Of a DNA stretch of 56,812 nt, positions 1-56,812 are shown one piece after another. The notes under the pieces were generated by a model. The model ran no database searches. It had not been told where the DNA came from and worked only from the letters and a program-made list of their open reading frames with translations. Source of the DNA: an uncultured Armatimonadota bacterium (GTDB taxonomy: Bacteria; Armatimonadota; Fimbriimonadia; Fimbriimonadales; Fimbriimonadaceae). Where the stretch lies: NCBI GenBank assembly GCA_903927025.1, contig CAIYLG010000049.1, positions 1-56,812 of the forward strand. Direction: 5' to 3'. The translations under genes and the position numbers were made by a program. Positions within the stretch are counted from its first letter, which is position 1. Every line of letters starts with the position of its first letter.

Positions 1-119
1 AGGTCGCTCAGACAGGCGGCATCATGAGACTTCAGCTCGGACGACAGATCGTTATCGATCCTACAGTAGGACCTGGCGTCTACGAGAACGTGGGAACCAT
101 CACGGTGGTCCGCAACTAA
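1..119 (+). CDS. C-terminal fragment of an unknown protein
   Basis: The reading frame is open from the left edge of the window to a TAA at 117-119, giving 38 residues that end in TITVVRN. The tail has the alternating small and hydrophobic pattern (GPGVYENVGTITV) of the last strands of an extracellular beta-sandwich domain, resembling the end of DUF4402-type surface domains, but this is only a resemblance. A strong terminator hairpin follows 23 bp later, which supports a real gene end. The function cannot be assigned from this fragment. Confidence 0.45.
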   Translation, partial: VAQTGGIMRLQLGRQIVIDPTVGPGVYENVGTITVVRN

Positions 120-142
120 GACAGACACACCCTAGAAACGAG

Positions 143-174
143 ACAGCCCAGGCGATTCCGCCTGGGCTGTTTTT
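143..174 (+). terminator. Rho-independent terminator
   Basis: A perfect 12-bp stem (143-154 with 159-170), GC-rich, closes a 4-nt loop and runs into five T residues on the plus strand. It ends the partial upstream gene and lies just beyond the stop of the convergent FecR gene, so it may serve both. Confidence 0.85.
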
Positions 175-184
175 GTCTGGATGA

Positions 185-2464
185 CTAGCCTCCGCCTCGC
201 TTCTTCTGACCACCACCGTTGTTACGGGGAGGAGCAGATCTCTGTTGAGGGGCGGCGCGTCTCTGCTGAGGAGCGGCTCTCTGTTGAGGGGCGGCACGTC
301 TTTGCTGAGGAGCGGCTCGCTGTTGGGGTGCGGCGCGTCTTTGCTGAGGGGCGGCCCGCTTTTGGGGGGCGGCACGTCTCTGCTGAGGAGCGGCCCGCTG
401 TTGGGGGGCGGCGCGTCTTTGCTGAGGAGCGGCCCGCTGTTGGGGGGCGGCGCGTTTCTGCTGAGGAGCGGCTTTTCGAACTTGCCCACCGGATCGAGTG
501 CCGACGTTTGTCTTTGTGGGTGGCTTCACCCGCGTTGGGCCAGTGGATCGTCGCGCAGTTCCCGTGTTGGGTCTCGCGGTGTTCGCCTTCACAGGCCCGC
601 CTCGTGTACGGGTGTTCGTGGTAGGTCGACTGTTCTTGACCGGTGCACCACGATTAGGCGCTGTGGTTCTCGCCGACTGACCGCGAACATTTGGATTGCC
701 TCTTGGAGGAACTGCTTTGTTGGGGGCTCCGCGCATTGGCTGTCTTGTGACGTTTGCTGGGTTCGCTCGAACGCCATTTTGAGTCGGACGGCCGATCGCG
801 CCTCGCTGGACATTAGGACGTGCCGAAGGCACTCCTCTCGCACCTGGACGACCTCGAACCACATTGGCGGCTCGTGCGGACGGCATCATCGTTCGCCCCA
901 TAGGAGCGCTGCCTCGCATCGCCTGAGCGGAGATTGGCGATCGAACTACCGATCGAGCAAGGATGGCCGCGTTTGGCCGACTGGCACCAAACGACCTAGA
1001 AGTCGTAAATGAGCCTCGATTGGGCCGTACATTGGCCGGGCCAAAGACGTTAGGTGAACCACGGCCTGCACCGTAGGAATGACCTCTCTGAAAGACGACC
1101 GCATCGGCGGCGGTTCCCGCTCGGTATCGACCGGAACCACCAAAGCCTGCACTTGCCGTTACGGACATAGCGAATGCGCTTCTTCCGTAAGATGGCTGGA
1201 ATCGGTTATTGGCACCGACGAATCCACCGGCATAAAGACCGGAGATGCGGCCACTGTTATATCCGTTGAACGATCGATTGATGTATCCGTTCGTCCAAGG
1301 ACGTCCAACGACATACCCTTGGCCACCCGGATAGTAGCTGGTTGCACCACCGATAGCAAAAGACAATGCCCAGTCTCCACCCTGGAAACCAAAGGATAGA
1401 CCCGACTGATAGACGATTTCGGTAGGTGCCAACGGGACCCAGGCGACATTGCCGTTATACACGCTGAAGCTGACCACAGCCGGTGACCAGCACTGCTGAC
1501 GCGGTCCTGGAGCCCAGCCCCATCCATCGTTATCGTGGACCCAGCTGCCGTAGTGGTACGGAGCCCAGCCCCAAGATTCCTGACCGACCCAAGTCCAGCC
1601 AAACGGATCGACCCATACCCAATGACCGTCATGGTAGGGTCTCCAGCCCGCCGACATGCCTCTTGGATGCCAAATATGGCCGTAGTGGGCATTCGGACGC
1701 CAGTCGCCATAGTTTGTAAGGTTGCCGGACATCACACCAACATTCGAAGGGATGTAAGGATCCACACGATTGTAGGAGGCATCTCGGTTATCGTTGAAAT
1801 TGTCCCAGTTGTCAGGCTGTGGAACGTCCGCTATCTGCAGGGGGGCAGTGCCATTGTCAACGTTTACATACTGTCCCGAGTTGAGTGAGACGGTGCCTTG
1901 AGATCCCTGGCAATCCGCTTTGCCCTTGCGAACAGCCACTTCTACGCCATTCGCGATTCCGACTCGGATATTTGCAGGACCTTGGGCTTTAATCGAGGTG
2001 AGCGGTGTATCAATTTGGTACACAGAAATTTTGCTTACCAGGGTTAAGGATGCAAGCCCAGTATTGAGCTTCAATTCCGTAAATTCGCCGTTGCTGTCGC
2101 TGTACAGCGTTTGCAAGGTCGCGACGGTGCCGCTTCCCAATCGCAATCGACTTCCATCGTCGAATTGGATCTCAGCGCGTCCGCCGTTGTTCACTGATAG
2201 AGACGCTCCCTGTCGCAAAGGTAGGTTGGTAGATGCTGTCGACCAATCCGAGTTCGCATCCGTGCGCCAGCTGACGCTTCCCTGAATGTAGGCTACTCGA
2301 GCCATCCTCACTGGGCCGGAATTGCCTCCGGTGTCTGATACAACCGCATCCCCTTGGGTGACTCGGTAACCGTCCTGCGCGACGGCGGCGGAGATCAGCG
2401 AAAGACTTAAGGCGGCAAATGCACCCGCAGTTTTCCACCGCATGAAATTGACTTGTATTTGCAT
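185..2464 (-). CDS. Secreted FecR-domain / DUF6600 protein with a C-terminal RAAPQQ repeat tail
   Basis: About 759 residues. A signal peptide is visible (MRWKTAGAFAALSLSLIS, then AAVAQ), so the protein is exported. A FecR-type beta domain follows at about residues 40-110, with typical GSVSWR and FDDGSRLRLGSG patterns. A Trp/Gly/His-rich DUF6600-like segment lies at about 255-325 (GWRPYHDGHWVWVDPFGW, GWAPYHYGSW, GWGWAPGP). From about residue 470 the chain is basic and disordered (Arg, Pro, Asn, Ala), and it finishes in tandem RAAPQQ and RRAAPQQ units. Proteins of this build are predicted surface or periplasmic scaffolds, and substrate and partner are unknown. Start choice is uncertain: the ATG at 2464 lies upstream of the signal peptide, another ATG at 2443 would start directly at MRWK, and the longer TTG start at 2485 is unlikely. 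No operon partner is seen. Confidence 0.8.
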   Translation of the reverse strand: MQIQVNFMRWKTAGAFAALSLSLISAAVAQDGYRVTQGDAVVSDTGGNSGPVRMARVAYIQGSVSWRTDANSDWSTASTNLPLRQGASLSVNNGGRAEIQFDDGSRLRLGSGTVATLQTLYSDSNGEFTELKLNTGLASLTLVSKISVYQIDTPLTSIKAQGPANIRVGIANGVEVAVRKGKADCQGSQGTVSLNSGQYVNVDNGTAPLQIADVPQPDNWDNFNDNRDASYNRVDPYIPSNVGVMSGNLTNYGDWRPNAHYGHIWHPRGMSAGWRPYHDGHWVWVDPFGWTWVGQESWGWAPYHYGSWVHDNDGWGWAPGPRQQCWSPAVVSFSVYNGNVAWVPLAPTEIVYQSGLSFGFQGGDWALSFAIGGATSYYPGGQGYVVGRPWTNGYINRSFNGYNSGRISGLYAGGFVGANNRFQPSYGRSAFAMSVTASAGFGGSGRYRAGTAADAVVFQRGHSYGAGRGSPNVFGPANVRPNRGSFTTSRSFGASRPNAAILARSVVRSPISAQAMRGSAPMGRTMMPSARAANVVRGRPGARGVPSARPNVQRGAIGRPTQNGVRANPANVTRQPMRGAPNKAVPPRGNPNVRGQSARTTAPNRGAPVKNSRPTTNTRTRGGPVKANTARPNTGTARRSTGPTRVKPPTKTNVGTRSGGQVRKAAPQQKRAAPQQRAAPQQRRAAPQQRAAPQQRRAAPQKRAAPQQRRAAPQQRAAPQQRRAAPQQRAAPQQRRAAPQQRSAPPRNNGGGQKKRGGG

Positions 2465-2539
2465 CGTGACGGTCGGACCCACCAACTGATCAGGATGTTC
2501 CCCAACCGTCAGCCTCGTGCTAAGTCATGCACGGCCGGA

Positions 2540-2869
2540 CTACTCTTCGGACTTAGCCAAGAGCTGCTTCAAATGCTCAATCTCTGCATTTGCCTTGGCA
2601 AGGATGATTCTGTTCTCATCGGCCAGCGTCATCGCCTCAGCCTCATGCTCGGAGACGTAGTCGGAATGAACAACATCCGCATTCCGCTGAACAAACTTTG
2701 CGACTAATTCAGATCGGCTCAGGTTGCCCAACTTGCCTCGAATCCGAACCCAATAGCTGTTGACGGTTCCGGTTTGGATCCCAAGCTCATGCGCGACCAT
2801 TTCGTCGGTAAAGCCTTTCGCGGCAAACGTCAGCACAGTAAGTTCCCTTGCAGACAGTTCGGTTTTCAA
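2540..2869 (-). CDS. Small LuxR/GerE-type DNA-binding protein
   Basis: A 109-residue protein with an N-terminal LuxR helix-turn-helix (residues about 4-60: LSARELTVLTFAAKGFTDE, then GIQTGTVNSYWVRIRGKL) and a short C-terminal coiled coil (AEIEHLKQLLAKSEE). It lacks a receiver domain. The recognition helix GTVNSYW closely matches GTVNTYW in the protein at 3446-4108, so the two are probably paralogs that arose locally. It is divergent from the receiver-domain gene across a region of about 170 bp that probably holds both promoters. The start is a TTG, because the nearby ATG is out of frame. It is probably a transcriptional regulator with unknown targets. Confidence 0.7.
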   Translation of the reverse strand: MKTELSARELTVLTFAAKGFTDEMVAHELGIQTGTVNSYWVRIRGKLGNLSRSELVAKFVQRNADVVHSDYVSEHEAEAMTLADENRIILAKANAEIEHLKQLLAKSEE

Positions 2870-3039
2870 GATTGCGCCATGTAGATACGACTAGACAAGT
2901 ATATACGCCTTTTTCAATACCCAATAACCTATTCACAGATTTGTGTACTTTTGAAGTCGTGCATCTCATCTGGGACGCAATTACATGACGTTTGAAATTG
3001 GACTTCCGCAACAACCTTGACTCAAGGCATGATCTGGTT

Positions 3040-3459
3040 ATGAAGTTTCAACCGAGTGTGCTCTTGGTGGACGGCAATTCTGTGGAGGAGGAGCTTGTTC
3101 GTAAAGCAATTACAAATTCCGAAACAGACTGCACCCTCAGAGTGGCCAGCGACGGAATCGATGCGTGCAAGATCCTTTTCGAATCTGGCAACAAACTCCC
3201 TTCATTCATTCTGGTGGAACTCAACGCCCCGCGACTCAATGCGTTCGAACTGCTGACCCTCATCCGAAAGCGGCCTGAAACCAGCCGCGTTCCCATCATC
3301 GTCCTCTCCCGCACTGGCGATGACACCGATGTTTCCCGCTGCTTGGACCTTGGCGCCAACAGCTTTGTCCAAAAGGACGTCGACTTGGATCTATATGAGG
3401 CGCGCCTTAAGCTGCTCCTCTACTACTGGATTGCGGTGAATCGAAATGTCAACACGTGA
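3040..3459 (+). CDS. Response-regulator receiver domain protein with Glu at the phospho-acceptor site
   Basis: A stand-alone receiver (REC) fold of about 139 residues. VLLVDGN supplies an acidic-pocket Asp and VQKD supplies the conserved Lys. The strand that normally carries the phospho-acceptor Asp reads FILVELNAPRLNAFELL, with Glu (GAA codon) where Asp is expected. In other receivers Asp-to-Glu changes can mimic phosphorylation, so this may be a constitutively active or phosphorylation-independent receiver (inference). The ATG at 3040 begins directly at the REC fold; an in-frame TTG at 2992 would add 16 residues. Its end overlaps the next gene by 14 bp, which implies co-translation with the LuxR-PAS protein. 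Confidence 0.8.
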   Translation: MKFQPSVLLVDGNSVEEELVRKAITNSETDCTLRVASDGIDACKILFESGNKLPSFILVELNAPRLNAFELLTLIRKRPETSRVPIIVLSRTGDDTDVSRCLDLGANSFVQKDVDLDLYEARLKLLLYYWIAVNRNVNT

Positions 3460-4108
3460 ACTGTCCCCTCGAGAAGAAGAAATTGTCGAACTATGTGTGG
3501 AGGGACTAACCAACGACGCCATCGCCGCCCGCCTTGGACTCAGCGTCGGAACAGTGAACACCTATTGGCTGAGAATCAAGCTGAAGGTTGGCGGTCAGGG
3601 CCGCACAGATACTGTCGTTCGGGTGATCAAGGAACGAGCCGAAAAGGCGCTAAGAGAAGCAAATGTGGAACGGCGGGAATTCATGGAGATCGTCGCTGAA
3701 AAGGAGCGTGGAGTGCTCGAGCTGCGAGCCGCCCTCGCGTTGCTCCAAATGGCGATGGACCAGATAAAGTCTACGGTTTGGGCTACCGACAATGACCTCA
3801 ACATTCATATTCTCGCCAATGGAGAATTTCCTACCACCCATTTCGGAGTGCGGTGGGAGATTGGGAAAAGCGTCTATGAAATATTCAAAACAAAGGACCC
3901 AACCGATTTGGCGGTGGCGGCCCACTTTGACGCACTTAAGGGGAAGGAGACAGAAGTTCGGCTCACGGGAGAGTTCAAAAGCCTGTTGCTGAGGGTGATT
4001 CCGCTTCGCGATGAGGCAGGAGAAATCATGGGGTGCATCAGCATTCTGAACAGCATTGGAGAGCATGGTGAGGCTCCCCAGCTCCTGAAAATGTCTGCTC
4101 CAGCGTAG
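3446..4108 (+). CDS. LuxR-type HTH protein with coiled coil and C-terminal PAS-like domain
   Basis: 220 residues. A LuxR/GerE helix-turn-helix is at the very N-terminus (residues about 5-62: LSPREEEIVELCVEGLTND, then GTVNTYWLRIKLKV). A heptad-rich helix follows at about 65-115, then a PAS-like fold at about 112-205 (STVWATDNDLNIHILANGE ... LLLRVIPLRDEAGEIMGCI). HTH-first order is the reverse of the usual receiver-HTH arrangement. The start overlaps the receiver gene by 14 bp, so the pair probably acts together, with the receiver as a trans-acting input. A ligand or redox input through the PAS domain is possible, but no cofactor residue can be singled out. Confidence 0.75.
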   Translation: MSTRELSPREEEIVELCVEGLTNDAIAARLGLSVGTVNTYWLRIKLKVGGQGRTDTVVRVIKERAEKALREANVERREFMEIVAEKERGVLELRAALALLQMAMDQIKSTVWATDNDLNIHILANGEFPTTHFGVRWEIGKSVYEIFKTKDPTDLAVAAHFDALKGKETEVRLTGEFKSLLLRVIPLRDEAGEIMGCISILNSIGEHGEAPQLLKMSAPA

Positions 4109-4161
4109 ACGAGGCCCAGGCTGGAAAGGAGGCAGAGTCGCCCCCTTGTTCTATCCTCTCT

Positions 4162-4704
4162 CTAAACTGAGAGCGCAGGAACTTCAGGAGTCGAGGTGAA
4201 TCCCTCAATCCTGGTCGCTGGTGTTGTGGCCAGAGTCGCTTTGGCCCGCTCAACCGCCTCTTGGGAACCATGAGCCAATAACAGGAAGCTTCCCGCCTTG
4301 ATTTCTGACTCGTACCGCACGATGCTCTTGTCAGGAATGCCAATACTTGCCAATGCCCCACCGAGTGCGGCGAATCCACCGCCAAGGATTGCTCCCTCAA
4401 GGGCGGCCGCAATCCAACCGGCAAACATGAGTGCGCCTACGCCCGGGACCACCAGCATTGCGGACCCAAACAGCAGGCCCCAAATCGAACCCCAGAAGGC
4501 TCCGAACTTGCCCCACGTAAGCATTCGATCTCCGGAGTTGACAAACCCCATCGGCTGCTCGACGATTTCATAGTTTTGACCAACGATGCTGAGCCGGCGC
4601 ATGTTGTATCCCGTTGAATTCAGCAGCTTCACTGCCTCTTCGGCCTGGCCGTGGGTGGCATAGACGGCAACTACGTGATCTGTAACAGTTTGGGATTCGC
4701 TCAT
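4162..4704 (-). CDS. YflT/general-stress-17M-like membrane-associated protein
   Basis: 180 residues. The start is the ATG at 4704, preceded by an AGGAGA ribosome site with good spacing. The N-terminal part (HVVAVYATHGQAEEAVKLLNSTGYNMRRLSIVG) matches the alpha-beta fold of the general stress protein 17M (YflT) family. A Gly/Ala-rich hydrophobic stretch at about residues 65-125 probably forms two membrane helices with glycine-zipper character. A C-terminal segment (GSFLLLAHGSQEAVERAKATL) repeats the alpha-beta motif. It is probably stress-related, with unknown biochemistry. It is monocistronic and convergent with the LuxR-PAS gene. Confidence 0.65.
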   Translation of the reverse strand: MSESQTVTDHVVAVYATHGQAEEAVKLLNSTGYNMRRLSIVGQNYEIVEQPMGFVNSGDRMLTWGKFGAFWGSIWGLLFGSAMLVVPGVGALMFAGWIAAALEGAILGGGFAALGGALASIGIPDKSIVRYESEIKAGSFLLLAHGSQEAVERAKATLATTPATRIEGFTSTPEVPALSV

Positions 4705-5326
4705 AAGTTTTCTCCTGATCGGGCAGTCGCCGCGACCGTTTTTGGCCTCTCTTCGATTTCGCTCGGTGCGCACTGATTCGCGTCTTTACATGAGGAAAAT
4801 CTGAAGGTCGGATGAGTCCCAGTCTGTCCTTACAATATTCGGGCTTCCAGTCCAGTTCTCTACTGTCAACAAATGAGCGTCCAACAACTGAACAGCGGCG
4901 ATCCACCCCACCAATCTTTTCAACATTCCTGAGTTACCACGCTGGCAAGATTATAAAACAGATTCATCATTCTGGCGAACAGTAGGCCACCTCTGATTGC
5001 ATGCTAAAGCATCGCTCCTAGTGAAGGCCGAAACCTAATGCCATCCAGCATGGGATCTGCAACTTAAGTGGTGCTGTACTACGATGCGAAGCTGCGCAAG
5101 GCAAGGCTTCATGGATCGGTTTCCTCGCCTGCATACAGCGTCTGTCAGGAGAAGGAGTCCCTCCCAAAAACTGGGGCGATTGCCCCTGAATGCAGGGCGA
5201 ATCTCATGATTCCAATCTCACAGTGGATGGCATGCCTGCCGGAGCCAGCGTTCCCCTCAAATGAGCTAGGGACTTCAGTATTCCAACCCATAGCGTGTAG
5301 CATGAGGCTGCAACGGAGCAAAAACC
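4705..5326. other. Intergenic region with no supported gene
   Basis: About 620 bp between two divergently oriented genes. Short open frames exist on both strands, but none has family resemblance, a convincing ribosome site or a credible composition. A GGAG site just before 5327 belongs to the esterase gene. The promoters of both flanking genes should lie here, although I cannot place -35/-10 boxes with confidence. Confidence 0.5.
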
Positions 5327-7447
5327 ATGGTGCACTTCCGACCTCTTTCCACATCATTACTCCTGCTCTTCGGTGTTCCCTTGGTGATGGCAGGGCAGTT
5401 TGGACCGCCGGCCCCCCCTCCGCCATTTGACGATCACGCCGAGATGATGCGGCAGCTTGGCCTGAAGACGCTTCGCCCCGGTCCGAATCCGAACAATCAG
5501 GCCACCTTTGATGAGGCGATTGCCAACCCTTACAAAGACTCGATGCCGGATGTCCTCAAGATGGCCGACGGATCGAAGGTGGAGAACCCGCTACAGTGGC
5601 GGAGGCGTCGTCGAGAGTTAGTTGAGCTATTCAACCGCGAAGTCTACGGCCGAGTGCCCAACAACGCTCCCAAGGTGAGATGGGAAGTCACTGGGATCAC
5701 CCCAGGCGTGGCTGGTGACATCCCAGTTGTTACCAAAACCCTCATCGGTCACGTCGACAATCGCTCTTATCCATCGTTGACGGTCGACATTCAGGCGAAC
5801 TACACGGTGCCGGCTCACGCCACCCAGGCAGTTCCCATCATTGTGGAGTTTGGCTTTGGCGGAATGTTTGGCGGCTTCCGCCCAAACCCTCAGGTTAAAC
5901 CGTGGACTCAGCAGGCGATTGAGCATGGATGGGGATATGGAACCATCGTTCCGAACTCGATTCAGCCAGACAACAATCACCTCGAGCAGGGCGTCATCGG
6001 CCTTTGCAACAAAGGCAAGCCCCGCAAACCGCAGGATTGGGGTGCGCTTCGAGCCTGGGGTTGGGGCCTCAGCAAGCTCATCGACTACTTCCAGTCGGAT
6101 CGGGCCAGCATGGTCGACCCCGGCAAGGTCGGGATTGAAGGCGTTTCACGATACGGGAAGGCAGCCCTAGTGGCGCAGGCATTTGATCAGCGCGTCGCGG
6201 TCGGATTTATAGGCTCCTCCGGCGAAGGTGGCGCCAAGCTTCACCGTCACATCTTTGGCGAAGCAGTCGAAAATTTGGCAGGGGGCGAGTTCTACTGGAT
6301 GGCGGGCAACTTCATCAAGTACGGGTGTTCAGAACCAAGTCGGACGGCGGCCGACATTCCTGTCGACTCCCATGAACTCATCGCCCTTTGTGCTCCAAGA
6401 CCCTGTCTTATCAGTTACGGGCTCGTCGAAAAAGGGGATGCCAAGTGGGTAGATGCCCACGGCAGCTTCGAAGCGGGGGTGCTTGCCGGCCCCGTCTATC
6501 GCTTGCTGGGCAGGGGAGACTTTGGGACTCCAGGCGACTATCTTACCGACCCCATGCCTCCCGTCAACCAGTTGATCGGCGGTGAACTCGCTTGGCGGCA
6601 GCACGATGGTGGGCATGAGGTCACTCCAAACTGGCCGACCTTTTTTGAGTGGGCGGGACGATTCATTTCTGCGCCTGCCGTTCCAACGGATAAGACACCC
6701 CTTCGAGTCAGAGCAGATATGCCGTCAGGTCGCACCGACATAAATTCAATAATCGCCCATGCACAGTTGCTCCAGAAAGCGGCCAAGGGTGGAATCGACG
6801 TCTACTTTGAGGGAGACAGCATCACGCGGCGGTGGGGAACCAGCGATACCGCTTGGACTGCGCTGTTGGAGAACTGGAAGGCAAACTTCTTTGGCTGGAA
6901 CGCGGCGGACTTCGGCTGGGGCGCCGATTACACCCGGAACATCCTCTGGCGACTCAAGAACGGTGAACTGGACGGGGTGAATCCGAAAGTCATCGTGGTT
7001 CTCGCCGGGACCAACAACATTGGTGCCGGGGAATCGGCGGATGAAGTTGCCAAAGGCGTCATCGCGATCGTAAGAACCTGCGAGCAGAAAGCTCCCAACG
7101 CGAAGATCATCCTCACAGCGATCTTCCCTCGGAACGACCGGCAAGGACTTGTCGGGATCGCTGACGAAGCAAATGCCAAGCTCAAGGCCTTCTGCGACGG
7201 AAAACGAGTCCGATTCCTCGACGTCAACTCGCGTCTCGCCGACAGGTCTGGCAGGTTGATCAAGGGAATCACTGTCGACAATCTGCACCCATCGGTTCAG
7301 GGCTATCAAGTCTGGGCAGACGGCCTCAAACCCATTCTCACGGAGCTTCTTGGCCCGCCCTCCAAGACAGACCACGCTCCCGCCCCCACCGGAGACCCAA
7401 GCCAAGCCCCGCCAAGGCAAGGCGGGCCGAGACGAGTCGGCGGGTAG
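5327..7447 (+). CDS. Fusion esterase: glucuronoyl-esterase-like (CE15) domain plus SGNH/GDSL hydrolase domain
   Basis: 706 residues with an N-terminal signal peptide (LLLLFGVPLVMAGQF), so secreted. Residues about 60-450 form an alpha/beta hydrolase with the CE15 motif GVSRYGK (nucleophile Ser) and a late His in GGHEV. CE15 enzymes cleave ester bonds between lignin alcohols and 4-O-methylglucuronic acid on xylan. Residues about 495-680 are an SGNH hydrolase: GDSITRRWG (block I), a Gly in block II, GTNN (block III) and DNLHPS (block V with catalytic Asp/His). SGNH enzymes of this kind often deacetylate polysaccharides. The fusion therefore suggests a two-step deesterase for decorated hemicellulose (inference). 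The tail is a Pro/Gly-rich linker. The ATG follows GGAG at suitable distance. Confidence 0.85.
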   Translation: MVHFRPLSTSLLLLFGVPLVMAGQFGPPAPPPPFDDHAEMMRQLGLKTLRPGPNPNNQATFDEAIANPYKDSMPDVLKMADGSKVENPLQWRRRRRELVELFNREVYGRVPNNAPKVRWEVTGITPGVAGDIPVVTKTLIGHVDNRSYPSLTVDIQANYTVPAHATQAVPIIVEFGFGGMFGGFRPNPQVKPWTQQAIEHGWGYGTIVPNSIQPDNNHLEQGVIGLCNKGKPRKPQDWGALRAWGWGLSKLIDYFQSDRASMVDPGKVGIEGVSRYGKAALVAQAFDQRVAVGFIGSSGEGGAKLHRHIFGEAVENLAGGEFYWMAGNFIKYGCSEPSRTAADIPVDSHELIALCAPRPCLISYGLVEKGDAKWVDAHGSFEAGVLAGPVYRLLGRGDFGTPGDYLTDPMPPVNQLIGGELAWRQHDGGHEVTPNWPTFFEWAGRFISAPAVPTDKTPLRVRADMPSGRTDINSIIAHAQLLQKAAKGGIDVYFEGDSITRRWGTSDTAWTALLENWKANFFGWNAADFGWGADYTRNILWRLKNGELDGVNPKVIVVLAGTNNIGAGESADEVAKGVIAIVRTCEQKAPNAKIILTAIFPRNDRQGLVGIADEANAKLKAFCDGKRVRFLDVNSRLADRSGRLIKGITVDNLHPSVQGYQVWADGLKPILTELLGPPSKTDHAPAPTGDPSQAPPRQGGPRRVGG

Positions 7448-7457
7448 CGGAACCACC

Positions 7458-7493
7458 ACGTTGATGGTCGCCGCCCTAGGCGACCATCAACGT
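7458..7493. terminator. Bidirectional hairpin between convergent genes
   Basis: A perfect 15-bp inverted repeat (7458-7472 with 7479-7493) and 6-nt loop lie between the stops of the esterase and the ankyrin gene. No T-run follows, so intrinsic termination is not certain. Confidence 0.6.
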
Positions 7494-7495
7494 AG

Positions 7496-9418
7496 CTACT
7501 TCCCTTCCGGCAATGTGCTCGCTAGCGCCATTGTGGCGAGTGCGGTGCCATGTTGGGAGATCCACTGATCGTGACCGTAGGGGAAACCGCTTTCGAAATA
7601 CGGCTGGAATTTGAACGAGCGGGTGACAACGTGCCAGGTTCCGTCGGCTTGCTGGGTGTCGGTAAGGAACTGAATTCCGCGCTTGTACACCGGGTCGGAA
7701 GTCAACACACCTGCCTCGTGAAGAGCGAGGAGAACCTCGCCGGTGGCGTAGGCATCGGCAGTGAGATTGTCGGTCTGACCCCAGCCACCATGTTTTCGCT
7801 GCCGCGATGCCAATTGCTTTACCCAACCGCTTGGGACCTTCTCTCCCGCCCACGACAGACCCAAGATCTGCATGGATCGGTCCTCAGTGCTGGTTGGCTT
7901 TGCATGCTTGAGCCAGTTCACGGCTCTGGAAACTGCATTGTCAATCTCAGCCTGACGCCCGGGGATTGCGAACGAGCGAAGGGCAAGGACGCACTGAGCG
8001 GTTGCCGTGAATTCTCCATCCTCAAAAGGGGGACGCACTTCACCTGAAAGCGGCCATTCTCCCGTCACGTGCTGCGAGGACAGCAGGTAGTGGACCATGG
8101 TGTCGGTGGCAAGCGAGGGTTTGGTGCCAGCGGAGGCGAGGTGCATGAGATACACCGCGACGGTATGGTAGGAGCCGCCCATATCCTGGAGCAGCGCCAT
8201 GTCCTCCTGATCTGAAGCCGCGAATCCAGCGGTAGCTTCTCGATTCTTGCTTTCTAAATCGCTATCGGCCCTTACGCCGTAAGACTTGACCATAGAAACG
8301 GCAAGACCCGTATACGATTGTGCGTGACACGAAATGCATCCGCCTTTCCCTAAAAATGCCGCACTTGCAGGTTGGCAGACCGACAGCGATTTGGAAATGC
8401 ACGTCTTTACATAGTCCGGTGTCGGAGAGCCCTCACGTCCAGCCTTAAGATCACCCTCTACGGGCGTTGCCTTAAGGCTGAACTGGGCCAGAATTCGAGG
8501 GTTGTTGTACCGCTTGGCCCACGCAACTGCTGGCTTGGGGTCTGCGCCGCGATCCAGCAGGAGCTTGACAATCTTTGGATTCGCATGATCCGTCGCCACC
8601 GCGAAAACGAGTGGAGTTGCCTTTCGGCAGTCCAGCACGTTGACATCTGCTCCCGCATCAATTAGAGCCTTTGTCGCACCGAAATTGCCCACCGCCGCCA
8701 GATGTAGGGCAGTGAGTCCGCCAATAAGGATGGGACCATTCTGCACCCGTGGGCCGGATTCGTTTGACCTTGCTCCAACCTTGGCTCCGTGTTTGATGAG
8801 GAGCCGAACAATCGCTTCGTTGTCGTAGCCGTTGCCAGCCGCAGCAATCAGGGCCGTTTGACCTCCGATGTCGACATTGTTCACTTCGGCGCCGTGGGCA
8901 ATCAGATACGCGGCAATGTTCAGGCAGTTGCTGCCGGCCGCGTTTTCCAAAGGTGAAACCTTTCCTCGATTGAGGGCATTCACGTCCGCACCTTTCTCAA
9001 CCAAAAGCTTCACAGCCTCGAAGCCGCTGGGAATACCTGACGCCAGTTCGAGGGCGGTATGGAGATCCTTCGTCTTGGTGCCCGCCTTAGCGCCGTGCTC
9101 CAAAAGGAGTCGAACCTTCCGCACATCACCGGGGCACCACATGAGCGGCGTAGTACCGTTCTTGTTTGCCTCGTTGGGGTCCGCCCCGGCCTTCAAGAGC
9201 GCATCGACTGCCTCGACGCTTCCGCTTAGTGCGGCAAGCATTAGGGGAGTGTTCCCCTTTTCATCAATCGGTTTGTCCTTAGCGAGTTCTTGAATGGCTT
9301 TCAGGTCGTTTTTGCGCAGAGCAATATAGAACTGATCGGAAGGCGAATGATTTCCTGCCGCTATGCCAAGCGCCACTAGCGGAACAAAACATAACAGGCG
9401 AAGCGATTTCCTCATCAT
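7496..9418 (-). CDS. Exported ankyrin-repeat protein with a CxxCH motif and C-terminal alpha/alpha-toroid domain
   Basis: 640 residues from the ATG at 9418, which starts a signal peptide (MMRKSLRLLCFVPLVALGI). Residues about 40-300 hold roughly seven ankyrin repeats (for example NTPLMLAALSGSVEAVDALL, TALHLAAVGNFGATKALIDA). Cys361-His365 (CISCH) is a c-type heme attachment motif. Residues about 390-640 resemble the alpha/alpha toroid of prenyltransferases and squalene cyclases (QRKHGGWGQTDN, ADGTWHV, QWISQHGTALATMALA), a fold also used in non-catalytic roles. Whether heme is bound or any cyclisation occurs cannot be told. The frame stays open for 91 more codons upstream, but that stretch lacks a start signal and precedes the signal peptide, so it was left out. 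It is divergent from the ilv leader. Confidence 0.8.
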   Translation of the reverse strand: MMRKSLRLLCFVPLVALGIAAGNHSPSDQFYIALRKNDLKAIQELAKDKPIDEKGNTPLMLAALSGSVEAVDALLKAGADPNEANKNGTTPLMWCPGDVRKVRLLLEHGAKAGTKTKDLHTALELASGIPSGFEAVKLLVEKGADVNALNRGKVSPLENAAGSNCLNIAAYLIAHGAEVNNVDIGGQTALIAAAGNGYDNEAIVRLLIKHGAKVGARSNESGPRVQNGPILIGGLTALHLAAVGNFGATKALIDAGADVNVLDCRKATPLVFAVATDHANPKIVKLLLDRGADPKPAVAWAKRYNNPRILAQFSLKATPVEGDLKAGREGSPTPDYVKTCISKSLSVCQPASAAFLGKGGCISCHAQSYTGLAVSMVKSYGVRADSDLESKNREATAGFAASDQEDMALLQDMGGSYHTVAVYLMHLASAGTKPSLATDTMVHYLLSSQHVTGEWPLSGEVRPPFEDGEFTATAQCVLALRSFAIPGRQAEIDNAVSRAVNWLKHAKPTSTEDRSMQILGLSWAGEKVPSGWVKQLASRQRKHGGWGQTDNLTADAYATGEVLLALHEAGVLTSDPVYKRGIQFLTDTQQADGTWHVVTRSFKFQPYFESGFPYGHDQWISQHGTALATMALASTLPEGK

Positions 9419-9705
9419 TTGGTACCAGTTCTTCGGCGGATCTGCCGGGAGAAACCTCAAGCAATATATCAGGAAGGCTGACTGAAGCGGAATAGCGCAT
9501 GAAGCTGTCCCATACAGGGATGGGTGCGAATATTTGGGGACATGATTTCCGAAACCACGACCTTTCACCCGTCCTTTCCAGGGCAATCGGCTCAAACCAA
9601 CCCTTTTGTTTAAGGCTGATTTAAGGGTTATGCCAACCCGGTACGCAAAAATACGCGGAGGTGGTGTATTATTTCCCTCACGTGTTAGCACGAGCTGAAG
9701 TCAAT

Positions 9706-9798
9706 ATGGTCGCTTCCAATGTCCAGGTTCTCCTTGGGCTTAGCGTCCTTGTACTTCTTGGGCTCCTCCTTGGCATTATTATCGGATTGCCAACGTAA
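9706..9798 (+). CDS. Branched-chain leader peptide of the ilv operon
   Basis: A 30-residue ORF beginning MVASNVQVLL and ending GLPT. It contains 10 Leu, 5 Val and 3 Ile, so 18 of 30 residues are the end products of the downstream pathway. It lies 181 bp before ilvB and just upstream of a strong terminator with a competing antiterminator, the arrangement of ilvL/ivbL-type leader peptides. Runs of Leu (residues 15-22) and three consecutive Ile codons (24-26) are natural stall sites when charged tRNA is scarce. A weak GAAG site precedes the ATG, and a TATTAT box at 9667-9672 could be the promoter -10. The alternative is a single-pass membrane microprotein, but the RNA context favours a leader. 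Confidence 0.8.
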   Translation: MVASNVQVLLGLSVLVLLGLLLGIIIGLPT

Positions 9799-9868
9799 CG
9801 CCCCGGGAAGCCAGAACGAAGCTTGAAACCTTGTAAAAGGCCTTCCCGGGAAACCGGGAAGGCCTTTT
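9754..9868 (+). promoter_or_regulatory. Transcription attenuator of ilvBNC
   Basis: Four segments can be paired by eye. Segment 1 (9754-9763) lies inside the Leu codon cluster and can pair with segment 2 (9802-9810, CCCGGGAAG), allowing two G-U pairs and a bulge. Segment 2 is also a perfect 9-bp complement of segment 3 (9842-9850, CTTCCCGGG). Segment 3 forms the left arm of the terminator with segment 4 (9854-9868). A ribosome finishing at the stop codon (9796-9798) would cover segment 2 and allow termination. A ribosome stalled on Leu or Ile codons would cover segment 1, free segment 2 and give antitermination. This is the classic amino-acid attenuation logic. The pairings are seen; the mechanism is inferred. 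Confidence 0.8.
9835..9868 (+). terminator. Attenuator terminator hairpin
   Basis: A perfect 15-bp stem (9835-9849 with 9854-9868) with a GAAA tetraloop, ending in a short T tract that is part of the stem. It sits between the leader peptide and ilvB, so unregulated it would prevent expression of the operon. Confidence 0.85.
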
Positions 9869-9979
9869 GTGCTGATAGGGCCTAAGATAGCCCCTATCCG
9901 CTCTGCGAGTCACGTAATGGATTGCGCGCCGACACTGCCGTCGGCTCAGAGGCCGACGCTGGCCGCAGGAGCGAAATAC

Positions 9980-11716
9980 ATGAATCGAACTGGCGCGAAA
10001 ATAGTTATGGAAGCCCTCGTCCGCGAGGGTGTGGATACGATCTTCGGTTATCCCGGCGGCGTGGTGCTGCCCCTCTACGACGAAATGCTGAACTGGCCCA
10101 CGGTCAAGCACGTGCTTGTCCGCCACGAACAGTGCGCGGCGCACATGGCAGACGGCTACGCCCGAGCCACCGGTAGAGTCGGCGTCTGCCTGGCCACCAG
10201 CGGCCCTGGCGCGACGAACTTAGTCACCGGGATTGCGACCGCCATCATGGACGGTATCCCGATGGTCGCCATCACCGGCAACGTCAACTCATGGGCGATC
10301 GGCAAAGATGCGTTTCAGGAGACCGACATCCAAGGCATCACGATTCCGATCACTAAACACAACTATTTGGTAACGGATATTCACGAGCTGCCCCAGGTCC
10401 TGGCCGAGGCGTTCTACCTCGCCAATACCGGGAGAAAGGGTCCCGTGCTCGTTGACATTCCTAAGGATGTCTTCACCGCTCTCACCGACGCCCCGTTCCC
10501 AGACACGATTGAGCGTCGCGGCTACAAGCCAGCGGGCGCGCCAGCCGCGGCTGAAGTTGCCGAAGCCGCCCGGCTGATTGCCGAAGCGAAGCGACCCGTC
10601 ATGATCGCGGGTGCTGGTGTTCTTCACGCCGGCGCAGTCGACGAACTCAGAGTTTTTGCAGAGACCACCAAGATCCCCGTCATCAATTCGCTCCTGGGAT
10701 TGGGATCCTTCCCTCGTGACCACGAACTCTCCCTTGGAATGATGGGAATGCACGGTGAAGCCACCGGCACCCTTGCCGTGCAGGAAGCAGACCTAGTGAT
10801 TGGCGTCGGTATCCGATTCGACGACCGGCTCACCGGCGCTACGAACGGCTTTGCTCCCAAGGCCAAGATTCTCCACTTCGACCTGGACCCCAGCGAAATC
10901 GGTAAAACGGTCACCCCAACCGCCTTCGTCTTGGGAGATCTCAAGATCAGCCTCACCGAGTTGAACAAAATCGTCCAGCCGAAGGTGCTGGATACCTGGA
11001 TGACTCAGATTCGAGCCTGGCAGGAGAAGTATCCGCTCATCGTGCCGGAGGGTCGATTCCTCTCTCGCACCGTCATCAAGGCGCTGAACGACGTCACCGA
11101 AGGCAACGCAATTGTTGCGACCGATGTTGGTCAGCACCAGATGTGGACTGCTCAGTTCTACAAGATGAAGAAGCCGATGAGCTGGCTCTCGTCAGGAGGA
11201 CTCGGCACCATGGGCTACGGCTTCCCTGCCGCCATTGGAGCCAAGTTTGCCCGTCCGGACGAAGAAGTTTGGGCAGTTGTTGGAGACGGCGGCTTCCAGA
11301 TGACGCTCCAAGAGCTCCAGACTGCCGTCGAATACGGATGCAACGTCAAAATCTGTCTGCTCAACAACGGCTTCCTCGGAATGGTCCGGCAGTGGCAGGA
11401 ACTGTTCTATGACAACCGACACAGCCATGTAGCGATGGGTTCACCCGATTTCGGCAAGCTGGCCGACGCTTACGGCGTGCAGTTCTACCGATGCTCTCGA
11501 CTTGAAGATCTCGAGGAGACGCTTCGGTCCGCCAGCGCCCACGTTGGCCCCGTCCTCTGCGAGTTCGTCGTGGAGATGGAGGAGAACGTCTTCCCGATGG
11601 TTGGCCCAGGCGCCAGCAATGACAAGGTGGTCATGGACCCAGATCTTGAGCCAAGCGAAGCCGCCCACCAGGCCGGCGCGTTTGAAACGACCCACGCAGG
11701 AGCGACCAAAAAGTGA
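9980..11716 (+). CDS. ilvB: Acetolactate synthase large (catalytic) subunit
   Basis: 578 residues. It condenses two pyruvate, or pyruvate plus 2-oxobutyrate, the first committed step of Val/Leu/Ile synthesis. ThDP-enzyme domains appear in order: an N-terminal PYR domain with [15 protein letters not shown] and the catalytic Glu in [18 protein letters not shown], a central FAD-type domain (about 190-340), and a C-terminal PP domain with the ThDP motif [12 protein letters not shown]...LLNNGFLGM. The ATG at 9980 is chosen because AGGAG lies about 8 nt upstream. The frame is open upstream through the leader region, but that extension has no family match. The gene overlaps ilvN by 4 bp, and expression should depend on the attenuator. 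Confidence 0.97.
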
Positions 11717-12198
11717 GCGCCAAGCACCATACCATCACCGCCCTCGTCCAAAACGAGGCGGGCACCATCAATCGACTCGTCTCGCTGTTTCGCCGCCGAG
11801 GATTCTCGCTCGCCAGCTTCAACGCCGGAGACTGTGAGGATCCTGGCTTCAGCCGTCTCACGTTTATCGTTGACGGCGACGACGCTACGATCAGCCAGTG
11901 CCTCAAGCAGTTGGACAAGCTTATAGATGTGGTCGAGTGCGAAGACCTCCCTCAGGACATCAGCGTTCAGCGCGAGCTTGCCCTTATTCGGGTTGAGCCT
12001 ACCGAGGACCAGCGCCAAGGGGTCTACAACGTCGTGAATGAATTCATGGCCCGCACTCCACGGTCTACTCCCACTTGCATCGTGGTGGAGCAGGCTGCCG
12101 ATGTGAAGGAAGTTGAGCGACTGATCGATGCGCTGAAGCCCTTCAACATCACCGAAATCGTACGCACCGGAGTCGTCGCGCTTAAGACTGAGCGGTAA
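11713..12198 (+). CDS. ilvN: Acetolactate synthase small (regulatory) subunit
   Basis: 161 residues, starting at a GTG that overlaps the ilvB stop (GTGA). The N-terminal ACT domain (residues about 5-75: [32 protein letters not shown]) binds branched-chain amino acids for feedback inhibition. The C-terminal domain (about 85-161) matches the standard small-subunit tail. Length is usual for the family. The 4-bp overlap suggests coupled synthesis with the catalytic subunit. Confidence 0.96.
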
Positions 12199-12228
12199 CA
12201 ACGCCTTCCATACAAACCCGAAAACCTT

Positions 12229-13224
12229 ATGGCCACCATCTATTACGAAAAAGACGTCCAACCAGACATTATCAAGGATCTCAAAGTTGGGATCATCGGC
12301 TACGGCTCCCAGGGCCACGCCCACGCTCTAAACCTCCACGATAGCGGAGTCAACGTTCGCGTCGGGTTGCACGAAGGCAGCAAGTCAAAGGCTAAGGCTA
12401 AGGAAGCCGGTCTCGTTGTCGAAACAGTTGCCGAGCTCACCAAGTGGGCAGATGTCCTGATGTTCTGCACCCCAGACGTCCCCATGGGCGACATCTACCG
12501 AGAGAGCGTTGCTCCTAACGTTCACGCAGGGCAAACGCTTCTGTTCGCTCACGGATTCAACATCCACTACAAGCTGATTTCTCCTCCCGCAGAAATCAAT
12601 GTGGCAATGGTTGCCCCCAAGGGTCCTGGTCACCGACTCCGCGCTGAGTACGTCAATGGAGCCGGAATGCCAGCTCTCGTTGCCGTTCAGCAGGACGCAA
12701 CCGGCAACGCCAAGCAGATCGCCATGAGCTACGCATGGGGAATTGGCAGCGCCAAGGCAGGCATCCTTGAGACGACGTTCAAGGAAGAGACCGAGACCGA
12801 CCTATTCGGCGAGCAGGCCGTGCTCTGCGGCGGTCTCAGCGATCTCATCAAGGCGGGTTTCAATACGCTTGTTGAAGCCGGATACCAGCCCGAAGCAGCC
12901 TACTTCGAGTGTCTGCACGAAACTAAGCTCATCGTCGACCTCCTGTATGAAGGTGGACTCGACTACATGCGCTATTCGATCAGCGACACCGCGGAATGGG
13001 GTGATTACACCGCGGGTCCCAAGGTGATCAACGAAGCTTCCAAGGAAGCCATGAAGGGCATCCTCAAGGACATTCAGGACGGCACATTTGCCAAGGACTG
13101 GATCGAGGAGAACAAGAATGGTCGCCCTCGCATGACTGCCTATCGCCAAGCCGAAAGTGGTCTGCTGCTGGAGAAAGTTGGCAAAGAGCTCCGCGCACTG
13201 ATGCCATTCATTAACGCCAAGTGA
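12229..13224 (+). CDS. ilvC: Ketol-acid reductoisomerase (class I)
   Basis: 331 residues, the length of short class I enzymes. It isomerises and reduces acetolactate or acetohydroxybutyrate with NADPH and Mg. The Rossmann motif [13 protein letters not shown] is at about residues 24-36. The cofactor loop [13 protein letters not shown] keeps Ser residues that usually bind the NADPH phosphate. The C-terminal helical domain has the metal-binding [16 protein letters not shown]. It begins 30 bp after ilvN and its stop overlaps the following ABC gene by 4 bp. Confidence 0.97.
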
Positions 13225-14015
13225 ACCAGGCTCCCCTCGTACAGTTTGACGGCGTGACGGTCGTTCGGAATGGCCGAACGGCGCTCAACGACGTCTCGCT
13301 GTCGATTGCGCGAGGGGAGAATGTGGCGATTCTGGGACCAAACGGCTGCGGTAAGTCCACTTTGGTGAAAGCGATCTGCGGCGAACTGCGCCCTTTCGCG
13401 GGTCGCGGTTCAGTGAAAGTCGAAGGTCGCGATCGGTGGAATGTATTTGAGCTACGCAAGGCGCTCGGCATCATTTCGAATGATCTCCAGGCTCTCTGTG
13501 TTCGCGAGGAAACCGTGATCGACTTAGTGGTGTCTGGATTCTTTGGCAGCTACGGGGTCCTAGAGCCTTATCAAGTGACGGCAGACCAACGGGCCCAAGC
13601 GTACGAGCGCCTGAAGTTTCTTGAAGCGGATCACCTTGCGGAACGCCCTGTCAATGAGCTCTCTAGCGGTGAAGCGCGCCGAGTTCTCATTGCTCGGGCA
13701 TTGGTGCATTCACCTGGGGCACTTCTTCTGGATGAACCCACCACGAGCCTCGATATCAAGTCGGCTCATCGGCTCTTGCAGACCCTTCGCCGAGTAGCAA
13801 GCCACGACATAAACCTCGTTTTAGTCACCCACCATGTTGAGGAACTGGTCCCAGAGATCTCCCGCGTCATTCTCCTCAAAGAGGGCAGGGTCTTCTTGGA
13901 CGGCCCCAAGGAGGTCGTCATGACTTCGGCGAATCTAACCGAGCTTTATGAAGCTCCAGTAAACTTGAGCCTGTCGTGCGGAATCTATCGTGCCACGATG
14001 GAGATAAACGCATGA
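13221..14015 (+). CDS. Orphan ABC transporter ATP-binding protein in the ilv operon
   Basis: 264 residues with a full ABC ATPase set: Walker [10 protein letters not shown] (39-47), signature LSSGEARR, Walker [12 protein letters not shown] and H-loop VTHH. The GTG start overlaps the ilvC stop. No permease or binding protein gene is nearby, so it may serve a permease coded elsewhere or have a non-transport role, as with ModF/YlmA-like single ATPases. It ends with a 4-bp ATGA overlap into the methyltransferase. Its position inside an amino-acid operon suggests co-regulation with branched-chain synthesis; substrate unknown. Confidence 0.85.
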
Positions 14016-14644
14016 TCGCCGAATACCAGACCGTAGAAAAGGCCCTCGCCTATCTGGCTGCCGCCGACCAGATTACGGAACGAGTCCATGGCGAAAGGAT
14101 GTTGCTGAGCCTCCTTCCGGAAAAAATGAGTCGGGTCTTGGATCTTGGCACCGGCGATGGACGTCTGATTGCCCTGATTAAACTCGCGCACCCAGATGTT
14201 GAGGCCATGGCAACAGACTTTTCACCCACGATGTTGGAGCGGGCGGCCGATCGCTTTAAGGACGACCACTCTGTGACAGTTATCGACCATGACTTCGGTG
14301 ATTCCATCTCCCACCTGGGTCCGTTCGATGCCATCGTTTCCAGCTTTGCCATCCATCACGTGGAGGACGACCGCAAACAGTCTCTCCTGCGAGAGATCTT
14401 CGATTCGCTGGCTCCAGGAGGCGTATTCGCCAACCTTGAGCATGTTCTGTCTCCTACCGAAAAGCTCCACGATAATTTCCTGTCAGCGATTGGACAAACC
14501 CGAGAAAGCGAGGACAAATCCAACCGATGCAGTCCAGTCCAAGTGCAGTTGGAATGGCTGAGAGAAGTCGGATTTGAAGATGTTGAATGCTTTTGGAAAT
14601 GGCGCGAGTTGGCGCTACTCGCTGGCACAAAACCACTGATTTAA
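14012..14644 (+). CDS. Class I SAM-dependent methyltransferase
   Basis: 210 residues. The start ATG overlaps the ABC stop (ATGA) and follows a GGAG site. SAM motif I is VLDLGTGDG (42-50), then [12 protein letters not shown] (motif II) and [18 protein letters not shown] (post-motif with the typical SFAIHH). These features place it with small-molecule methyltransferases of the UbiE/BioC-like group. The C-terminal third contains a variable substrate lid. The methyl acceptor is unknown. Tight coupling to the ABC ATPase suggests a joint function. ilvD starts 20 bp downstream. Confidence 0.85.
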
Positions 14645-14664
14645 ACCCTAGAAAGACGAAAACT

Positions 14665-16359
14665 ATGTTTGACCCACGACACAAGTCAAGAACGATCACC
14701 GAAGGCGCGGATAAAACCGCCAACCGATCCATGCTCCGCGCAATGGGGCTGGGAGACAAGGACATGCTTCAGCCTTGGGTCGGTGTGGCCACTGTCTGGA
14801 GCGAGGCAACTCCCTGCAATGTGAACCTGCATGAGCAAGGTTTGGCGATTGCGGAAGCTGTCACCACTAACGGAGCCACAAGCCGCCGATTCAACACCAT
14901 CAGCGTTAGCGATGGTATCGCGATGGGCCATGACGGCATGAAGGCGTCCCTTATTTCTCGAGAGGTTATCGCGGACTCGGTTGAGCTGATGATGCGTGGC
15001 CACTGCTACGACGGGCTGATCGGGGTGGCCGGATGTGATAAGAGCCTGCCCGGAATGCTGATGGTCATGGCACGCCTCGACGTTCCCAGCGTATTTCTCT
15101 ACGGCGGCACCATCATGCCGGGTCGCTACAAGGATCAGGACGTCACCATCCAGAATGCCTTTGAAGCAGCGGGGGCTTATGCCGCCGGAACGATTACCAA
15201 AGAGGAGCTCCACGCGATCGAGTGTGCCGTGTGTCCTGGTGCTGGAGCCTGCGGAGGACAGTACACCGCCAACACCATGGCCTGCGTCGCCGAGGCTCTC
15301 GGCATGGCCCTTCCCGGTTCTTCGAGTCCTCCTGCCGAATCCGAAGATCGCTCTCAGTATCACAAGCTGGTCGCAGAGACGATTGTCGCGGCATTGCATT
15401 CCGGACTTAAGCCAAGTGACATTCTCACGAAGAAGGCATTCGAGAATGCGATCGCGGTAGGCGCGGCAACCGGTGGCAGCACCAACATCGCCCTCCACCT
15501 TCCCGCGATCGCCCACGAACTTGGAATCGAGATCACCCTCGACGACATTCAGCGAATCAGCGAAGCCACACCAACCCTAGCCAGCTTGAGGCCGGGAGGC
15601 AAGTATGTGATGCTGGATCTCCACAAGATCGGCGGAGTCCCGGTGGTGCTCAAGGCGCTATTAGACGCGGGGGCGCTTCATGGCGACACTCTCACCATCA
15701 CCGGCAAAACGATGGCGGAGAATCTCAAGGACGTCGTGATTCCTGAAGGGCAAGACGTGGTCCACGGCGCCGACGCTGCGTTCAATCCCACTGGCGGACT
15801 CACCGTGGTTCGCGGGAACCTCGCCCCCTTTGGAGGAGTGGTAAAGACAGCCGGCATGAAGAAGCTGAAGCACACCGGTCCTGCTCGAGTTTTTGACGGC
15901 GAAGAGGCAACGATGGCGGCGGTTCAGGCGCAGCAGATCAAGCGTGGAGACGTCGTCGTGATTCGGTATGAAGGCCCGAAGGGCGGACCTGGAATGCGCG
16001 AAATGTTGGGCGTGACTTCGGCCATTGTGGGTCAAGGTCTCGGCTATGACGTCGCGCTCCTCACAGACGGCCGCTTCAGCGGGGCGACCCACGGTCTGAT
16101 GGTCGGCCACGTTTGCCCAGAGGCATTCGATGGCGGACCCATCGCCCTCGTGCAGGACGGCGACATCGTCACGGTGGATGCCGAGGCAAATGCACTTACG
16201 ATGGACGTTTCGGATGAAGAGCTAGAAAGGCGTCGAGCGCTTTGGAAGCAGCCAAAGCGGCACCTTTCTGGTGTATTGGGCAAGTACGCGGCTCAGGTTG
16301 GGCCTGCCCATTTGGGAGCAGTCACCCACGCGGGGCCTCCCAAAGAGATCATTGGTTAG
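14665..16359 (+). CDS. ilvD: Dihydroxy-acid dehydratase
   Basis: 564 residues, the family's usual length when the ATG at 14665 is used. It dehydrates 2,3-dihydroxy acids to the 2-oxo acids in Val and Ile synthesis, using an Fe-S cluster and Mg. Cys positions typical of IlvD/Edd are visible: [30 protein letters not shown], and an early Cys in TPCNVNLHE. The C-terminal segment [14 protein letters not shown] and [20 protein letters not shown] is diagnostic. It completes the pathway begun by ilvBNC, with leucine-branch and transaminase genes not in the window. Confidence 0.97.
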
Positions 16360-16449
16360 GACAGCGGATTAGCTGTCAACAAACACCCTGAGGTCCAGAG
16401 AGACACATAGGGTTATTACTGGAATGCAGCCAGCACACAAAGATTGTTG

Positions 16450-16478
16450 TTGGCTTTTAGGTATCAGCGTCGTAATAT
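16450..16478 (+). promoter_or_regulatory. Probable sigma-70-type promoter of gltB
   Basis: TTGGCT (16450-16455) and TAATAT (16473-16478) are separated by 17 nt in the 182-bp gap between ilvD and gltB. This spacing and match suggest that gltB has its own promoter rather than depending only on ilv read-through. Confidence 0.5.
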
Positions 16479-16541
16479 GCTTACCCGGTTGGCAATGGTG
16501 CCCCGGACCCGTCGCAATGTTCGCGACCTGTTGGAGGCACC

Positions 16542-19500
16542 TTGTACGAAGTTAGTAGAAACGGGAAGACCATTCTCGAGTCGGATGCATGTGGCATCGG
16601 TTTTCTGGCGAGCCGCCGTGGCGTCGCGGAACGCCGCATCGTGGATGTAGCGTTGGACATCGCCAAACGGTATGACCACCGTGGGGCGCCAGGCCATGGC
16701 GCCGGCGTTCAGATCGATATCCCCTGGCCGCTCCTTCTTGACCGTTTCTCTGATCACTCCAAGCCGATTGCTCAGCGCGATGTTGCCTTGGGAATGTTCT
16801 TCCTGCCGTACGACGCCCCCCTGCGCCGCCGATGCGTCGAGGTCGTGGAGGAGTTGGCTACCCTTGCTGGAGCTCCCGTACTTCAGTGGGCAGACGTGCC
16901 CATCAACCCCGCAGCCCTTCCATCTACCAGTGGCGCTCTGCGCACCATTCCCGTTGTACGCCAAGCTCTATTTCAACGTCCAAAAGACCTCGGTGAAGAA
17001 GGCTGGTTTGCCTGCCGCTATCTGCTGCGACTTGCCCTGGATCGAGTCCTCAGCGATGTCGCCGGTGACGAGTTTGCCATCACCAGCCTTTCCAACCGCA
17101 CAGTGGTCTACAAGGGTCTTGCCGCGCTCTCCAAGATTGGCCAGCTCTACCCAGATCTGGAAGATCCTCAAGTTGCCTCTCGATACGTGCTCTTCCACAG
17201 CCGCTACTGCACCAACACCACGACCGCTTGGCGCAGAGCCCAGCCGTTCTGGTCTGTTGCGCACAATGGTGAAATATCCACAATCGGCGGCAACGTCGCC
17301 TGGATGAAGGCAATTGGCGGAGACCTGATCCGCAACCTTGTCGAGCGACACCCTTCCCTCTCCAAGATCGCCACCCAAGTCGCCTCTATCGTCTGCTCGG
17401 GCGGTTCGGACACCGCGAATCTGGACGACATGGTCATCGCCCTCCTCGCTGGAGGCATGACTTACTCGCAGGCTCTTCTGGCCCTTCTGCCTGGCGCGGC
17501 ATCCGTTCTAGCCGATAACGATCCGCTTCGAGCCTTCTACAAGGCAGCCTCTGTGTATCTCGGCGCATGTGATGGCCCTGCCGCTATCGTTGGATGCGAT
17601 GGCGACCAAGCGGTGGCCCACCTTGACCGCAACGGCCTGCGTCCGCTTTGGTTTGTAACCACAAAGGACTACGCACTCGCAGCAAGCGAATTGACCGGCC
17701 ACATCGATCTCGGCCCGGTTGAAACCCAGCGCGTGATGGGCCCAGGCGAAACCATCGCCATCAGCCTTGCATCTGGCAAGATCCTGTTCGATGAGGCGGT
17801 TGCTCAGGAAGTCACCCGCAATCCGTTCCCATCACCCGAGAGTCGGATGACCGAGGGCAAGTCGTCCCATGCCGATCTGGGCATCGAGGCAGATGACCTT
17901 CTCAAGATTCAGGCGAGCTTTGGGATGAAGCGGGAGGATATCGACGTAATCCTCGAGCCGCTTAGGACCACTGGCAAGCCTGCATTGGGATCCATGGGTG
18001 ACGACACCGCCCCTGCTGCCTTGCTGGACGCCCTTCCCAGGCGTATCGAGGATTACTTCAAGCTCCGGTTTGCCCAAGAGACCAGCCCTCCTGTCGACCC
18101 GATCCGCGATGAATGGGTTTTCGACCCGCAGGTAGTTATCGGAGATCGAGGCGGCCTCTGGTCGTTTACGCGTGGACCTCTTTATCAGTTCGACAACCGG
18201 GTGCTGTCTCTTGGCCAATTGAAATGGCTGTCCGCCCAGAAGGGAGTCACCACTGTTCCCATCCTGTTCGATTCACGCTGCGGCGACGAAGGGATTGAGC
18301 AGGCAATTGATACCGTCATCGGGCGAGCGGTTGAAGCGGCTCATGAGTACAGCGTCATCATCCTGTCTGACAGGTTCCCTACCGCCGAGCAGGCACCGCT
18401 TCCTGCCGTCCGTGTTCTCAGCAGGCTCCATCAGCGATTAGTTGAACTCGGCCTTCGCAACAAGGTTGGCCTGGTTGCGGATTCAGGCATCTGGGATATC
18501 AACCACACCGCGCTTCTGATCACCCTCGGTACCGATGCGGTTTGCCCGTGGCTCGGCTGCGCCTCCGTGGAAGACGGCGAAGAGAAGTATCTCAAAGGGC
18601 TTCGCTCCGGATTTCTGGAAGCGATGTCGATGATGGGCGTCACGCCAAGCTCCGCCTATTGTGGGGCGCGGCTGGTTGAAGCGATCGGTCTTGATGCGGA
18701 ACTCATGAGGAAGGAGTTCCCTGGAGTGCCGGTTCACTTGGGCGGCATCACCAGCGACATCTTGGACCGAGAATGGTTCTCCTTCCACCAAGAAGCGTTT
18801 AGTCCAGAATTGGGGACGGAACTCGTGGATGCAGGAGAGTTCCGCCACTCGAAGGGTGGTCGGCATCACGCCAACAATGCAGAGATCGTCCGATCCCTTC
18901 ACGCCGCCAGTGGGTTCTCCAAGAAGATTCACGGTTCCACTCCGGGGACCTTCGACGCCTACAAGACTTACAGCACCCTCGTCAAGGAACGTGATCCCAT
19001 CACCCTTCTCGACTGCTTCGCCTTCAAGACCGGCACTCCGGTTCCATTGGACGAAGTGGAAAGCGAAGAGCACATTCTCTGGAGGTTCATGGCCCCCGGC
19101 ATGAGTGAAGGCGCCCTTTCAGAACCAGCCCACAAGGCGGTTGCAAAGGGAATGAACATCCTTTACCGCTACTGTCGGCTGAAGTTCATCCGAGACGGCC
19201 TGCCCATCCCAGGCGGCATCGGCCCCGTCGCCAACACTGGCGAAGGTGGATTTGACAAGAAGCGCATCGGCACATCGACCGGAAACCGAAGCGTGCAGTA
19301 CGCGGGCGGACGATTTACGATCACTCCAATGACGGCGGCGTGCGCAGATGAAGCCGAGGTCAAGTTCGCCCAGGGCGCAAAGCCCGGAAAGGGGGGCCAG
19401 CTTCCTGGCAAAAAAGTTTCGGCCAAAGTCGCCCTCCAGCGCGGCTGCGAGCAGGGTTACGAGCTTGTTTCGCCACCGATCAACCACAACTTATACTCAA

Positions 19501-21026
19501 TTGAGGACGTCAAGCTGATGATCGAGAGCTGGCGTCAGCTGAACCCCAAGGTGAACTGCGCGTTGAAGTACGTCGCAACCTACGGCGTGGAAATGGTCTG
19601 CGTCGGCGGCGTTCATGCGGGCGCCAATCGTCTGCACATCTCAGATGGCTGTGGCGGAACCGGTGCCGCGAAGCGAGTGGACCAAAAGCATGCAGGCATC
19701 CCCGTGGTGGCCGTGCTCCCTACGGTCCAAGATCTTCTTATCGAGGAGGATGTTCGTCACCTCGTCGAACTCAGCGTCGATGGTGGGGTTCAAACAGGCG
19801 AACAGGCATTCAAGCTGTTCCTCCTCGGCGCAGACAGAGTTGGATTTGGAACGAGCCTGCTCATCGCGATCGGCTGCTCCATGTTGCGAAAGTGTCACCT
19901 CAGCGGCGCCGATCCATCTGACCCGACTGGCAAGCGAAGGCTGGGATGCACGCCTGGTATCGCCACCCAAGATCCTCATTGGATTGCGCGCTTCTCCGGA
20001 GATGGAAGGCACGTTGCGCAGATGCTTCGCTTTGCCGCTCAGGAGATACGTGAGCTAATGGCGGAGATGGGAATTCGCAAGCTGTCTGAAGTCATCGGAC
20101 GACGCGAGCTGCTTGAGCGAAAGTCGACCCTCACCGGAAAGGCAGCCCTCCTCGATTTGGGCGCACTGCTCGGTGCTACCCACGGTCGTGTGGACAAGCG
20201 CGACTATGCCGCCCAGTCTGCGGAGCACATGCCCAAGATGGATGAAAAGGAGATCGCCGCCGCAGATCGTGCCATGCTTGGCGAGGACGTCGAACTCACC
20301 CGAGCTTTGACGAACAAGCACCGATGCGTGGGGGTCCCCGCTGCCGGCAAGATCGCCCGAGCCTACGGCGACCTTGGCTTGGCGAACGGAAGTATGCACT
20401 TCATCCATTCGGGTGCAGCCGGTCACTTCTATGCAGCATACGCCGTGGATGGAATGAGTTTCCGACTCACTGGCGTCGCCGCCGACTCGTGCTTCACTGC
20501 TTCGTATGGCGGCACGCTCGTCATGTTGCCACCCAAAGGTCAAGAGGGCTTGGCTCTGGTCGGAAATGCATTTGGCTACGGAGCTCGAGGCGGCACCGCC
20601 TACATTGCCGGTCATGCCGGCAATCGGTTTGGAATCTGCCTCCGCAAGAACCATGAGGGTGGCGGACCCCGCATTGTCGTGGAGGGGGTCGAAGCGAACG
20701 CCTTCCAGTACATGACGGGAGGCACTGCGCTCGTTCTAGGACGCACTGGCGTGAACCTCGGCTCAGGAATGACGGGCGGACGCGTGTTCCTGTTGGATGC
20801 GGACACACGAAAGCTTAACGCCAGCTACGTCCAGGCGCACACGCTCGACGAGTTCGACGAAGCCGAAGTGCACGACCTGCTGAAAGAGCACGTCGAAGCC
20901 ACCAACAGCAAAGTCGGAAAAGCCCTCCTGGAATCATTCGACCCAAGTCGATTCTCCAAGGTGGTGACGGTGCTAAAGCCCGAAATCACCGCTGACGCGC
21001 CGGTGCAGTTGGCTGGAGCAAAATAA
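16542..21026 (+). CDS. gltB: Glutamate synthase large subunit
   Basis: 1494 residues. It converts glutamine plus 2-oxoglutarate to two glutamate. The TTG start follows GGAGG and yields a 16-residue propeptide ahead of the nucleophile Cys17 in SDACGIGFLASRRG, as in other N-terminal-nucleophile amidotransferases. Domains in order: GATase II (about 17-400), central domain (about 430-740), FMN-binding synthase domain (about 790-1190, with GANRLHISDGCGGTGAAKR), and GXGXG beta-helix (about 1230-1480). The 3Fe-4S Cys set is C1112-x5-C1118-x17-C1136, whereas the usual spacing is C-x5-C-x4-C, so about 13 residues are inserted. No gltD is present within this window. A ferredoxin-dependent form cannot be excluded. 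Confidence 0.93.
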   Translation: MYEVSRNGKTILESDACGIGFLASRRGVAERRIVDVALDIAKRYDHRGAPGHGAGVQIDIPWPLLLDRFSDHSKPIAQRDVALGMFFLPYDAPLRRRCVEVVEELATLAGAPVLQWADVPINPAALPSTSGALRTIPVVRQALFQRPKDLGEEGWFACRYLLRLALDRVLSDVAGDEFAITSLSNRTVVYKGLAALSKIGQLYPDLEDPQVASRYVLFHSRYCTNTTTAWRRAQPFWSVAHNGEISTIGGNVAWMKAIGGDLIRNLVERHPSLSKIATQVASIVCSGGSDTANLDDMVIALLAGGMTYSQALLALLPGAASVLADNDPLRAFYKAASVYLGACDGPAAIVGCDGDQAVAHLDRNGLRPLWFVTTKDYALAASELTGHIDLGPVETQRVMGPGETIAISLASGKILFDEAVAQEVTRNPFPSPESRMTEGKSSHADLGIEADDLLKIQASFGMKREDIDVILEPLRTTGKPALGSMGDDTAPAALLDALPRRIEDYFKLRFAQETSPPVDPIRDEWVFDPQVVIGDRGGLWSFTRGPLYQFDNRVLSLGQLKWLSAQKGVTTVPILFDSRCGDEGIEQAIDTVIGRAVEAAHEYSVIILSDRFPTAEQAPLPAVRVLSRLHQRLVELGLRNKVGLVADSGIWDINHTALLITLGTDAVCPWLGCASVEDGEEKYLKGLRSGFLEAMSMMGVTPSSAYCGARLVEAIGLDAELMRKEFPGVPVHLGGITSDILDREWFSFHQEAFSPELGTELVDAGEFRHSKGGRHHANNAEIVRSLHAASGFSKKIHGSTPGTFDAYKTYSTLVKERDPITLLDCFAFKTGTPVPLDEVESEEHILWRFMAPGMSEGALSEPAHKAVAKGMNILYRYCRLKFIRDGLPIPGGIGPVANTGEGGFDKKRIGTSTGNRSVQYAGGRFTITPMTAACADEAEVKFAQGAKPGKGGQLPGKKVSAKVALQRGCEQGYELVSPPINHNLYSIEDVKLMIESWRQLNPKVNCALKYVATYGVEMVCVGGVHAGANRLHISDGCGGTGAAKRVDQKHAGIPVVAVLPTVQDLLIEEDVRHLVELSVDGGVQTGEQAFKLFLLGADRVGFGTSLLIAIGCSMLRKCHLSGADPSDPTGKRRLGCTPGIATQDPHWIARFSGDGRHVAQMLRFAAQEIRELMAEMGIRKLSEVIGRRELLERKSTLTGKAALLDLGALLGATHGRVDKRDYAAQSAEHMPKMDEKEIAAADRAMLGEDVELTRALTNKHRCVGVPAAGKIARAYGDLGLANGSMHFIHSGAAGHFYAAYAVDGMSFRLTGVAADSCFTASYGGTLVMLPPKGQEGLALVGNAFGYGARGGTAYIAGHAGNRFGICLRKNHEGGGPRIVVEGVEANAFQYMTGGTALVLGRTGVNLGSGMTGGRVFLLDADTRKLNASYVQAHTLDEFDEAEVHDLLKEHVEATNSKVGKALLESFDPSRFSKVVTVLKPEITADAPVQLAGAK

Positions 21027-21040
21027 AGTCCAAGCCAACT

Positions 21041-21205
21041 CCCTTCCTTTCGTTCCGACGAGAGGAAGGGCCGGGGATGGAGAGCGTGGTTCCGGAATTC
21101 TTAGCTAAAAGGCAAAAGCCAGAGACTTGGATCGCCTTAGAAATTCTCTTACCAGGCTGATTCTCCCCATCCCCAGCCGCTTTCGTCGATACGAATGAAG
21201 GGGAG
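21041..21205. repeat. REP-like inverted repeat pair downstream of gltB
   Basis: A first unit at about 21038-21085 contains an internal hairpin (21041-21052 with 21059-21070) followed by GGCCGGGGATGGAGAG. A second unit at about 21155-21205 carries the same pattern in inverted orientation (CTCCCCATCCCCAGCC then a CTTTCG...CGAATGAAGGGGAGT stretch). The two arms can fold back on each other. A related unit occurs at 38657-38689, so this looks like a dispersed REP-type family. The first hairpin could also end gltB transcription. Confidence 0.55.
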
Positions 21206-21245
21206 TGAGCGTGGAATTTTTTTCAAAGACGATATTAGACACCTT

Positions 21246-21632
21246 TCACTCTGCGTCGCAGCATCTTTCCTCGCACAGTTTCTTGACGGCTTTGATCCAT
21301 TCCGAGTACGCGTCGACGTCAGTTCGAAATAAGTCGACCGAAGGAATTCTCAGGGTCAGGATTCCGCGTTCCTGGAGGTAGGCATCTCGGATGCCATCTT
21401 TGCGCAAAGTCAAAGCGTGCTGCTCTCCGTCTATCTCCACGCAGAGCTTTGCTTTAGGGATATAGAAGTCAAGAATGTACGGGCCGATTGCGACTTGGCG
21501 TCGAATGCGGAATCCAAGGACATCTTTGCGGACTGCGGACCAGAACCATTTTTCTCCAACGCTCATTGACCGCCGAAGTTCCCGGGCGCGGTCCCTCGCA
21601 GTTAGACTCCTGTTCAGCCGAAGCTGCTTCAC
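21246..21632 (-). CDS. DUF559 (Vsr-like fold) endonuclease-related protein
   Basis: 128 residues with the DUF559 pattern: SVGEKWFWSAVRKDVLGFRI, RRQVAIGPYILDFYIPKAKL, CVEIDGEQH. The family shares the very-short-patch-repair/PD-(D/E)xK fold, and the Asp in LDFY and Glu in VEIDG fit the catalytic positions. Such single-domain proteins are common and mostly uncharacterised; a nuclease role is a family inference. The gene stands alone between gltB and cbiO on the opposite strand from gltB. Confidence 0.85.
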   Translation of the reverse strand: MKQLRLNRSLTARDRARELRRSMSVGEKWFWSAVRKDVLGFRIRRQVAIGPYILDFYIPKAKLCVEIDGEQHALTLRKDGIRDAYLQERGILTLRIPSVDLFRTDVDAYSEWIKAVKKLCEERCCDAE

Positions 21633-21840
21633 CCGATGACTTTATCAGGAAGATTTCGTGGCTGGAACGGGGGCACACAGAGCAATGGTGAGCTTGAGCC
21701 TTGCATTTGCCTAGGAACTCTGGAAAACCGAAGACTTGGGCCCTTAAGAAGTTCACCAGAGGACACTCTCCATCCACTATCCTTCCTCTCGCATGGGATA
21801 AGGAAAGTAAATTTCCAATTACATTTTGGTGACTTAAAAA

Positions 21841-22578
21841 CTACTCCGCGATTAAATTCGCGGCCAACAAGCCGGCGCGGTCCGCCAATACGTCCACACA
21901 CGCCCCATCCGCCACCAACCGATGCTCCTCCGAGAGCACAATCGCCCGATCCGCGATTTGGGGGAGGATTTCCAGCGAATGGGTGGCAATCACGAGGGTC
22001 TTCCCCGCTTGGTGGAGCTGTTCCAGCGTCCGGAGAAGCCAAACCTGCGACCGTGGGTCTAGCCCTAAGAACGGTTCATCGAACAGCAAAACTTTGGGAT
22101 TCATGCTGAGCACGCTCGCAAGAGCCACCTTCCGCTTCTCACCGCCACTGAGGCGGAACGGGGGACGGTCTGCCAGGTGGGCGATTCCCAGGAACGCGAG
22201 CGTCTCCCGAGCGCGAACTTCAACCGCCTCCGGAGACAGTCCCAATTGGGCGGGTCCGAAACCAGTCTCTTCCAAGACGGTGGCATTGAACAGCTGCGCG
22301 TCCGAATCCTGAAAGACAAACCCAACCTGTTGCCGAAACTGGGGAGCAAATTCACCCTGTTTCAGTGCGGCAGGGGTTAGGTCGACTCCGTTGAATCGAA
22401 TAGTTCCCGAATCAGGAAAGAGGAGGCCATCCATCAGTCGAAGCAGGGTTGACTTGCCGCTTCCGTTCGCTCCAAGAAGCGCAATGCGCTCACCCGCATC
22501 AATCGAAAAGCTCACCGAATCCAGCGCTGGAGTGCCGTCACCATAACGATAGGCCACCGCCTCAAGCTCAAACAACAT
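21841..22578 (-). CDS. cbiO: Energy-coupling factor transporter ATP-binding protein
   Basis: 245 residues with Walker A GANGSGKST (36-44), the ECF-type Q-loop QVGFVFQDSDAQLF, signature LSGGEKRKVALA, Walker B VLLFDEPFLGLDP and H-loop ATHS. The DSDAQLF and EKRKVALA forms are characteristic of CbiO/EcfA ATPases. The ATG at 22578 is preceded by GGGAG and lies inside the end of the CbiM-CbiQ gene (11-bp overlap), so the two are co-translated. It powers nickel or cobalt uptake. A single ATPase gene implies a homodimer. Confidence 0.92.
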   Translation of the reverse strand: MLFELEAVAYRYGDGTPALDSVSFSIDAGERIALLGANGSGKSTLLRLMDGLLFPDSGTIRFNGVDLTPAALKQGEFAPQFRQQVGFVFQDSDAQLFNATVLEETGFGPAQLGLSPEAVEVRARETLAFLGIAHLADRPPFRLSGGEKRKVALASVLSMNPKVLLFDEPFLGLDPRSQVWLLRTLEQLHQAGKTLVIATHSLEILPQIADRAIVLSEEHRLVADGACVDVLADRAGLLAANLIAE

Positions 22579-24427
22579 GAAGTGCTCCCGACACGATGGC
22601 AGCCGCCAAACAACCGGCACCGGCAAAGGCGAACCCGTAATCTTTCCCCCGCCAAGCTCCTCGCTGTGGATGTCTCAGTCCCACATCGAGGCCCCTAGCC
22701 GACATCGCTTGATGAATCTCTTCGGTCAGTCCCATGCTTTTGGCAAACAGAATAGCGCTGGCTGATCCAGCGTAGCCTCTGGCCTGTGATCTTGACCAAT
22801 TTCCAACTTGCCGAGCGGCTCGCGCTGTCACCATCTCAGACGCCGTTTCCACTAAGACAAAGATGTATCGGTACGTCAACAAAGCCGTACTCAGCACCAC
22901 CCCGGGAACTCGAAGAACCTGCAGCGCGCGAATCATCTCGGTCCATCGGGTCGTCAGGGTCCAGGTGATCGCCAGGGAGGTTCCCGCCCCAAGGCGAAGG
23001 AGAGTACGGTCGGCAGCCAAGGACGACCCCTTCATGAGAAGCGCTGATGCTAGGACAGGGATCCCAAAGAATGCCACCGCTCCCAAAACACGAAGAGCAA
23101 ATGCTTCAATTGGAATGCCAGATCTCCAGGCAAGCACAAACGCCACTGTGAGGAAAAGCCCAAGAAGCAGGGTGGACTGGCTCACGCCGACTCCGATGAG
23201 TGCGAGCAGAAACCCAACGGCCTTTGCCTCCGGCTGAATTCTCTGGAGCACACCCTCGCCATGGGCAATCATTTCGGCGGCAATTGTTCGCTCAACGCTC
23301 ACTCTAAGCTTGAGCAGCGTCTTTTCAATCCAGAAGTCCGAACTTTGGGAGTCCTTGGGTTCCATCGGCGGCTCATCGGCGAGCATCCATTCGGGAAGAT
23401 GGTTCTGTGCCGCGTTTCTCTCTGGCGAAACCGTTGATGCTGGCTTCGCACCACGAATCAGTGCCCGGGCAACAAGTGCCACAAGACCGCAGCCGATGAG
23501 GGCGCTGATTACGTACCCCGCAATAAGGAGCGGCGTCCCTACTGCACCGGAGAACCCGTAATCCTGCAATGGCGGATGGACGATGTGATCAGCATGGGCC
23601 ATGCCGCTCGGCGCATAGCCAACCATTCGTTTCAGCCGGTCGAGGTCCCACTCTCCCCACGCATCTCCTGCCGCAATCAAGCCGATAGGTGTCACCACGA
23701 TCACCCACAGAAATGCCCTGGACAGCCTTGCGTAGCTACCGAGTTTTGGCTTCACATCTCGCGAAATGAGTTCGGGCACAGAACGAGCGAGGTAAGCCAA
23801 GGCTCCGGCCGTGACCACGGCGTCGGCAGGACCGGCGGCGATCAGGTGGCTAATCACCATCCCGGGGACGGAAAGCGAGAGCCCCAGCGGGAAATAGAGA
23901 GCGTGACCAGCGGCGTCGTGGGCCAACATCGGTTGAATGCCCAGGAGGATTCCTGCCGACAGCGAGGCAGCCACGGTTCCGACATAGGCCCCGGCGGAGG
24001 CGGCAATGACCCGGCGCGGCATCGAGTCGCTGTTTTCTGCACCGCAGAGTCGATACACCGACCAGCCGACAAAGCTGGCCACAAACCCCATGTTGAAGCA
24101 GTTGATGCCGTAAGACAGCACACCGCCATCGCCAAAGAGCAGCGCCTGCACCGCAAGGCTCAGGCTCACGCCAATCAGGGCCGCCCATGGCCCGACCAAG
24201 ATCGCTAATAGCGTGGCGCCCAGCGCATGAGCGGTAGTCCCGCCTGCGGCGGGAACGTTGAACATCTGAATGGCAAAGCAGAATGCGGAACCGACAGCAA
24301 GGGTCGGCACCATTCGGGTCTGCAGGGTCTTTGCCGTGCGCCGCGCCGCGATGGCCCAAAGCGGAACCATGACGCAGTAGCCAGTCCCTTCGGTAATCGG
24401 GCTCAGGTAGGCGTCAGGGATATGCAT
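22568..24427 (-). CDS. Ni/Co ECF transporter: fused CbiM, PDGLE (CbiN-like) and CbiQ
   Basis: 619 residues. The N-terminus MHIPDAYLSP carries the Met1-His2 metal-binding signature of CbiM/NikM, followed by six to seven membrane helices (to about 215). Residues about 225-325 form a PDGLE-type module (GYAPSGMAHA, HPPLQDYGFSG, then a membrane helix), equivalent to CbiN/NikN. Residues about 360-619 are a CbiQ-type transmembrane T component. All membrane parts of a Ni/Co ECF importer are thus one polypeptide, with CbiO next in the operon. Nickel versus cobalt cannot be decided. An 11-bp inverted repeat sits immediately before the start codon. Confidence 0.9.
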   Translation of the reverse strand: MHIPDAYLSPITEGTGYCVMVPLWAIAARRTAKTLQTRMVPTLAVGSAFCFAIQMFNVPAAGGTTAHALGATLLAILVGPWAALIGVSLSLAVQALLFGDGGVLSYGINCFNMGFVASFVGWSVYRLCGAENSDSMPRRVIAASAGAYVGTVAASLSAGILLGIQPMLAHDAAGHALYFPLGLSLSVPGMVISHLIAAGPADAVVTAGALAYLARSVPELISRDVKPKLGSYARLSRAFLWVIVVTPIGLIAAGDAWGEWDLDRLKRMVGYAPSGMAHADHIVHPPLQDYGFSGAVGTPLLIAGYVISALIGCGLVALVARALIRGAKPASTVSPERNAAQNHLPEWMLADEPPMEPKDSQSSDFWIEKTLLKLRVSVERTIAAEMIAHGEGVLQRIQPEAKAVGFLLALIGVGVSQSTLLLGLFLTVAFVLAWRSGIPIEAFALRVLGAVAFFGIPVLASALLMKGSSLAADRTLLRLGAGTSLAITWTLTTRWTEMIRALQVLRVPGVVLSTALLTYRYIFVLVETASEMVTARAARQVGNWSRSQARGYAGSASAILFAKSMGLTEEIHQAMSARGLDVGLRHPQRGAWRGKDYGFAFAGAGCLAAAIVSGALHVV

Positions 24428-24430
24428 GGA

Positions 24431-24468
24431 ACACCGGTCTTCTGGTTAAGTTCTCAAAAGACCGGTGT
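24431..24468 (-). promoter_or_regulatory. Inverted repeat at the start of the Ni/Co transporter operon
   Basis: A perfect 11-bp inverted repeat (ACACCGGTCTT / AAGACCGGTGT; 24431-24441 and 24458-24468) with a 16-nt spacer ends 3 nt before the ATG of the transporter. The symmetry and spacing recall metalloregulator operators; E. coli NikR sites also use a 16-nt spacer, though the half-site sequence differs. As RNA it would form a hairpin blocking the start codon region. No cobalamin-riboswitch box is visible. Confidence 0.55.
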
Positions 24469-24523
24469 ATTGTGCCGTGTTGGGAAGCGGCCAGGCCATT
24501 CTGAGCCTGACGATTACTTTGCC

Positions 24524-25024
24524 TTACTGCTTTCTTTTCGGGACAAATTTGAGGGCCGGCGAGTTGATGCAGTAACGCAGTCCGGTTGGCCTGGGGCCGT
24601 CATCGAAGACGTGGCCAAGGTGACCGCCGCATCGAGCGCACTGAACCTCGGTGCGATCCATGCCAAAGGACGAATCTTTCTTGTCAGCGATGACATTTGC
24701 GAACGCCGGCTTGAAGAAGCTGGGCCAACCGGAATGGGAGTCATACTTGGCGTCGCTTCGGAACAGTTCCAGCCCACAGCCGGCACACAGGTAAGTGCCA
24801 GCATCGTGGTTGTCGAAGTACGCACCGGTGAACGCTCGCTCCGTTCCTGCCTGGCGCAGAATCTCGTACTGAGCAGGCGTCAGAGCCTTTCGCCACTCAG
24901 CGTCTGTCTTCACGACTTTCTTAATCACGGGAGGCTTCTGCCCCACTTGGGTGAACCCGACGCAAATTGAGCCGATCACGGCAATTACCAACACTGGCAG
25001 AAAACGTTGAAAAGTCAGCTTCAT
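24524..25024 (-). CDS. msrB: Exported peptide-methionine (R)-S-oxide reductase
   Basis: 166 residues with an N-terminal membrane or signal segment ([17 protein letters not shown]), so it acts outside the cytoplasm. MsrB hallmarks: [20 protein letters not shown], zinc Cys pairs CAGC and CARC, SGWPSFF, and the catalytic Cys in [11 protein letters not shown]. It repairs oxidised methionine in proteins. The ATG at 25024 is used, with an AGGG site 8 nt upstream. No MsrA partner is adjacent. Confidence 0.93.
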
Positions 25025-25637
25025 GATGAATCCCTGCGGCGCGACACCGTCGCCCCAGTTAGTTCTAATGCACGGACGTGCCGAATAGTTCACCTTTTAG
25101 CGGAAAAGCCTATTTTGGGTGATGGTAGCGCGGACATTTGGTTAAAGGTACGGAGGCAATTTCCGGCATGCGGGCTCCCGGTAGCCCGCAGGGCTTACCT
25201 GATCCAGCGAAGCGTTGGGTCGACGAAGTCGAACCTACGCTGGTGCCAGGTACGTGGAGAACCCTTTACCCTGAAAGGGTTCCCTAATCGATATTTCGCT
25301 CCCCTGGACCCAGATTGAGTGGACATATTCGAATTCCAAGGGATCCGCACTCGAAAACCATCGATCCTAGCTCGACTCTCGCGGGCGAGCCCCCAAAGGG
25401 GGCGCTTCTTCAACGAAAGGGGTGCCGTCTGCGGATCCCCTGGTACTCACCGCCGCCAATAAAACCCAACCTCAACATGGGTTGTTTCTCCGGCAAACCG
25501 CGGTCATCCGCAATACCAGGGGAGCCGCAAGCGGCATCCCTTCGCTACGCAGAAACATCTCCGTTGGGGATTTGGGGGACGGAAACGCACTTCGGGGCTA
25601 TCGGGACTTGGCTTTTCCAGTGCATTCTCACCGATCA
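25025..25637. other. Gene-free stretch with inverted repeats
   Basis: No convincing gene. An imperfect 31-bp inverted repeat (25417-25447 and 25512-25542; 26 of 31 positions match by hand) brackets a 64-bp spacer holding a smaller AACCC/GGGTT hairpin. Other hairpins are GGGCTCCCGGTAGCCC near 25170 and GCCCCCAAAGGGGGC near 25390. The stretch looks like accumulated repeat debris next to the decayed amylase copy. Confidence 0.5.
25417..25542. repeat. Imperfect 31-bp inverted repeat pair
   Basis: Arm 1 (25417-25447) reads AAGGGGTGCCG... and arm 2 (25542-25512, read on the minus strand) reads AAGGGATGCCG..., with both ending in CCCCTGGTA plus two bases. Twenty-six of 31 bases agree, and 64 bp separate the arms. 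The pair has the shape of a small foldback or MITE-like element. Confidence 0.55.
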
Positions 25638-25833
25638 CCGCATCCGCTTGTACGGGGTGTACCCCTTCCGGCTGACGGGCCGTAAATCCGGGCTGTGAGC
25701 AGGGGACGGAGACGCTGACGACGCCGCTGAGCGCCGTGATGGCTTCACGGGTGAGTTCGTCGTGGAGTTGGCCTCCGTTCATCAGGCGACCTTCTCGGGT
25801 TGAGATGGACTTTTGAATCGGATCGCGTACGAA
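25638..25833 (-). pseudogene. Decayed 3' remnant of a GH13 amylase gene
   Basis: Translation gives STREGRLMNGGQLHDELTRE and ITALSGVVSVSV, matching SCREGRLMNGGQLRDELTGE and VTSFSGIIDVTV at the C-terminus of the amylase at 27659-29236. Downstream the DNA match continues to the stop codon region (GCATCCGCTTGTA), but the reading frame is lost by small indels. Upstream of about 25833 the similarity ends, so the catalytic part is missing. It is a partial duplication or the stump of a deleted paralog. Confidence 0.8.
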
Positions 25834-25845
25834 ACACAAGCCTAG

Positions 25846-25889
25846 GCCCGCCACCCATTAGTCAGTTGTGACTGCTTAGGGTGACGGGC
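25846..25889. terminator. Hairpin between the pseudogene and the secreted unknown protein
   Basis: Arms 25846-25856 and 25879-25889 pair over 10 of 11 positions (GCCCGCCACCC with GGGTGACGGGC). Inside, CAGTTGTGACTG could extend the fold. It lies 30 bp beyond the stop of the gene at 25920-27434 and probably ends it; no T-run is present. Confidence 0.45.
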
Positions 25890-25919
25890 CCGGCTGAGCA
25901 ACAAGTCCAAGCCGAGGGC

Positions 25920-27434
25920 CTAACCGCTGAAGTGGTAGAGCCTTACACTTGCGACGCCACTAACAGTGTTGTTGACAAGCAGGTACACGGTGCCATCGGT
26001 GCCTTGGCAAGCACCTTGGAACGCCTGATTCGGAGCATAAAGCCAGTTCCCAAAGTATTGCCACGTGCCGGACGAGAATTGATATGCGATCACGGCACCT
26101 GGCGCATAGGCATAGCCAGGATAGGTGAAGGCACCAGCGTAGTCCGAAACGACATACAGAGTTTGACCCGAGTGAAACACTGACTTGACTCTGGTCGTTG
26201 CAATAAGACTCTCGTCTAGATATGAAGCCGCTCCGGTCGAACTATATTGAAGAAAATCCATCTTCGCCGATAGGCCAGGATCAGATGGGGCAATTCCGGC
26301 CGCGATTACTGGGGTGGATGCCGAGTGGGTATCTCCAACTGGATTCACGTTAAAGCCTAAGGCAGTACAGCCACCGTAAGATGCTGGATGCGATAGGTTT
26401 GGCGTCCAAGAGGCCCATTTCTGGCCGCCTGTTACGTCACTGTAGGCCAAAGTCCAAGCAACAGTACTGTAGGTCATTGTCGACGGAGGCGCTGGCTGTT
26501 CGCCGGTGGTCGCCCATCCCCAGCCCGTAACTCCGACAATATTTCCGATCGGGACCCCTGATGAATTCCAAACGGTATACAATCCCGACTGAACTCCTGC
26601 CGTACCTTGATATCCTGCCGCAATCGCAGGCGCATAAGAGGGCGGGGAATATGGAGTTCCGGCCACCGCTGAAATTGTTCCTGAGTGTCCGTAGGAAGCG
26701 TATTCTGCTACTGCCATGCTCAAATAGCCACCTGTCGTCACACTGCCCGTAACGAATATTCCGTTTACGCCACCATAAATTGCGATTCCAGAGTCAGTGG
26801 GTCCGCCCCCCATAGAGCCCGATGCTAGGTCGGCCGCGCCGCTTGCCATCGTATTGGAGTATTTCTGCCAATTGACGCTGTAGCTCGTCGTTCCGCCACT
26901 CGAGTAGGAGTAGTTAAAGGCAGGATACAGAAAGCCGTCTTGGCCAACGGCGAGCCCAAATGGAGTGTAAGGATTGGACGTAGAACCATTGTTGGCACTT
27001 CCTAAAGTATAGGCCGTGAACGTCTGCCCCATTCCTGGACTAGCCTTGGCGAGAAAATTGGTCGGATAAGTTGCTCCCCATGGTTGAACCTGTCCAATTT
27101 GCCCAAGAATCCAAGCGTTACCGCTCGTGTCGAACGAAACGTATAACTTTGACGTGAAATGTTCCGGCCCCATAGGTCCGTTGAACTGAAGCGTCGCGCT
27201 TCCTACCTGCGTCCAAGCGCCGCTTTGATACTGGTATCTCGTCAGCACTTCAGCCGCCCCGCTGGGTGCCAACACGGTTACTTGGTTTAATGCATTGCAG
27301 TAAGTTAACTGCGCTCCACCACCAAATCCGCTTGCAACGAGGACTGGACTGAGTGGTCCGCTCCCGTCACCGGATTGAGCGAAGGCTGCCGTCGCTATCA
27401 GCCCAACGGCCGCTAGAATCAACTGAAACTTCAT
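25920..27434 (-). CDS. Secreted protein of unknown function
   Basis: 504 residues, preceded by AGGAGG, with a clear signal peptide (MKFQLILAAVGLIATAAFAQ). The mature chain is rich in Gly, Ser, Thr, Tyr and aromatic residues and seems to consist of repeated blades such as GNAWILGQIG, DGFLYPAFNYSY, NGIFVTGSVTTGG, GTVYLLVNN, like a beta-propeller with repeating D/N-G-x-hydrophobic turns. I do not recognise the family. It sits inside the starch locus between an amylase and its remnant, which may hint at glycan binding but does not prove it. Confidence 0.75.
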   Translation of the reverse strand: MKFQLILAAVGLIATAAFAQSGDGSGPLSPVLVASGFGGGAQLTYCNALNQVTVLAPSGAAEVLTRYQYQSGAWTQVGSATLQFNGPMGPEHFTSKLYVSFDTSGNAWILGQIGQVQPWGATYPTNFLAKASPGMGQTFTAYTLGSANNGSTSNPYTPFGLAVGQDGFLYPAFNYSYSSGGTTSYSVNWQKYSNTMASGAADLASGSMGGGPTDSGIAIYGGVNGIFVTGSVTTGGYLSMAVAEYASYGHSGTISAVAGTPYSPPSYAPAIAAGYQGTAGVQSGLYTVWNSSGVPIGNIVGVTGWGWATTGEQPAPPSTMTYSTVAWTLAYSDVTGGQKWASWTPNLSHPASYGGCTALGFNVNPVGDTHSASTPVIAAGIAPSDPGLSAKMDFLQYSSTGAASYLDESLIATTRVKSVFHSGQTLYVVSDYAGAFTYPGYAYAPGAVIAYQFSSGTWQYFGNWLYAPNQAFQGACQGTDGTVYLLVNNTVSGVASVRLYHFSG

Positions 27435-27658
27435 TGTTCCTCCTGGCAATTCTATTGCCTTGAGGAAAACATTACCCTGGCCGATTCAGAAAGTATTTAA
27501 AGAATAAATATTCTCACAAATCGGCAAGATAACACGTAGTTATACTTGTACAATACCTCTACCTGTCCGATTAGGAGCGTTTCCATAAAACGATGGAGGG
27601 CGCTTATATCTAAAGTTGGCTGTCGCCGTGGACCTCAGTTACGGTGACCACAATCGGA

Positions 27659-29236
27659 TCATTGCATCCGCTTGTAGGGCGTGTACCCTTTCTGGTTCAC
27701 CATGCTGTAGATGCGGGCGGTTAGGGGTGGGACGGTGACGTCGATGATGCCGCTGAAGCTGGTGACTGTCTCGCCCGTAAGCTCGTCGCGGAGCTGACCG
27801 CCGTTCATCAGGCGCCCCTCCCGGCAGGAGAGCGACTCTTTCACCGTCTCGTTGGACGGGTTGGCCAAGATAAACATGGTGTCCAGCGCTTTGTCCGTCT
27901 GCCGGGAGAAAGCGAGCAGGTGGTCGGAATCCAGCGCCATGTAGTCACCGATTCGAAGGGCAGGGTTTGCCTTGCGAATCGCGAGAAGCTTCTTGATTGC
28001 CCTCAATTCAGTGTTCTGAGGAGTGTTCAGTTCCCAGCGCATGGGGCCGCGGCTGCCAGGGTCGCCTTGTCCTTCCATTCCAAGTTCGGAACCGTAATAC
28101 ACCACTGGACTGCCAGGCAGCGTAAAGTGAAGCACCTGCGCAAGTCTCCTCTGTCGCTCGTCCGGCAGAATCGACTTGATGCGGCTGGTGTCGTGGTTAT
28201 CAAGGATCAGCCAAGACTTCAGCAGGTTTTCGATTCCCGCGTCTTCCACCATCCGCTCCAGCATTTTTCCGGCAACCCGGGTGGATACCTTGTGGTCAAT
28301 CATGTCCAGCACCGTCTGACGCGCAAAGAAATTCATCACGCCATCCATCGCCGGAAACCAGCCTGCGGGGTAGTTCCACACTTCCCCAACCACCACGCTA
28401 TCAGCCTTGGCGTGATGGGCGGCCTGAGTCAATTCGTAGAGGTACTGCGGGCCAAGCTCGTAGGCAGTGTCCAAGCGCCAACCGTCGACACCATCGTGAA
28501 GGTACTTCTGAATGACGGAATCAGGCTTGGCCCAAAGATAATCTCGAACGCCTTTGCTCTCCAGACGAACTTCCGGAAGGTTGGCGACATTTGCCCAAGC
28601 CCGATATCCGGCAGGAAACTGTTTACCGAAGAAGAACCAGTCCCGATATGGACTCTTTTCGTCGTGAAGTGCCGATTGAAATTTCGGCCCCGTCTTGCCC
28701 ATATGATTGAACACACCATCCAGCATCAGTTTCATACCGCGCTGGTGCAGGTTGCCGGCAAGTTTGATCACGTCGCTTCGCGTGCCGTATTCCGGGGCTA
28801 CCTCGGCCCAATCGAGCGCGTCGTATTTGTGATTCGTGAGTGCCGCCTGGATGGGGTTCAGATAGACAACGTCAGGTTTGAGAGACTGAATGTAGTCCAG
28901 CTTCCCTTCAACGCTCTCTAAGTCTCCACCCCAGAAGTCCAGCTCATGGGAATACAATCCGAGCTGTGGAACTGGGTGTCCGGGTTTCGGGAGGTCGCTC
29001 CAACTGCGAAGGGACCTTGGCGATTCATACAGCTCACGCTTGCGCTCAAGGTTGTTCGATGGCGCGAATCTGTCTACAAATATGTGATAGACAACCGGGC
29101 CAATTCGCCAGTCCGACTTACGTTTAGAGAATATGGCCTTCTTCTCATGTGCACCTTCAAGAAGATTCAGGCTTGCTGAGTGGGCAGGCACTTGATTCAC
29201 AAATGTCAAAAGGAAGCAGAGGAGAGGGGCGTTCAT
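27659..29236 (-). CDS. Secreted GH13 alpha-amylase-family enzyme
   Basis: 525 residues with an N-terminal hydrophobic leader (APLLCFLLTFVNQVPAHS). The GH13 barrel begins at about residue 45 (VVYHIFVDRF). The catalytic triad is recognisable: Asp256 in GWRLDTAYE, Glu285 in VVGEVWN and Asp349 in LDNHDTSR. Region I is LDGVFNHMG. A C-terminal beta domain ends in QKGYTPYKRMQ. The VDRF and LDYIQSLKPDVVYLNPI patterns are like cyclomaltodextrinase/neopullulanase enzymes, so maltodextrins or pullulan are likely substrates. The ATG at 29236 is preferred over an upstream TTG. A decayed copy of its 3' end lies at 25638-25833. Confidence 0.9.
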   Translation of the reverse strand: MNAPLLCFLLTFVNQVPAHSASLNLLEGAHEKKAIFSKRKSDWRIGPVVYHIFVDRFAPSNNLERKRELYESPRSLRSWSDLPKPGHPVPQLGLYSHELDFWGGDLESVEGKLDYIQSLKPDVVYLNPIQAALTNHKYDALDWAEVAPEYGTRSDVIKLAGNLHQRGMKLMLDGVFNHMGKTGPKFQSALHDEKSPYRDWFFFGKQFPAGYRAWANVANLPEVRLESKGVRDYLWAKPDSVIQKYLHDGVDGWRLDTAYELGPQYLYELTQAAHHAKADSVVVGEVWNYPAGWFPAMDGVMNFFARQTVLDMIDHKVSTRVAGKMLERMVEDAGIENLLKSWLILDNHDTSRIKSILPDERQRRLAQVLHFTLPGSPVVYYGSELGMEGQGDPGSRGPMRWELNTPQNTELRAIKKLLAIRKANPALRIGDYMALDSDHLLAFSRQTDKALDTMFILANPSNETVKESLSCREGRLMNGGQLRDELTGETVTSFSGIIDVTVPPLTARIYSMVNQKGYTPYKRMQ

Positions 29237-29301
29237 TTCAACAGTCAAAACGCTTGATGTGGATTTGTTCTGTCCTCAAACGCCCCAAGGCCAGGTCGGT
29301 T

Positions 29302-29529
29302 CTACTTCTTGCCAGCCTTAGCTTTGAGTTCAGCAATCTTCTGAGCCTTCTGAGCTGCGGGCATCGGTGAATGCTCGATCAGAGCGATCTGCTCATCAAT
29401 TGGCTTGGCGGCGATGGTCTTCTTGATGTCGTCAACCGACGGACTCTCTGGCTGGTTGCCGACACTGCAGCCCGTGAGCACAAGCGCTGATGACACGAAA
29501 GCGAAAGCGCAGATTAATGCAGTCTTCAT
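29302..29529 (-). CDS. Small lipoprotein
   Basis: 75 residues. MKTALICAFAFVSSALVLTGC is a type II signal peptide with lipobox LTGC. The mature part is about 55 residues, mostly helical and charged (SVDDIKKTIAAKPIDEQIAL, KAQKIAELKAKAGKK). GGAGAAT precedes the ATG. Function unknown. It lies between the amylase and the pilin-like gene in the same direction, with a hairpin separating it from the latter. Confidence 0.75.
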   Translation of the reverse strand: MKTALICAFAFVSSALVLTGCSVGNQPESPSVDDIKKTIAAKPIDEQIALIEHSPMPAAQKAQKIAELKAKAGKK

Positions 29530-29554
29530 AGGATTCTCCAAATCTATGTTTGAT

Positions 29555-29580
29555 CGTGGCACAGCGAGTGCCGTGCCACG
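29555..29580 (-). terminator. Hairpin after the pilin-like gene
   Basis: An 8-bp perfect stem CGTGGCAC / GTGCCACG (29555-29562 with 29573-29580), extendable by GATC pairs, sits 14 bp beyond the stop of the DUF1559 gene. It probably ends the lacI-GH13-pilin operon. There is no T-run on the minus strand. Confidence 0.5.
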
Positions 29581-29593
29581 AATCGATCAACAC

Positions 29594-30496
29594 TTACTGA
29601 GTGTTGTTGTTGCCCCAGTTGGTGCCCCAGTACCAGAAGCACTGGCCCTGGTAGTTGCCGTATGCCCACGAGATATTCGCAGGAGAGCAACCGCCACCGG
29701 TGCTGTCGTTGTAGGTTGGGTCCGGAATAAGCTGGACGAGAGGGAAGGACTTCGCGTGACCGTCCAACATGACCAGGTTCTGCTGGTTGTTGAATGCTCC
29801 CGTGAAGTTGCCCCAGAAGTTGACTGAAGTTCCTGGCCAGTTGGTTTTGGAAACCGGGAAGTCGAAAATCAGGGGAACCTTAGAGATGCTGGTGTAGGTC
29901 GTCGAACCAGGTCCAATACCGTTGATTCCATCACCAGTGTTGCCGCCGCTAGTCATGCTGATTCCAGAGTGGGAGTAGCCGTTCGTCTGTCCGCCCGTTG
30001 GGCATCCGTTCTGCTTGTATGAAGTCAGAAGGCTGTTGAGCATATAGTCAGATGGCGGATACACGTCTGAGAAGTAGACGGGGTCCTTCGTATCAGGCAC
30101 TGTTGTCAGGCCGATACAGGGATCGTTGGGTGGGATGATAAAGTCGCCGTAGCCGTTGTCGGCCTGCTCATGCTGCAGGTTTCCAACCTTGTTGGAGCTG
30201 GATGGTGACTTCCAAATTGGCACATTCTTGATGTACGCGTTGATTTCCGCTGCAACAACGTAGGTCTGATCTTTCAAACCGTTGGCGCAGGCGTTTGGCA
30301 AATTGTCATCAAAGTCATTGCCATACATGAAGAACCCGAGACCAATCTGCTTGAGGTTCGAGAGGTCAGTGGTCTTCTTGGCCGCTACCTTAGCCTGCGC
30401 GAACACAGGGAACAGGATGGCGGCGAGGATCGCGATGATTGCGATAACGACGAGCAGTTCGATGAGCGTAAAGCCCAGTCTTCTTTGACGTTTCAT
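29594..30496 (-). CDS. DUF1559-type prepilin-like protein
   Basis: 300 residues. A type IV prepilin N-terminus ([20 protein letters not shown]) carries the peptidase cleavage G/F and Glu at +5, followed by [26 protein letters not shown], the typical DUF1559 helix. The C-terminal region includes the H-X9-DG-like pattern of this family ([15 protein letters not shown]). Such proteins are expanded in Planctomycetota and Armatimonadota and are probably exported pseudopilins. AGGAG precedes the ATG, and the ATG overlaps the stop of the GH13 gene (ATGA), so it is translationally coupled to the amylase. Confidence 0.9.
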
Positions 30497-32670
30497 TTTG
30501 GCTCCTTTTGAGCGTGATGAGTGGACATGGCCATTGCTAAACCGCTTCCGGTTTGCCGATGATGGCTAGAGTGAAGTAAATTCCCCAATCGGGGCATTAG
30601 AACGACGGCGGACCGAGGCATCAGCCGTAAGTGAAGAATGCTCTTGTGGGCGGTATAAGCCGTTCCCGAGAGAGCGTCTGAGAATTCGACCGTGGCGATG
30701 GACTTTGGAAGTCCAGCAACAGTGCTCAGGTTTAAGTCGATATCCTGCGTTTGGGCCGAGCGATTCACCGCAACGAGATCAGCGTTCCCTTCCAGAACCC
30801 GTGCATACGCCGCAACCTGCTTGGCGTCGTCGGCCAGCATCGGTATCGGGTCTCCGGATTGAAGTACAGGGCTTGAATTGCGGAGTTGAATCAGCCTTCG
30901 ATACAGGCTCAACATTGTATTGGTGGGGGTGGCGGTCTCCCAGGTCATCCCGCGACGATTGTCGGGATCGGGACCGCCTGTCATGCCCAGCTCATCACCA
31001 TAGTAAACGCTTGGCGCGCCGACCCAGGTGAATTGGATGACAGCGGCAAGCTTGGCTAGGCTCGCGTCTCCCTCGCAAAGGGTCATCACGCGGGCAGTGT
31101 CGTGGCTGCCGATAAGGTTCATCATGTTGCGCGAGACTTGCGGTGCGTAGCTGTTGTAAACCGTCATCAGTCGAGAGAGGAACATGCTCGGCTTGGCAGG
31201 CCCGCTAGGGGCAACAAACTTAAGGACCGCATCGCGGAACTGGTAGTTCATCACCGAGTCCCACTGGTCTCCCTTCAGCCAAGGCGTTCCGTCTCCCCAA
31301 ACTTCGCCAACGATCCATGTTTCCTTGTCGATGGATTTGACTGCCTTGCGGAAGTCTCGCCAAAACTCCATCGTGACTTCGTTGGCCGCATCCAACCTCC
31401 ACCCGCCGATGTCCGCGTGCTTGGCCCAGAAGCCGGGAACGTCCAACATGTACTTCGTCGCATCTGGACTGGAGTAGTTGACCTTTGGAAGCGATGGATA
31501 GTTGAACCAGGCTACGTAGTTAGGGTTTGGCGCGATCTTGACCGGGAAGGAATTGAACGTGTACCAGCCGGTATAAGGCGAGGACGCGCCGTTCTTGACC
31601 ACGTCGGCAAAAGGAAAGAAGTTGGTTGCGGTGTGGTTGAACACTCCGTCCAAGATCACCCGCATTCCATCCCCTTTGAGATCGTGCGTCAGCTTTTCGA
31701 ACTCCGCATTCGTTCCAAAGTAGGGGTCTACTTCATGGTAGTCCGTGGTCTCATAGCGGTGGTACACCGGCGACTTGAAGATCGGATTGAAGAAGACAGC
31801 GGAAACGCCAAGTGAGCGAAGATAGTCGCGCTTCTGCTCAACGCCAGCCACGTCGCCGCCTAGGTAGCTGCTGTAGGTCAGCTTCTGAGCATCCCACGGC
31901 AACACACCTGCTGGATCATTTGACTTATCACCGTTGGCAAAGCGATCCGGGAAGATGTGATAGATGACCGAGTGCTCAACCCAGGCTGGGACTTCAAAGG
32001 GCTTGTAGCTGGCGGCGGTTACAGCGAACTCATTGCCTGAGGGCGACGTCGTCAAACCCTTCGGCCCAAAGTAGCGGGGACCCGCTCCATCGTTGAGGAT
32101 GAACTTGTAGCGCAGATCCTGCTTTCGGTTCCAAGGGATCTTGGCGGTGTATCGCTCGTACAGGTCGTCACCACCGGCATCTTCCGCCTTGAACTCTCCC
32201 TTGCCCGCAACTTGAACTTTGATGCTGGCAACGTCATTGGGTCTCGCCTGAATGGAGAGGGTAAGAATGCCACGATCCCAGTTGAAATACGGCACCTCGA
32301 CGAGATGCTGAAGCGCCTTTTCGGTGATGATGCCATCACTCTTCATCGCCGGCTTCTCGTACCCTGCAGGCAGAATAATGAATTGAGAATTCGTATTCCC
32401 GTTCCCGTCGTCGACACTTTTCCCACTCGGGTCGGTGATCCACTGATCTCCGTTCAGAATGAACTTATAGGTGTAGGCTCCAGGACTCAACTTAAAGTGC
32501 TTGGTCCAGGTCATACCGTCAGCACTACGACTCATCGGATCCGCGTCTTTGTTCCAGCCGTTGAAGCTGCCGGCCACGTTGACCTTATCCAACATCTGGG
32601 ATGCGTGGTACACGAACTCGTGGTCTATCGCGACCGACTGCGACACAAACACGATTGGCGCAAAGATCAT
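30493..32670 (-). CDS. GH13 cyclomaltodextrinase/neopullulanase-like enzyme with N-terminal glycogen-binding domain
   Basis: 725 residues. Residues about 10-95 are a CBM48/AMPK-type starch-binding domain ([35 protein letters not shown]). A second beta domain lies at about 110-215, then the GH13 barrel from about 235 ([14 protein letters not shown]) with [11 protein letters not shown], the nucleophile Asp in [10 protein letters not shown], the acid Glu in IVGEVWG and the third Asp in IGSHDTAR. It hydrolyses alpha-1,4 (and possibly 1,6) glucans. The start overlaps the lacI stop (ATGA) and the end overlaps the pilin start. About 30 low-similarity residues follow the normal GH13 end, suggesting that the stop codon has shifted. 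Confidence 0.9.
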
Positions 32671-33689
32671 CGCGACACCGCCTGGCCCATTCGGGATGAG
32701 CCACGAACTTTAAGTTCGCAAGGGACGATCTGTCTCACTGGAATCTCGTCAGGTGCCTCTTCCTCGATGACTTCGAGCAATTTGCAGATGGCTGCCTGAA
32801 CAATGTTCTCAATGCCAAGACTCACAGACGTGAGCCCCACATCAAGCAAATTGCAGAGGCTCGAATCATTGAAGGCGACCAACCCAAGCTGATCTGGAAT
32901 GCGAACGTTGAGCTGGCGAGCGGCAAGAACCACACCACAAGCCATAAAGTCGTCCAGCACCACGATCGCATCTGGCTTTTCTAGCTCGATGAGGTCGATG
33001 GCAGACTCTCGAGCTGCTTCAAATCCAAACTTCGAGTGAGCAACGATCGGGCTCTGTCCCACACTCTGTACCGCGCGCCGATACCCTTCGATGCGATCAT
33101 CGCTCACCGTAATGTGGCGCGGTCCAGCAAGAAAGGCGATGCGGCGATATCCGCCATCAAGGAGGTGCTGAGCAGCAATTTCACCGGCATGGACGTTGTC
33201 GTTGTCCACCGAATTGATGCGCTCGTTCTTGGGATTGCCGATCAGGACAAATGGGAACTTGTCCTTTTGAAGCAGATTGATTCGCTCGTCCGCGGCTTCA
33301 GGTTCCACTAGGATGAGGCCGTCAACGCGCCTGGTACGCAGCATCTCATCGTAGATCCCTTCTTGGGATGCCTCGTCCGTAACGACGTCCACGCACAAGT
33401 GGTAGGGCTTGCCACAGAGGAAGTCCATAATGCCCGCGGTAAGGGCGGCGAAAAAGGGGTCATCCGAGAGTCCGCCATGGGGTCTCTTGAGAACTAGACC
33501 GATTAAACCGGTGCGGCGAAGGCGGAGGGAGCGGGCTCGAACGTCCGGCTGATAGTTGTGGAGTCGAATGACATCAAGGACCCGACCACGAAGTTCCGGC
33601 TCGACTCTGTCGTCTCCGGACAGAACCCGAGACACGGTCGCTTGCGACACTCTCGCAAACCTCGCGATATCAAGTTGGGTCACCCTCAT
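32667..33689 (-). CDS. LacI-family transcriptional regulator of the maltodextrin operon
   Basis: 340 residues. The N-terminal helix-turn-helix is QLDIARFARVSQATVSRVLS with a hinge region around residue 50-58 (RARSLRLRRTG), then a periplasmic-binding-protein-like sensor domain (residues about 62-330; GLILVEP, DGGYRRIAFLAGP, NVRIPDQLGLVAFND). It is first in an operon with the GH13 enzyme (ATGA overlap), so it probably senses a maltodextrin-type sugar. Three near-identical palindromes lie upstream of its own start, indicating autoregulation and control of the whole operon. Confidence 0.9.
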   Translation of the reverse strand: MRVTQLDIARFARVSQATVSRVLSGDDRVEPELRGRVLDVIRLHNYQPDVRARSLRLRRTGLIGLVLKRPHGGLSDDPFFAALTAGIMDFLCGKPYHLCVDVVTDEASQEGIYDEMLRTRRVDGLILVEPEAADERINLLQKDKFPFVLIGNPKNERINSVDNDNVHAGEIAAQHLLDGGYRRIAFLAGPRHITVSDDRIEGYRRAVQSVGQSPIVAHSKFGFEAARESAIDLIELEKPDAIVVLDDFMACGVVLAARQLNVRIPDQLGLVAFNDSSLCNLLDVGLTSVSLGIENIVQAAICKLLEVIEEEAPDEIPVRQIVPCELKVRGSSRMGQAVSR

Positions 33690-33705
33690 TGGCGTCTAAC
33701 TCTCG

Positions 33706-33769
33706 TGAATACGTATTCAGTGAATTCGTATTCAGGAAGGTATGGTAGCACAAGAATACGTATTATCAA
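33706..33769 (-). promoter_or_regulatory. Promoter and three LacI-type operators
   Basis: Operators: TGAATACGTATTCA (33706-33719, perfect palindrome), TGAATTCGTATTCA (33721-33734, one mismatch) and GAATACGTATTA (33754-33765). On the minus strand, TTGATA (33764-33769) and TACCAT (33742-33747, preceded by TGC) form a -35/-10 pair with a 16-nt spacer. The third operator lies between the boxes and the other two downstream, so repressor binding would block transcription. The even symmetry with central CG is typical of LacI-family sites. Confidence 0.8.
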
Positions 33770-34005
33770 TAGCCTTCAAGAATATTTTCTTGCGCATTCT
33801 TGAGTGGTTTTTCCGAGTGTGCCGTGCGAAGCGCATATTCGCAACAGAAGGCGATTGAGGCATTTTTCGCACAACCGCGGATGAACGCCTAGGGTTGAAC
33901 TCACATCGCGAGGGCACCCCTAGGTCAAAATATGCGGCGCACATCAACTCCAACGCGGTTGCGTCCGGGAATCTCCGCCGCGAATCCCACGATCAGGCAA
34001 ATCGC

Positions 34006-35106
34006 CTAGAACAAAATCACGCTGCGAATTACGTTCCCGGTCTCCATGGCCTCGAACGCTTCCTCCACATCGTCAAGACCAATCGTCGCGGTCACCATTC
34101 CGTCCAGATCCAATTTGCCCTGCAGATAAAGCTGGGCGAGCAGCGGGAAATCGTTAGACGGCAGGGCGTCTCCGCAGTGGCAGACGCACAGCTTGGCTTT
34201 GTTCCAGTAGAAGCCGGTGTCCATGTCGCCCAAATCGAGCGTCACGGATGCGTTTGATTCTGGGAGTCCGATATGGGTCGCAGTGCCTGCGTACGCGAGC
34301 ATTCGAACTGCCTGGTCAATGCACTTAGGCAGACCGACTGCCTCATAGGCAAAGTCGACCCCTTCCCCACTGAGCTCGCGAACCTTCGCAACTGGGTCAC
34401 AGGTTGTGGCATCCACCACATCTGTTGCCCCAAACTTCTTGGCCCATTCCAGCTTCACCGGGGAAAGATCCACCGCAATAATCTGCTTGGCGTGAGCAAT
34501 GCGAGCCCCTTGAATAACGCTGAGACCGACACCCCCGCAGCCAATCACCGCCACCTTGGCTCCTGCCCAGACTGGAGCTGTGTTTAGGGTCGCACCAACG
34601 CCAGTAATGACTCCACAAGCGAGAAGGCATGCCTTATCGAGCGGCATCTCCTTGGGCATTTTGATGGCGGCCTTTTGGTGGACGACGGTGTGAGTTGAGA
34701 ATGTGCCGCATCGGAGCACCTGGGTGAGGAGGTCCCCGCCGTTCTTTCTATGAATGCGCTGTTTTGCCCTGAGCGCCATCCAACATCGGCGAGGATCGCC
34801 ACGCAGGCACGCTGGACATTCGCCGCAAGGTGCGCGGTAGGCAATCACAACGGGGTCACCAGGAACTAGGCTCGTGACACCCTCTCCAACTGCCTCAATG
34901 TATCCGGCGCCCTCATGACCGAGCAGAATCGGGAAAGACATTCCCATCCCGTTCATGTTCTTTACATGAAGGTCGGTGTGGCAAACCCCACTCGCCGCCA
35001 TCTTGACGAGCACCTCACCGGGACCGGGTGGATCCACCACGATTTCTTCCACCACCACAGGAGCACCAGGCTCCAGCAACATCGCCGCTCGTCCTTCGTA
35101 GGCCAT
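34006..35106 (-). CDS. Zinc-dependent alcohol dehydrogenase (MDR superfamily)
   Basis: 366 residues. Catalytic zinc ligands: Cys in GVCHTDLH, His-Glu in GHEGAGYIEAVG, and a later Cys (LLACGVITG). The structural zinc loop has four Cys (APCGECPACLRGDPRRC). The NAD(P) site is VIGCGGVGLSVIQGA, and an Asp in IAVDLS suggests NAD. It resembles class III-like alcohol/formaldehyde dehydrogenases (VGATLNTAPV). The ATG at 35106 begins at the family start. The frame is open for 137 more codons upstream, but that part is repeat DNA without family similarity. Confidence 0.9.
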   Translation of the reverse strand: MAYEGRAAMLLEPGAPVVVEEIVVDPPGPGEVLVKMAASGVCHTDLHVKNMNGMGMSFPILLGHEGAGYIEAVGEGVTSLVPGDPVVIAYRAPCGECPACLRGDPRRCWMALRAKQRIHRKNGGDLLTQVLRCGTFSTHTVVHQKAAIKMPKEMPLDKACLLACGVITGVGATLNTAPVWAGAKVAVIGCGGVGLSVIQGARIAHAKQIIAVDLSPVKLEWAKKFGATDVVDATTCDPVAKVRELSGEGVDFAYEAVGLPKCIDQAVRMLAYAGTATHIGLPESNASVTLDLGDMDTGFYWNKAKLCVCHCGDALPSNDFPLLAQLYLQGKLDLDGMVTATIGLDDVEEAFEAMETGNVIRSVILF

Positions 35107-35798
35107 GAAACGATTATATTCGGCGGGACGACGAGAGATGCCTAGGTGCGGCCCCCTAATGGAGCGCTGGCTTACCCTCACTCCTTTCTGAGTGGGAAGC
35201 TTGCCGGATCGCGTTAGGTAAGCCTCTGTATGCTTCGGGCTTGGTCGTCGCTTCCAACCGTCGCTTGATTCCCTATTTCTTCCCGAATCCAACTCCGCCT
35301 GTTCGCTTCCCGATTCCGCTCCACTCCCTTCACTTTGTTCAGCGGGACAGGCGCCGCTGGCCGCTCTTCTTCCGGCGACTTCGATCAGCGCTTTACGCTC
35401 GCGCCCCGCTGTGAGCGGTGAACTCGGCGCTTCCAGAAGAACCAAGTTTGTTCTCTTTCCGGATTGTATTTGGGAGGTGTGGGCCTCGTAGAGGTTCAAT
35501 GGCTGCCTTCTAGTCATCCGGGGCCGGGTCCGAAAAAAAAAACCCCTTGGTTCTTCTGGAGCCGCTCTAGCCGTAGCAGCGAGTTTGGAGCGGTGTGACG
35601 GAGCGGCACTGATTGAGCGATAGCGAGTTTGCCGCTCTCACCGCGACACGAGCGTAAGCGCAGGCTGAAAGCGGTGGAAGAAGAACGGCCCGCGCCAAGC
35701 GAACATGCCAAGGTTGGAAGTGAGAAACTACGAGTAAGCAAGCGACAGTTGGAAGCGAGGATCTACTCGCCACCATACGATCGTTCGTGATGCTCCCG
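35107..35798. repeat. Gene-free region with a diverged ~200-bp inverted repeat
   Basis: Unit E1 (35248-35446, plus) and unit E2 (35546-35758, minus) share order and spelling of several blocks: GCTTCCAACYGTCGCTTG at the start, TGTTCGCTT, GCCGYTCTTCTTCC, GCGCTT(T)ACGCTCG, and CCAGAAGAACCAAG at the end. The middle has drifted and differs in length (199 versus 213 bp). Between them is a run of ten A residues next to CCCGGGTCC-like sequence. No gene is supported; short frames in the region are low-complexity Ser/Leu/Arg strings. Confidence 0.65.
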
Positions 35799-36818
35799 TT
35801 AGTTCAGCCGCTTCACAAGCGCCACCGTGAGCTCGGCGAGGACGCTCATCGCGTCTTCGTGCATGATCTCGAACCCGTGGCTGTTCTCCATCGGCAGGCC
35901 AAGGGTGAACGGTCGGGCGCAGAGGCCGCGAGAGGCGGCTGCGGACGCGTCGCTGCCGCCGCGTGAAAAGGCTTGAAACTGCAGGGGGATGCCCAGTTCC
36001 TCGGAGATCTCCGCGAGGAGGTCCAGATCTTTGGCGGCTGGCACGGCAAAGCTGTCGCTCACCCAAACGCTGGGGGATGCCGTCAGATCCGATGGCGCAT
36101 CCGGCACATACGGGCCGAGTTCCAGCGCGATGCAGACTTCAGGATGCACGGACTGCATCAAGTACTGGGCACCCTCACAGCCGACTTCCTCGGCAGTGGT
36201 GGCAGCGAACAAAACGCCATCCTGATCGCCCAACTGATCTAGGGCGAGGAGCCAGGAAACGAGGTCGGCACGATCATCTAGGAAGTAGCCTGCAACGTGA
36301 TGCCCCAGCCTTAGAAGCGACCGACGCGACCTTGCCACGACCACCCGAGTCCCCGGCCGAACACCTGCTGACATCAGTTCCTCGGGAGGCAGACCCGTGA
36401 ACACCTCGGCACAAGACCATTCCAGGGGTCTCTCACGGCCGCGCTGTGCTCGGGAGCCAGGATCATTCGTGTGGATCGACCCAAATCCCAGCACGCCAGG
36501 GAGCGGGCCCTCGGTTGACAAGACTTCAACTGGCCCCTCACCCAACTTCCACGGATACAGACCGCCAAGACTGGTGACAGACAAAGTGCCGTCGGGTTCG
36601 ATTTTTCGAACCATCATCGCGATTTCATCCATGTGTGCGGTGACGACGACTCTTGGTTTGGATCTTCCGAGCTTCACAAGAACGTTCCCTTTTGCATCTC
36701 GTTCCGCGCCATGGCCAATTTCGCCTACCAGCCTTTCGACAGTGTCAGCCAGGTCGGATTCTTGTCCGGGAGGGGCGGGAATTTCGGTCAGAGTCTGAAG
36801 AAGCTCAATGGGATCCAT
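35799..36818 (-). CDS. M42-family metallo-aminopeptidase
   Basis: 339 residues. Two-metal ligands of the M42/M20 clan are visible: VTAHMDEIAMM (His), YFLDDRADL (bridging Asp), TTAEEVGCEGAQ (Glu base and Glu ligand), and a late His in ENSHGFE. A GSDASA motif is also present. M42 enzymes are large tetrahedral cytosolic aminopeptidases that degrade short peptides. The gene is monocistronic and divergent from the cyclophilin gene. Confidence 0.9.
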   Translation of the reverse strand: MDPIELLQTLTEIPAPPGQESDLADTVERLVGEIGHGAERDAKGNVLVKLGRSKPRVVVTAHMDEIAMMVRKIEPDGTLSVTSLGGLYPWKLGEGPVEVLSTEGPLPGVLGFGSIHTNDPGSRAQRGRERPLEWSCAEVFTGLPPEELMSAGVRPGTRVVVARSRRSLLRLGHHVAGYFLDDRADLVSWLLALDQLGDQDGVLFAATTAEEVGCEGAQYLMQSVHPEVCIALELGPYVPDAPSDLTASPSVWVSDSFAVPAAKDLDLLAEISEELGIPLQFQAFSRGGSDASAAASRGLCARPFTLGLPMENSHGFEIMHEDAMSVLAELTVALVKRLN

Positions 36819-36875
36819 CGCGGTCTATCGTATCCGATCCCTCACTTGAGTTGGCAACAGGGATAAGATAGTGCG

Positions 36876-37844
36876 GTGAACCGCCTGCGTTTGCCCATTG
36901 CCCTTTTTGCCATGTCGTTTGTCGCTGCCGCTCTCGCCCAAATCCGGCCGGACTTTGCCTACAATGGCATTGGTCGACCGCTCAAGGTGAATGTCCACAT
37001 TCCGCCAGGGCATCGCGGTGCGGTGACCATTGAATTGCTTGAGCCGGTTACTGCCGAGCCACTCGGCCATGCGGACGCAACCATGGGAGAGCAGGACCTT
37101 GCGGAGCTCTTCCCAAAGCTGTGGCAGGAAAAGCACCCCAAGCTGGTTTATGCCCAGCTCAAAATTGGAGATGAACGGGTCGGCCCTGCCCTTGTGCTCC
37201 AGCCCATGCTCAACCCGATGATCTCACGGCTTAAGGCAGATGGCAAGACGACCGAGTTCGTTGCCGACGAAGACGGCCCCAAGTTCAACGGTTACCGGGC
37301 CTACGTGGATAAGCACCTTGTGCTGGATACCAGCATGGGCAAGATCGAATTCCAGCTACGACCGGATGCCGCACCGAATACTGCGTGGACGATCATGGAA
37401 CTGGTGAAGCAAGGCCTCTACCGAGACACCATCTTCCATCGAGTCGTGGCAAAGAGAAAAGACGGCACCCCCTTCGTGATCCAGGGCGGTGACCCCACCG
37501 GAACTGGTAGCGGCGGCGCAGGATTCAGCTATCCGTTGGAAAACAGCCCCCTACACCACGACTTCGGCGTCATCTCCATCGCGCGTTCTACAGACCCAAA
37601 TACGAACGGATGTCAAATCTTTATCGCCCTGAGCCGTGAAGGGACCAGGCACCTAGACAGCAAGTACGCCGCGTTTGGCCAGGCAGTTAAAGGCGGAGAA
37701 GCCATTATCAAGATTGCCGCGGTGCCGGTTGGCAAGGAGGATCGACCCAACGATCCGCCGAAGATTAAGAATGCCCACTTGATTGATGCACCTCCTTACG
37801 GCACCGGGCCAAAGGTGCTCCAGCGGGCAGACTTTGTGAAGTGA
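36876..37844 (+). CDS. Secreted cyclophilin-type peptidyl-prolyl isomerase
   Basis: 322 residues, GTG start, signal peptide (LRLPIALFAMSFVAAALAQ). An N-terminal domain of about 120 residues of unknown type precedes a cyclophilin domain (about 145-310): FQLRPDAAPNTAWTIMELV, FHRVV, FVIQGGDPTGTGSGGAGF, GVISIARSTDPNTNGCQIFI, and HLDSKYAAFGQAVKG. The active-site Arg (FHR) and Gln (QGGDPT) are present. It probably folds periplasmic or exported proteins. An esterase gene follows 20 bp downstream and may be in the same transcript. Confidence 0.9.
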   Translation: MNRLRLPIALFAMSFVAAALAQIRPDFAYNGIGRPLKVNVHIPPGHRGAVTIELLEPVTAEPLGHADATMGEQDLAELFPKLWQEKHPKLVYAQLKIGDERVGPALVLQPMLNPMISRLKADGKTTEFVADEDGPKFNGYRAYVDKHLVLDTSMGKIEFQLRPDAAPNTAWTIMELVKQGLYRDTIFHRVVAKRKDGTPFVIQGGDPTGTGSGGAGFSYPLENSPLHHDFGVISIARSTDPNTNGCQIFIALSREGTRHLDSKYAAFGQAVKGGEAIIKIAAVPVGKEDRPNDPPKIKNAHLIDAPPYGTGPKVLQRADFVK

Positions 37845-37863
37845 ATTCACCCAGAATCAGGTC

Positions 37864-38622
37864 ATGCCGTTTCTTGAGCTGAAGTACTTCTCCAACGCCC
37901 TGCAGTTTGCGACTGCGGCGAACATCATCCTGCCGAACCCAGACATCAAGGGGCCGTACCACGTGATGTTCCTGCTCCACGGCCTGTCGGACGACCACAC
38001 CATTTGGAGCCGCCGAACCAGCATCGAGCGGTACGTCGAGGGCTTGCCCCTCATCGTCGTCATGCCAAACGGGGGGCGCGGCTGGTATTGCGACGCCGTC
38101 AACGGCAGCGCGTATGAAACCGCTATCGCGAAGGAGTTGCCCGAGATTATCGAAACTTACTTTCCGACCCGGGAAGAATGGTGTGTCACTGGCTTATCCA
38201 TGGGAGGCTACGGTGCAACCAAACTTGCCTTCAAGTACCCGACGCGGTTTCGGTCAGGCCACTCCCATTCCGGTGCGCAGCTGTACGGTAGCCTTCCATT
38301 TGAGGAGAGCCGATTCAAGGAGCGAGTCGGAGACGACGTCCAGCCTGAACACGTTCGGATCCTCGGCAGTGACCCGCGAAACGGCCCTAACGATCTCGTT
38401 GCCATTTCGGTTGCCCTCGCCGCCGACGCCCGCCCCTACTACCGGTTTGACTGCGGTCTAGACGACTTCCTTTTGGATGAGAACCGCCAGTTCCGAGACC
38501 ACTTGGAGTCCATAGGCTTCCCTCACGAGTACGAAGAGTTCACCGGCGACCACTCCTGGCCCTACTGGGACGAGCACGTACAGGACGCCATCGCATTTCA
38601 CCGCAGAAATCTGGGCTTCTAG
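37864..38622 (+). CDS. Esterase D-family alpha/beta hydrolase
   Basis: 252 residues without a signal peptide. The oxyanion region VMFLLHGLSDDHTIWS, nucleophile motif GLSMGGYGA, Asp in the CGLDDFLLDEN region and His in FTGDHSWPYWDEH form the expected set for the esterase D/feruloyl-esterase (XynZ) group. Such enzymes cleave acetyl or other short acyl esters, sometimes from carbohydrates. Ribosome site is weak. Probably co-transcribed with the cyclophilin gene. Confidence 0.85.
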   Translation: MPFLELKYFSNALQFATAANIILPNPDIKGPYHVMFLLHGLSDDHTIWSRRTSIERYVEGLPLIVVMPNGGRGWYCDAVNGSAYETAIAKELPEIIETYFPTREEWCVTGLSMGGYGATKLAFKYPTRFRSGHSHSGAQLYGSLPFEESRFKERVGDDVQPEHVRILGSDPRNGPNDLVAISVALAADARPYYRFDCGLDDFLLDENRQFRDHLESIGFPHEYEEFTGDHSWPYWDEHVQDAIAFHRRNLGF

Positions 38623-38656
38623 TTTGGTTTCCTACTTCAACGCAACCCGACAATCC

Positions 38657-38689
38657 CCTTCCTTTCGCCTGCTGTTTGCGAGAGGAAGG
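38657..38689 (+). terminator. REP-like hairpin, probable terminator
   Basis: CCTTCCTTTCG (38657-38667) and CGAGAGGAAGG (38679-38689) pair with one G-T. The hairpin lies 35 bp beyond the esterase stop. It is a third copy of the unit at 21041-21070. Confidence 0.55.
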
Positions 38690-38812
38690 AGCCATCAGAT
38701 GACTATGTGTGGACCGGTAGGCTTCTCCAAGTTCAACTCAAGCACTAACCGATAGTTTTTCAACCCCAGAAACGAACTTCCTATTGGAGCCAGCGCTCCA
38801 TGGGAGAAGATT

Positions 38813-39340
38813 TTGATAAGCGCAACCAGAGCCAGTGCCGACTTGTCGGCGAAAGTCAGCTTTGCTGACGCGCGCCGCGAGAACGAGACGGTTGTATTCG
38901 CCTACGTCTCGCGACGAATACGCCCGGTTGAAGAGGCGGAAGATGTGGCCGCTCAGGTCTTCGTGGATGCTTTTCGAAGCTGGAAGCGCCTGAAGGGAGA
39001 GCCAAAATTTTGGCTCTTGGGCATCGCACGCCGAAAGGTATGCGATGTCCTGAGGCGCCAGAAGCGAACTCAGTCACTCAGTGAAGGAGACTCCCGATCC
39101 TCGGGTATGGATGGGCTCCTTCACGCGGCGGAAGTCCGCGAGGCCATCCTGATCGTGATGAACCTTCCCGAAGATCAGCGGGATGCGTTTCTGCTCCAGA
39201 TCTTGGAGCAGATGTCGATTGAGGAAATCGCTCAAGTCATGGGCAAATCGCACGCCGCCGTCAACAGTCTCCTTCAACGTGCCCGCGCTGGCATCCAGAC
39301 TACGCTCGCCAGAAGACAGCAGGAGGAAGTCCGGTCATGA
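38813..39340 (+). CDS. ECF-type RNA polymerase sigma factor
   Basis: 175 residues. Region 2 is visible at about 25-90 (VVFAYVSRRI, AEDVAAQVFVDAFRSWKRL, FWLLGIARRKVCDVLRRQ) and region 4 at about 115-165 (LPEDQRDAFLLQILEQMSIE, IAQVMGKSHAAVNSLLQRAR). The TTG start is preceded by GGGAGAAG. It overlaps the next gene by 4 bp (ATGA), the standard layout for an ECF sigma with its anti-sigma factor. The signal is unknown. Confidence 0.92.
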   Translation: MISATRASADLSAKVSFADARRENETVVFAYVSRRIRPVEEAEDVAAQVFVDAFRSWKRLKGEPKFWLLGIARRKVCDVLRRQKRTQSLSEGDSRSSGMDGLLHAAEVREAILIVMNLPEDQRDAFLLQILEQMSIEEIAQVMGKSHAAVNSLLQRARAGIQTTLARRQQEEVRS

Positions 39341-40821
39341 ACTTTCAGGAATTTGAATCCAATCTCGCACAAGGTCTCCAGCCCCAAAAACCGTCACGCG
39401 ATCTCAGCATCGTTATCGACGAGAAGCTTCGCGGGGCGAGGAGACAGCGCCAATTCAGACGGCGGATTTATGTTGCTGCGACTGGCACTGCCGTGATCAC
39501 AATCAGCCTCATTGTCCTTCCGACAGTGAAGGCACGTGCGACCCTACAGCGCATGTCTGGAGCGCTGGACAACGTCAACCAAGTCGTGATGACCACTTAC
39601 GATATTGGTGAGCCGGCCAAGGAAACGATGAGCATGAAGGTGACCTACCTTCAGGGACAGTGGAAGGTGGAGGATTCCCAGGGGCACCTCACCTACTTCA
39701 CCCATGGAATCAACTACATTTTCAGAAAAGACACCGGGCGATTCATCACTCAAACTGGCCGCACCGGTCCGTTTGGCAACAACCTTAGCCATCTCGGTCT
39801 GTCGGCAATTTTGGAACAGCTAAAGGGCTGGCAGCCCAGCACTCAAGTGACGCTGGACGACACTCCGTTTGAGGGGCGGACGGTCACCCGTGCAACCGTG
39901 GATCAAGGGCCCTCAGGGGGCCGTTCGATTTTTTACGCGGATCCATCCTCCGAATTGCCGATCGCTTTGGAGACCTACATCCGAGCTAAGGACCGCTGGA
40001 CGCTGAACGGGATCACAAGATTTGACTACGAGGCAAAAATTGACCCAGCCAGTCTGCTGCCCGACCTCAAGCGATACCCGCCGGTGGACGAGAAGCAGGC
40101 TGCGGATCAAGAGGTTGCCCACCTGCTGAACAGTAAGCTCGGATCTACCCCTCTCAAAAGAGGCCGAATCATCCTTCGATCCGTCGATGTTGGACAAGAC
40201 GGAACGGTGTACGTTACATCTCAGGCGGGCGAAAAGAAGCCCCACTGGGATAAGGGTTATCCAGTTTCCGTAACAGACAACCTAGGCACGACCTACGCCA
40301 GGATGGCATTTTGGACGGTGACGGACGAGGAAGTGATTGCCCACTCAGCCGATGGAAAGCTTGAGCTCAGTGTGTTCGTTCCCGTCGAGCTTGAACCCAA
40401 ATTCAGACCTAAAACCGTCCGGGTCACCGCAAATCTCAAGTCAAACGGAACGTTGGCCCGGCACCTTCAGGCGATGCAGGGAAATACGAAAGGCCAAATC
40501 TTCTCGTTCTACTGGTACGACGACAAGTCCATCAAAACCCACGAGGTCGAACTCGCGCGGATTCCTTTTGTGAAGCCGACCAGGGCGGATGCACCCACCG
40601 CCGCCAGACTCATCGCCCCCCACCCGTTCGACGAAGACAAAGGGCTTCTGGAGGCCAAGGCATTAGCCCGAGCCGACTACTTCCGAACCACCAATGAGGT
40701 GGCAAAGGAGCTTCAGGCACTAAAGGAAGCGCTCAGCTTCCACGTCGGTCCCAGATCAAACAGCCTCGCCGCCGACCGGCTGGATGAGATCGAGGCGAAG
40801 ACAAAGCATCTGCAGCCATAA
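39337..40821 (+). CDS. Probable anti-sigma factor with an outer LolA-like domain
   Basis: 494 residues. The N-terminal part (about 1-45) is cytoplasmic and basic (IVIDEKLRGARRQRQFRRR). A single membrane helix follows (YVAATGTAVITISLIVLPTV). The outer region to about residue 260 looks like a LolA/outer-membrane lipoprotein sorting fold (ALDNVNQVVMTTYD, QGQWKVEDSQG, GGRSIFYADPSSELPIALE). The rest is a novel extracytoplasmic domain. Coupling to the ECF sigma gene implies that it holds the sigma factor until an envelope signal arrives (inference). No zinc-binding HxxxCxxC motif of ZAS-type anti-sigma factors is present. Confidence 0.7.
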   Translation: MNFQEFESNLAQGLQPQKPSRDLSIVIDEKLRGARRQRQFRRRIYVAATGTAVITISLIVLPTVKARATLQRMSGALDNVNQVVMTTYDIGEPAKETMSMKVTYLQGQWKVEDSQGHLTYFTHGINYIFRKDTGRFITQTGRTGPFGNNLSHLGLSAILEQLKGWQPSTQVTLDDTPFEGRTVTRATVDQGPSGGRSIFYADPSSELPIALETYIRAKDRWTLNGITRFDYEAKIDPASLLPDLKRYPPVDEKQAADQEVAHLLNSKLGSTPLKRGRIILRSVDVGQDGTVYVTSQAGEKKPHWDKGYPVSVTDNLGTTYARMAFWTVTDEEVIAHSADGKLELSVFVPVELEPKFRPKTVRVTANLKSNGTLARHLQAMQGNTKGQIFSFYWYDDKSIKTHEVELARIPFVKPTRADAPTAARLIAPHPFDEDKGLLEAKALARADYFRTTNEVAKELQALKEALSFHVGPRSNSLAADRLDEIEAKTKHLQP

Positions 40822-40870
40822 AGACAAATCCCGCACTCCTCGGATAGTTCGCAACTAAAGGAATGCGGGG

Positions 40871-40926
40871 TTCAGCCTTGCCAACCGACCCCGAGTTTCA
40901 ACCCGGGGTCGGTTGGCAAGGCTGAA
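40871..40926. terminator. 23-bp perfect hairpin between convergent genes
   Basis: Arms 40871-40893 and 40904-40926 are perfect complements over 23 bp with a 10-nt loop. The hairpin lies between the stops of the anti-sigma and Gfo/Idh genes and can terminate both. It has no T-run and is flanked by 13-bp direct copies of CCCGCACTCCTCG (40830-40842 and 40952-40964), which is unusual for a simple terminator. Confidence 0.65.
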
Positions 40927-40997
40927 GGTCAAGACCGCAAGCGTGCTGAAGCCCGCACTCCTCGCAGAGGTCATCCACGACGGAGATCTTCGTTCCG

Positions 40998-42104
40998 TTA
41001 AATCGCGACCGCGGTGCTCACGGATGCTGCAACGACTTCTTCGGCTGTCACTTCGCGGTTCAGTTTCTGCGAGAGGTAGATCCCTTCTGAGATCAGCATC
41101 GTGTTCAGCGCGATGTCCTTGGTGGCCAAGAGGGGGATTTCACCCTGTAGGGCCGCTACCCAGTGTCGCTGGGAGTCTCCGTAGAAACCGCCGTCTCCCT
41201 TAACGCTATCCCAACGGGATCGAGCCGAACCGAGGTTGGCGCCTGCGTTGAGGTCGAGGTCCCCTTTGCTGTGGAAGTAGCCGAACGGGTCGAGACGAAC
41301 GCCGCCTTCAGAACCAACGATGTAGGAGCCCTCGAATGAGTCCAGGTTGATCGCCCAAGCTTCAATGATATCCATCGTGGCGTCGCCGGCAAAGCGCACG
41401 AAGCCCATGCCCAGTTCTTCCACGTCGTATCCGGAAATCTCACGGCGCTTGGCATCCATACCAACCTTCTGGTAGGTCTTTCCAGTGATTCGCTCCACGT
41501 CCGGGTTGCCAAGCAGATACAGAATTCGGGAGATGTGATACACGCCCATGTCGTAGAGCGCTCCGCCAGCGGAGTTTCGCTTCTGAACAAAAGTTGGCGT
41601 TCCGTAGCCGTCTACGTAAGGGCGTCCTCGGCGGCGGAAACCGGTGGATCGCGCGTGGTAGACCTCGCCGAGTTCCCCTGCGTCGATGAGTTCTTTCGCA
41701 GCTCGGGTCTCGTTGGCGTAGAGCGTAGACAGTTGAATGTGCAGGTGCTTGCCGGCAGCGGCGGCAGTGTCCAGCATGGTTTTGGCATCCACGTACGAGC
41801 CGGCCATTGGCTTCTCGCAGTACACATGCTTTCCTGCCTCAAGGGCTGCCACGGTTGCCGGCATGTGGAAGTTGTTGTGCAGACAGACGTCGATGGCGTC
41901 GATATCGTCTCGGGCCAAAAGCTCTCGGAAATTCGTAGTGTAGAAATCCGCACCGTACTGCTCAGCCGATCGTTGTGCCGCGGCTTCGCTAATATCCGCA
42001 AAACCGACCATTTTTGCGTCGGGGATCTTAGCGTAAGTGGACATGTGATGCTGCGCAATTTGGCCGCAGCCAATAATGCCGATGCGAATAGGTGCCTTGC
42101 TCAT
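40998..42104 (-). CDS. Gfo/Idh/MocA-family NAD(P)-dependent oxidoreductase
   Basis: 368 residues. The N-terminal Rossmann fold has [13 protein letters not shown], then VGFADIS and the family EKPM motif ([14 protein letters not shown]) with the catalytic Lys. The C-terminal alpha/beta domain includes [19 protein letters not shown], with the conserved Asp/His pattern. Such enzymes oxidise sugars or inositols. Substrate is not predictable. The ATG at 42104 is chosen; an upstream GTG at 42134 would add ten residues. Monocistronic. Confidence 0.9.
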
Positions 42105-42202
42105 CGGGCGGATGCTACCGCTTTTTGAGTCCACCTTGGTACTCCCTGAGGCAGTTGAACGCTCGCAAATCTGAATATTCTTATCGCGTTAACGCGCCAA
42201 GA

Positions 42203-42997
42203 TTATTCGCCGATCTTCAAACGACGAACTGCCTCTTCCGGCATTGGCGGTGGAACGACCGAGATCGTCTTGGGATAGTGTCCCAAATCGAGTTCATCGA
42301 GCGCCGTGTCAATGGATTGAAGCTGAGCTCGCGCTTCGGCAAGAGCTTCCAAGAAGTCGTGTGAGGAGAGTTCGGGACTCCTGCCGACCAACCGGTAGCC
42401 AATCATCTTCATCCGGAGGGTATCCAGCGTGGTCATGAACACCGCACTCTGCGCCTCGGTGCGCTGAACTCCCGCCATTACGCCCGCAAACTGCGCCCTG
42501 TATTCGGCGATGTTCCGGTCTGCCAATCGGTATAGCTCCTGAGACTGCGCATCCTGGCTTGGAGATTTCCAGGTGGGAGGCTCATTGTAGAGTCCCTTTT
42601 CAGATAGCTGGACTTCGTGAGCAATGATGTCGGCCCGTCTCAAGGCGATGTAGAGTGACTTCGAGACTGCTCGAACCGTAGACGGCATCTCGTTCAGATC
42701 CGCAATCTGATCCCTGCGCATCTTCTTGAGGACTTCCTCAAAGCGGCGGAGCCTATCCTGACATCCCAGCCAAAGCGACTGGTACCGCTTGTTGCTGAAG
42801 CGGTGCTTTGCCGACTCGGTCCACGCCCAGAATGTGGAGATAAAAAGGGTGAGCGTGGATGCAAGGAAACCGAATGCACCAAAGTGACCAAGATTCGAAA
42901 GGAAGATCAGCAGGATCGCGCCCGTAACAATAACGCGCAGCGGGGACAGCAGCTCTTTCACAAACAGCTTCGTGTCGTGCCGCTGGATGTCGTCCAT
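42203..42997 (-). CDS. Membrane protein with coiled coil, unknown function
   Basis: 264 residues. Two adjacent membrane helices at about 20-58 (VIVTGAILLIFLSNLGHF, FLASTLTLFISTFWAW) form a hairpin near the N-terminus. The rest is cytoplasmic and mostly helical, with charged heptads (RLRRFEEVLKKMRRDQIADL, ALAEARAQLQSIDTALDEL). No enzyme motif is seen. It lies 9 bp downstream of gatA on the same strand and may be transcribed with gatCA, though functional linkage is doubtful. Confidence 0.65.
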   Translation of the reverse strand: MDDIQRHDTKLFVKELLSPLRVIVTGAILLIFLSNLGHFGAFGFLASTLTLFISTFWAWTESAKHRFSNKRYQSLWLGCQDRLRRFEEVLKKMRRDQIADLNEMPSTVRAVSKSLYIALRRADIIAHEVQLSEKGLYNEPPTWKSPSQDAQSQELYRLADRNIAEYRAQFAGVMAGVQRTEAQSAVFMTTLDTLRMKMIGYRLVGRSPELSSHDFLEALAEARAQLQSIDTALDELDLGHYPKTISVVPPPMPEEAVRRLKIGE

Positions 42998-43006
42998 AGT
43001 CGATTG

Positions 43007-44458
43007 TTACGCGATTGGAGGCGTGCACGTGGCACTCGGGAGCGCCTGCTCGACATTAAAAGCCATTTGAAGCAGCTTTTCATCCGCTAATGGCGCCGCC
43101 ATGAGTTGGAGCCCTACCGGCAATCCGTTGGTGAAGCCGCAGTTAAGCGAAATTCCAGGCATCCCACCCATGTTCGCCGGGATCGTGCAGTAGTCCAAAA
43201 GCTTGAGCGCCATGGGATCCTGAGTCAGCTCTCCCAGCTTGAATGCAGGCACTGGGCTCGTAGGGCAAAGCACGGCATCAAATTCACTGAACACCTGCTG
43301 GAATTCCTGCTGCATGATGGTTCTCACCTGTTGGGCCTTCAAGTAATACGCATCGTAGTACCCAGCCGAGAGCGCATAGGTTCCGATCATGATGCGGGAT
43401 TTCACTTCGTGGCCAAAACCCTCCGCACGCGTTCGCTCAACCAAACCGACATGGCCTTGACCTTCGCTTCGCAGGCCAAACCTCACTCCATCGAATCGCG
43501 CCAAATTGCTGCTGGCTTCGGCTGGAGCGATGATGTAGTAGGTGGTCACACCGAAGGCGACGCTGGGGATCGAAATCTCGGTGAACTCAACCCCTTCTTT
43601 GACCAGAGCAGCGATGGCAAGTTGGATCGCTTCGGCAACTCCAGGATCGGTCCCTTCACCAAACAATTCGCGTGGTAGGGCCATCTTCAGCCCTTTCAGA
43701 CTTCCCTGCTTCAGATCTCTCGATGATATCGGTGCGGTGGGCAGCGAAGTGCTGTCCAGGGGATCGTTGCCTGTGATGAGTTCAGAGATGAGGGCAACGT
43801 CTTCAACGGTTTTGCCGAAAGGTCCGATCTGATCCAGGCTCGAACCAAAAGCAATGAGCCCATATCTCGAACACCTGCCGTAGGTCGGCTTAAATCCAAC
43901 CACTCCACACAGCGACGCTGGCTGCCTGACTGAGCCGCCCGTATCGGAGCCAAGGCTCAAAGGCGCAAGGTCGGCCGAAACTGCGGCAGCCGAGCCCCCG
44001 GAACTTCCGCCCGGTGAACGGGACAGGTCCCACGGATTCTTTGTCAGCTGGAATGCCGAATTCTCCGTAGAGGTGCCCATCGCAAACTCGTCAAGGTTGG
44101 TTTTGCCGAGGATTGGCAGCCCACTCGCCTTCAGCCTTTCGACGACGGTTGCGTCGAACGGCGGCACATAGCCTTTGAGAATTTTGGACGCGCAGGTCGT
44201 TTCGACACCGTCCGTGCTGAGGTTGTCCTTCAGCGCGATGGGGACGCCAGTAAGGGCTCCGTGCTCGCCAGAGTCAATCAGGCTTTGTGCCTTTTCAGCC
44301 TGGTCGAGTGCACCGTCTCGGTCTACAAGCAGAAAGCTGCCAACTTTGGGGTCGACTTCGGCAATGCGATCCAAGTAGGCGCGGGTGACTTCGACGCACC
44401 CTAGTTCGCGACTATGGAGCCGCTGGGCCAATTTGGCTGCAGTCAGGTGGGTCAGCAA
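43007..44458 (-). CDS. gatA: Asp/Glu-tRNA amidotransferase subunit A
   Basis: 483 residues. Amidase signature with the catalytic Ser-cisSer-Lys: Lys in GVPIALKDNLST, and the two Ser residues in SPGGSSGGSAAAVSADL plus the DTGGSVRQPA motif. GatA hydrolyses glutamine to supply ammonia for converting Glu-tRNA(Gln) or Asp-tRNA(Asn). The TTG start sits 6 bp after the gatC stop with GAGG/AAGG upstream. gatB is not in this window. Confidence 0.95.
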   Translation of the reverse strand: MLTHLTAAKLAQRLHSRELGCVEVTRAYLDRIAEVDPKVGSFLLVDRDGALDQAEKAQSLIDSGEHGALTGVPIALKDNLSTDGVETTCASKILKGYVPPFDATVVERLKASGLPILGKTNLDEFAMGTSTENSAFQLTKNPWDLSRSPGGSSGGSAAAVSADLAPLSLGSDTGGSVRQPASLCGVVGFKPTYGRCSRYGLIAFGSSLDQIGPFGKTVEDVALISELITGNDPLDSTSLPTAPISSRDLKQGSLKGLKMALPRELFGEGTDPGVAEAIQLAIAALVKEGVEFTEISIPSVAFGVTTYYIIAPAEASSNLARFDGVRFGLRSEGQGHVGLVERTRAEGFGHEVKSRIMIGTYALSAGYYDAYYLKAQQVRTIMQQEFQQVFSEFDAVLCPTSPVPAFKLGELTQDPMALKLLDYCTIPANMGGMPGISLNCGFTNGLPVGLQLMAAPLADEKLLQMAFNVEQALPSATCTPPIA

Positions 44459-44464
44459 TGCGCC

Positions 44465-44755
44465 TTAGTCCTCGATGATCGCGGGGACCAAGAATAGGCC
44501 CGCCCGGGACATCGGGGCATTCCTCATCGCTCGTTCGCGAGAGAGGGAGTTCCTGGGCACATCCTCAGACCAAACGTTCTGCATGGCCACGGCGTGCGAC
44601 TTGGGCTCGATGCCAGAACTCTCGATAACCTGAATATCCGCAAAGTGTCCGATCAGAGCGTTAAGCTCACCTTGAAGGGACAGGATCTCTGATTCGTCGA
44701 GTTCTAAACGCGCGAGACGCGCAACGTGCCGGACCTCGGTGATAGAGATCGACAT
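44465..44755 (-). CDS. gatC: Asp/Glu-tRNA amidotransferase subunit C
   Basis: 96 residues, the usual size. The GatC motif VRHVARLARLELDESEI is at the N-terminus, and the C-terminal half has the family proline-rich belt (EDVPRNSLSRERAMRNAP). It links GatA and GatB. It is first in an operon with gatA. Confidence 0.94.
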   Translation of the reverse strand: MSISITEVRHVARLARLELDESEILSLQGELNALIGHFADIQVIESSGIEPKSHAVAMQNVWSEDVPRNSLSRERAMRNAPMSRAGLFLVPAIIED

Positions 44756-44795
44756 GGGGAGAGTGTAGCACAGCGAGCATAATGCTCCCTAGGCG

Positions 44796-46871
44796 ATGGA
44801 TCGACAGTTTAAACCGACCTATAGCGTTGTCACCGGGGTTTTGGTTGTCTTTGCCCTGCTCGCTTTTGCCAAGCGAGCCTTCATCGGCTTCATCCCTCGC
44901 ACCTCCAATGCCCTTGCCACCTCTCGCCAACGCTTTCTAGCGGCCGCAGGTCACCAAGAGATCGTTTGGCACATGGTTGACCGCAACACGTTTGATACAG
45001 CCAAGCGACTCGATAAACCGATTCTGCTTGTGGTTGGCCTATCTGCAACCCGGCAGGGTCATGAAATTGACTCCAGAACGTTCGAGGACCCCGACACCGC
45101 TCGATTTGTTTCGCAGACGTTTTACTGCGTGCGAGCGGATGGATACGAGCATCCAGACTGGTTGAACGCCCTTCTGCCATTTACGCGACTGCCGTTTGGA
45201 ATCGTGCCGAGCTACCAGATGTGGATTCTGGACAACAGCGGCAACGTCGTCAACTTCATCACCCGAACCTACGAGATGGGAGAAGTGGACACTCACACGA
45301 TGTATCGCGCGCTCCTAAATGCTCGCGATACCTGCGAATTCATCCGTACGCATCAAAAGCCCGGCGGCCCCGTTGCCAACTTGCAGGGAGCGGACCTGCA
45401 GAGCCTGGAAATCCCACCCAAAACGCTCCAGCCGAGTTTGGCGGCCTACATGGTCACCCTGGGTACTCGCTCGGATCCTCACACTGGCGGGTTCCCACAG
45501 GGAAATGTCCAGGAACTGTTTCCCAGCGCCTGGCGATTTCTCACCTTAGTTGGGAACCACAACCTCTGGATGCAGTCGTGCGGCCCGCTCCTCCTTTCGA
45601 AACTGTTCGATGTGCAGGATGGAGGCTTCTTCCGTCTGGGATTTGGACGGGGGGTGGAAGAGGCTGAACTCGGGAAGAACACTCGCCAAAACGCAGAGAT
45701 GCTCCAGGCCCTGGCTGTAGAAGGGCAGATTACAGACGACTCGTTTGAGACAACACTCGCAAGACAAACTTTTGACTGGCTGCTCACCTCGCTCAACCGA
45801 AATGGACTGTTGCCCGCCTGCCAGGACGATGATGAGTCGCCTCAAGGGCGAAGTCCCCGATACAGCTACCCCCTCTGGCGACTTCACGATGTTTTGACTT
45901 CTGCTGACCGAGATTGGTCCTATGAGCACCTTGGGCTGGATTCCACAAAGAACCGCCAGATGGTCCCATACCTCACGTCTCGTTCCACCCTTCTGGACTT
46001 CCAATCGACTTACAGCCGAGTGATCCAAGAGATGCGCCTTGGGAACCCGCAGCGGCCGACTTACAACGATGGTGGCTATCTGGACGTCAACGGTCATTCA
46101 CTGGCACGAATGTGGGAAGTCAGCCGCCTGTGGAACGACACCAAGCGCCAGCAGGCTCTAAAACTTGCAGACGGGCGCCTCAAAGCCTTTGAGGAGTCAG
46201 TGGACCTGATGCACTTTATCGGTGGGCAAGACCGTTCGCTAGGCTACTTGGGCGACTTTCTTGGCTTCTGCGATCTGCGGCTGAATGAGTACCTCGCCAC
46301 TGGACGGGTGGAATCTCTTCAAGAAGGACTGCGGTATTTGAATATCGCTCGGACCATGTTTAAAGGGAAGCAGCCAGGGCAGTTCAATCTGTCGAGAGAC
46401 TCAGATTCGGTCGGGCGAGCCCCCACGCTGGTGATGCCCGAGATCGTGGACAACGCCGCTGAATCCTGCACTGCTCAACTGATTCGACTGGACCTGGCTT
46501 ATGGACGACTGACTGCGAATACCCCCGCGGGCCAAGATCTGCTCAGCGAGGCTCAAGACGCGATGTCGCTCTTTGCTGATACTGCGATCGGTGGGGGACC
46601 GATGACGGCAGGCTACTTCTGCGCTGTCGCCGACCTCCTGGATGGACGATATGCGGTAGCCGTGGGCCCAGAAGCCAAGCGTCTGTCAGACGGCCTCTTC
46701 CGCTTGGCCCCAACCCGATTCGTAGCCCCTGCGATGGGCAATTTCCGTAAGGATCTGCAGTCGAAGCGACCCGGAATCTACCTGATCGGAAAGGACATCC
46801 AGGGTCCCTATTCCGTGGAGGATGCAGCAGACCTTCTGCCAATCAGTCTCTCTCTTCGCGCGACGCCGTGA
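44796..46871 (+). CDS. Membrane-anchored DUF255 (YyaL)-like protein lacking the CxxC
   Basis: 691 residues. One membrane helix at about 9-30 (YSVVTGVLVVFALLAFAKR) anchors a thioredoxin-like domain (about 60-180: LDKPILLVVGLSATRQGHEI, FVSQTFYCVRADGYEHPDW, GIVPSYQMWILDNSGNVV). In the YyaL/SPATA20 family the corresponding site is usually CHWCH, but here it is ATRQGH, so redox chemistry is lost. The C-terminal part (about 200-690) resembles the alpha/alpha six-hairpin glycosidase-like barrel of the same family (GGFFRLGFGRGV, GGYLDVNGHSLARMWEV). Function unknown. Confidence 0.7.
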   Translation: MDRQFKPTYSVVTGVLVVFALLAFAKRAFIGFIPRTSNALATSRQRFLAAAGHQEIVWHMVDRNTFDTAKRLDKPILLVVGLSATRQGHEIDSRTFEDPDTARFVSQTFYCVRADGYEHPDWLNALLPFTRLPFGIVPSYQMWILDNSGNVVNFITRTYEMGEVDTHTMYRALLNARDTCEFIRTHQKPGGPVANLQGADLQSLEIPPKTLQPSLAAYMVTLGTRSDPHTGGFPQGNVQELFPSAWRFLTLVGNHNLWMQSCGPLLLSKLFDVQDGGFFRLGFGRGVEEAELGKNTRQNAEMLQALAVEGQITDDSFETTLARQTFDWLLTSLNRNGLLPACQDDDESPQGRSPRYSYPLWRLHDVLTSADRDWSYEHLGLDSTKNRQMVPYLTSRSTLLDFQSTYSRVIQEMRLGNPQRPTYNDGGYLDVNGHSLARMWEVSRLWNDTKRQQALKLADGRLKAFEESVDLMHFIGGQDRSLGYLGDFLGFCDLRLNEYLATGRVESLQEGLRYLNIARTMFKGKQPGQFNLSRDSDSVGRAPTLVMPEIVDNAAESCTAQLIRLDLAYGRLTANTPAGQDLLSEAQDAMSLFADTAIGGGPMTAGYFCAVADLLDGRYAVAVGPEAKRLSDGLFRLAPTRFVAPAMGNFRKDLQSKRPGIYLIGKDIQGPYSVEDAADLLPISLSLRATP

Positions 46872-46904
46872 CTCTAAAGCCCCTCTTGGGTCATAATCTC
46901 CCCC

Positions 46905-46994
<90 letters not shown>

Positions 46995-47003
46995 TTTCAA
47001 CCT

Positions 47004-47040
47004 GAGCCCGCCAAGGATCATCTTCGGCGGGCTCATTTCG
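47004..47040 (+). terminator. tRNA-Ser terminator
   Basis: A 9-bp stem GAGCCCGCC / GGCGGGCTC (47004-47012 with 47026-47034) followed by ATTTCG. The same terminator recurs after the second attachment copy (49090-49098 with 49112-49120). Confidence 0.75.
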
Positions 47041-47138
47041 TATGCAATTCAGGATGGCCCATTTTAATTGGACGTTGTTCGACTCTCTTCATTGCCCTGT
47101 TGCGGGATAATTGAATGTCATGGAGATATGGGGATAGA

Positions 47139-48605
47139 ATGCTCAAATCCAACGAATCCCAGGTCGTGGCTTTGATCCATGGACTTCGCAAACTTCCGAA
47201 GGAGACGGAGTGGCTAGAGTTTAAGCACAATGATGGTGAGCCCCAGGAAATCGGTGAATACATTTCGGCACTCTCCAACTCGGCGGCGCTTGAAGGACAG
47301 TCCACGGGATACGTCATTTGGGGGATCGATAATAACACTCACGAGGTCGTCGGCACCACGTTTGACCCCGACACGACTAAGAAGGGCAATGAAGATCTAG
47401 AAAGCTGGCTACTGCGATTGCTGCAGCCCCGCATCGACTTCGAATTTCACAAGGCTCGGATCAATGATCAGCCAGTAGTGCTTCTGGAAGTCGGTAAGGC
47501 CTTTCGCCATCCAGTACGGTTTCAAGGCGTCGATTACATCCGCATCGACAGCTACAAGAAGAAACTGAAAGACTTTCAAGAGAAGGAACGAAGCCTGTGG
47601 AAAGTCTTCGAGCAATCTCCATTTGAAGATGCGGTCGCTGCAGCTGGACGGTCGCCTAGCGATGTCCTCAAAATGCTGGACTATACAGCTTATTTTCGGC
47701 TCTTGGAACTTCCAATACCGACTGACGCCAACGCCACCCTTGAAGCATTGGTAAGCGATGAATTGGTAAAGCGGCAAGTCGACGGTGCGTGGACGATCAC
47801 AAACCTTGGTGCATTGCTCTTCGCCCATGACCTGACGGATTTTCGTTCGATCCGCCGCAAACCGACTCGCGTCATTGTTTACCAGGGTAACGACCGAATT
47901 AGTGGGCTCCGAGAGGTTGAGATAAAGAGTGGTTATGCGAATGGATTTGAAAAGCTCGTCGAGACTATCGACAATTTACTTCCGAGGAGCGAGGCTATCG
48001 GTCAGGCATTGCGGGCTTCGGTGCCGATCTATCCTGAGCTCGCCATTCGCGAGCTTCTAGCTAATGCACTTATCCACCAGGACTTAACTGTGACGGGAGC
48101 GGGACCGATGGTCGAGATATTTGAGAACCGTATGGAGATCACAAACCCTGGCGAACCGCTCATCGATCCTCAACGTTTTTTGGACAGCCCTCCACGATCA
48201 AGAAATGAGGCACTCGCGGCGCTCATGAGGAGGATGGGAATCTGCGAAGAGCGCGGGAGTGGAATTGACAAAGTAGTTTCGATGACCGAGATTTACCAAC
48301 TTCCCGCACCTGAATTTGCCAAACCCCTTGAGAGCACCAAAGCGACGCTCTTTTGCAAGCGGTTGTTTAAGGACATGTCTAAGAAAGATCAAATTAGAGC
48401 CTGCTACTTCAATGCATGTCTTAAATGGGTTAGTGGCGAATTCATGACGAATCTGAGCATCCGCGAGCGCTTCGGTATCAAAGAGGAAAATAAAGCAACC
48501 GCTTCGAGACTCATCAAGGACGCCGTGGCAGATGGCTCAGTGAAAGCTTTCGATCCCGACGCCCCAAACAGAAACTTGATGAAGTACGTGCCTTGGTGGG
48601 CCTAG
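47139..48605 (+). CDS. AlbA_2 (Schlafen-like) / HATPase domain protein, island cargo 1
   Basis: 488 residues. An N-terminal AlbA_2 domain (about 5-130: ETEWLEFKHNDGEPQEIGEY, SALSNSAAL, GYVIWGIDNNTHEVVGTTFD) is followed by a GHKL ATPase-like segment (about 290-380: PELAIRELLANALIHQDLTV, ENRMEITNPGEPL, GSGIDKV) and a C-terminal winged-helix region (INTERPRO-type RecG-like tail; FGIKEENKATASRLIKDAV). Proteins of this build are often annotated as ATP-binding transcriptional regulators and are common in defence islands. The ATG at 47139 follows GGGGAT; an in-frame ATG at 47115 would add eight residues. It is the only full gene between the first two tRNA-Ser copies. Confidence 0.8.
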   Translation: MLKSNESQVVALIHGLRKLPKETEWLEFKHNDGEPQEIGEYISALSNSAALEGQSTGYVIWGIDNNTHEVVGTTFDPDTTKKGNEDLESWLLRLLQPRIDFEFHKARINDQPVVLLEVGKAFRHPVRFQGVDYIRIDSYKKKLKDFQEKERSLWKVFEQSPFEDAVAAAGRSPSDVLKMLDYTAYFRLLELPIPTDANATLEALVSDELVKRQVDGAWTITNLGALLFAHDLTDFRSIRRKPTRVIVYQGNDRISGLREVEIKSGYANGFEKLVETIDNLLPRSEAIGQALRASVPIYPELAIRELLANALIHQDLTVTGAGPMVEIFENRMEITNPGEPLIDPQRFLDSPPRSRNEALAALMRRMGICEERGSGIDKVVSMTEIYQLPAPEFAKPLESTKATLFCKRLFKDMSKKDQIRACYFNACLKWVSGEFMTNLSIRERFGIKEENKATASRLIKDAVADGSVKAFDPDAPNRNLMKYVPWWA

Positions 48606-48611
48606 CTGGCC

Positions 48612-48862
48612 CATTGACGGGCCATTGATGGGGTCGGGGTTTTCGGCGATTCGTGGCGCTTCTCAGATTCAAATAGTCATTGAAGGGTCATTGATGGGTT
48701 CGGGATTTTCGGCTTATTGAGATAGCCCAAATCAGGAACATGTTCCTGATTCGAGGTCTTTGACGTGCTCAGGAAGTCATTGACGGGCCATTGATGAAAT
48801 CGAAGGTTAGGGGCATGCGTGGCAACTCATCAGGTTCAAGAAGTCATTGACGAGCCATTGAT
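48612..48862 (+). repeat. Four direct repeats of a CATTGACGGGCCATTGATG-like unit
   Basis: Copies start at 48612, 48678, 48778 and 48845 with the spelling CATTGAmGGGyCATTGATG or close variants. Each unit is itself made of two CATTGA half-sites about 11 nt apart, one helical turn. Three of the four are preceded by AGT. Spacing is 66, 100 and 67 nt. This could be a binding-site array for a protein coded by the element. Confidence 0.65.
48730..48751. repeat. Perfect 22-bp palindrome
   Basis: The palindrome is centred on ACATGT with arms AATCAGGA and TCCTGATT. A related copy, 19 of 22 matching, is at 49227-49248 in the second module. Operator or recombinase binding are both possible. Confidence 0.65.
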
Positions 48863-48908
48863 CGAGCAGTCCGAAACGTCCTACACAGAAGGTCTTTTCG
48901 CGGCCTCC

Positions 48909-49066
48909 CGTATGCATTTCACATCAATCTTGTATGCAGTTTCAGCCACCGTGGCAGCGATTTCGACCCGATGGAGGGTCCACTCAGGCTCAAAGCCCGC
49001 TCTCAGTGGATCGTTGAGCCATAACCCAATGACTACGGTGATTTTCGAATCCCTCCCTCTCCGCCA
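48909..49066. mobile_element. Second attachment-site region (tRNA-Ser 3' copy plus flanking repeats)
   Basis: The 23 bp at 49044-49066 are identical to the tRNA-Ser 3' end (46970-46992). Upstream, 131 bp (48921-49051 or nearly) align without gaps to 50521-50651 (98 of 131 matches by hand). Arm-like repeats CGTATGCATTTCAC (48909-48922) and TGTATGCAGTTTCAG (48931-48945) lie at its left. Downstream, the tRNA terminator and CGTACGCATTTCAG (49125-49138) are duplicated. This is the boundary between two inserted modules. Confidence 0.8.
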
Positions 49067-49290
49067 GCTTTTAGGCCGAAGTCGCACCTGAGCCCGCCAA
49101 GGATTGATCCTGGCGGGCTCATTTCGTACGCATTTCAGATAGATTCGGGCTTCGCGGAACGTCCTCGCCAAACGGACACATTCAGCACGTGAATGGCGAT
49201 CTCTCTTTTTGCCGCAGGATAGGTACCAACAGGTACATGTTCCTGATTGACGAATCGTTCCATTCCAACGTATAGTATTAGGAGAGGCGA

Positions 49291-49407
49291 ATGGTCCAGA
49301 CGGACGGGGCGGATTTTGCAATGCGGAACGCCGACCTTCTCAAGCCTCACTACCCTTTTTTCTCTTGGGTTGCTGAGCGTCACGCACGATCTCCCGAAGG
49401 CGGATAA
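49291..49407 (+). CDS. Possible small protein, unknown
   Basis: A 38-residue frame (MVQTDGADFAMRNADLLKPH, then YPFFSWVAERHARSPEGG) with a strong AGGAGAGG ribosome site and a TATAGT box close upstream. It overlaps the 3' end of the convergent DUF3800 gene by about 70 bp. No family is recognised; the ribosome site is the main support. Confidence 0.3.
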   Translation: MVQTDGADFAMRNADLLKPHYPFFSWVAERHARSPEGG

Positions 49408-50440
49408 CTCCGTCACGAATATCTGCGTCGGGAAATATCTTCACACCAAACTTTCCCTGCTCAACATCTGAGCGCGTCGATATTTTCGGCCCCCAGAGCT
49501 TTAGAAAGCTGTGATCCGAGGCAAACTGTGCTCTGGTCCAGTTGAGCAAAGAACGTGCCGCAAGGTCTGCCAATTCCAACGGATGTGAACCGCGTTTAGT
49601 TCGGAACTCACAGCCTGGGCGCAGCCACCCACGGAAGCAGCCATCACTCACGAATTCACTTCCGTGAATCAGGAGGTCTGCGAACGCTCGCTGGTGCAAG
49701 GCGTCTTCCAAGTTGCCTATGCTCTCAAACACCAAGCGACCGCACGGCTTTAGCGTTTGATCCGCGTGCAACATGTCGACAAACCGTTCGGCAACGAATG
49801 TGAGTGCTATTTCGTAGAGCCCTGCAGGAAGGTTCGGATACTCCGTTCCTTCGAGAAGCAACTCGGCCAGTTTGTCCTTTCGTATCACGGTCCCCAAAAG
49901 GCGGAAATCGGTGGATTCCACTATGCAATCCAATTCACGTCGAAATTCGGATTGTGTGACCAAGTTATCGCCAAAGGCGAAGTCGTCCACTCCTTTCTCA
50001 ATCTGAGGAGCATGGAGGCATAAAGAGGGAGCGAGCCCATACTTCTGTTTCAGGGCGTTAGCGGCTTCGATATAACCGTCAGCAGTCTCATTATCCATGG
50101 CAACCCCAGCGAGCACGAAATGGGGCTGCTCCAAGTCGCGCTCAGGCTTGCCACTCTCATCCAAATGGAGGGTTATAACTCCACGCCGATGCTCTAGCGC
50201 TAGGTGCTGAGATCGCCCCTTATATTTCCTGCGAGGGTCAAGATGGCCACCGCCGCGGCTCTCATCCGCTTCGAAGCAGCGTCGCAGGTCTCGTCTGAGA
50301 TTGTCGAGAGCAGTCCGAAGTTGATCGTGTTCAAGGAATTCCACGCGAGATTGGGCGAGTGTCAGCAATTGCAGTGCCTCTTCCGCCCGCGCAGCCCTTG
50401 CTCGCGCCATGCGTTTTCCTTGCGGGTCTTGGGAAGCCAT
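49340..50440 (-). CDS. DUF3800 protein, island cargo 2
   Basis: 366 residues. DUF3800 hallmarks are ITLHLDESGKPERDLEQPHF followed by VLAGVAMD (an acidic DES motif as in RNase H-like folds) and the late acidic motif LELADLAARSLL. An N-terminal helical and Arg-rich region of about 90 residues precedes them. The family is predicted nuclease-like and is frequent in defence and mobile regions; biochemical role is inferred. Two starts are possible: ATG at 50440 (GAGG very close) or ATG at 50410 (AAGGA, better spacing). The frame continues upstream through the attachment repeat, which is excluded. Confidence 0.8.
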   Translation of the reverse strand: MASQDPQGKRMARARAARAEEALQLLTLAQSRVEFLEHDQLRTALDNLRRDLRRCFEADESRGGGHLDPRRKYKGRSQHLALEHRRGVITLHLDESGKPERDLEQPHFVLAGVAMDNETADGYIEAANALKQKYGLAPSLCLHAPQIEKGVDDFAFGDNLVTQSEFRRELDCIVESTDFRLLGTVIRKDKLAELLLEGTEYPNLPAGLYEIALTFVAERFVDMLHADQTLKPCGRLVFESIGNLEDALHQRAFADLLIHGSEFVSDGCFRGWLRPGCEFRTKRGSHPLELADLAARSLLNWTRAQFASDHSFLKLWGPKISTRSDVEQGKFGVKIFPDADIRDGVIRLREIVRDAQQPKRKKGSEA

Positions 50441-50510
50441 TGCCTCTATTATCCCCCCACAAAATGCTCGCCGAATGGCTCCGAGTCCGTACGGGATTTG
50501 TGATCGGTCT

Positions 50511-50668
50511 CGTATGCAATTCAGATCGACTTCGTACGCAGTTTCGACCGCCGTGGCTGCGATTTCGACCCGATGGAAGGATGAGACGGGTTCAAAGTTC
50601 GCTGTGAGTGGATCATAGAGCTGTAATCGAACGGCGGAGGTGATTTTCGAATCTCTCCCTCTTTGCCA
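50511..50668. mobile_element. Third, degenerate attachment-site region
   Basis: 50646-50668 matches the tRNA-Ser 3' end at 20 of 23 positions. It is preceded by the gap-free 131-bp homolog of the second attachment region and by arm-like repeats CGTATGCAATTCAG (50511-50524) and CGTACGCAGTTTCGA (50533-50547). It marks the distal edge of the DUF3800 module. Confidence 0.75.
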
Positions 50669-50788
50669 TTTTCGCCCTAGCCAAGTCGGGGTCGCCTGTA
50701 TCATCCTTGTAGTCAGCCACAGTATCGCGGCTCAAGCCAAGGCTTAGGGCGGACTCTGAATATCCGCGCTCGAGGCATTGATAAGAGT

Positions 50789-51283
50789 GTGCTTCCACCA
50801 GAATCCCAACCCTGCCGACTCGAAACTCAGAGGTGCCTGTTACGCCCCGTGGGCACATCTGACTGCGCGGAGCTCGCTGAGCTTTGGACACAGCCGCGTG
50901 TGCGTGAGTATCTCGGCGGGGTTCTACCTCAAGAGGAGGCACTCAAGCGCACAGCATCAATAGTCGCTCGCCCGAATACCTGGGCAGTCGAACTGATCGA
51001 ACAGGACAAGGTGATCGGAATCGTCACCCTCAGCGAAAGAGATCACGAAACCGAGATTAGCTACATGTTCCTGCCCGAATGTTGGGGGAACGGCTACGCT
51101 CTCGAGTCCTGCCGAGCCGTGGTGAAATTTGCCTTCGACGCGTTGGGACTAAGCGAAGTCATCGCCGTCACCCAAAGCGCCAATGAACCTTCTCGGCGAC
51201 TCCTCGTCGCACTCGGGATGTCGCCCGTCCGCACGTTTGTCGAGTTCGATGCGGAGCAAGTGGAATATCGCCTCAAGCGCTAA
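50789..51283 (+). CDS. GNAT-family N-acetyltransferase
   Basis: 164 residues, GTG start. RimJ/RimL-like pattern: TQRCLLRPVGTSDCAELAEL, VIGIVTLSERDHETEISYMF, the acetyl-CoA loop region PECWGNGYALESCRAVVKFA and ANEPSRRLLVALGM. These enzymes acetylate N-termini or small amines; the target is unknown. It is the first gene beyond the island. Confidence 0.88.
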   Translation: MLPPESQPCRLETQRCLLRPVGTSDCAELAELWTQPRVREYLGGVLPQEEALKRTASIVARPNTWAVELIEQDKVIGIVTLSERDHETEISYMFLPECWGNGYALESCRAVVKFAFDALGLSEVIAVTQSANEPSRRLLVALGMSPVRTFVEFDAEQVEYRLKR

Positions 51284-51319
51284 CACCAAGAGCGCAGGTC
51301 TTCGGTGTATCGTGATCGC

Positions 51320-52567
51320 ATGAGTTGGTTGCTTGCGCTTGTCCTTATCGGGGTCTCCACCCCAACGGCAACGCCGCCCGACAAGGTCGACGCAACCACC
51401 CTCAACGACAAGGTGCTGTTTGGCTACCAGGGTTGGTTTCGTACTCCGAGCGATGGTTCGCCTGGTGGCTGGAGCCACTGGTCGAAGGGAAATCCGACGC
51501 CAGAGACGATGGCGATGGACCTTTACCCCGATCTTTCTGAGTTCTCAACCAAAGACCTCTTCCAAATCCCGGGCCAGACCATCGGCACTAAACCCGCTTG
51601 GCTGTTCTCCTCTTTCAACCCAAACGTGGTGCAGAAGCACTTCGAGTGGATGAAAGCCTACGGGCTGGATGGAGTCCTCCTTCAGCGATTTGTGACCGAT
51701 ATCCCCAAGGTCAGAAGCGAGGGTGACCGAGTGCTTCTCAACGTGATGCACTCGGCCGAGGCGACCGGCAGGGTTTTTGCGATCGAATACGACATCTCCG
51801 GTGCTGATGCGACGAAGGTTGCCAACCAACTCCAGGAAGATTGGCAACACCTCGTCAACGACGTCCATATCACGGGGAGCCCCAGCTACCTTCACGATGG
51901 CGGACACCCGGTCGTTTCGATTTGGGGAATGGGACTGTCCGATAAGTCCCACCCACCTTCCGAACCGCCTCCGGCCATGGAAGTCATCAACTGGTTTCAA
52001 AAGATAGCCAAGACAATGGTCATCGGTGGAACGCCCGCTTACTGGATGCAGCTCAACCGCGACGCAAAGTCAGACCCGAAATGGACGAACGCCTACCACC
52101 AGATGGATGTGATCCAGCCCTGGACGGTGGGCCGCTATGGGAACCTTGAGGAAGTGGACCGCTGGAAAGCAGACCACCTTGTCCCAGAATTAATCGATAC
52201 CGCCGCTCACCAGCAGCGCTACATGCCGGTCATCTTCCCAGGTTTCTCGTGGCACAACCTCAACCCCCAGTCACCCGCCAATCAAATCCCCCGCCTCGGT
52301 GGTTCCTTCCTTTGGCGTCAGGCAATCAACGCCCAGTCTGCGGGAGCCAAGATGCTGAAGATCGCTATGTTTGACGAGGTCAACGAGGGCACGGCGATGT
52401 TCAAGGCTGCTTCACGGCGAATCGATGCGCCGGATCAGGGCTACTGGCTCACCCTAGACGCAGACGGTCTCAAACTCCCATCGGACTGGTATCTGCGCCT
52501 AGCTGGGCAAATCACAAACGCCTTTCATACTCACAAGTCCCTTCCGGCAGACCCTCCCAAACCGTAG
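51320..52567 (+). CDS. Secreted GH99/GH71-like glycosidase
   Basis: 415 residues with a hydrophobic leader (MSWLLALVLIGVSTPTA). VLFGYQGWFRTPSDG is the start typical of bacterial GH71/GH99-like proteins, followed by MKAYGLDGVLLQRF, FAIEYDISGAD, MVIGGTPAYWMQ and LKIAMFDEVNEGTAMF, with candidate catalytic acids (EYD, DEVNE) in place. Related enzymes act on mannans or alpha-glucans; the exact substrate is unknown. ATG at 51320 is preferred over a GTG at 51305. Confidence 0.8.
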   Translation: MSWLLALVLIGVSTPTATPPDKVDATTLNDKVLFGYQGWFRTPSDGSPGGWSHWSKGNPTPETMAMDLYPDLSEFSTKDLFQIPGQTIGTKPAWLFSSFNPNVVQKHFEWMKAYGLDGVLLQRFVTDIPKVRSEGDRVLLNVMHSAEATGRVFAIEYDISGADATKVANQLQEDWQHLVNDVHITGSPSYLHDGGHPVVSIWGMGLSDKSHPPSEPPPAMEVINWFQKIAKTMVIGGTPAYWMQLNRDAKSDPKWTNAYHQMDVIQPWTVGRYGNLEEVDRWKADHLVPELIDTAAHQQRYMPVIFPGFSWHNLNPQSPANQIPRLGGSFLWRQAINAQSAGAKMLKIAMFDEVNEGTAMFKAASRRIDAPDQGYWLTLDADGLKLPSDWYLRLAGQITNAFHTHKSLPADPPKP

Positions 52568-52597
52568 CGAGTCTCCTCTATACTCCTGTGACGAATC

Positions 52598-53185
52598 ATG
52601 CGAGGGAGACGCGACACCGACGGCGAAGAAAATCCGGCGAACTATGCCGAGCGGCTGTTGCCTCATGGCCATGAGGTTTGGTGGTATCGGCAGGGCGTCT
52701 ATATCTTCACCGCAATTGCAGCGGTCGTGATCTGGTTCGTCATGATTGGCCCCAAGGAGGTCACCCCAAAAACCGAGATGGTGGACCCTGCCATTGAAGC
52801 GCTTTCCCACGGAGTTAATTCCAAACAGGATCTCGCTTCTTTGTCCAAGGCGCTGCACTACGCGGTGAACCCACCGGACTTGCGCCAATTGGGCGGAAAG
52901 CTATCTCGAGCCAGCACCGCCGAATTTGGCGGTGAGAAGTGCGCGGTGTTTCAGTATCAGTACGGTAAATCCGTCCTTCTGCTTTACGCCTTAAAGACGC
53001 CTCCCGAGCTGTTCAAAAAGATGAAGCAGGCGGTGGTCGCAAAATCCACGTTCTTCATCTCATCGGGTGGTCCTGCATCAGTTGTCGCCTGGAACCACCG
53101 CGACCACCTCACCTATGCTTTGGCGGCAAATGCTACGGAGAAGGACCTCCTGATCCTAGCCGCTAAGGTTGCAAAGGCGTTCTAG
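52598..53185 (+). CDS. Single-pass membrane protein, unknown
   Basis: 195 residues. A cytoplasmic N-terminus of about 30 residues, one membrane helix (GVYIFTAIAAVVIWFVMIGP), and an outer domain of about 140 residues (FGGEKCAVFQYQYGKSVLLL, SSGGPASVVAWNHRDHLTYA). The outer part resembles the periplasmic domain of anti-sigma-like proteins that test electron or nutrient status, but no family is certain. It converges with and overlaps the next gene by 4 bp. Confidence 0.65.
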   Translation: MRGRRDTDGEENPANYAERLLPHGHEVWWYRQGVYIFTAIAAVVIWFVMIGPKEVTPKTEMVDPAIEALSHGVNSKQDLASLSKALHYAVNPPDLRQLGGKLSRASTAEFGGEKCAVFQYQYGKSVLLLYALKTPPELFKKMKQAVVAKSTFFISSGGPASVVAWNHRDHLTYALAANATEKDLLILAAKVAKAF

Positions 53186-53670
53186 CGCTTCTTCCATTCC
53201 ACACGGAAGATGGCTGAGCCGTCCCGAGGGTCTACCCCGGACGTCACAGTGCCCCAGCCGAATGTCCAATACAGTTCCTTCGCCGTCTCATGCCAAGACT
53301 GATTGTGTGATTTGAACATGATCTTCTTGATCAGCCCCTTCACAATGGGGCGGTCACCGTGGGGCCGACCCAAAAGCTCCGTCAGCATCTTGTCGTGACG
53401 TCCCTTGATCAGCGCGCCCGCCGGTCCATATCCCGAAAGAAAACTGGCATGAAACATATAGAGCGCATCCTTTTGGAAGAAAAGCGCCATGTTGAATGCC
53501 CCGTTCTCGGTTTCCATTCTCACGTCGCTGTACCAGGCTTTCGAGCCAATCGTCCCTGAAGGCTGTGCTCCAATCAGTCGTACAAGCTCGTCCGGCGATA
53601 GGCCAGGGGTCAGCGTAAGCCCCCGCTCCAAAAAAATCGCCCCTGTGTAGGAGTCGATAAGGTGAGTCAT
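53182..53670 (-). CDS. Hypothetical protein
   Basis: 162 residues from the ATG at 53670. It has no signal peptide or membrane segment and no recognised motif. GLTLTPGLSPDELVRLIGAQ and AFNMALFFQKDALYMFHASF suggest a small alpha/beta fold. It is flanked by the convergent membrane protein and the divergent ribBA gene. A longer start at 53730 is possible. Confidence 0.55.
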   Translation of the reverse strand: MTHLIDSYTGAIFLERGLTLTPGLSPDELVRLIGAQPSGTIGSKAWYSDVRMETENGAFNMALFFQKDALYMFHASFLSGYGPAGALIKGRHDKMLTELLGRPHGDRPIVKGLIKKIMFKSHNQSWHETAKELYWTFGWGTVTSGVDPRDGSAIFRVEWKKR

Positions 53671-53747
53671 TAGTCCCAAGTTTATATCCGTTGCCACCTG
53701 CCTGTGTTCAGACGACACCCCCAAGAACAACGTAAACTAAAGAAGAA

Positions 53748-54953
53748 ATGGAATTTGTCAGCATTTCTGAGGCACTTAACGACCTTCGGGCCGGAAAGAT
53801 GATCATTGTCGTGGACGATCCGGACCGCGAGAATGAGGGAGACCTTGTGATGCCGGCAGAGACCTGCACCCCTGAGGCCATGAACTTTATGATCAAGTTC
53901 GGTCGAGGTGTGCCATTTATCCCTACCACGGCAGAGCGACTTGCCCAACTGCAGATTCCGATGATGACGAAGCAGAACACCGCTCGTCATGGTACGGCGA
54001 TGGCAGAAACCGTCGACGCTCTCCGCGGGGCAACAACTGGCGTTTCCGCCTTTGACCGCGCCCTCACCGTGAAGGTGTTTGTGGACGACAATGCGATCCC
54101 AGAAGATCTAGGCCACCCTGGACATATCATCCCCCTACGCGCAGAGCAGGGTGGGGTTCTCAAGCGCGCAGGTCATACCGAAGCGATTGTGGATCTGTGC
54201 ACTCTCGCAGGCTTCAAGCCAGCTGGAGTTGGCTGCGAGATCCTGAACGAAGACGGCACGATGATGCGGATGCAGGACCTCCTGGTGTTTGCGGAGGAGC
54301 ACGGTCTCAAGCTGGTGACGATCGCAGACCTCATCGCCTACCGCAGAAAGAATGAGAAGCTCGTCACACGAGCGGCCGGCCCGATCGACTTCCCCACCAA
54401 ATTCGGTCACTTCACGCTGTACGTCTATGAAACATCAGTTGAGCCACACCCTTACGTGGTCATCGTCAAGGGTGATGTCTGCACCGAGGAGCCGGTTCTC
54501 GTGCGAATCCACTCAAGCTGCGTCACGGGCGATCTGTTGGGCTCCTTGAGATGCGATTGCGGTGACCAGCTTCAGATGGCACTGGAAGCGATTGAAGAGG
54601 AAGGTCAGGGAGTGGTCCTGTATATTGCCCAGGAAGGCCGTGGAATCGGCCTCGTCAACAAACTCCGCGCCTACGAACTTCAAGACGAAGGGATGGACAC
54701 GGTTGAGGCAAACGTCGCCCTTGGGTTCAAGGCTGATCTGCGCGACTATGGCCTCGGAGCCCAGGTGCTCGCCGACCTCGGACTGACTCGCCTGCGCCTG
54801 ATGACCAACAACCCAAAGAAGGTCACTGGCCTTCAGGGATATGGGTTGGAAATCGTGGAGCACGTGCCCCTCATCGCAAGCCACGTCGACGAGCGCGAAA
54901 AGTATCTTGAGACCAAGCGCGAGAAGATGGGCCACATGATCCCCAAGGACTGA
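53748..54953 (+). CDS. ribBA: Bifunctional DHBP synthase / GTP cyclohydrolase II
   Basis: 401 residues. The N-terminal RibB half (about 1-200) has VDDPDRENEGDLVMPAE and GHPGHIIPLRAEQGGVLKR. The C-terminal RibA half has HSSCVTGDLLGSLRCDCGDQ, with the zinc-binding Cys residues, and QEGRGIGLVNKLRAYELQ. It makes two riboflavin precursors, from ribulose 5-phosphate and GTP. No FMN riboswitch is visible upstream and no other rib gene is nearby. RNase HIII follows 28 bp later. Confidence 0.97.
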   Translation: MEFVSISEALNDLRAGKMIIVVDDPDRENEGDLVMPAETCTPEAMNFMIKFGRGVPFIPTTAERLAQLQIPMMTKQNTARHGTAMAETVDALRGATTGVSAFDRALTVKVFVDDNAIPEDLGHPGHIIPLRAEQGGVLKRAGHTEAIVDLCTLAGFKPAGVGCEILNEDGTMMRMQDLLVFAEEHGLKLVTIADLIAYRRKNEKLVTRAAGPIDFPTKFGHFTLYVYETSVEPHPYVVIVKGDVCTEEPVLVRIHSSCVTGDLLGSLRCDCGDQLQMALEAIEEEGQGVVLYIAQEGRGIGLVNKLRAYELQDEGMDTVEANVALGFKADLRDYGLGAQVLADLGLTRLRLMTNNPKKVTGLQGYGLEIVEHVPLIASHVDEREKYLETKREKMGHMIPKD

Positions 54954-54980
54954 CCGGTTCACCGGTACACTGCTTGGCTC

Positions 54981-55610
54981 ATGGACGAAGGGCATATCGG
55001 CGTTGACGAAAGCGGAAAGGGCGATTTCTTTGGCCCCCTAGTGATTGCAGCTTGCTATGTGGGCCCTGAGCACTTGGCCGAACTGGAAGGCGTGAAGGAC
55101 TCGAAAAAGCTCACTGACGCCACCTCCCACCGCCTCGCAGCGAAAATCAAGGCGATCTGCCCCCACAGCATCATCGCGATCGGCCCTGCCAAGTACAACG
55201 AGCTTTACGCCAAGTTCAAAAACCTGAACACGCTCCTAGCTTGGGGGCATGCCCGTGCCATTGAAAACGTGCTGGAGCTTCAGCCCGCAAAACTCGTCAT
55301 CTCCGACCAGTTTGCCGCTGGCGGCACTGCAGTAAAGAAGGCGCTTTACGAAAAGGGCCGCGCCATTGAGTTCCGCTCCATGGTCCGCGCTGAAGCAGAT
55401 ATCGCCGTCGCCGCAGCGTCCATCCTCGCACGAAGCGAGTTCGTGCGGCGATTGGAAAAGCTAGGTGGCGAGTACCAGATGGAACTGCCGAAGGGCGCCA
55501 CCAACGTGATCCCCACCGGCAAACGGTTTGTCGCCCAATACGGTGACGACGCCCTACCGAATATCGCGAAGATGCACTTCAAAACATCCGCTACAGTCCT
55601 CGGCCGTTAG
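54981..55610 (+). CDS. rnhC: Ribonuclease HIII-like protein
   Basis: 209 residues. The start GVDESGKGDFFGPLVIAACY is the RNase HIII signature (DEsGKGDffGPLV), with further acidic residues at GVKDSKKLTD, ISDQFA and RAEADIAVAAASILAR. It removes RNA from DNA-RNA hybrids. The N-terminal TBP-like substrate-binding domain of Bacillus RnhC is missing, so this is a short form. Probably transcribed with ribBA. Confidence 0.9.
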   Translation: MDEGHIGVDESGKGDFFGPLVIAACYVGPEHLAELEGVKDSKKLTDATSHRLAAKIKAICPHSIIAIGPAKYNELYAKFKNLNTLLAWGHARAIENVLELQPAKLVISDQFAAGGTAVKKALYEKGRAIEFRSMVRAEADIAVAAASILARSEFVRRLEKLGGEYQMELPKGATNVIPTGKRFVAQYGDDALPNIAKMHFKTSATVLGR

Positions 55611-55632
55611 GATCAGGCGCCTATAATGGGCG

Positions 55633-56679
55633 ATGATTGGCCTAGCGATCACATTGGCGTGCGCGGCTGTTACGGCGAAACCGTTTCCGATTGCGGTTTG
55701 GCTCCAGGAACCCTCCAACGCGGCGAAATACAAGGCGGCTGGATTCAACCTCTACATCGGGCTTTGGCAGGGGCCGACCGAGGCGCAGCTTTCGGAGCTC
55801 AAACGGCAACAGATGCCGGTGATCTGCGAACAGACCGCACTTGGACTCAAGCATAAAAGCGATCCCATCATCTACGGATGGATGCACCAGGATGAGCCTG
55901 ATAACGCCCAGCCGGTGAAAGATCCTGCCACCGGGCGAGACGGCTATGGCCCGTGCGTTCCGCCAAGCAAAATCGTTGCGGAATACCGAGCGATAAAGGA
56001 GGCTGACCCCAGCCGGCCGGTGATCCTCAACCTGGGACAGGGCGTTGCGAACGATGAATGGATCGGACGCGGAAATGGGTCTTCGCTTAAGGATTACGAG
56101 ACCTACGTGAACGGCGGAGACATCGTGTCCTATGACATCTATCCCATCGCCGGACTCCCAAAACCCGACCCTGAGAACTACCTCTGGATGGTCGCGAAAG
56201 GTCTTGACCGAATGGGAGGCTGGATGCATGGCAAAGGCACCCGATGGAACTGCATCGAATGCACGCGCATTGACGGAAACAGGAAAGCCAGACCTGAGCA
56301 AGTGCGTTCTGAAGTGTGGATGTCGATCATCCACGGTTCCAAAGGGCTGATCTACTTCGTCCACCAGTTCAAGCCCACGTTCGATGAGCATGCTTTGCTC
56401 GACGATCCTGAGATGCTGGCGGCGGTGACGAAGCTGAACACCCAGATTCAGAGCCTCTCGGATCCCATCCAGTCTCCAGACTTACCGGGTTTGGTGAGCG
56501 TGAGTTCCACTCAGGCTCCGGTCGATGCAGTCGTGAAGAAGGGCAAGATTATCTTCTCCGTGGGGATGCGCAACGCCGCGACTCGGGCGACATTCTCCGG
56601 TGCTCTGCTTCGCGGGGCCAAGCAGGTCGAGGTCGTCGACGAGGCCCGAACGATTCCGGTGGTTGGTGGGAATGACTAG
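55633..56679 (+). CDS. Secreted TIM-barrel glycosidase-like protein
   Basis: 348 residues with a signal segment (MIGLAITLACAAVTA). The barrel-like pattern FNLYIGLWQG, IIYGWMHQDEPDN, SRPVILNLGQ, DIVSYDIYPIAGLP, GLIYFVHQFKP is typical of clan A glycoside hydrolases; the acidic pair in HQDEPD is a candidate acid/base. The family cannot be fixed. The C-terminus has a small beta domain (SVGMRNAATRATFSGALLRG). It follows rnhC by 22 bp. Confidence 0.65.
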   Translation: MIGLAITLACAAVTAKPFPIAVWLQEPSNAAKYKAAGFNLYIGLWQGPTEAQLSELKRQQMPVICEQTALGLKHKSDPIIYGWMHQDEPDNAQPVKDPATGRDGYGPCVPPSKIVAEYRAIKEADPSRPVILNLGQGVANDEWIGRGNGSSLKDYETYVNGGDIVSYDIYPIAGLPKPDPENYLWMVAKGLDRMGGWMHGKGTRWNCIECTRIDGNRKARPEQVRSEVWMSIIHGSKGLIYFVHQFKPTFDEHALLDDPEMLAAVTKLNTQIQSLSDPIQSPDLPGLVSVSSTQAPVDAVVKKGKIIFSVGMRNAATRATFSGALLRGAKQVEVVDEARTIPVVGGND

Positions 56680-56698
56680 TCCCCGGATTCTGACCCAC

Positions 56699-56812
56699 CT
56701 AGAGTGTTAGTGCCTCTGCCTCCATTTTAGTCTTTAGATTTGCCTTGTATGTCGCGGGAGAGAGCCCTCCGAGTGCCGAGTGAGGACGACGGTTGTTGTA
56801 GAACTCCGAGAA
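56699..56812 (-). mobile_element. C-terminal end of an IS3-family transposase (element runs off the window)
   Basis: On the minus strand the frame reads FSEFYNNRRPHSALGGLSP, then ATYKANLKTK to a TAG at 56699-56701. FYNNRRPHSALGGLSP is the highly conserved end of the DDE domain of IS3-type OrfB transposases. The element edge is probably near 56691, where TGACCCACCT could be the terminal inverted repeat. Only about 37 residues are in the window. Confidence 0.88.

Follow-up and report, generated by a model that had tools for sequence, protein, structure and literature searches.

The authors of a survey published in 2010 knew leader-peptide systems only from the Proteobacteria and Actinobacteria and added one case from the Firmicutes; switches from T-box to leader-peptide control between phyla were already described there (PMC2965389). 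For the ilvBNC operon of Corynebacterium glutamicum, PMC11857589 places the start of the leader one base from its transcription start site (TSS). According to PMC3160421, leaderless genes in bacteria are marked by a TANNNT motif about 12 bases 5' of their start, and initiation at a leaderless GTG is efficient in mycobacteria (PMC4633059). The anatomy of such a leader is no proof of its mechanism, since a similar-looking leader of ilvB in Streptomyces coelicolor gave no response to changed regulatory codons and did not behave like an attenuator (PMC1262725).

The stretch of DNA analysed here (the window; 56,812 nucleotides) comes from an uncultured member of the Fimbriimonadaceae, in agreement with the Armatimonadota-type host named in the initial annotation. 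The region upstream of ilvBNC had been annotated as a ribosome-mediated attenuator, a reading that our analysis supports and to which it adds a probable leaderless promoter arrangement that had been missed. Judged by comparative evidence, this region is very probably a transcription attenuator of ilvBNC that senses the charging of Leu, Val and Ile tRNA through a translating ribosome. A literature search covering few subscription papers found no report of attenuation in the Armatimonadota, and we regard it as a genuine, comparatively supported case of a known kind of control, which would now extend to this phylum.

The genes 3' of the putative attenuator, all on the forward strand, had been read as ilvB, ilvN and ilvC, and curated models agree: ilvB encodes the acetolactate synthase large subunit (9980–11716; TIGR00118, 750 bits), ilvN its small subunit (11713–12198; TIGR00119) and ilvC the ketol-acid reductoisomerase (12229–13224; TIGR00465), the latter two scoring over cut-off. 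Between ilvC and ilvD, the translations of 13221–14644 read as ABC-transporter ATPase-like and methyltransferase-like ORFs, and the rest of the cluster is biosynthetic.

The leader peptide gene and its conservation

Direct reading of positions 9706–9868 finds an ORF rich in codons for branched-chain amino acids (BCAAs), a terminator-like hairpin and a 9-nt antiterminator segment, all at the coordinates given earlier. The ORF had been described as a 30-codon leader running on the forward strand from ATG 9706 to TAA 9796–9798 (9706–9798), with 18 of its 30 codons for Leu, Ile or Val. Its composition stands; its start and length do not, and this ORF covers the leader gene only in part. The position of ATG 9706 is AGG, AAG and ACG in the nearest relatives L004, L005 and L006, respectively, and upstream of it the frame is open and similar among relatives back to GTG 9682 (VLARAEVN, VLTRAEVN, VFARASID). 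We therefore reject ATG 9706 as the start: the leader gene, which encodes VLARAEVNMVASNVQVLLGLSVLVLLGLLLGIIIGLPT, occupies 9682–9798 of the forward strand with a GTG start and 38 codons plus TAA, and both its frame and its start are conserved in relatives. Leu, Ile and Val make up 21 of the 38 residues, and a Shine-Dalgarno sequence is absent.

To place this leader in its family, we compared 21 close ilvB loci, of which 19, the window included, come from whole genomes within this family and two from a named collection. All 21 show a BCAA-rich ORF of 31–43 codons with its stop codon, then a complementary segment 2 by that stop and, past a spacer, a hairpin rich in GC; a further member of the family (L268) has the same layout. 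The aligned upstream regions bear out the initial annotation in that both the BCAA-rich leader and a pair of covarying, mutually exclusive pairings are conserved in the relatives.

Because the peptide is hydrophobic and is followed by a terminator-like hairpin, the ORF could also be read as the gene of a small membrane protein with its own terminator, unrelated to the control of ilvB. Several observations make this very unlikely. The hydrophobic residues are almost only Leu, Ile and Val, which in the last 20 residues of the 21 leaders amount to a mean of 59%, as against only 1% for Phe, Tyr, Met and Trp, a composition that points to selection on BCAA codons and away from a membrane helix; the peptide sequences diverge among loci yet keep their BCAA density, with enrichment of these codons conserved throughout; a complementary segment 2 lies directly 3' of the stop in every locus; and in all loci seen the ORF, like the whole arrangement of leader and hairpin, lies 5' of ilvB.

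The leaders further differ from the genes they precede in their choice of codons. Across the 21 loci, CTT accounts for 52% of Leu codons in the leaders versus 17% in ilvB, and ATT for 85% of Ile codons versus 28% (Fisher p near 1e-20 in each case); the Val codons of the same leaders show no comparable shift to GTT. The bias may stem from slower wobble decoding or from base pairs formed with the GAAG of segment 2.

The same scan applied upstream of leuA (14 loci) and trpE (17 loci) in the relatives found no attenuator. His-rich leader peptides were seen 5' of hisG in four congeners (L185, L187, L188, L189) and in another family of the order (L184), namely MLNLLHHHHIHHHCA, MNGFFHHHHTSHHLA, MSGFFRHHHHSGHHHA, MTGFFRHHHHSHHHHA and VSRNEVFQGHHHHGLDEAGS. 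In most of them a -10-like box stands just 5' of the start, and in L184 there is, in addition, a GC-rich hairpin with a T-rich tail. Attenuation of his genes in this order is probable, and no His-rich leader was seen upstream of hisG in the window's own genome. Many nearly complete genomes of the Fimbriimonadaceae (G010, G015, G020, G021, G024, G026, G028–G030 and others) gave no match to IlvB, which suggests that BCAA synthesis has been lost in part of the family.

Competing RNA structures and a probable leaderless start

The 5' half of the antiterminator, segment 2 (CCCGGGAAG, 9802–9810, forward strand), begins 3 nt past the leader stop in the window and is a perfect 9-bp complement of segment 3 (CTTCCCGGG, 9842–9850), which is common to antiterminator and terminator. 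The terminator hairpin, AAAAGGCCTTCCCGG-GAAA-CCGGGAAGGCCTTTT, spans 9835–9868 with 15 bp and a GAAA loop. Stem, loop, competing pairing and the distance of segment 2 from the stop had all been correctly described. Counted from the base that follows the stop codon, the pairing sets in between -8 and +2 nt in all loci, where a ribosome at the stop could reach it, and the spacing from leader stop to hairpin is constrained to 23–36 nt.

Compared with shuffled sequences, the region 9700–9880 folds with z = -3.57, and the terminator hairpin alone with -28.1 kcal/mol and z = -5.6. The antiterminator is weaker (-21.2 vs -28.1 kcal/mol) yet forms first, which is the usual kinetic order of the classical design. 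The 2:3 duplex of the window has p = 0.001 against shuffled spacers, and 19 of the 21 loci reach p < 0.05 in the same comparison, L012 and L040 not being significant alone; the pooled p of 8e-25 overstates the evidence, as the loci are related and not independent. Covariation in the MAFFT alignment of the 21 loci gives six double-change cells for the 2:3 pairing and 22 for the 3:4 pairing, neither count being reached in any of 500 shuffles, and in some loci whole stems are altered together (CCCCAGGAAG with CTTCCTGGGG in L008, GGGAAGACC with GGTCTTCCC in L016).

A possible segment 1 or protector (CTTCTTGGGC, 9754–9763, forward strand), also proposed earlier, lies in the Leu codons and does pair with segment 2 in the minimum free energy fold. 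Against leaders recoded synonymously with their own codon usage, the pairing of 9754–9763 with 9802–9810 reached a combined p of 0.06 across loci, and we do not retain it as a feature independent of what the peptide and its codon usage give.

The weakest part of the terminator is its tail. The tract 3' of the hairpin in the window is only TTTTGTGCT, short and interrupted, and is not reported by a strict terminator scan; the U-tract is likewise interrupted or short in L003–L006, L011, L013 and L021, the window's sub-clade and near relatives. Together with a second conserved structure just 5' of the ilvB Shine-Dalgarno (described below), these tracts would fit a leader on which the ribosome governs translational coupling or RNA exposure instead of termination. 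Such a mode of action is unlikely, given the good U-tracts in sister loci of the same layout (L008, L014–L020), the 110 nt that separate the hairpin from ilvB, and the covariation of this hairpin, which exceeds that of any other part of the attenuator.

Upstream of the leader, a putative -10 box of the attenuator transcript, TATTAT, is found at 9667–9672 (forward strand), with GTG 9682 nine bases 3' of it. Each of the 21 leader starts is preceded at 6–12 nt by a TANNNT box, for which chance would predict about 13% per locus; leader starts were picked among few candidates per locus, which raises the chance of a match but does not remove the signal. Only two of the 21 loci have a Shine-Dalgarno-like tetramer before the leader start. 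Strict scans for sigma-70 promoters and for terminators returned no match at 9400–10100, because the promoter signal consists of a -10 box only and the U-tract is interrupted. In the surveyed 734 kb of the window's genome, 6.9% of long ORFs have a TANNNT on their 5' side with a gap of 6, compared with 0.3% of internal codons. Across the same 734 kb (L190–L229 and the window), Shine-Dalgarno sites are few beside the leaderless signal. The boxes before the leader starts, the scarcity of Shine-Dalgarno sequences, the genome-wide signal and the precedents in mycobacteria and C. glutamicum make it likely that the ilvBNC leader has no 5' untranslated region and that ribosomes translate it from a leaderless mRNA, the situation in C. 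glutamicum ilvBNC. As far as sequence can tell, the leader start lies at or near the TSS and is without a Shine-Dalgarno, the arrangement of the C. glutamicum operon.

Combining these elements, we infer that transcription would start at or a few bases from GTG 9682 and that a ribosome would load onto the 5' end of the leaderless mRNA. With BCAAs plentiful, it would quickly reach the stop at 9796. With a leading edge some 12 nt past its A site, a ribosome at this stop would cover the RNA to about position 9808 and mask most of segment 2, upon which segments 3 and 4 would pair and RNA polymerase would terminate near 9868. If charged Leu-, Val- or Ile-tRNA were scarce, the ribosome would stall on the BCAA codons of the leader, and a stall at any of them up to Leu36 would leave segment 2 free. 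Before RNA polymerase had reached segment 4, the free segment 2 would then pair with segment 3, and transcription would enter ilvBNC.

Tandem hairpins before ilvB

Between the terminator and the Shine-Dalgarno of ilvB we found a conserved and covarying tandem-hairpin RNA element (9926–9982), which is unmatched in Rfam. Hairpin A, CCGAC[ACTGCC]GTCGG, lies at 9929–9944 and hairpin B, GGCC[GACGCT]GGCC, at 9951–9964, both on the forward strand, the latter ending 2 nt 5' of the Shine-Dalgarno AGGAG (9967–9971). In an alignment of 19 loci, 99.4% of cells pair and 19 cells are changed on both sides, a covariation that no shuffle equals (0 of 500), and with few exceptions both hexaloops fit RNNGNN (motif C[RNNGNN]G). 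L015 and L018 have what, judged by eye, is a recognizable variant of the element. A covariance model of the tandem hairpins gives convincing matches only before ilvB; the best matches elsewhere that were examined lie inside coding sequence and were taken as chance.

Translation control and mRNA protection are guesses as to its role. We tentatively consider that the ilvB leader of the Fimbriimonadaceae might be a two-stage regulator, in which the leaderless attenuator is followed by previously undescribed tandem hairpins that control translation of ilvB or stability of its mRNA, for instance as a protein binding site; this is a possibility we hold with some doubt.

Relation to T-boxes and to known attenuators

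In other families of the Armatimonadota, the T-box RF00230 is found above the Rfam threshold before ilvB in nine loci (L269, L277–L281, L286–L288), none of which has a BCAA-rich leader peptide. Its occurrence in the phylum raises the alternative that attenuation in the Fimbriimonadaceae works through another sensor, a T-box or an undescribed aptamer, with the ORF incidental. The T-box model has no match in the window or in the 19 ilvB loci of the Fimbriimonadaceae; more widely, no Rfam family matches the window region or the ilvB loci of the 19 relatives at the gathering threshold, and matches at E up to 10 are sub-threshold and at chance level only. As the leader ORF is also far from random, a sensor of this kind is extremely unlikely. 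The Rfam leader-peptide families likewise gave no match in the region at gathering score.

In a tree of IlvB (53 rows), the attenuator-bearing proteins form a single clade with full support, set apart by a long branch. No donor lineage was seen, since a leader with terminator is lacking before the ilvB genes next closest to these (72 loci, mostly Chloroflexota); the leader may have replaced a T-box, or it may have arrived together with ilvB by transfer. With the ribosome-mediated reading, leader-peptide systems would be extended to the Armatimonadota by comparative evidence, and one phylum would have two sensors for the same gene, the T-box of some families and the leader peptide of another, a swap that is open to study. 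The leaders suggest that attenuation by a translating ribosome operates on leaderless mRNAs; the leaderless signal is frequent before the genes of this lineage. The leaders also bear the marked preference for CTT and ATT.

The T-box of the other Armatimonadota serves the same gene, the same tRNA-charging signal and the same decision point, a terminator; it differs in reading uncharged tRNA directly and without a peptide, and was not found in the Fimbriimonadaceae. With the classical ilv, leu and trp attenuators of the Proteobacteria, the present system would share control codons, exclusive 2:3 and 3:4 pairings and the masking of segment 2 by a ribosome at the stop, whereas its leader is apparently without a Shine-Dalgarno, its protector is unsupported and its U-tract is short in part of the clade. 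The ilvB1NC operon of Mycobacterium tuberculosis, as covered by the available part of PMC13236596, resembles it in a BCAA-rich uORF, in a terminator and antiterminator before ilvB and in a stop-codon ribosome that masks the antiterminator; it belongs to another phylum, four regulatory codons (LVVI) are named for it compared with 21 for Leu, Ile or Val here, and that part describes no tandem hairpins, unlike what is seen here. The ilvBNC attenuator of C. glutamicum (IlvL, MTIIRLVVVTARRLP; Morbach 2000 via PMC11857589) has the same operon, a BCAA-rich leader starting one base from the TSS without a ribosome binding site (here the TSS position is predicted from sequence) and mutually exclusive hairpins after the leader. 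It differs in belonging to another phylum with no sequence similarity seen and in a leader of 15 codons compared with 31–43, and only in the Fimbriimonadaceae, as far as that description goes, does segment 2 abut the stop codon and do tandem hairpins follow the terminator.
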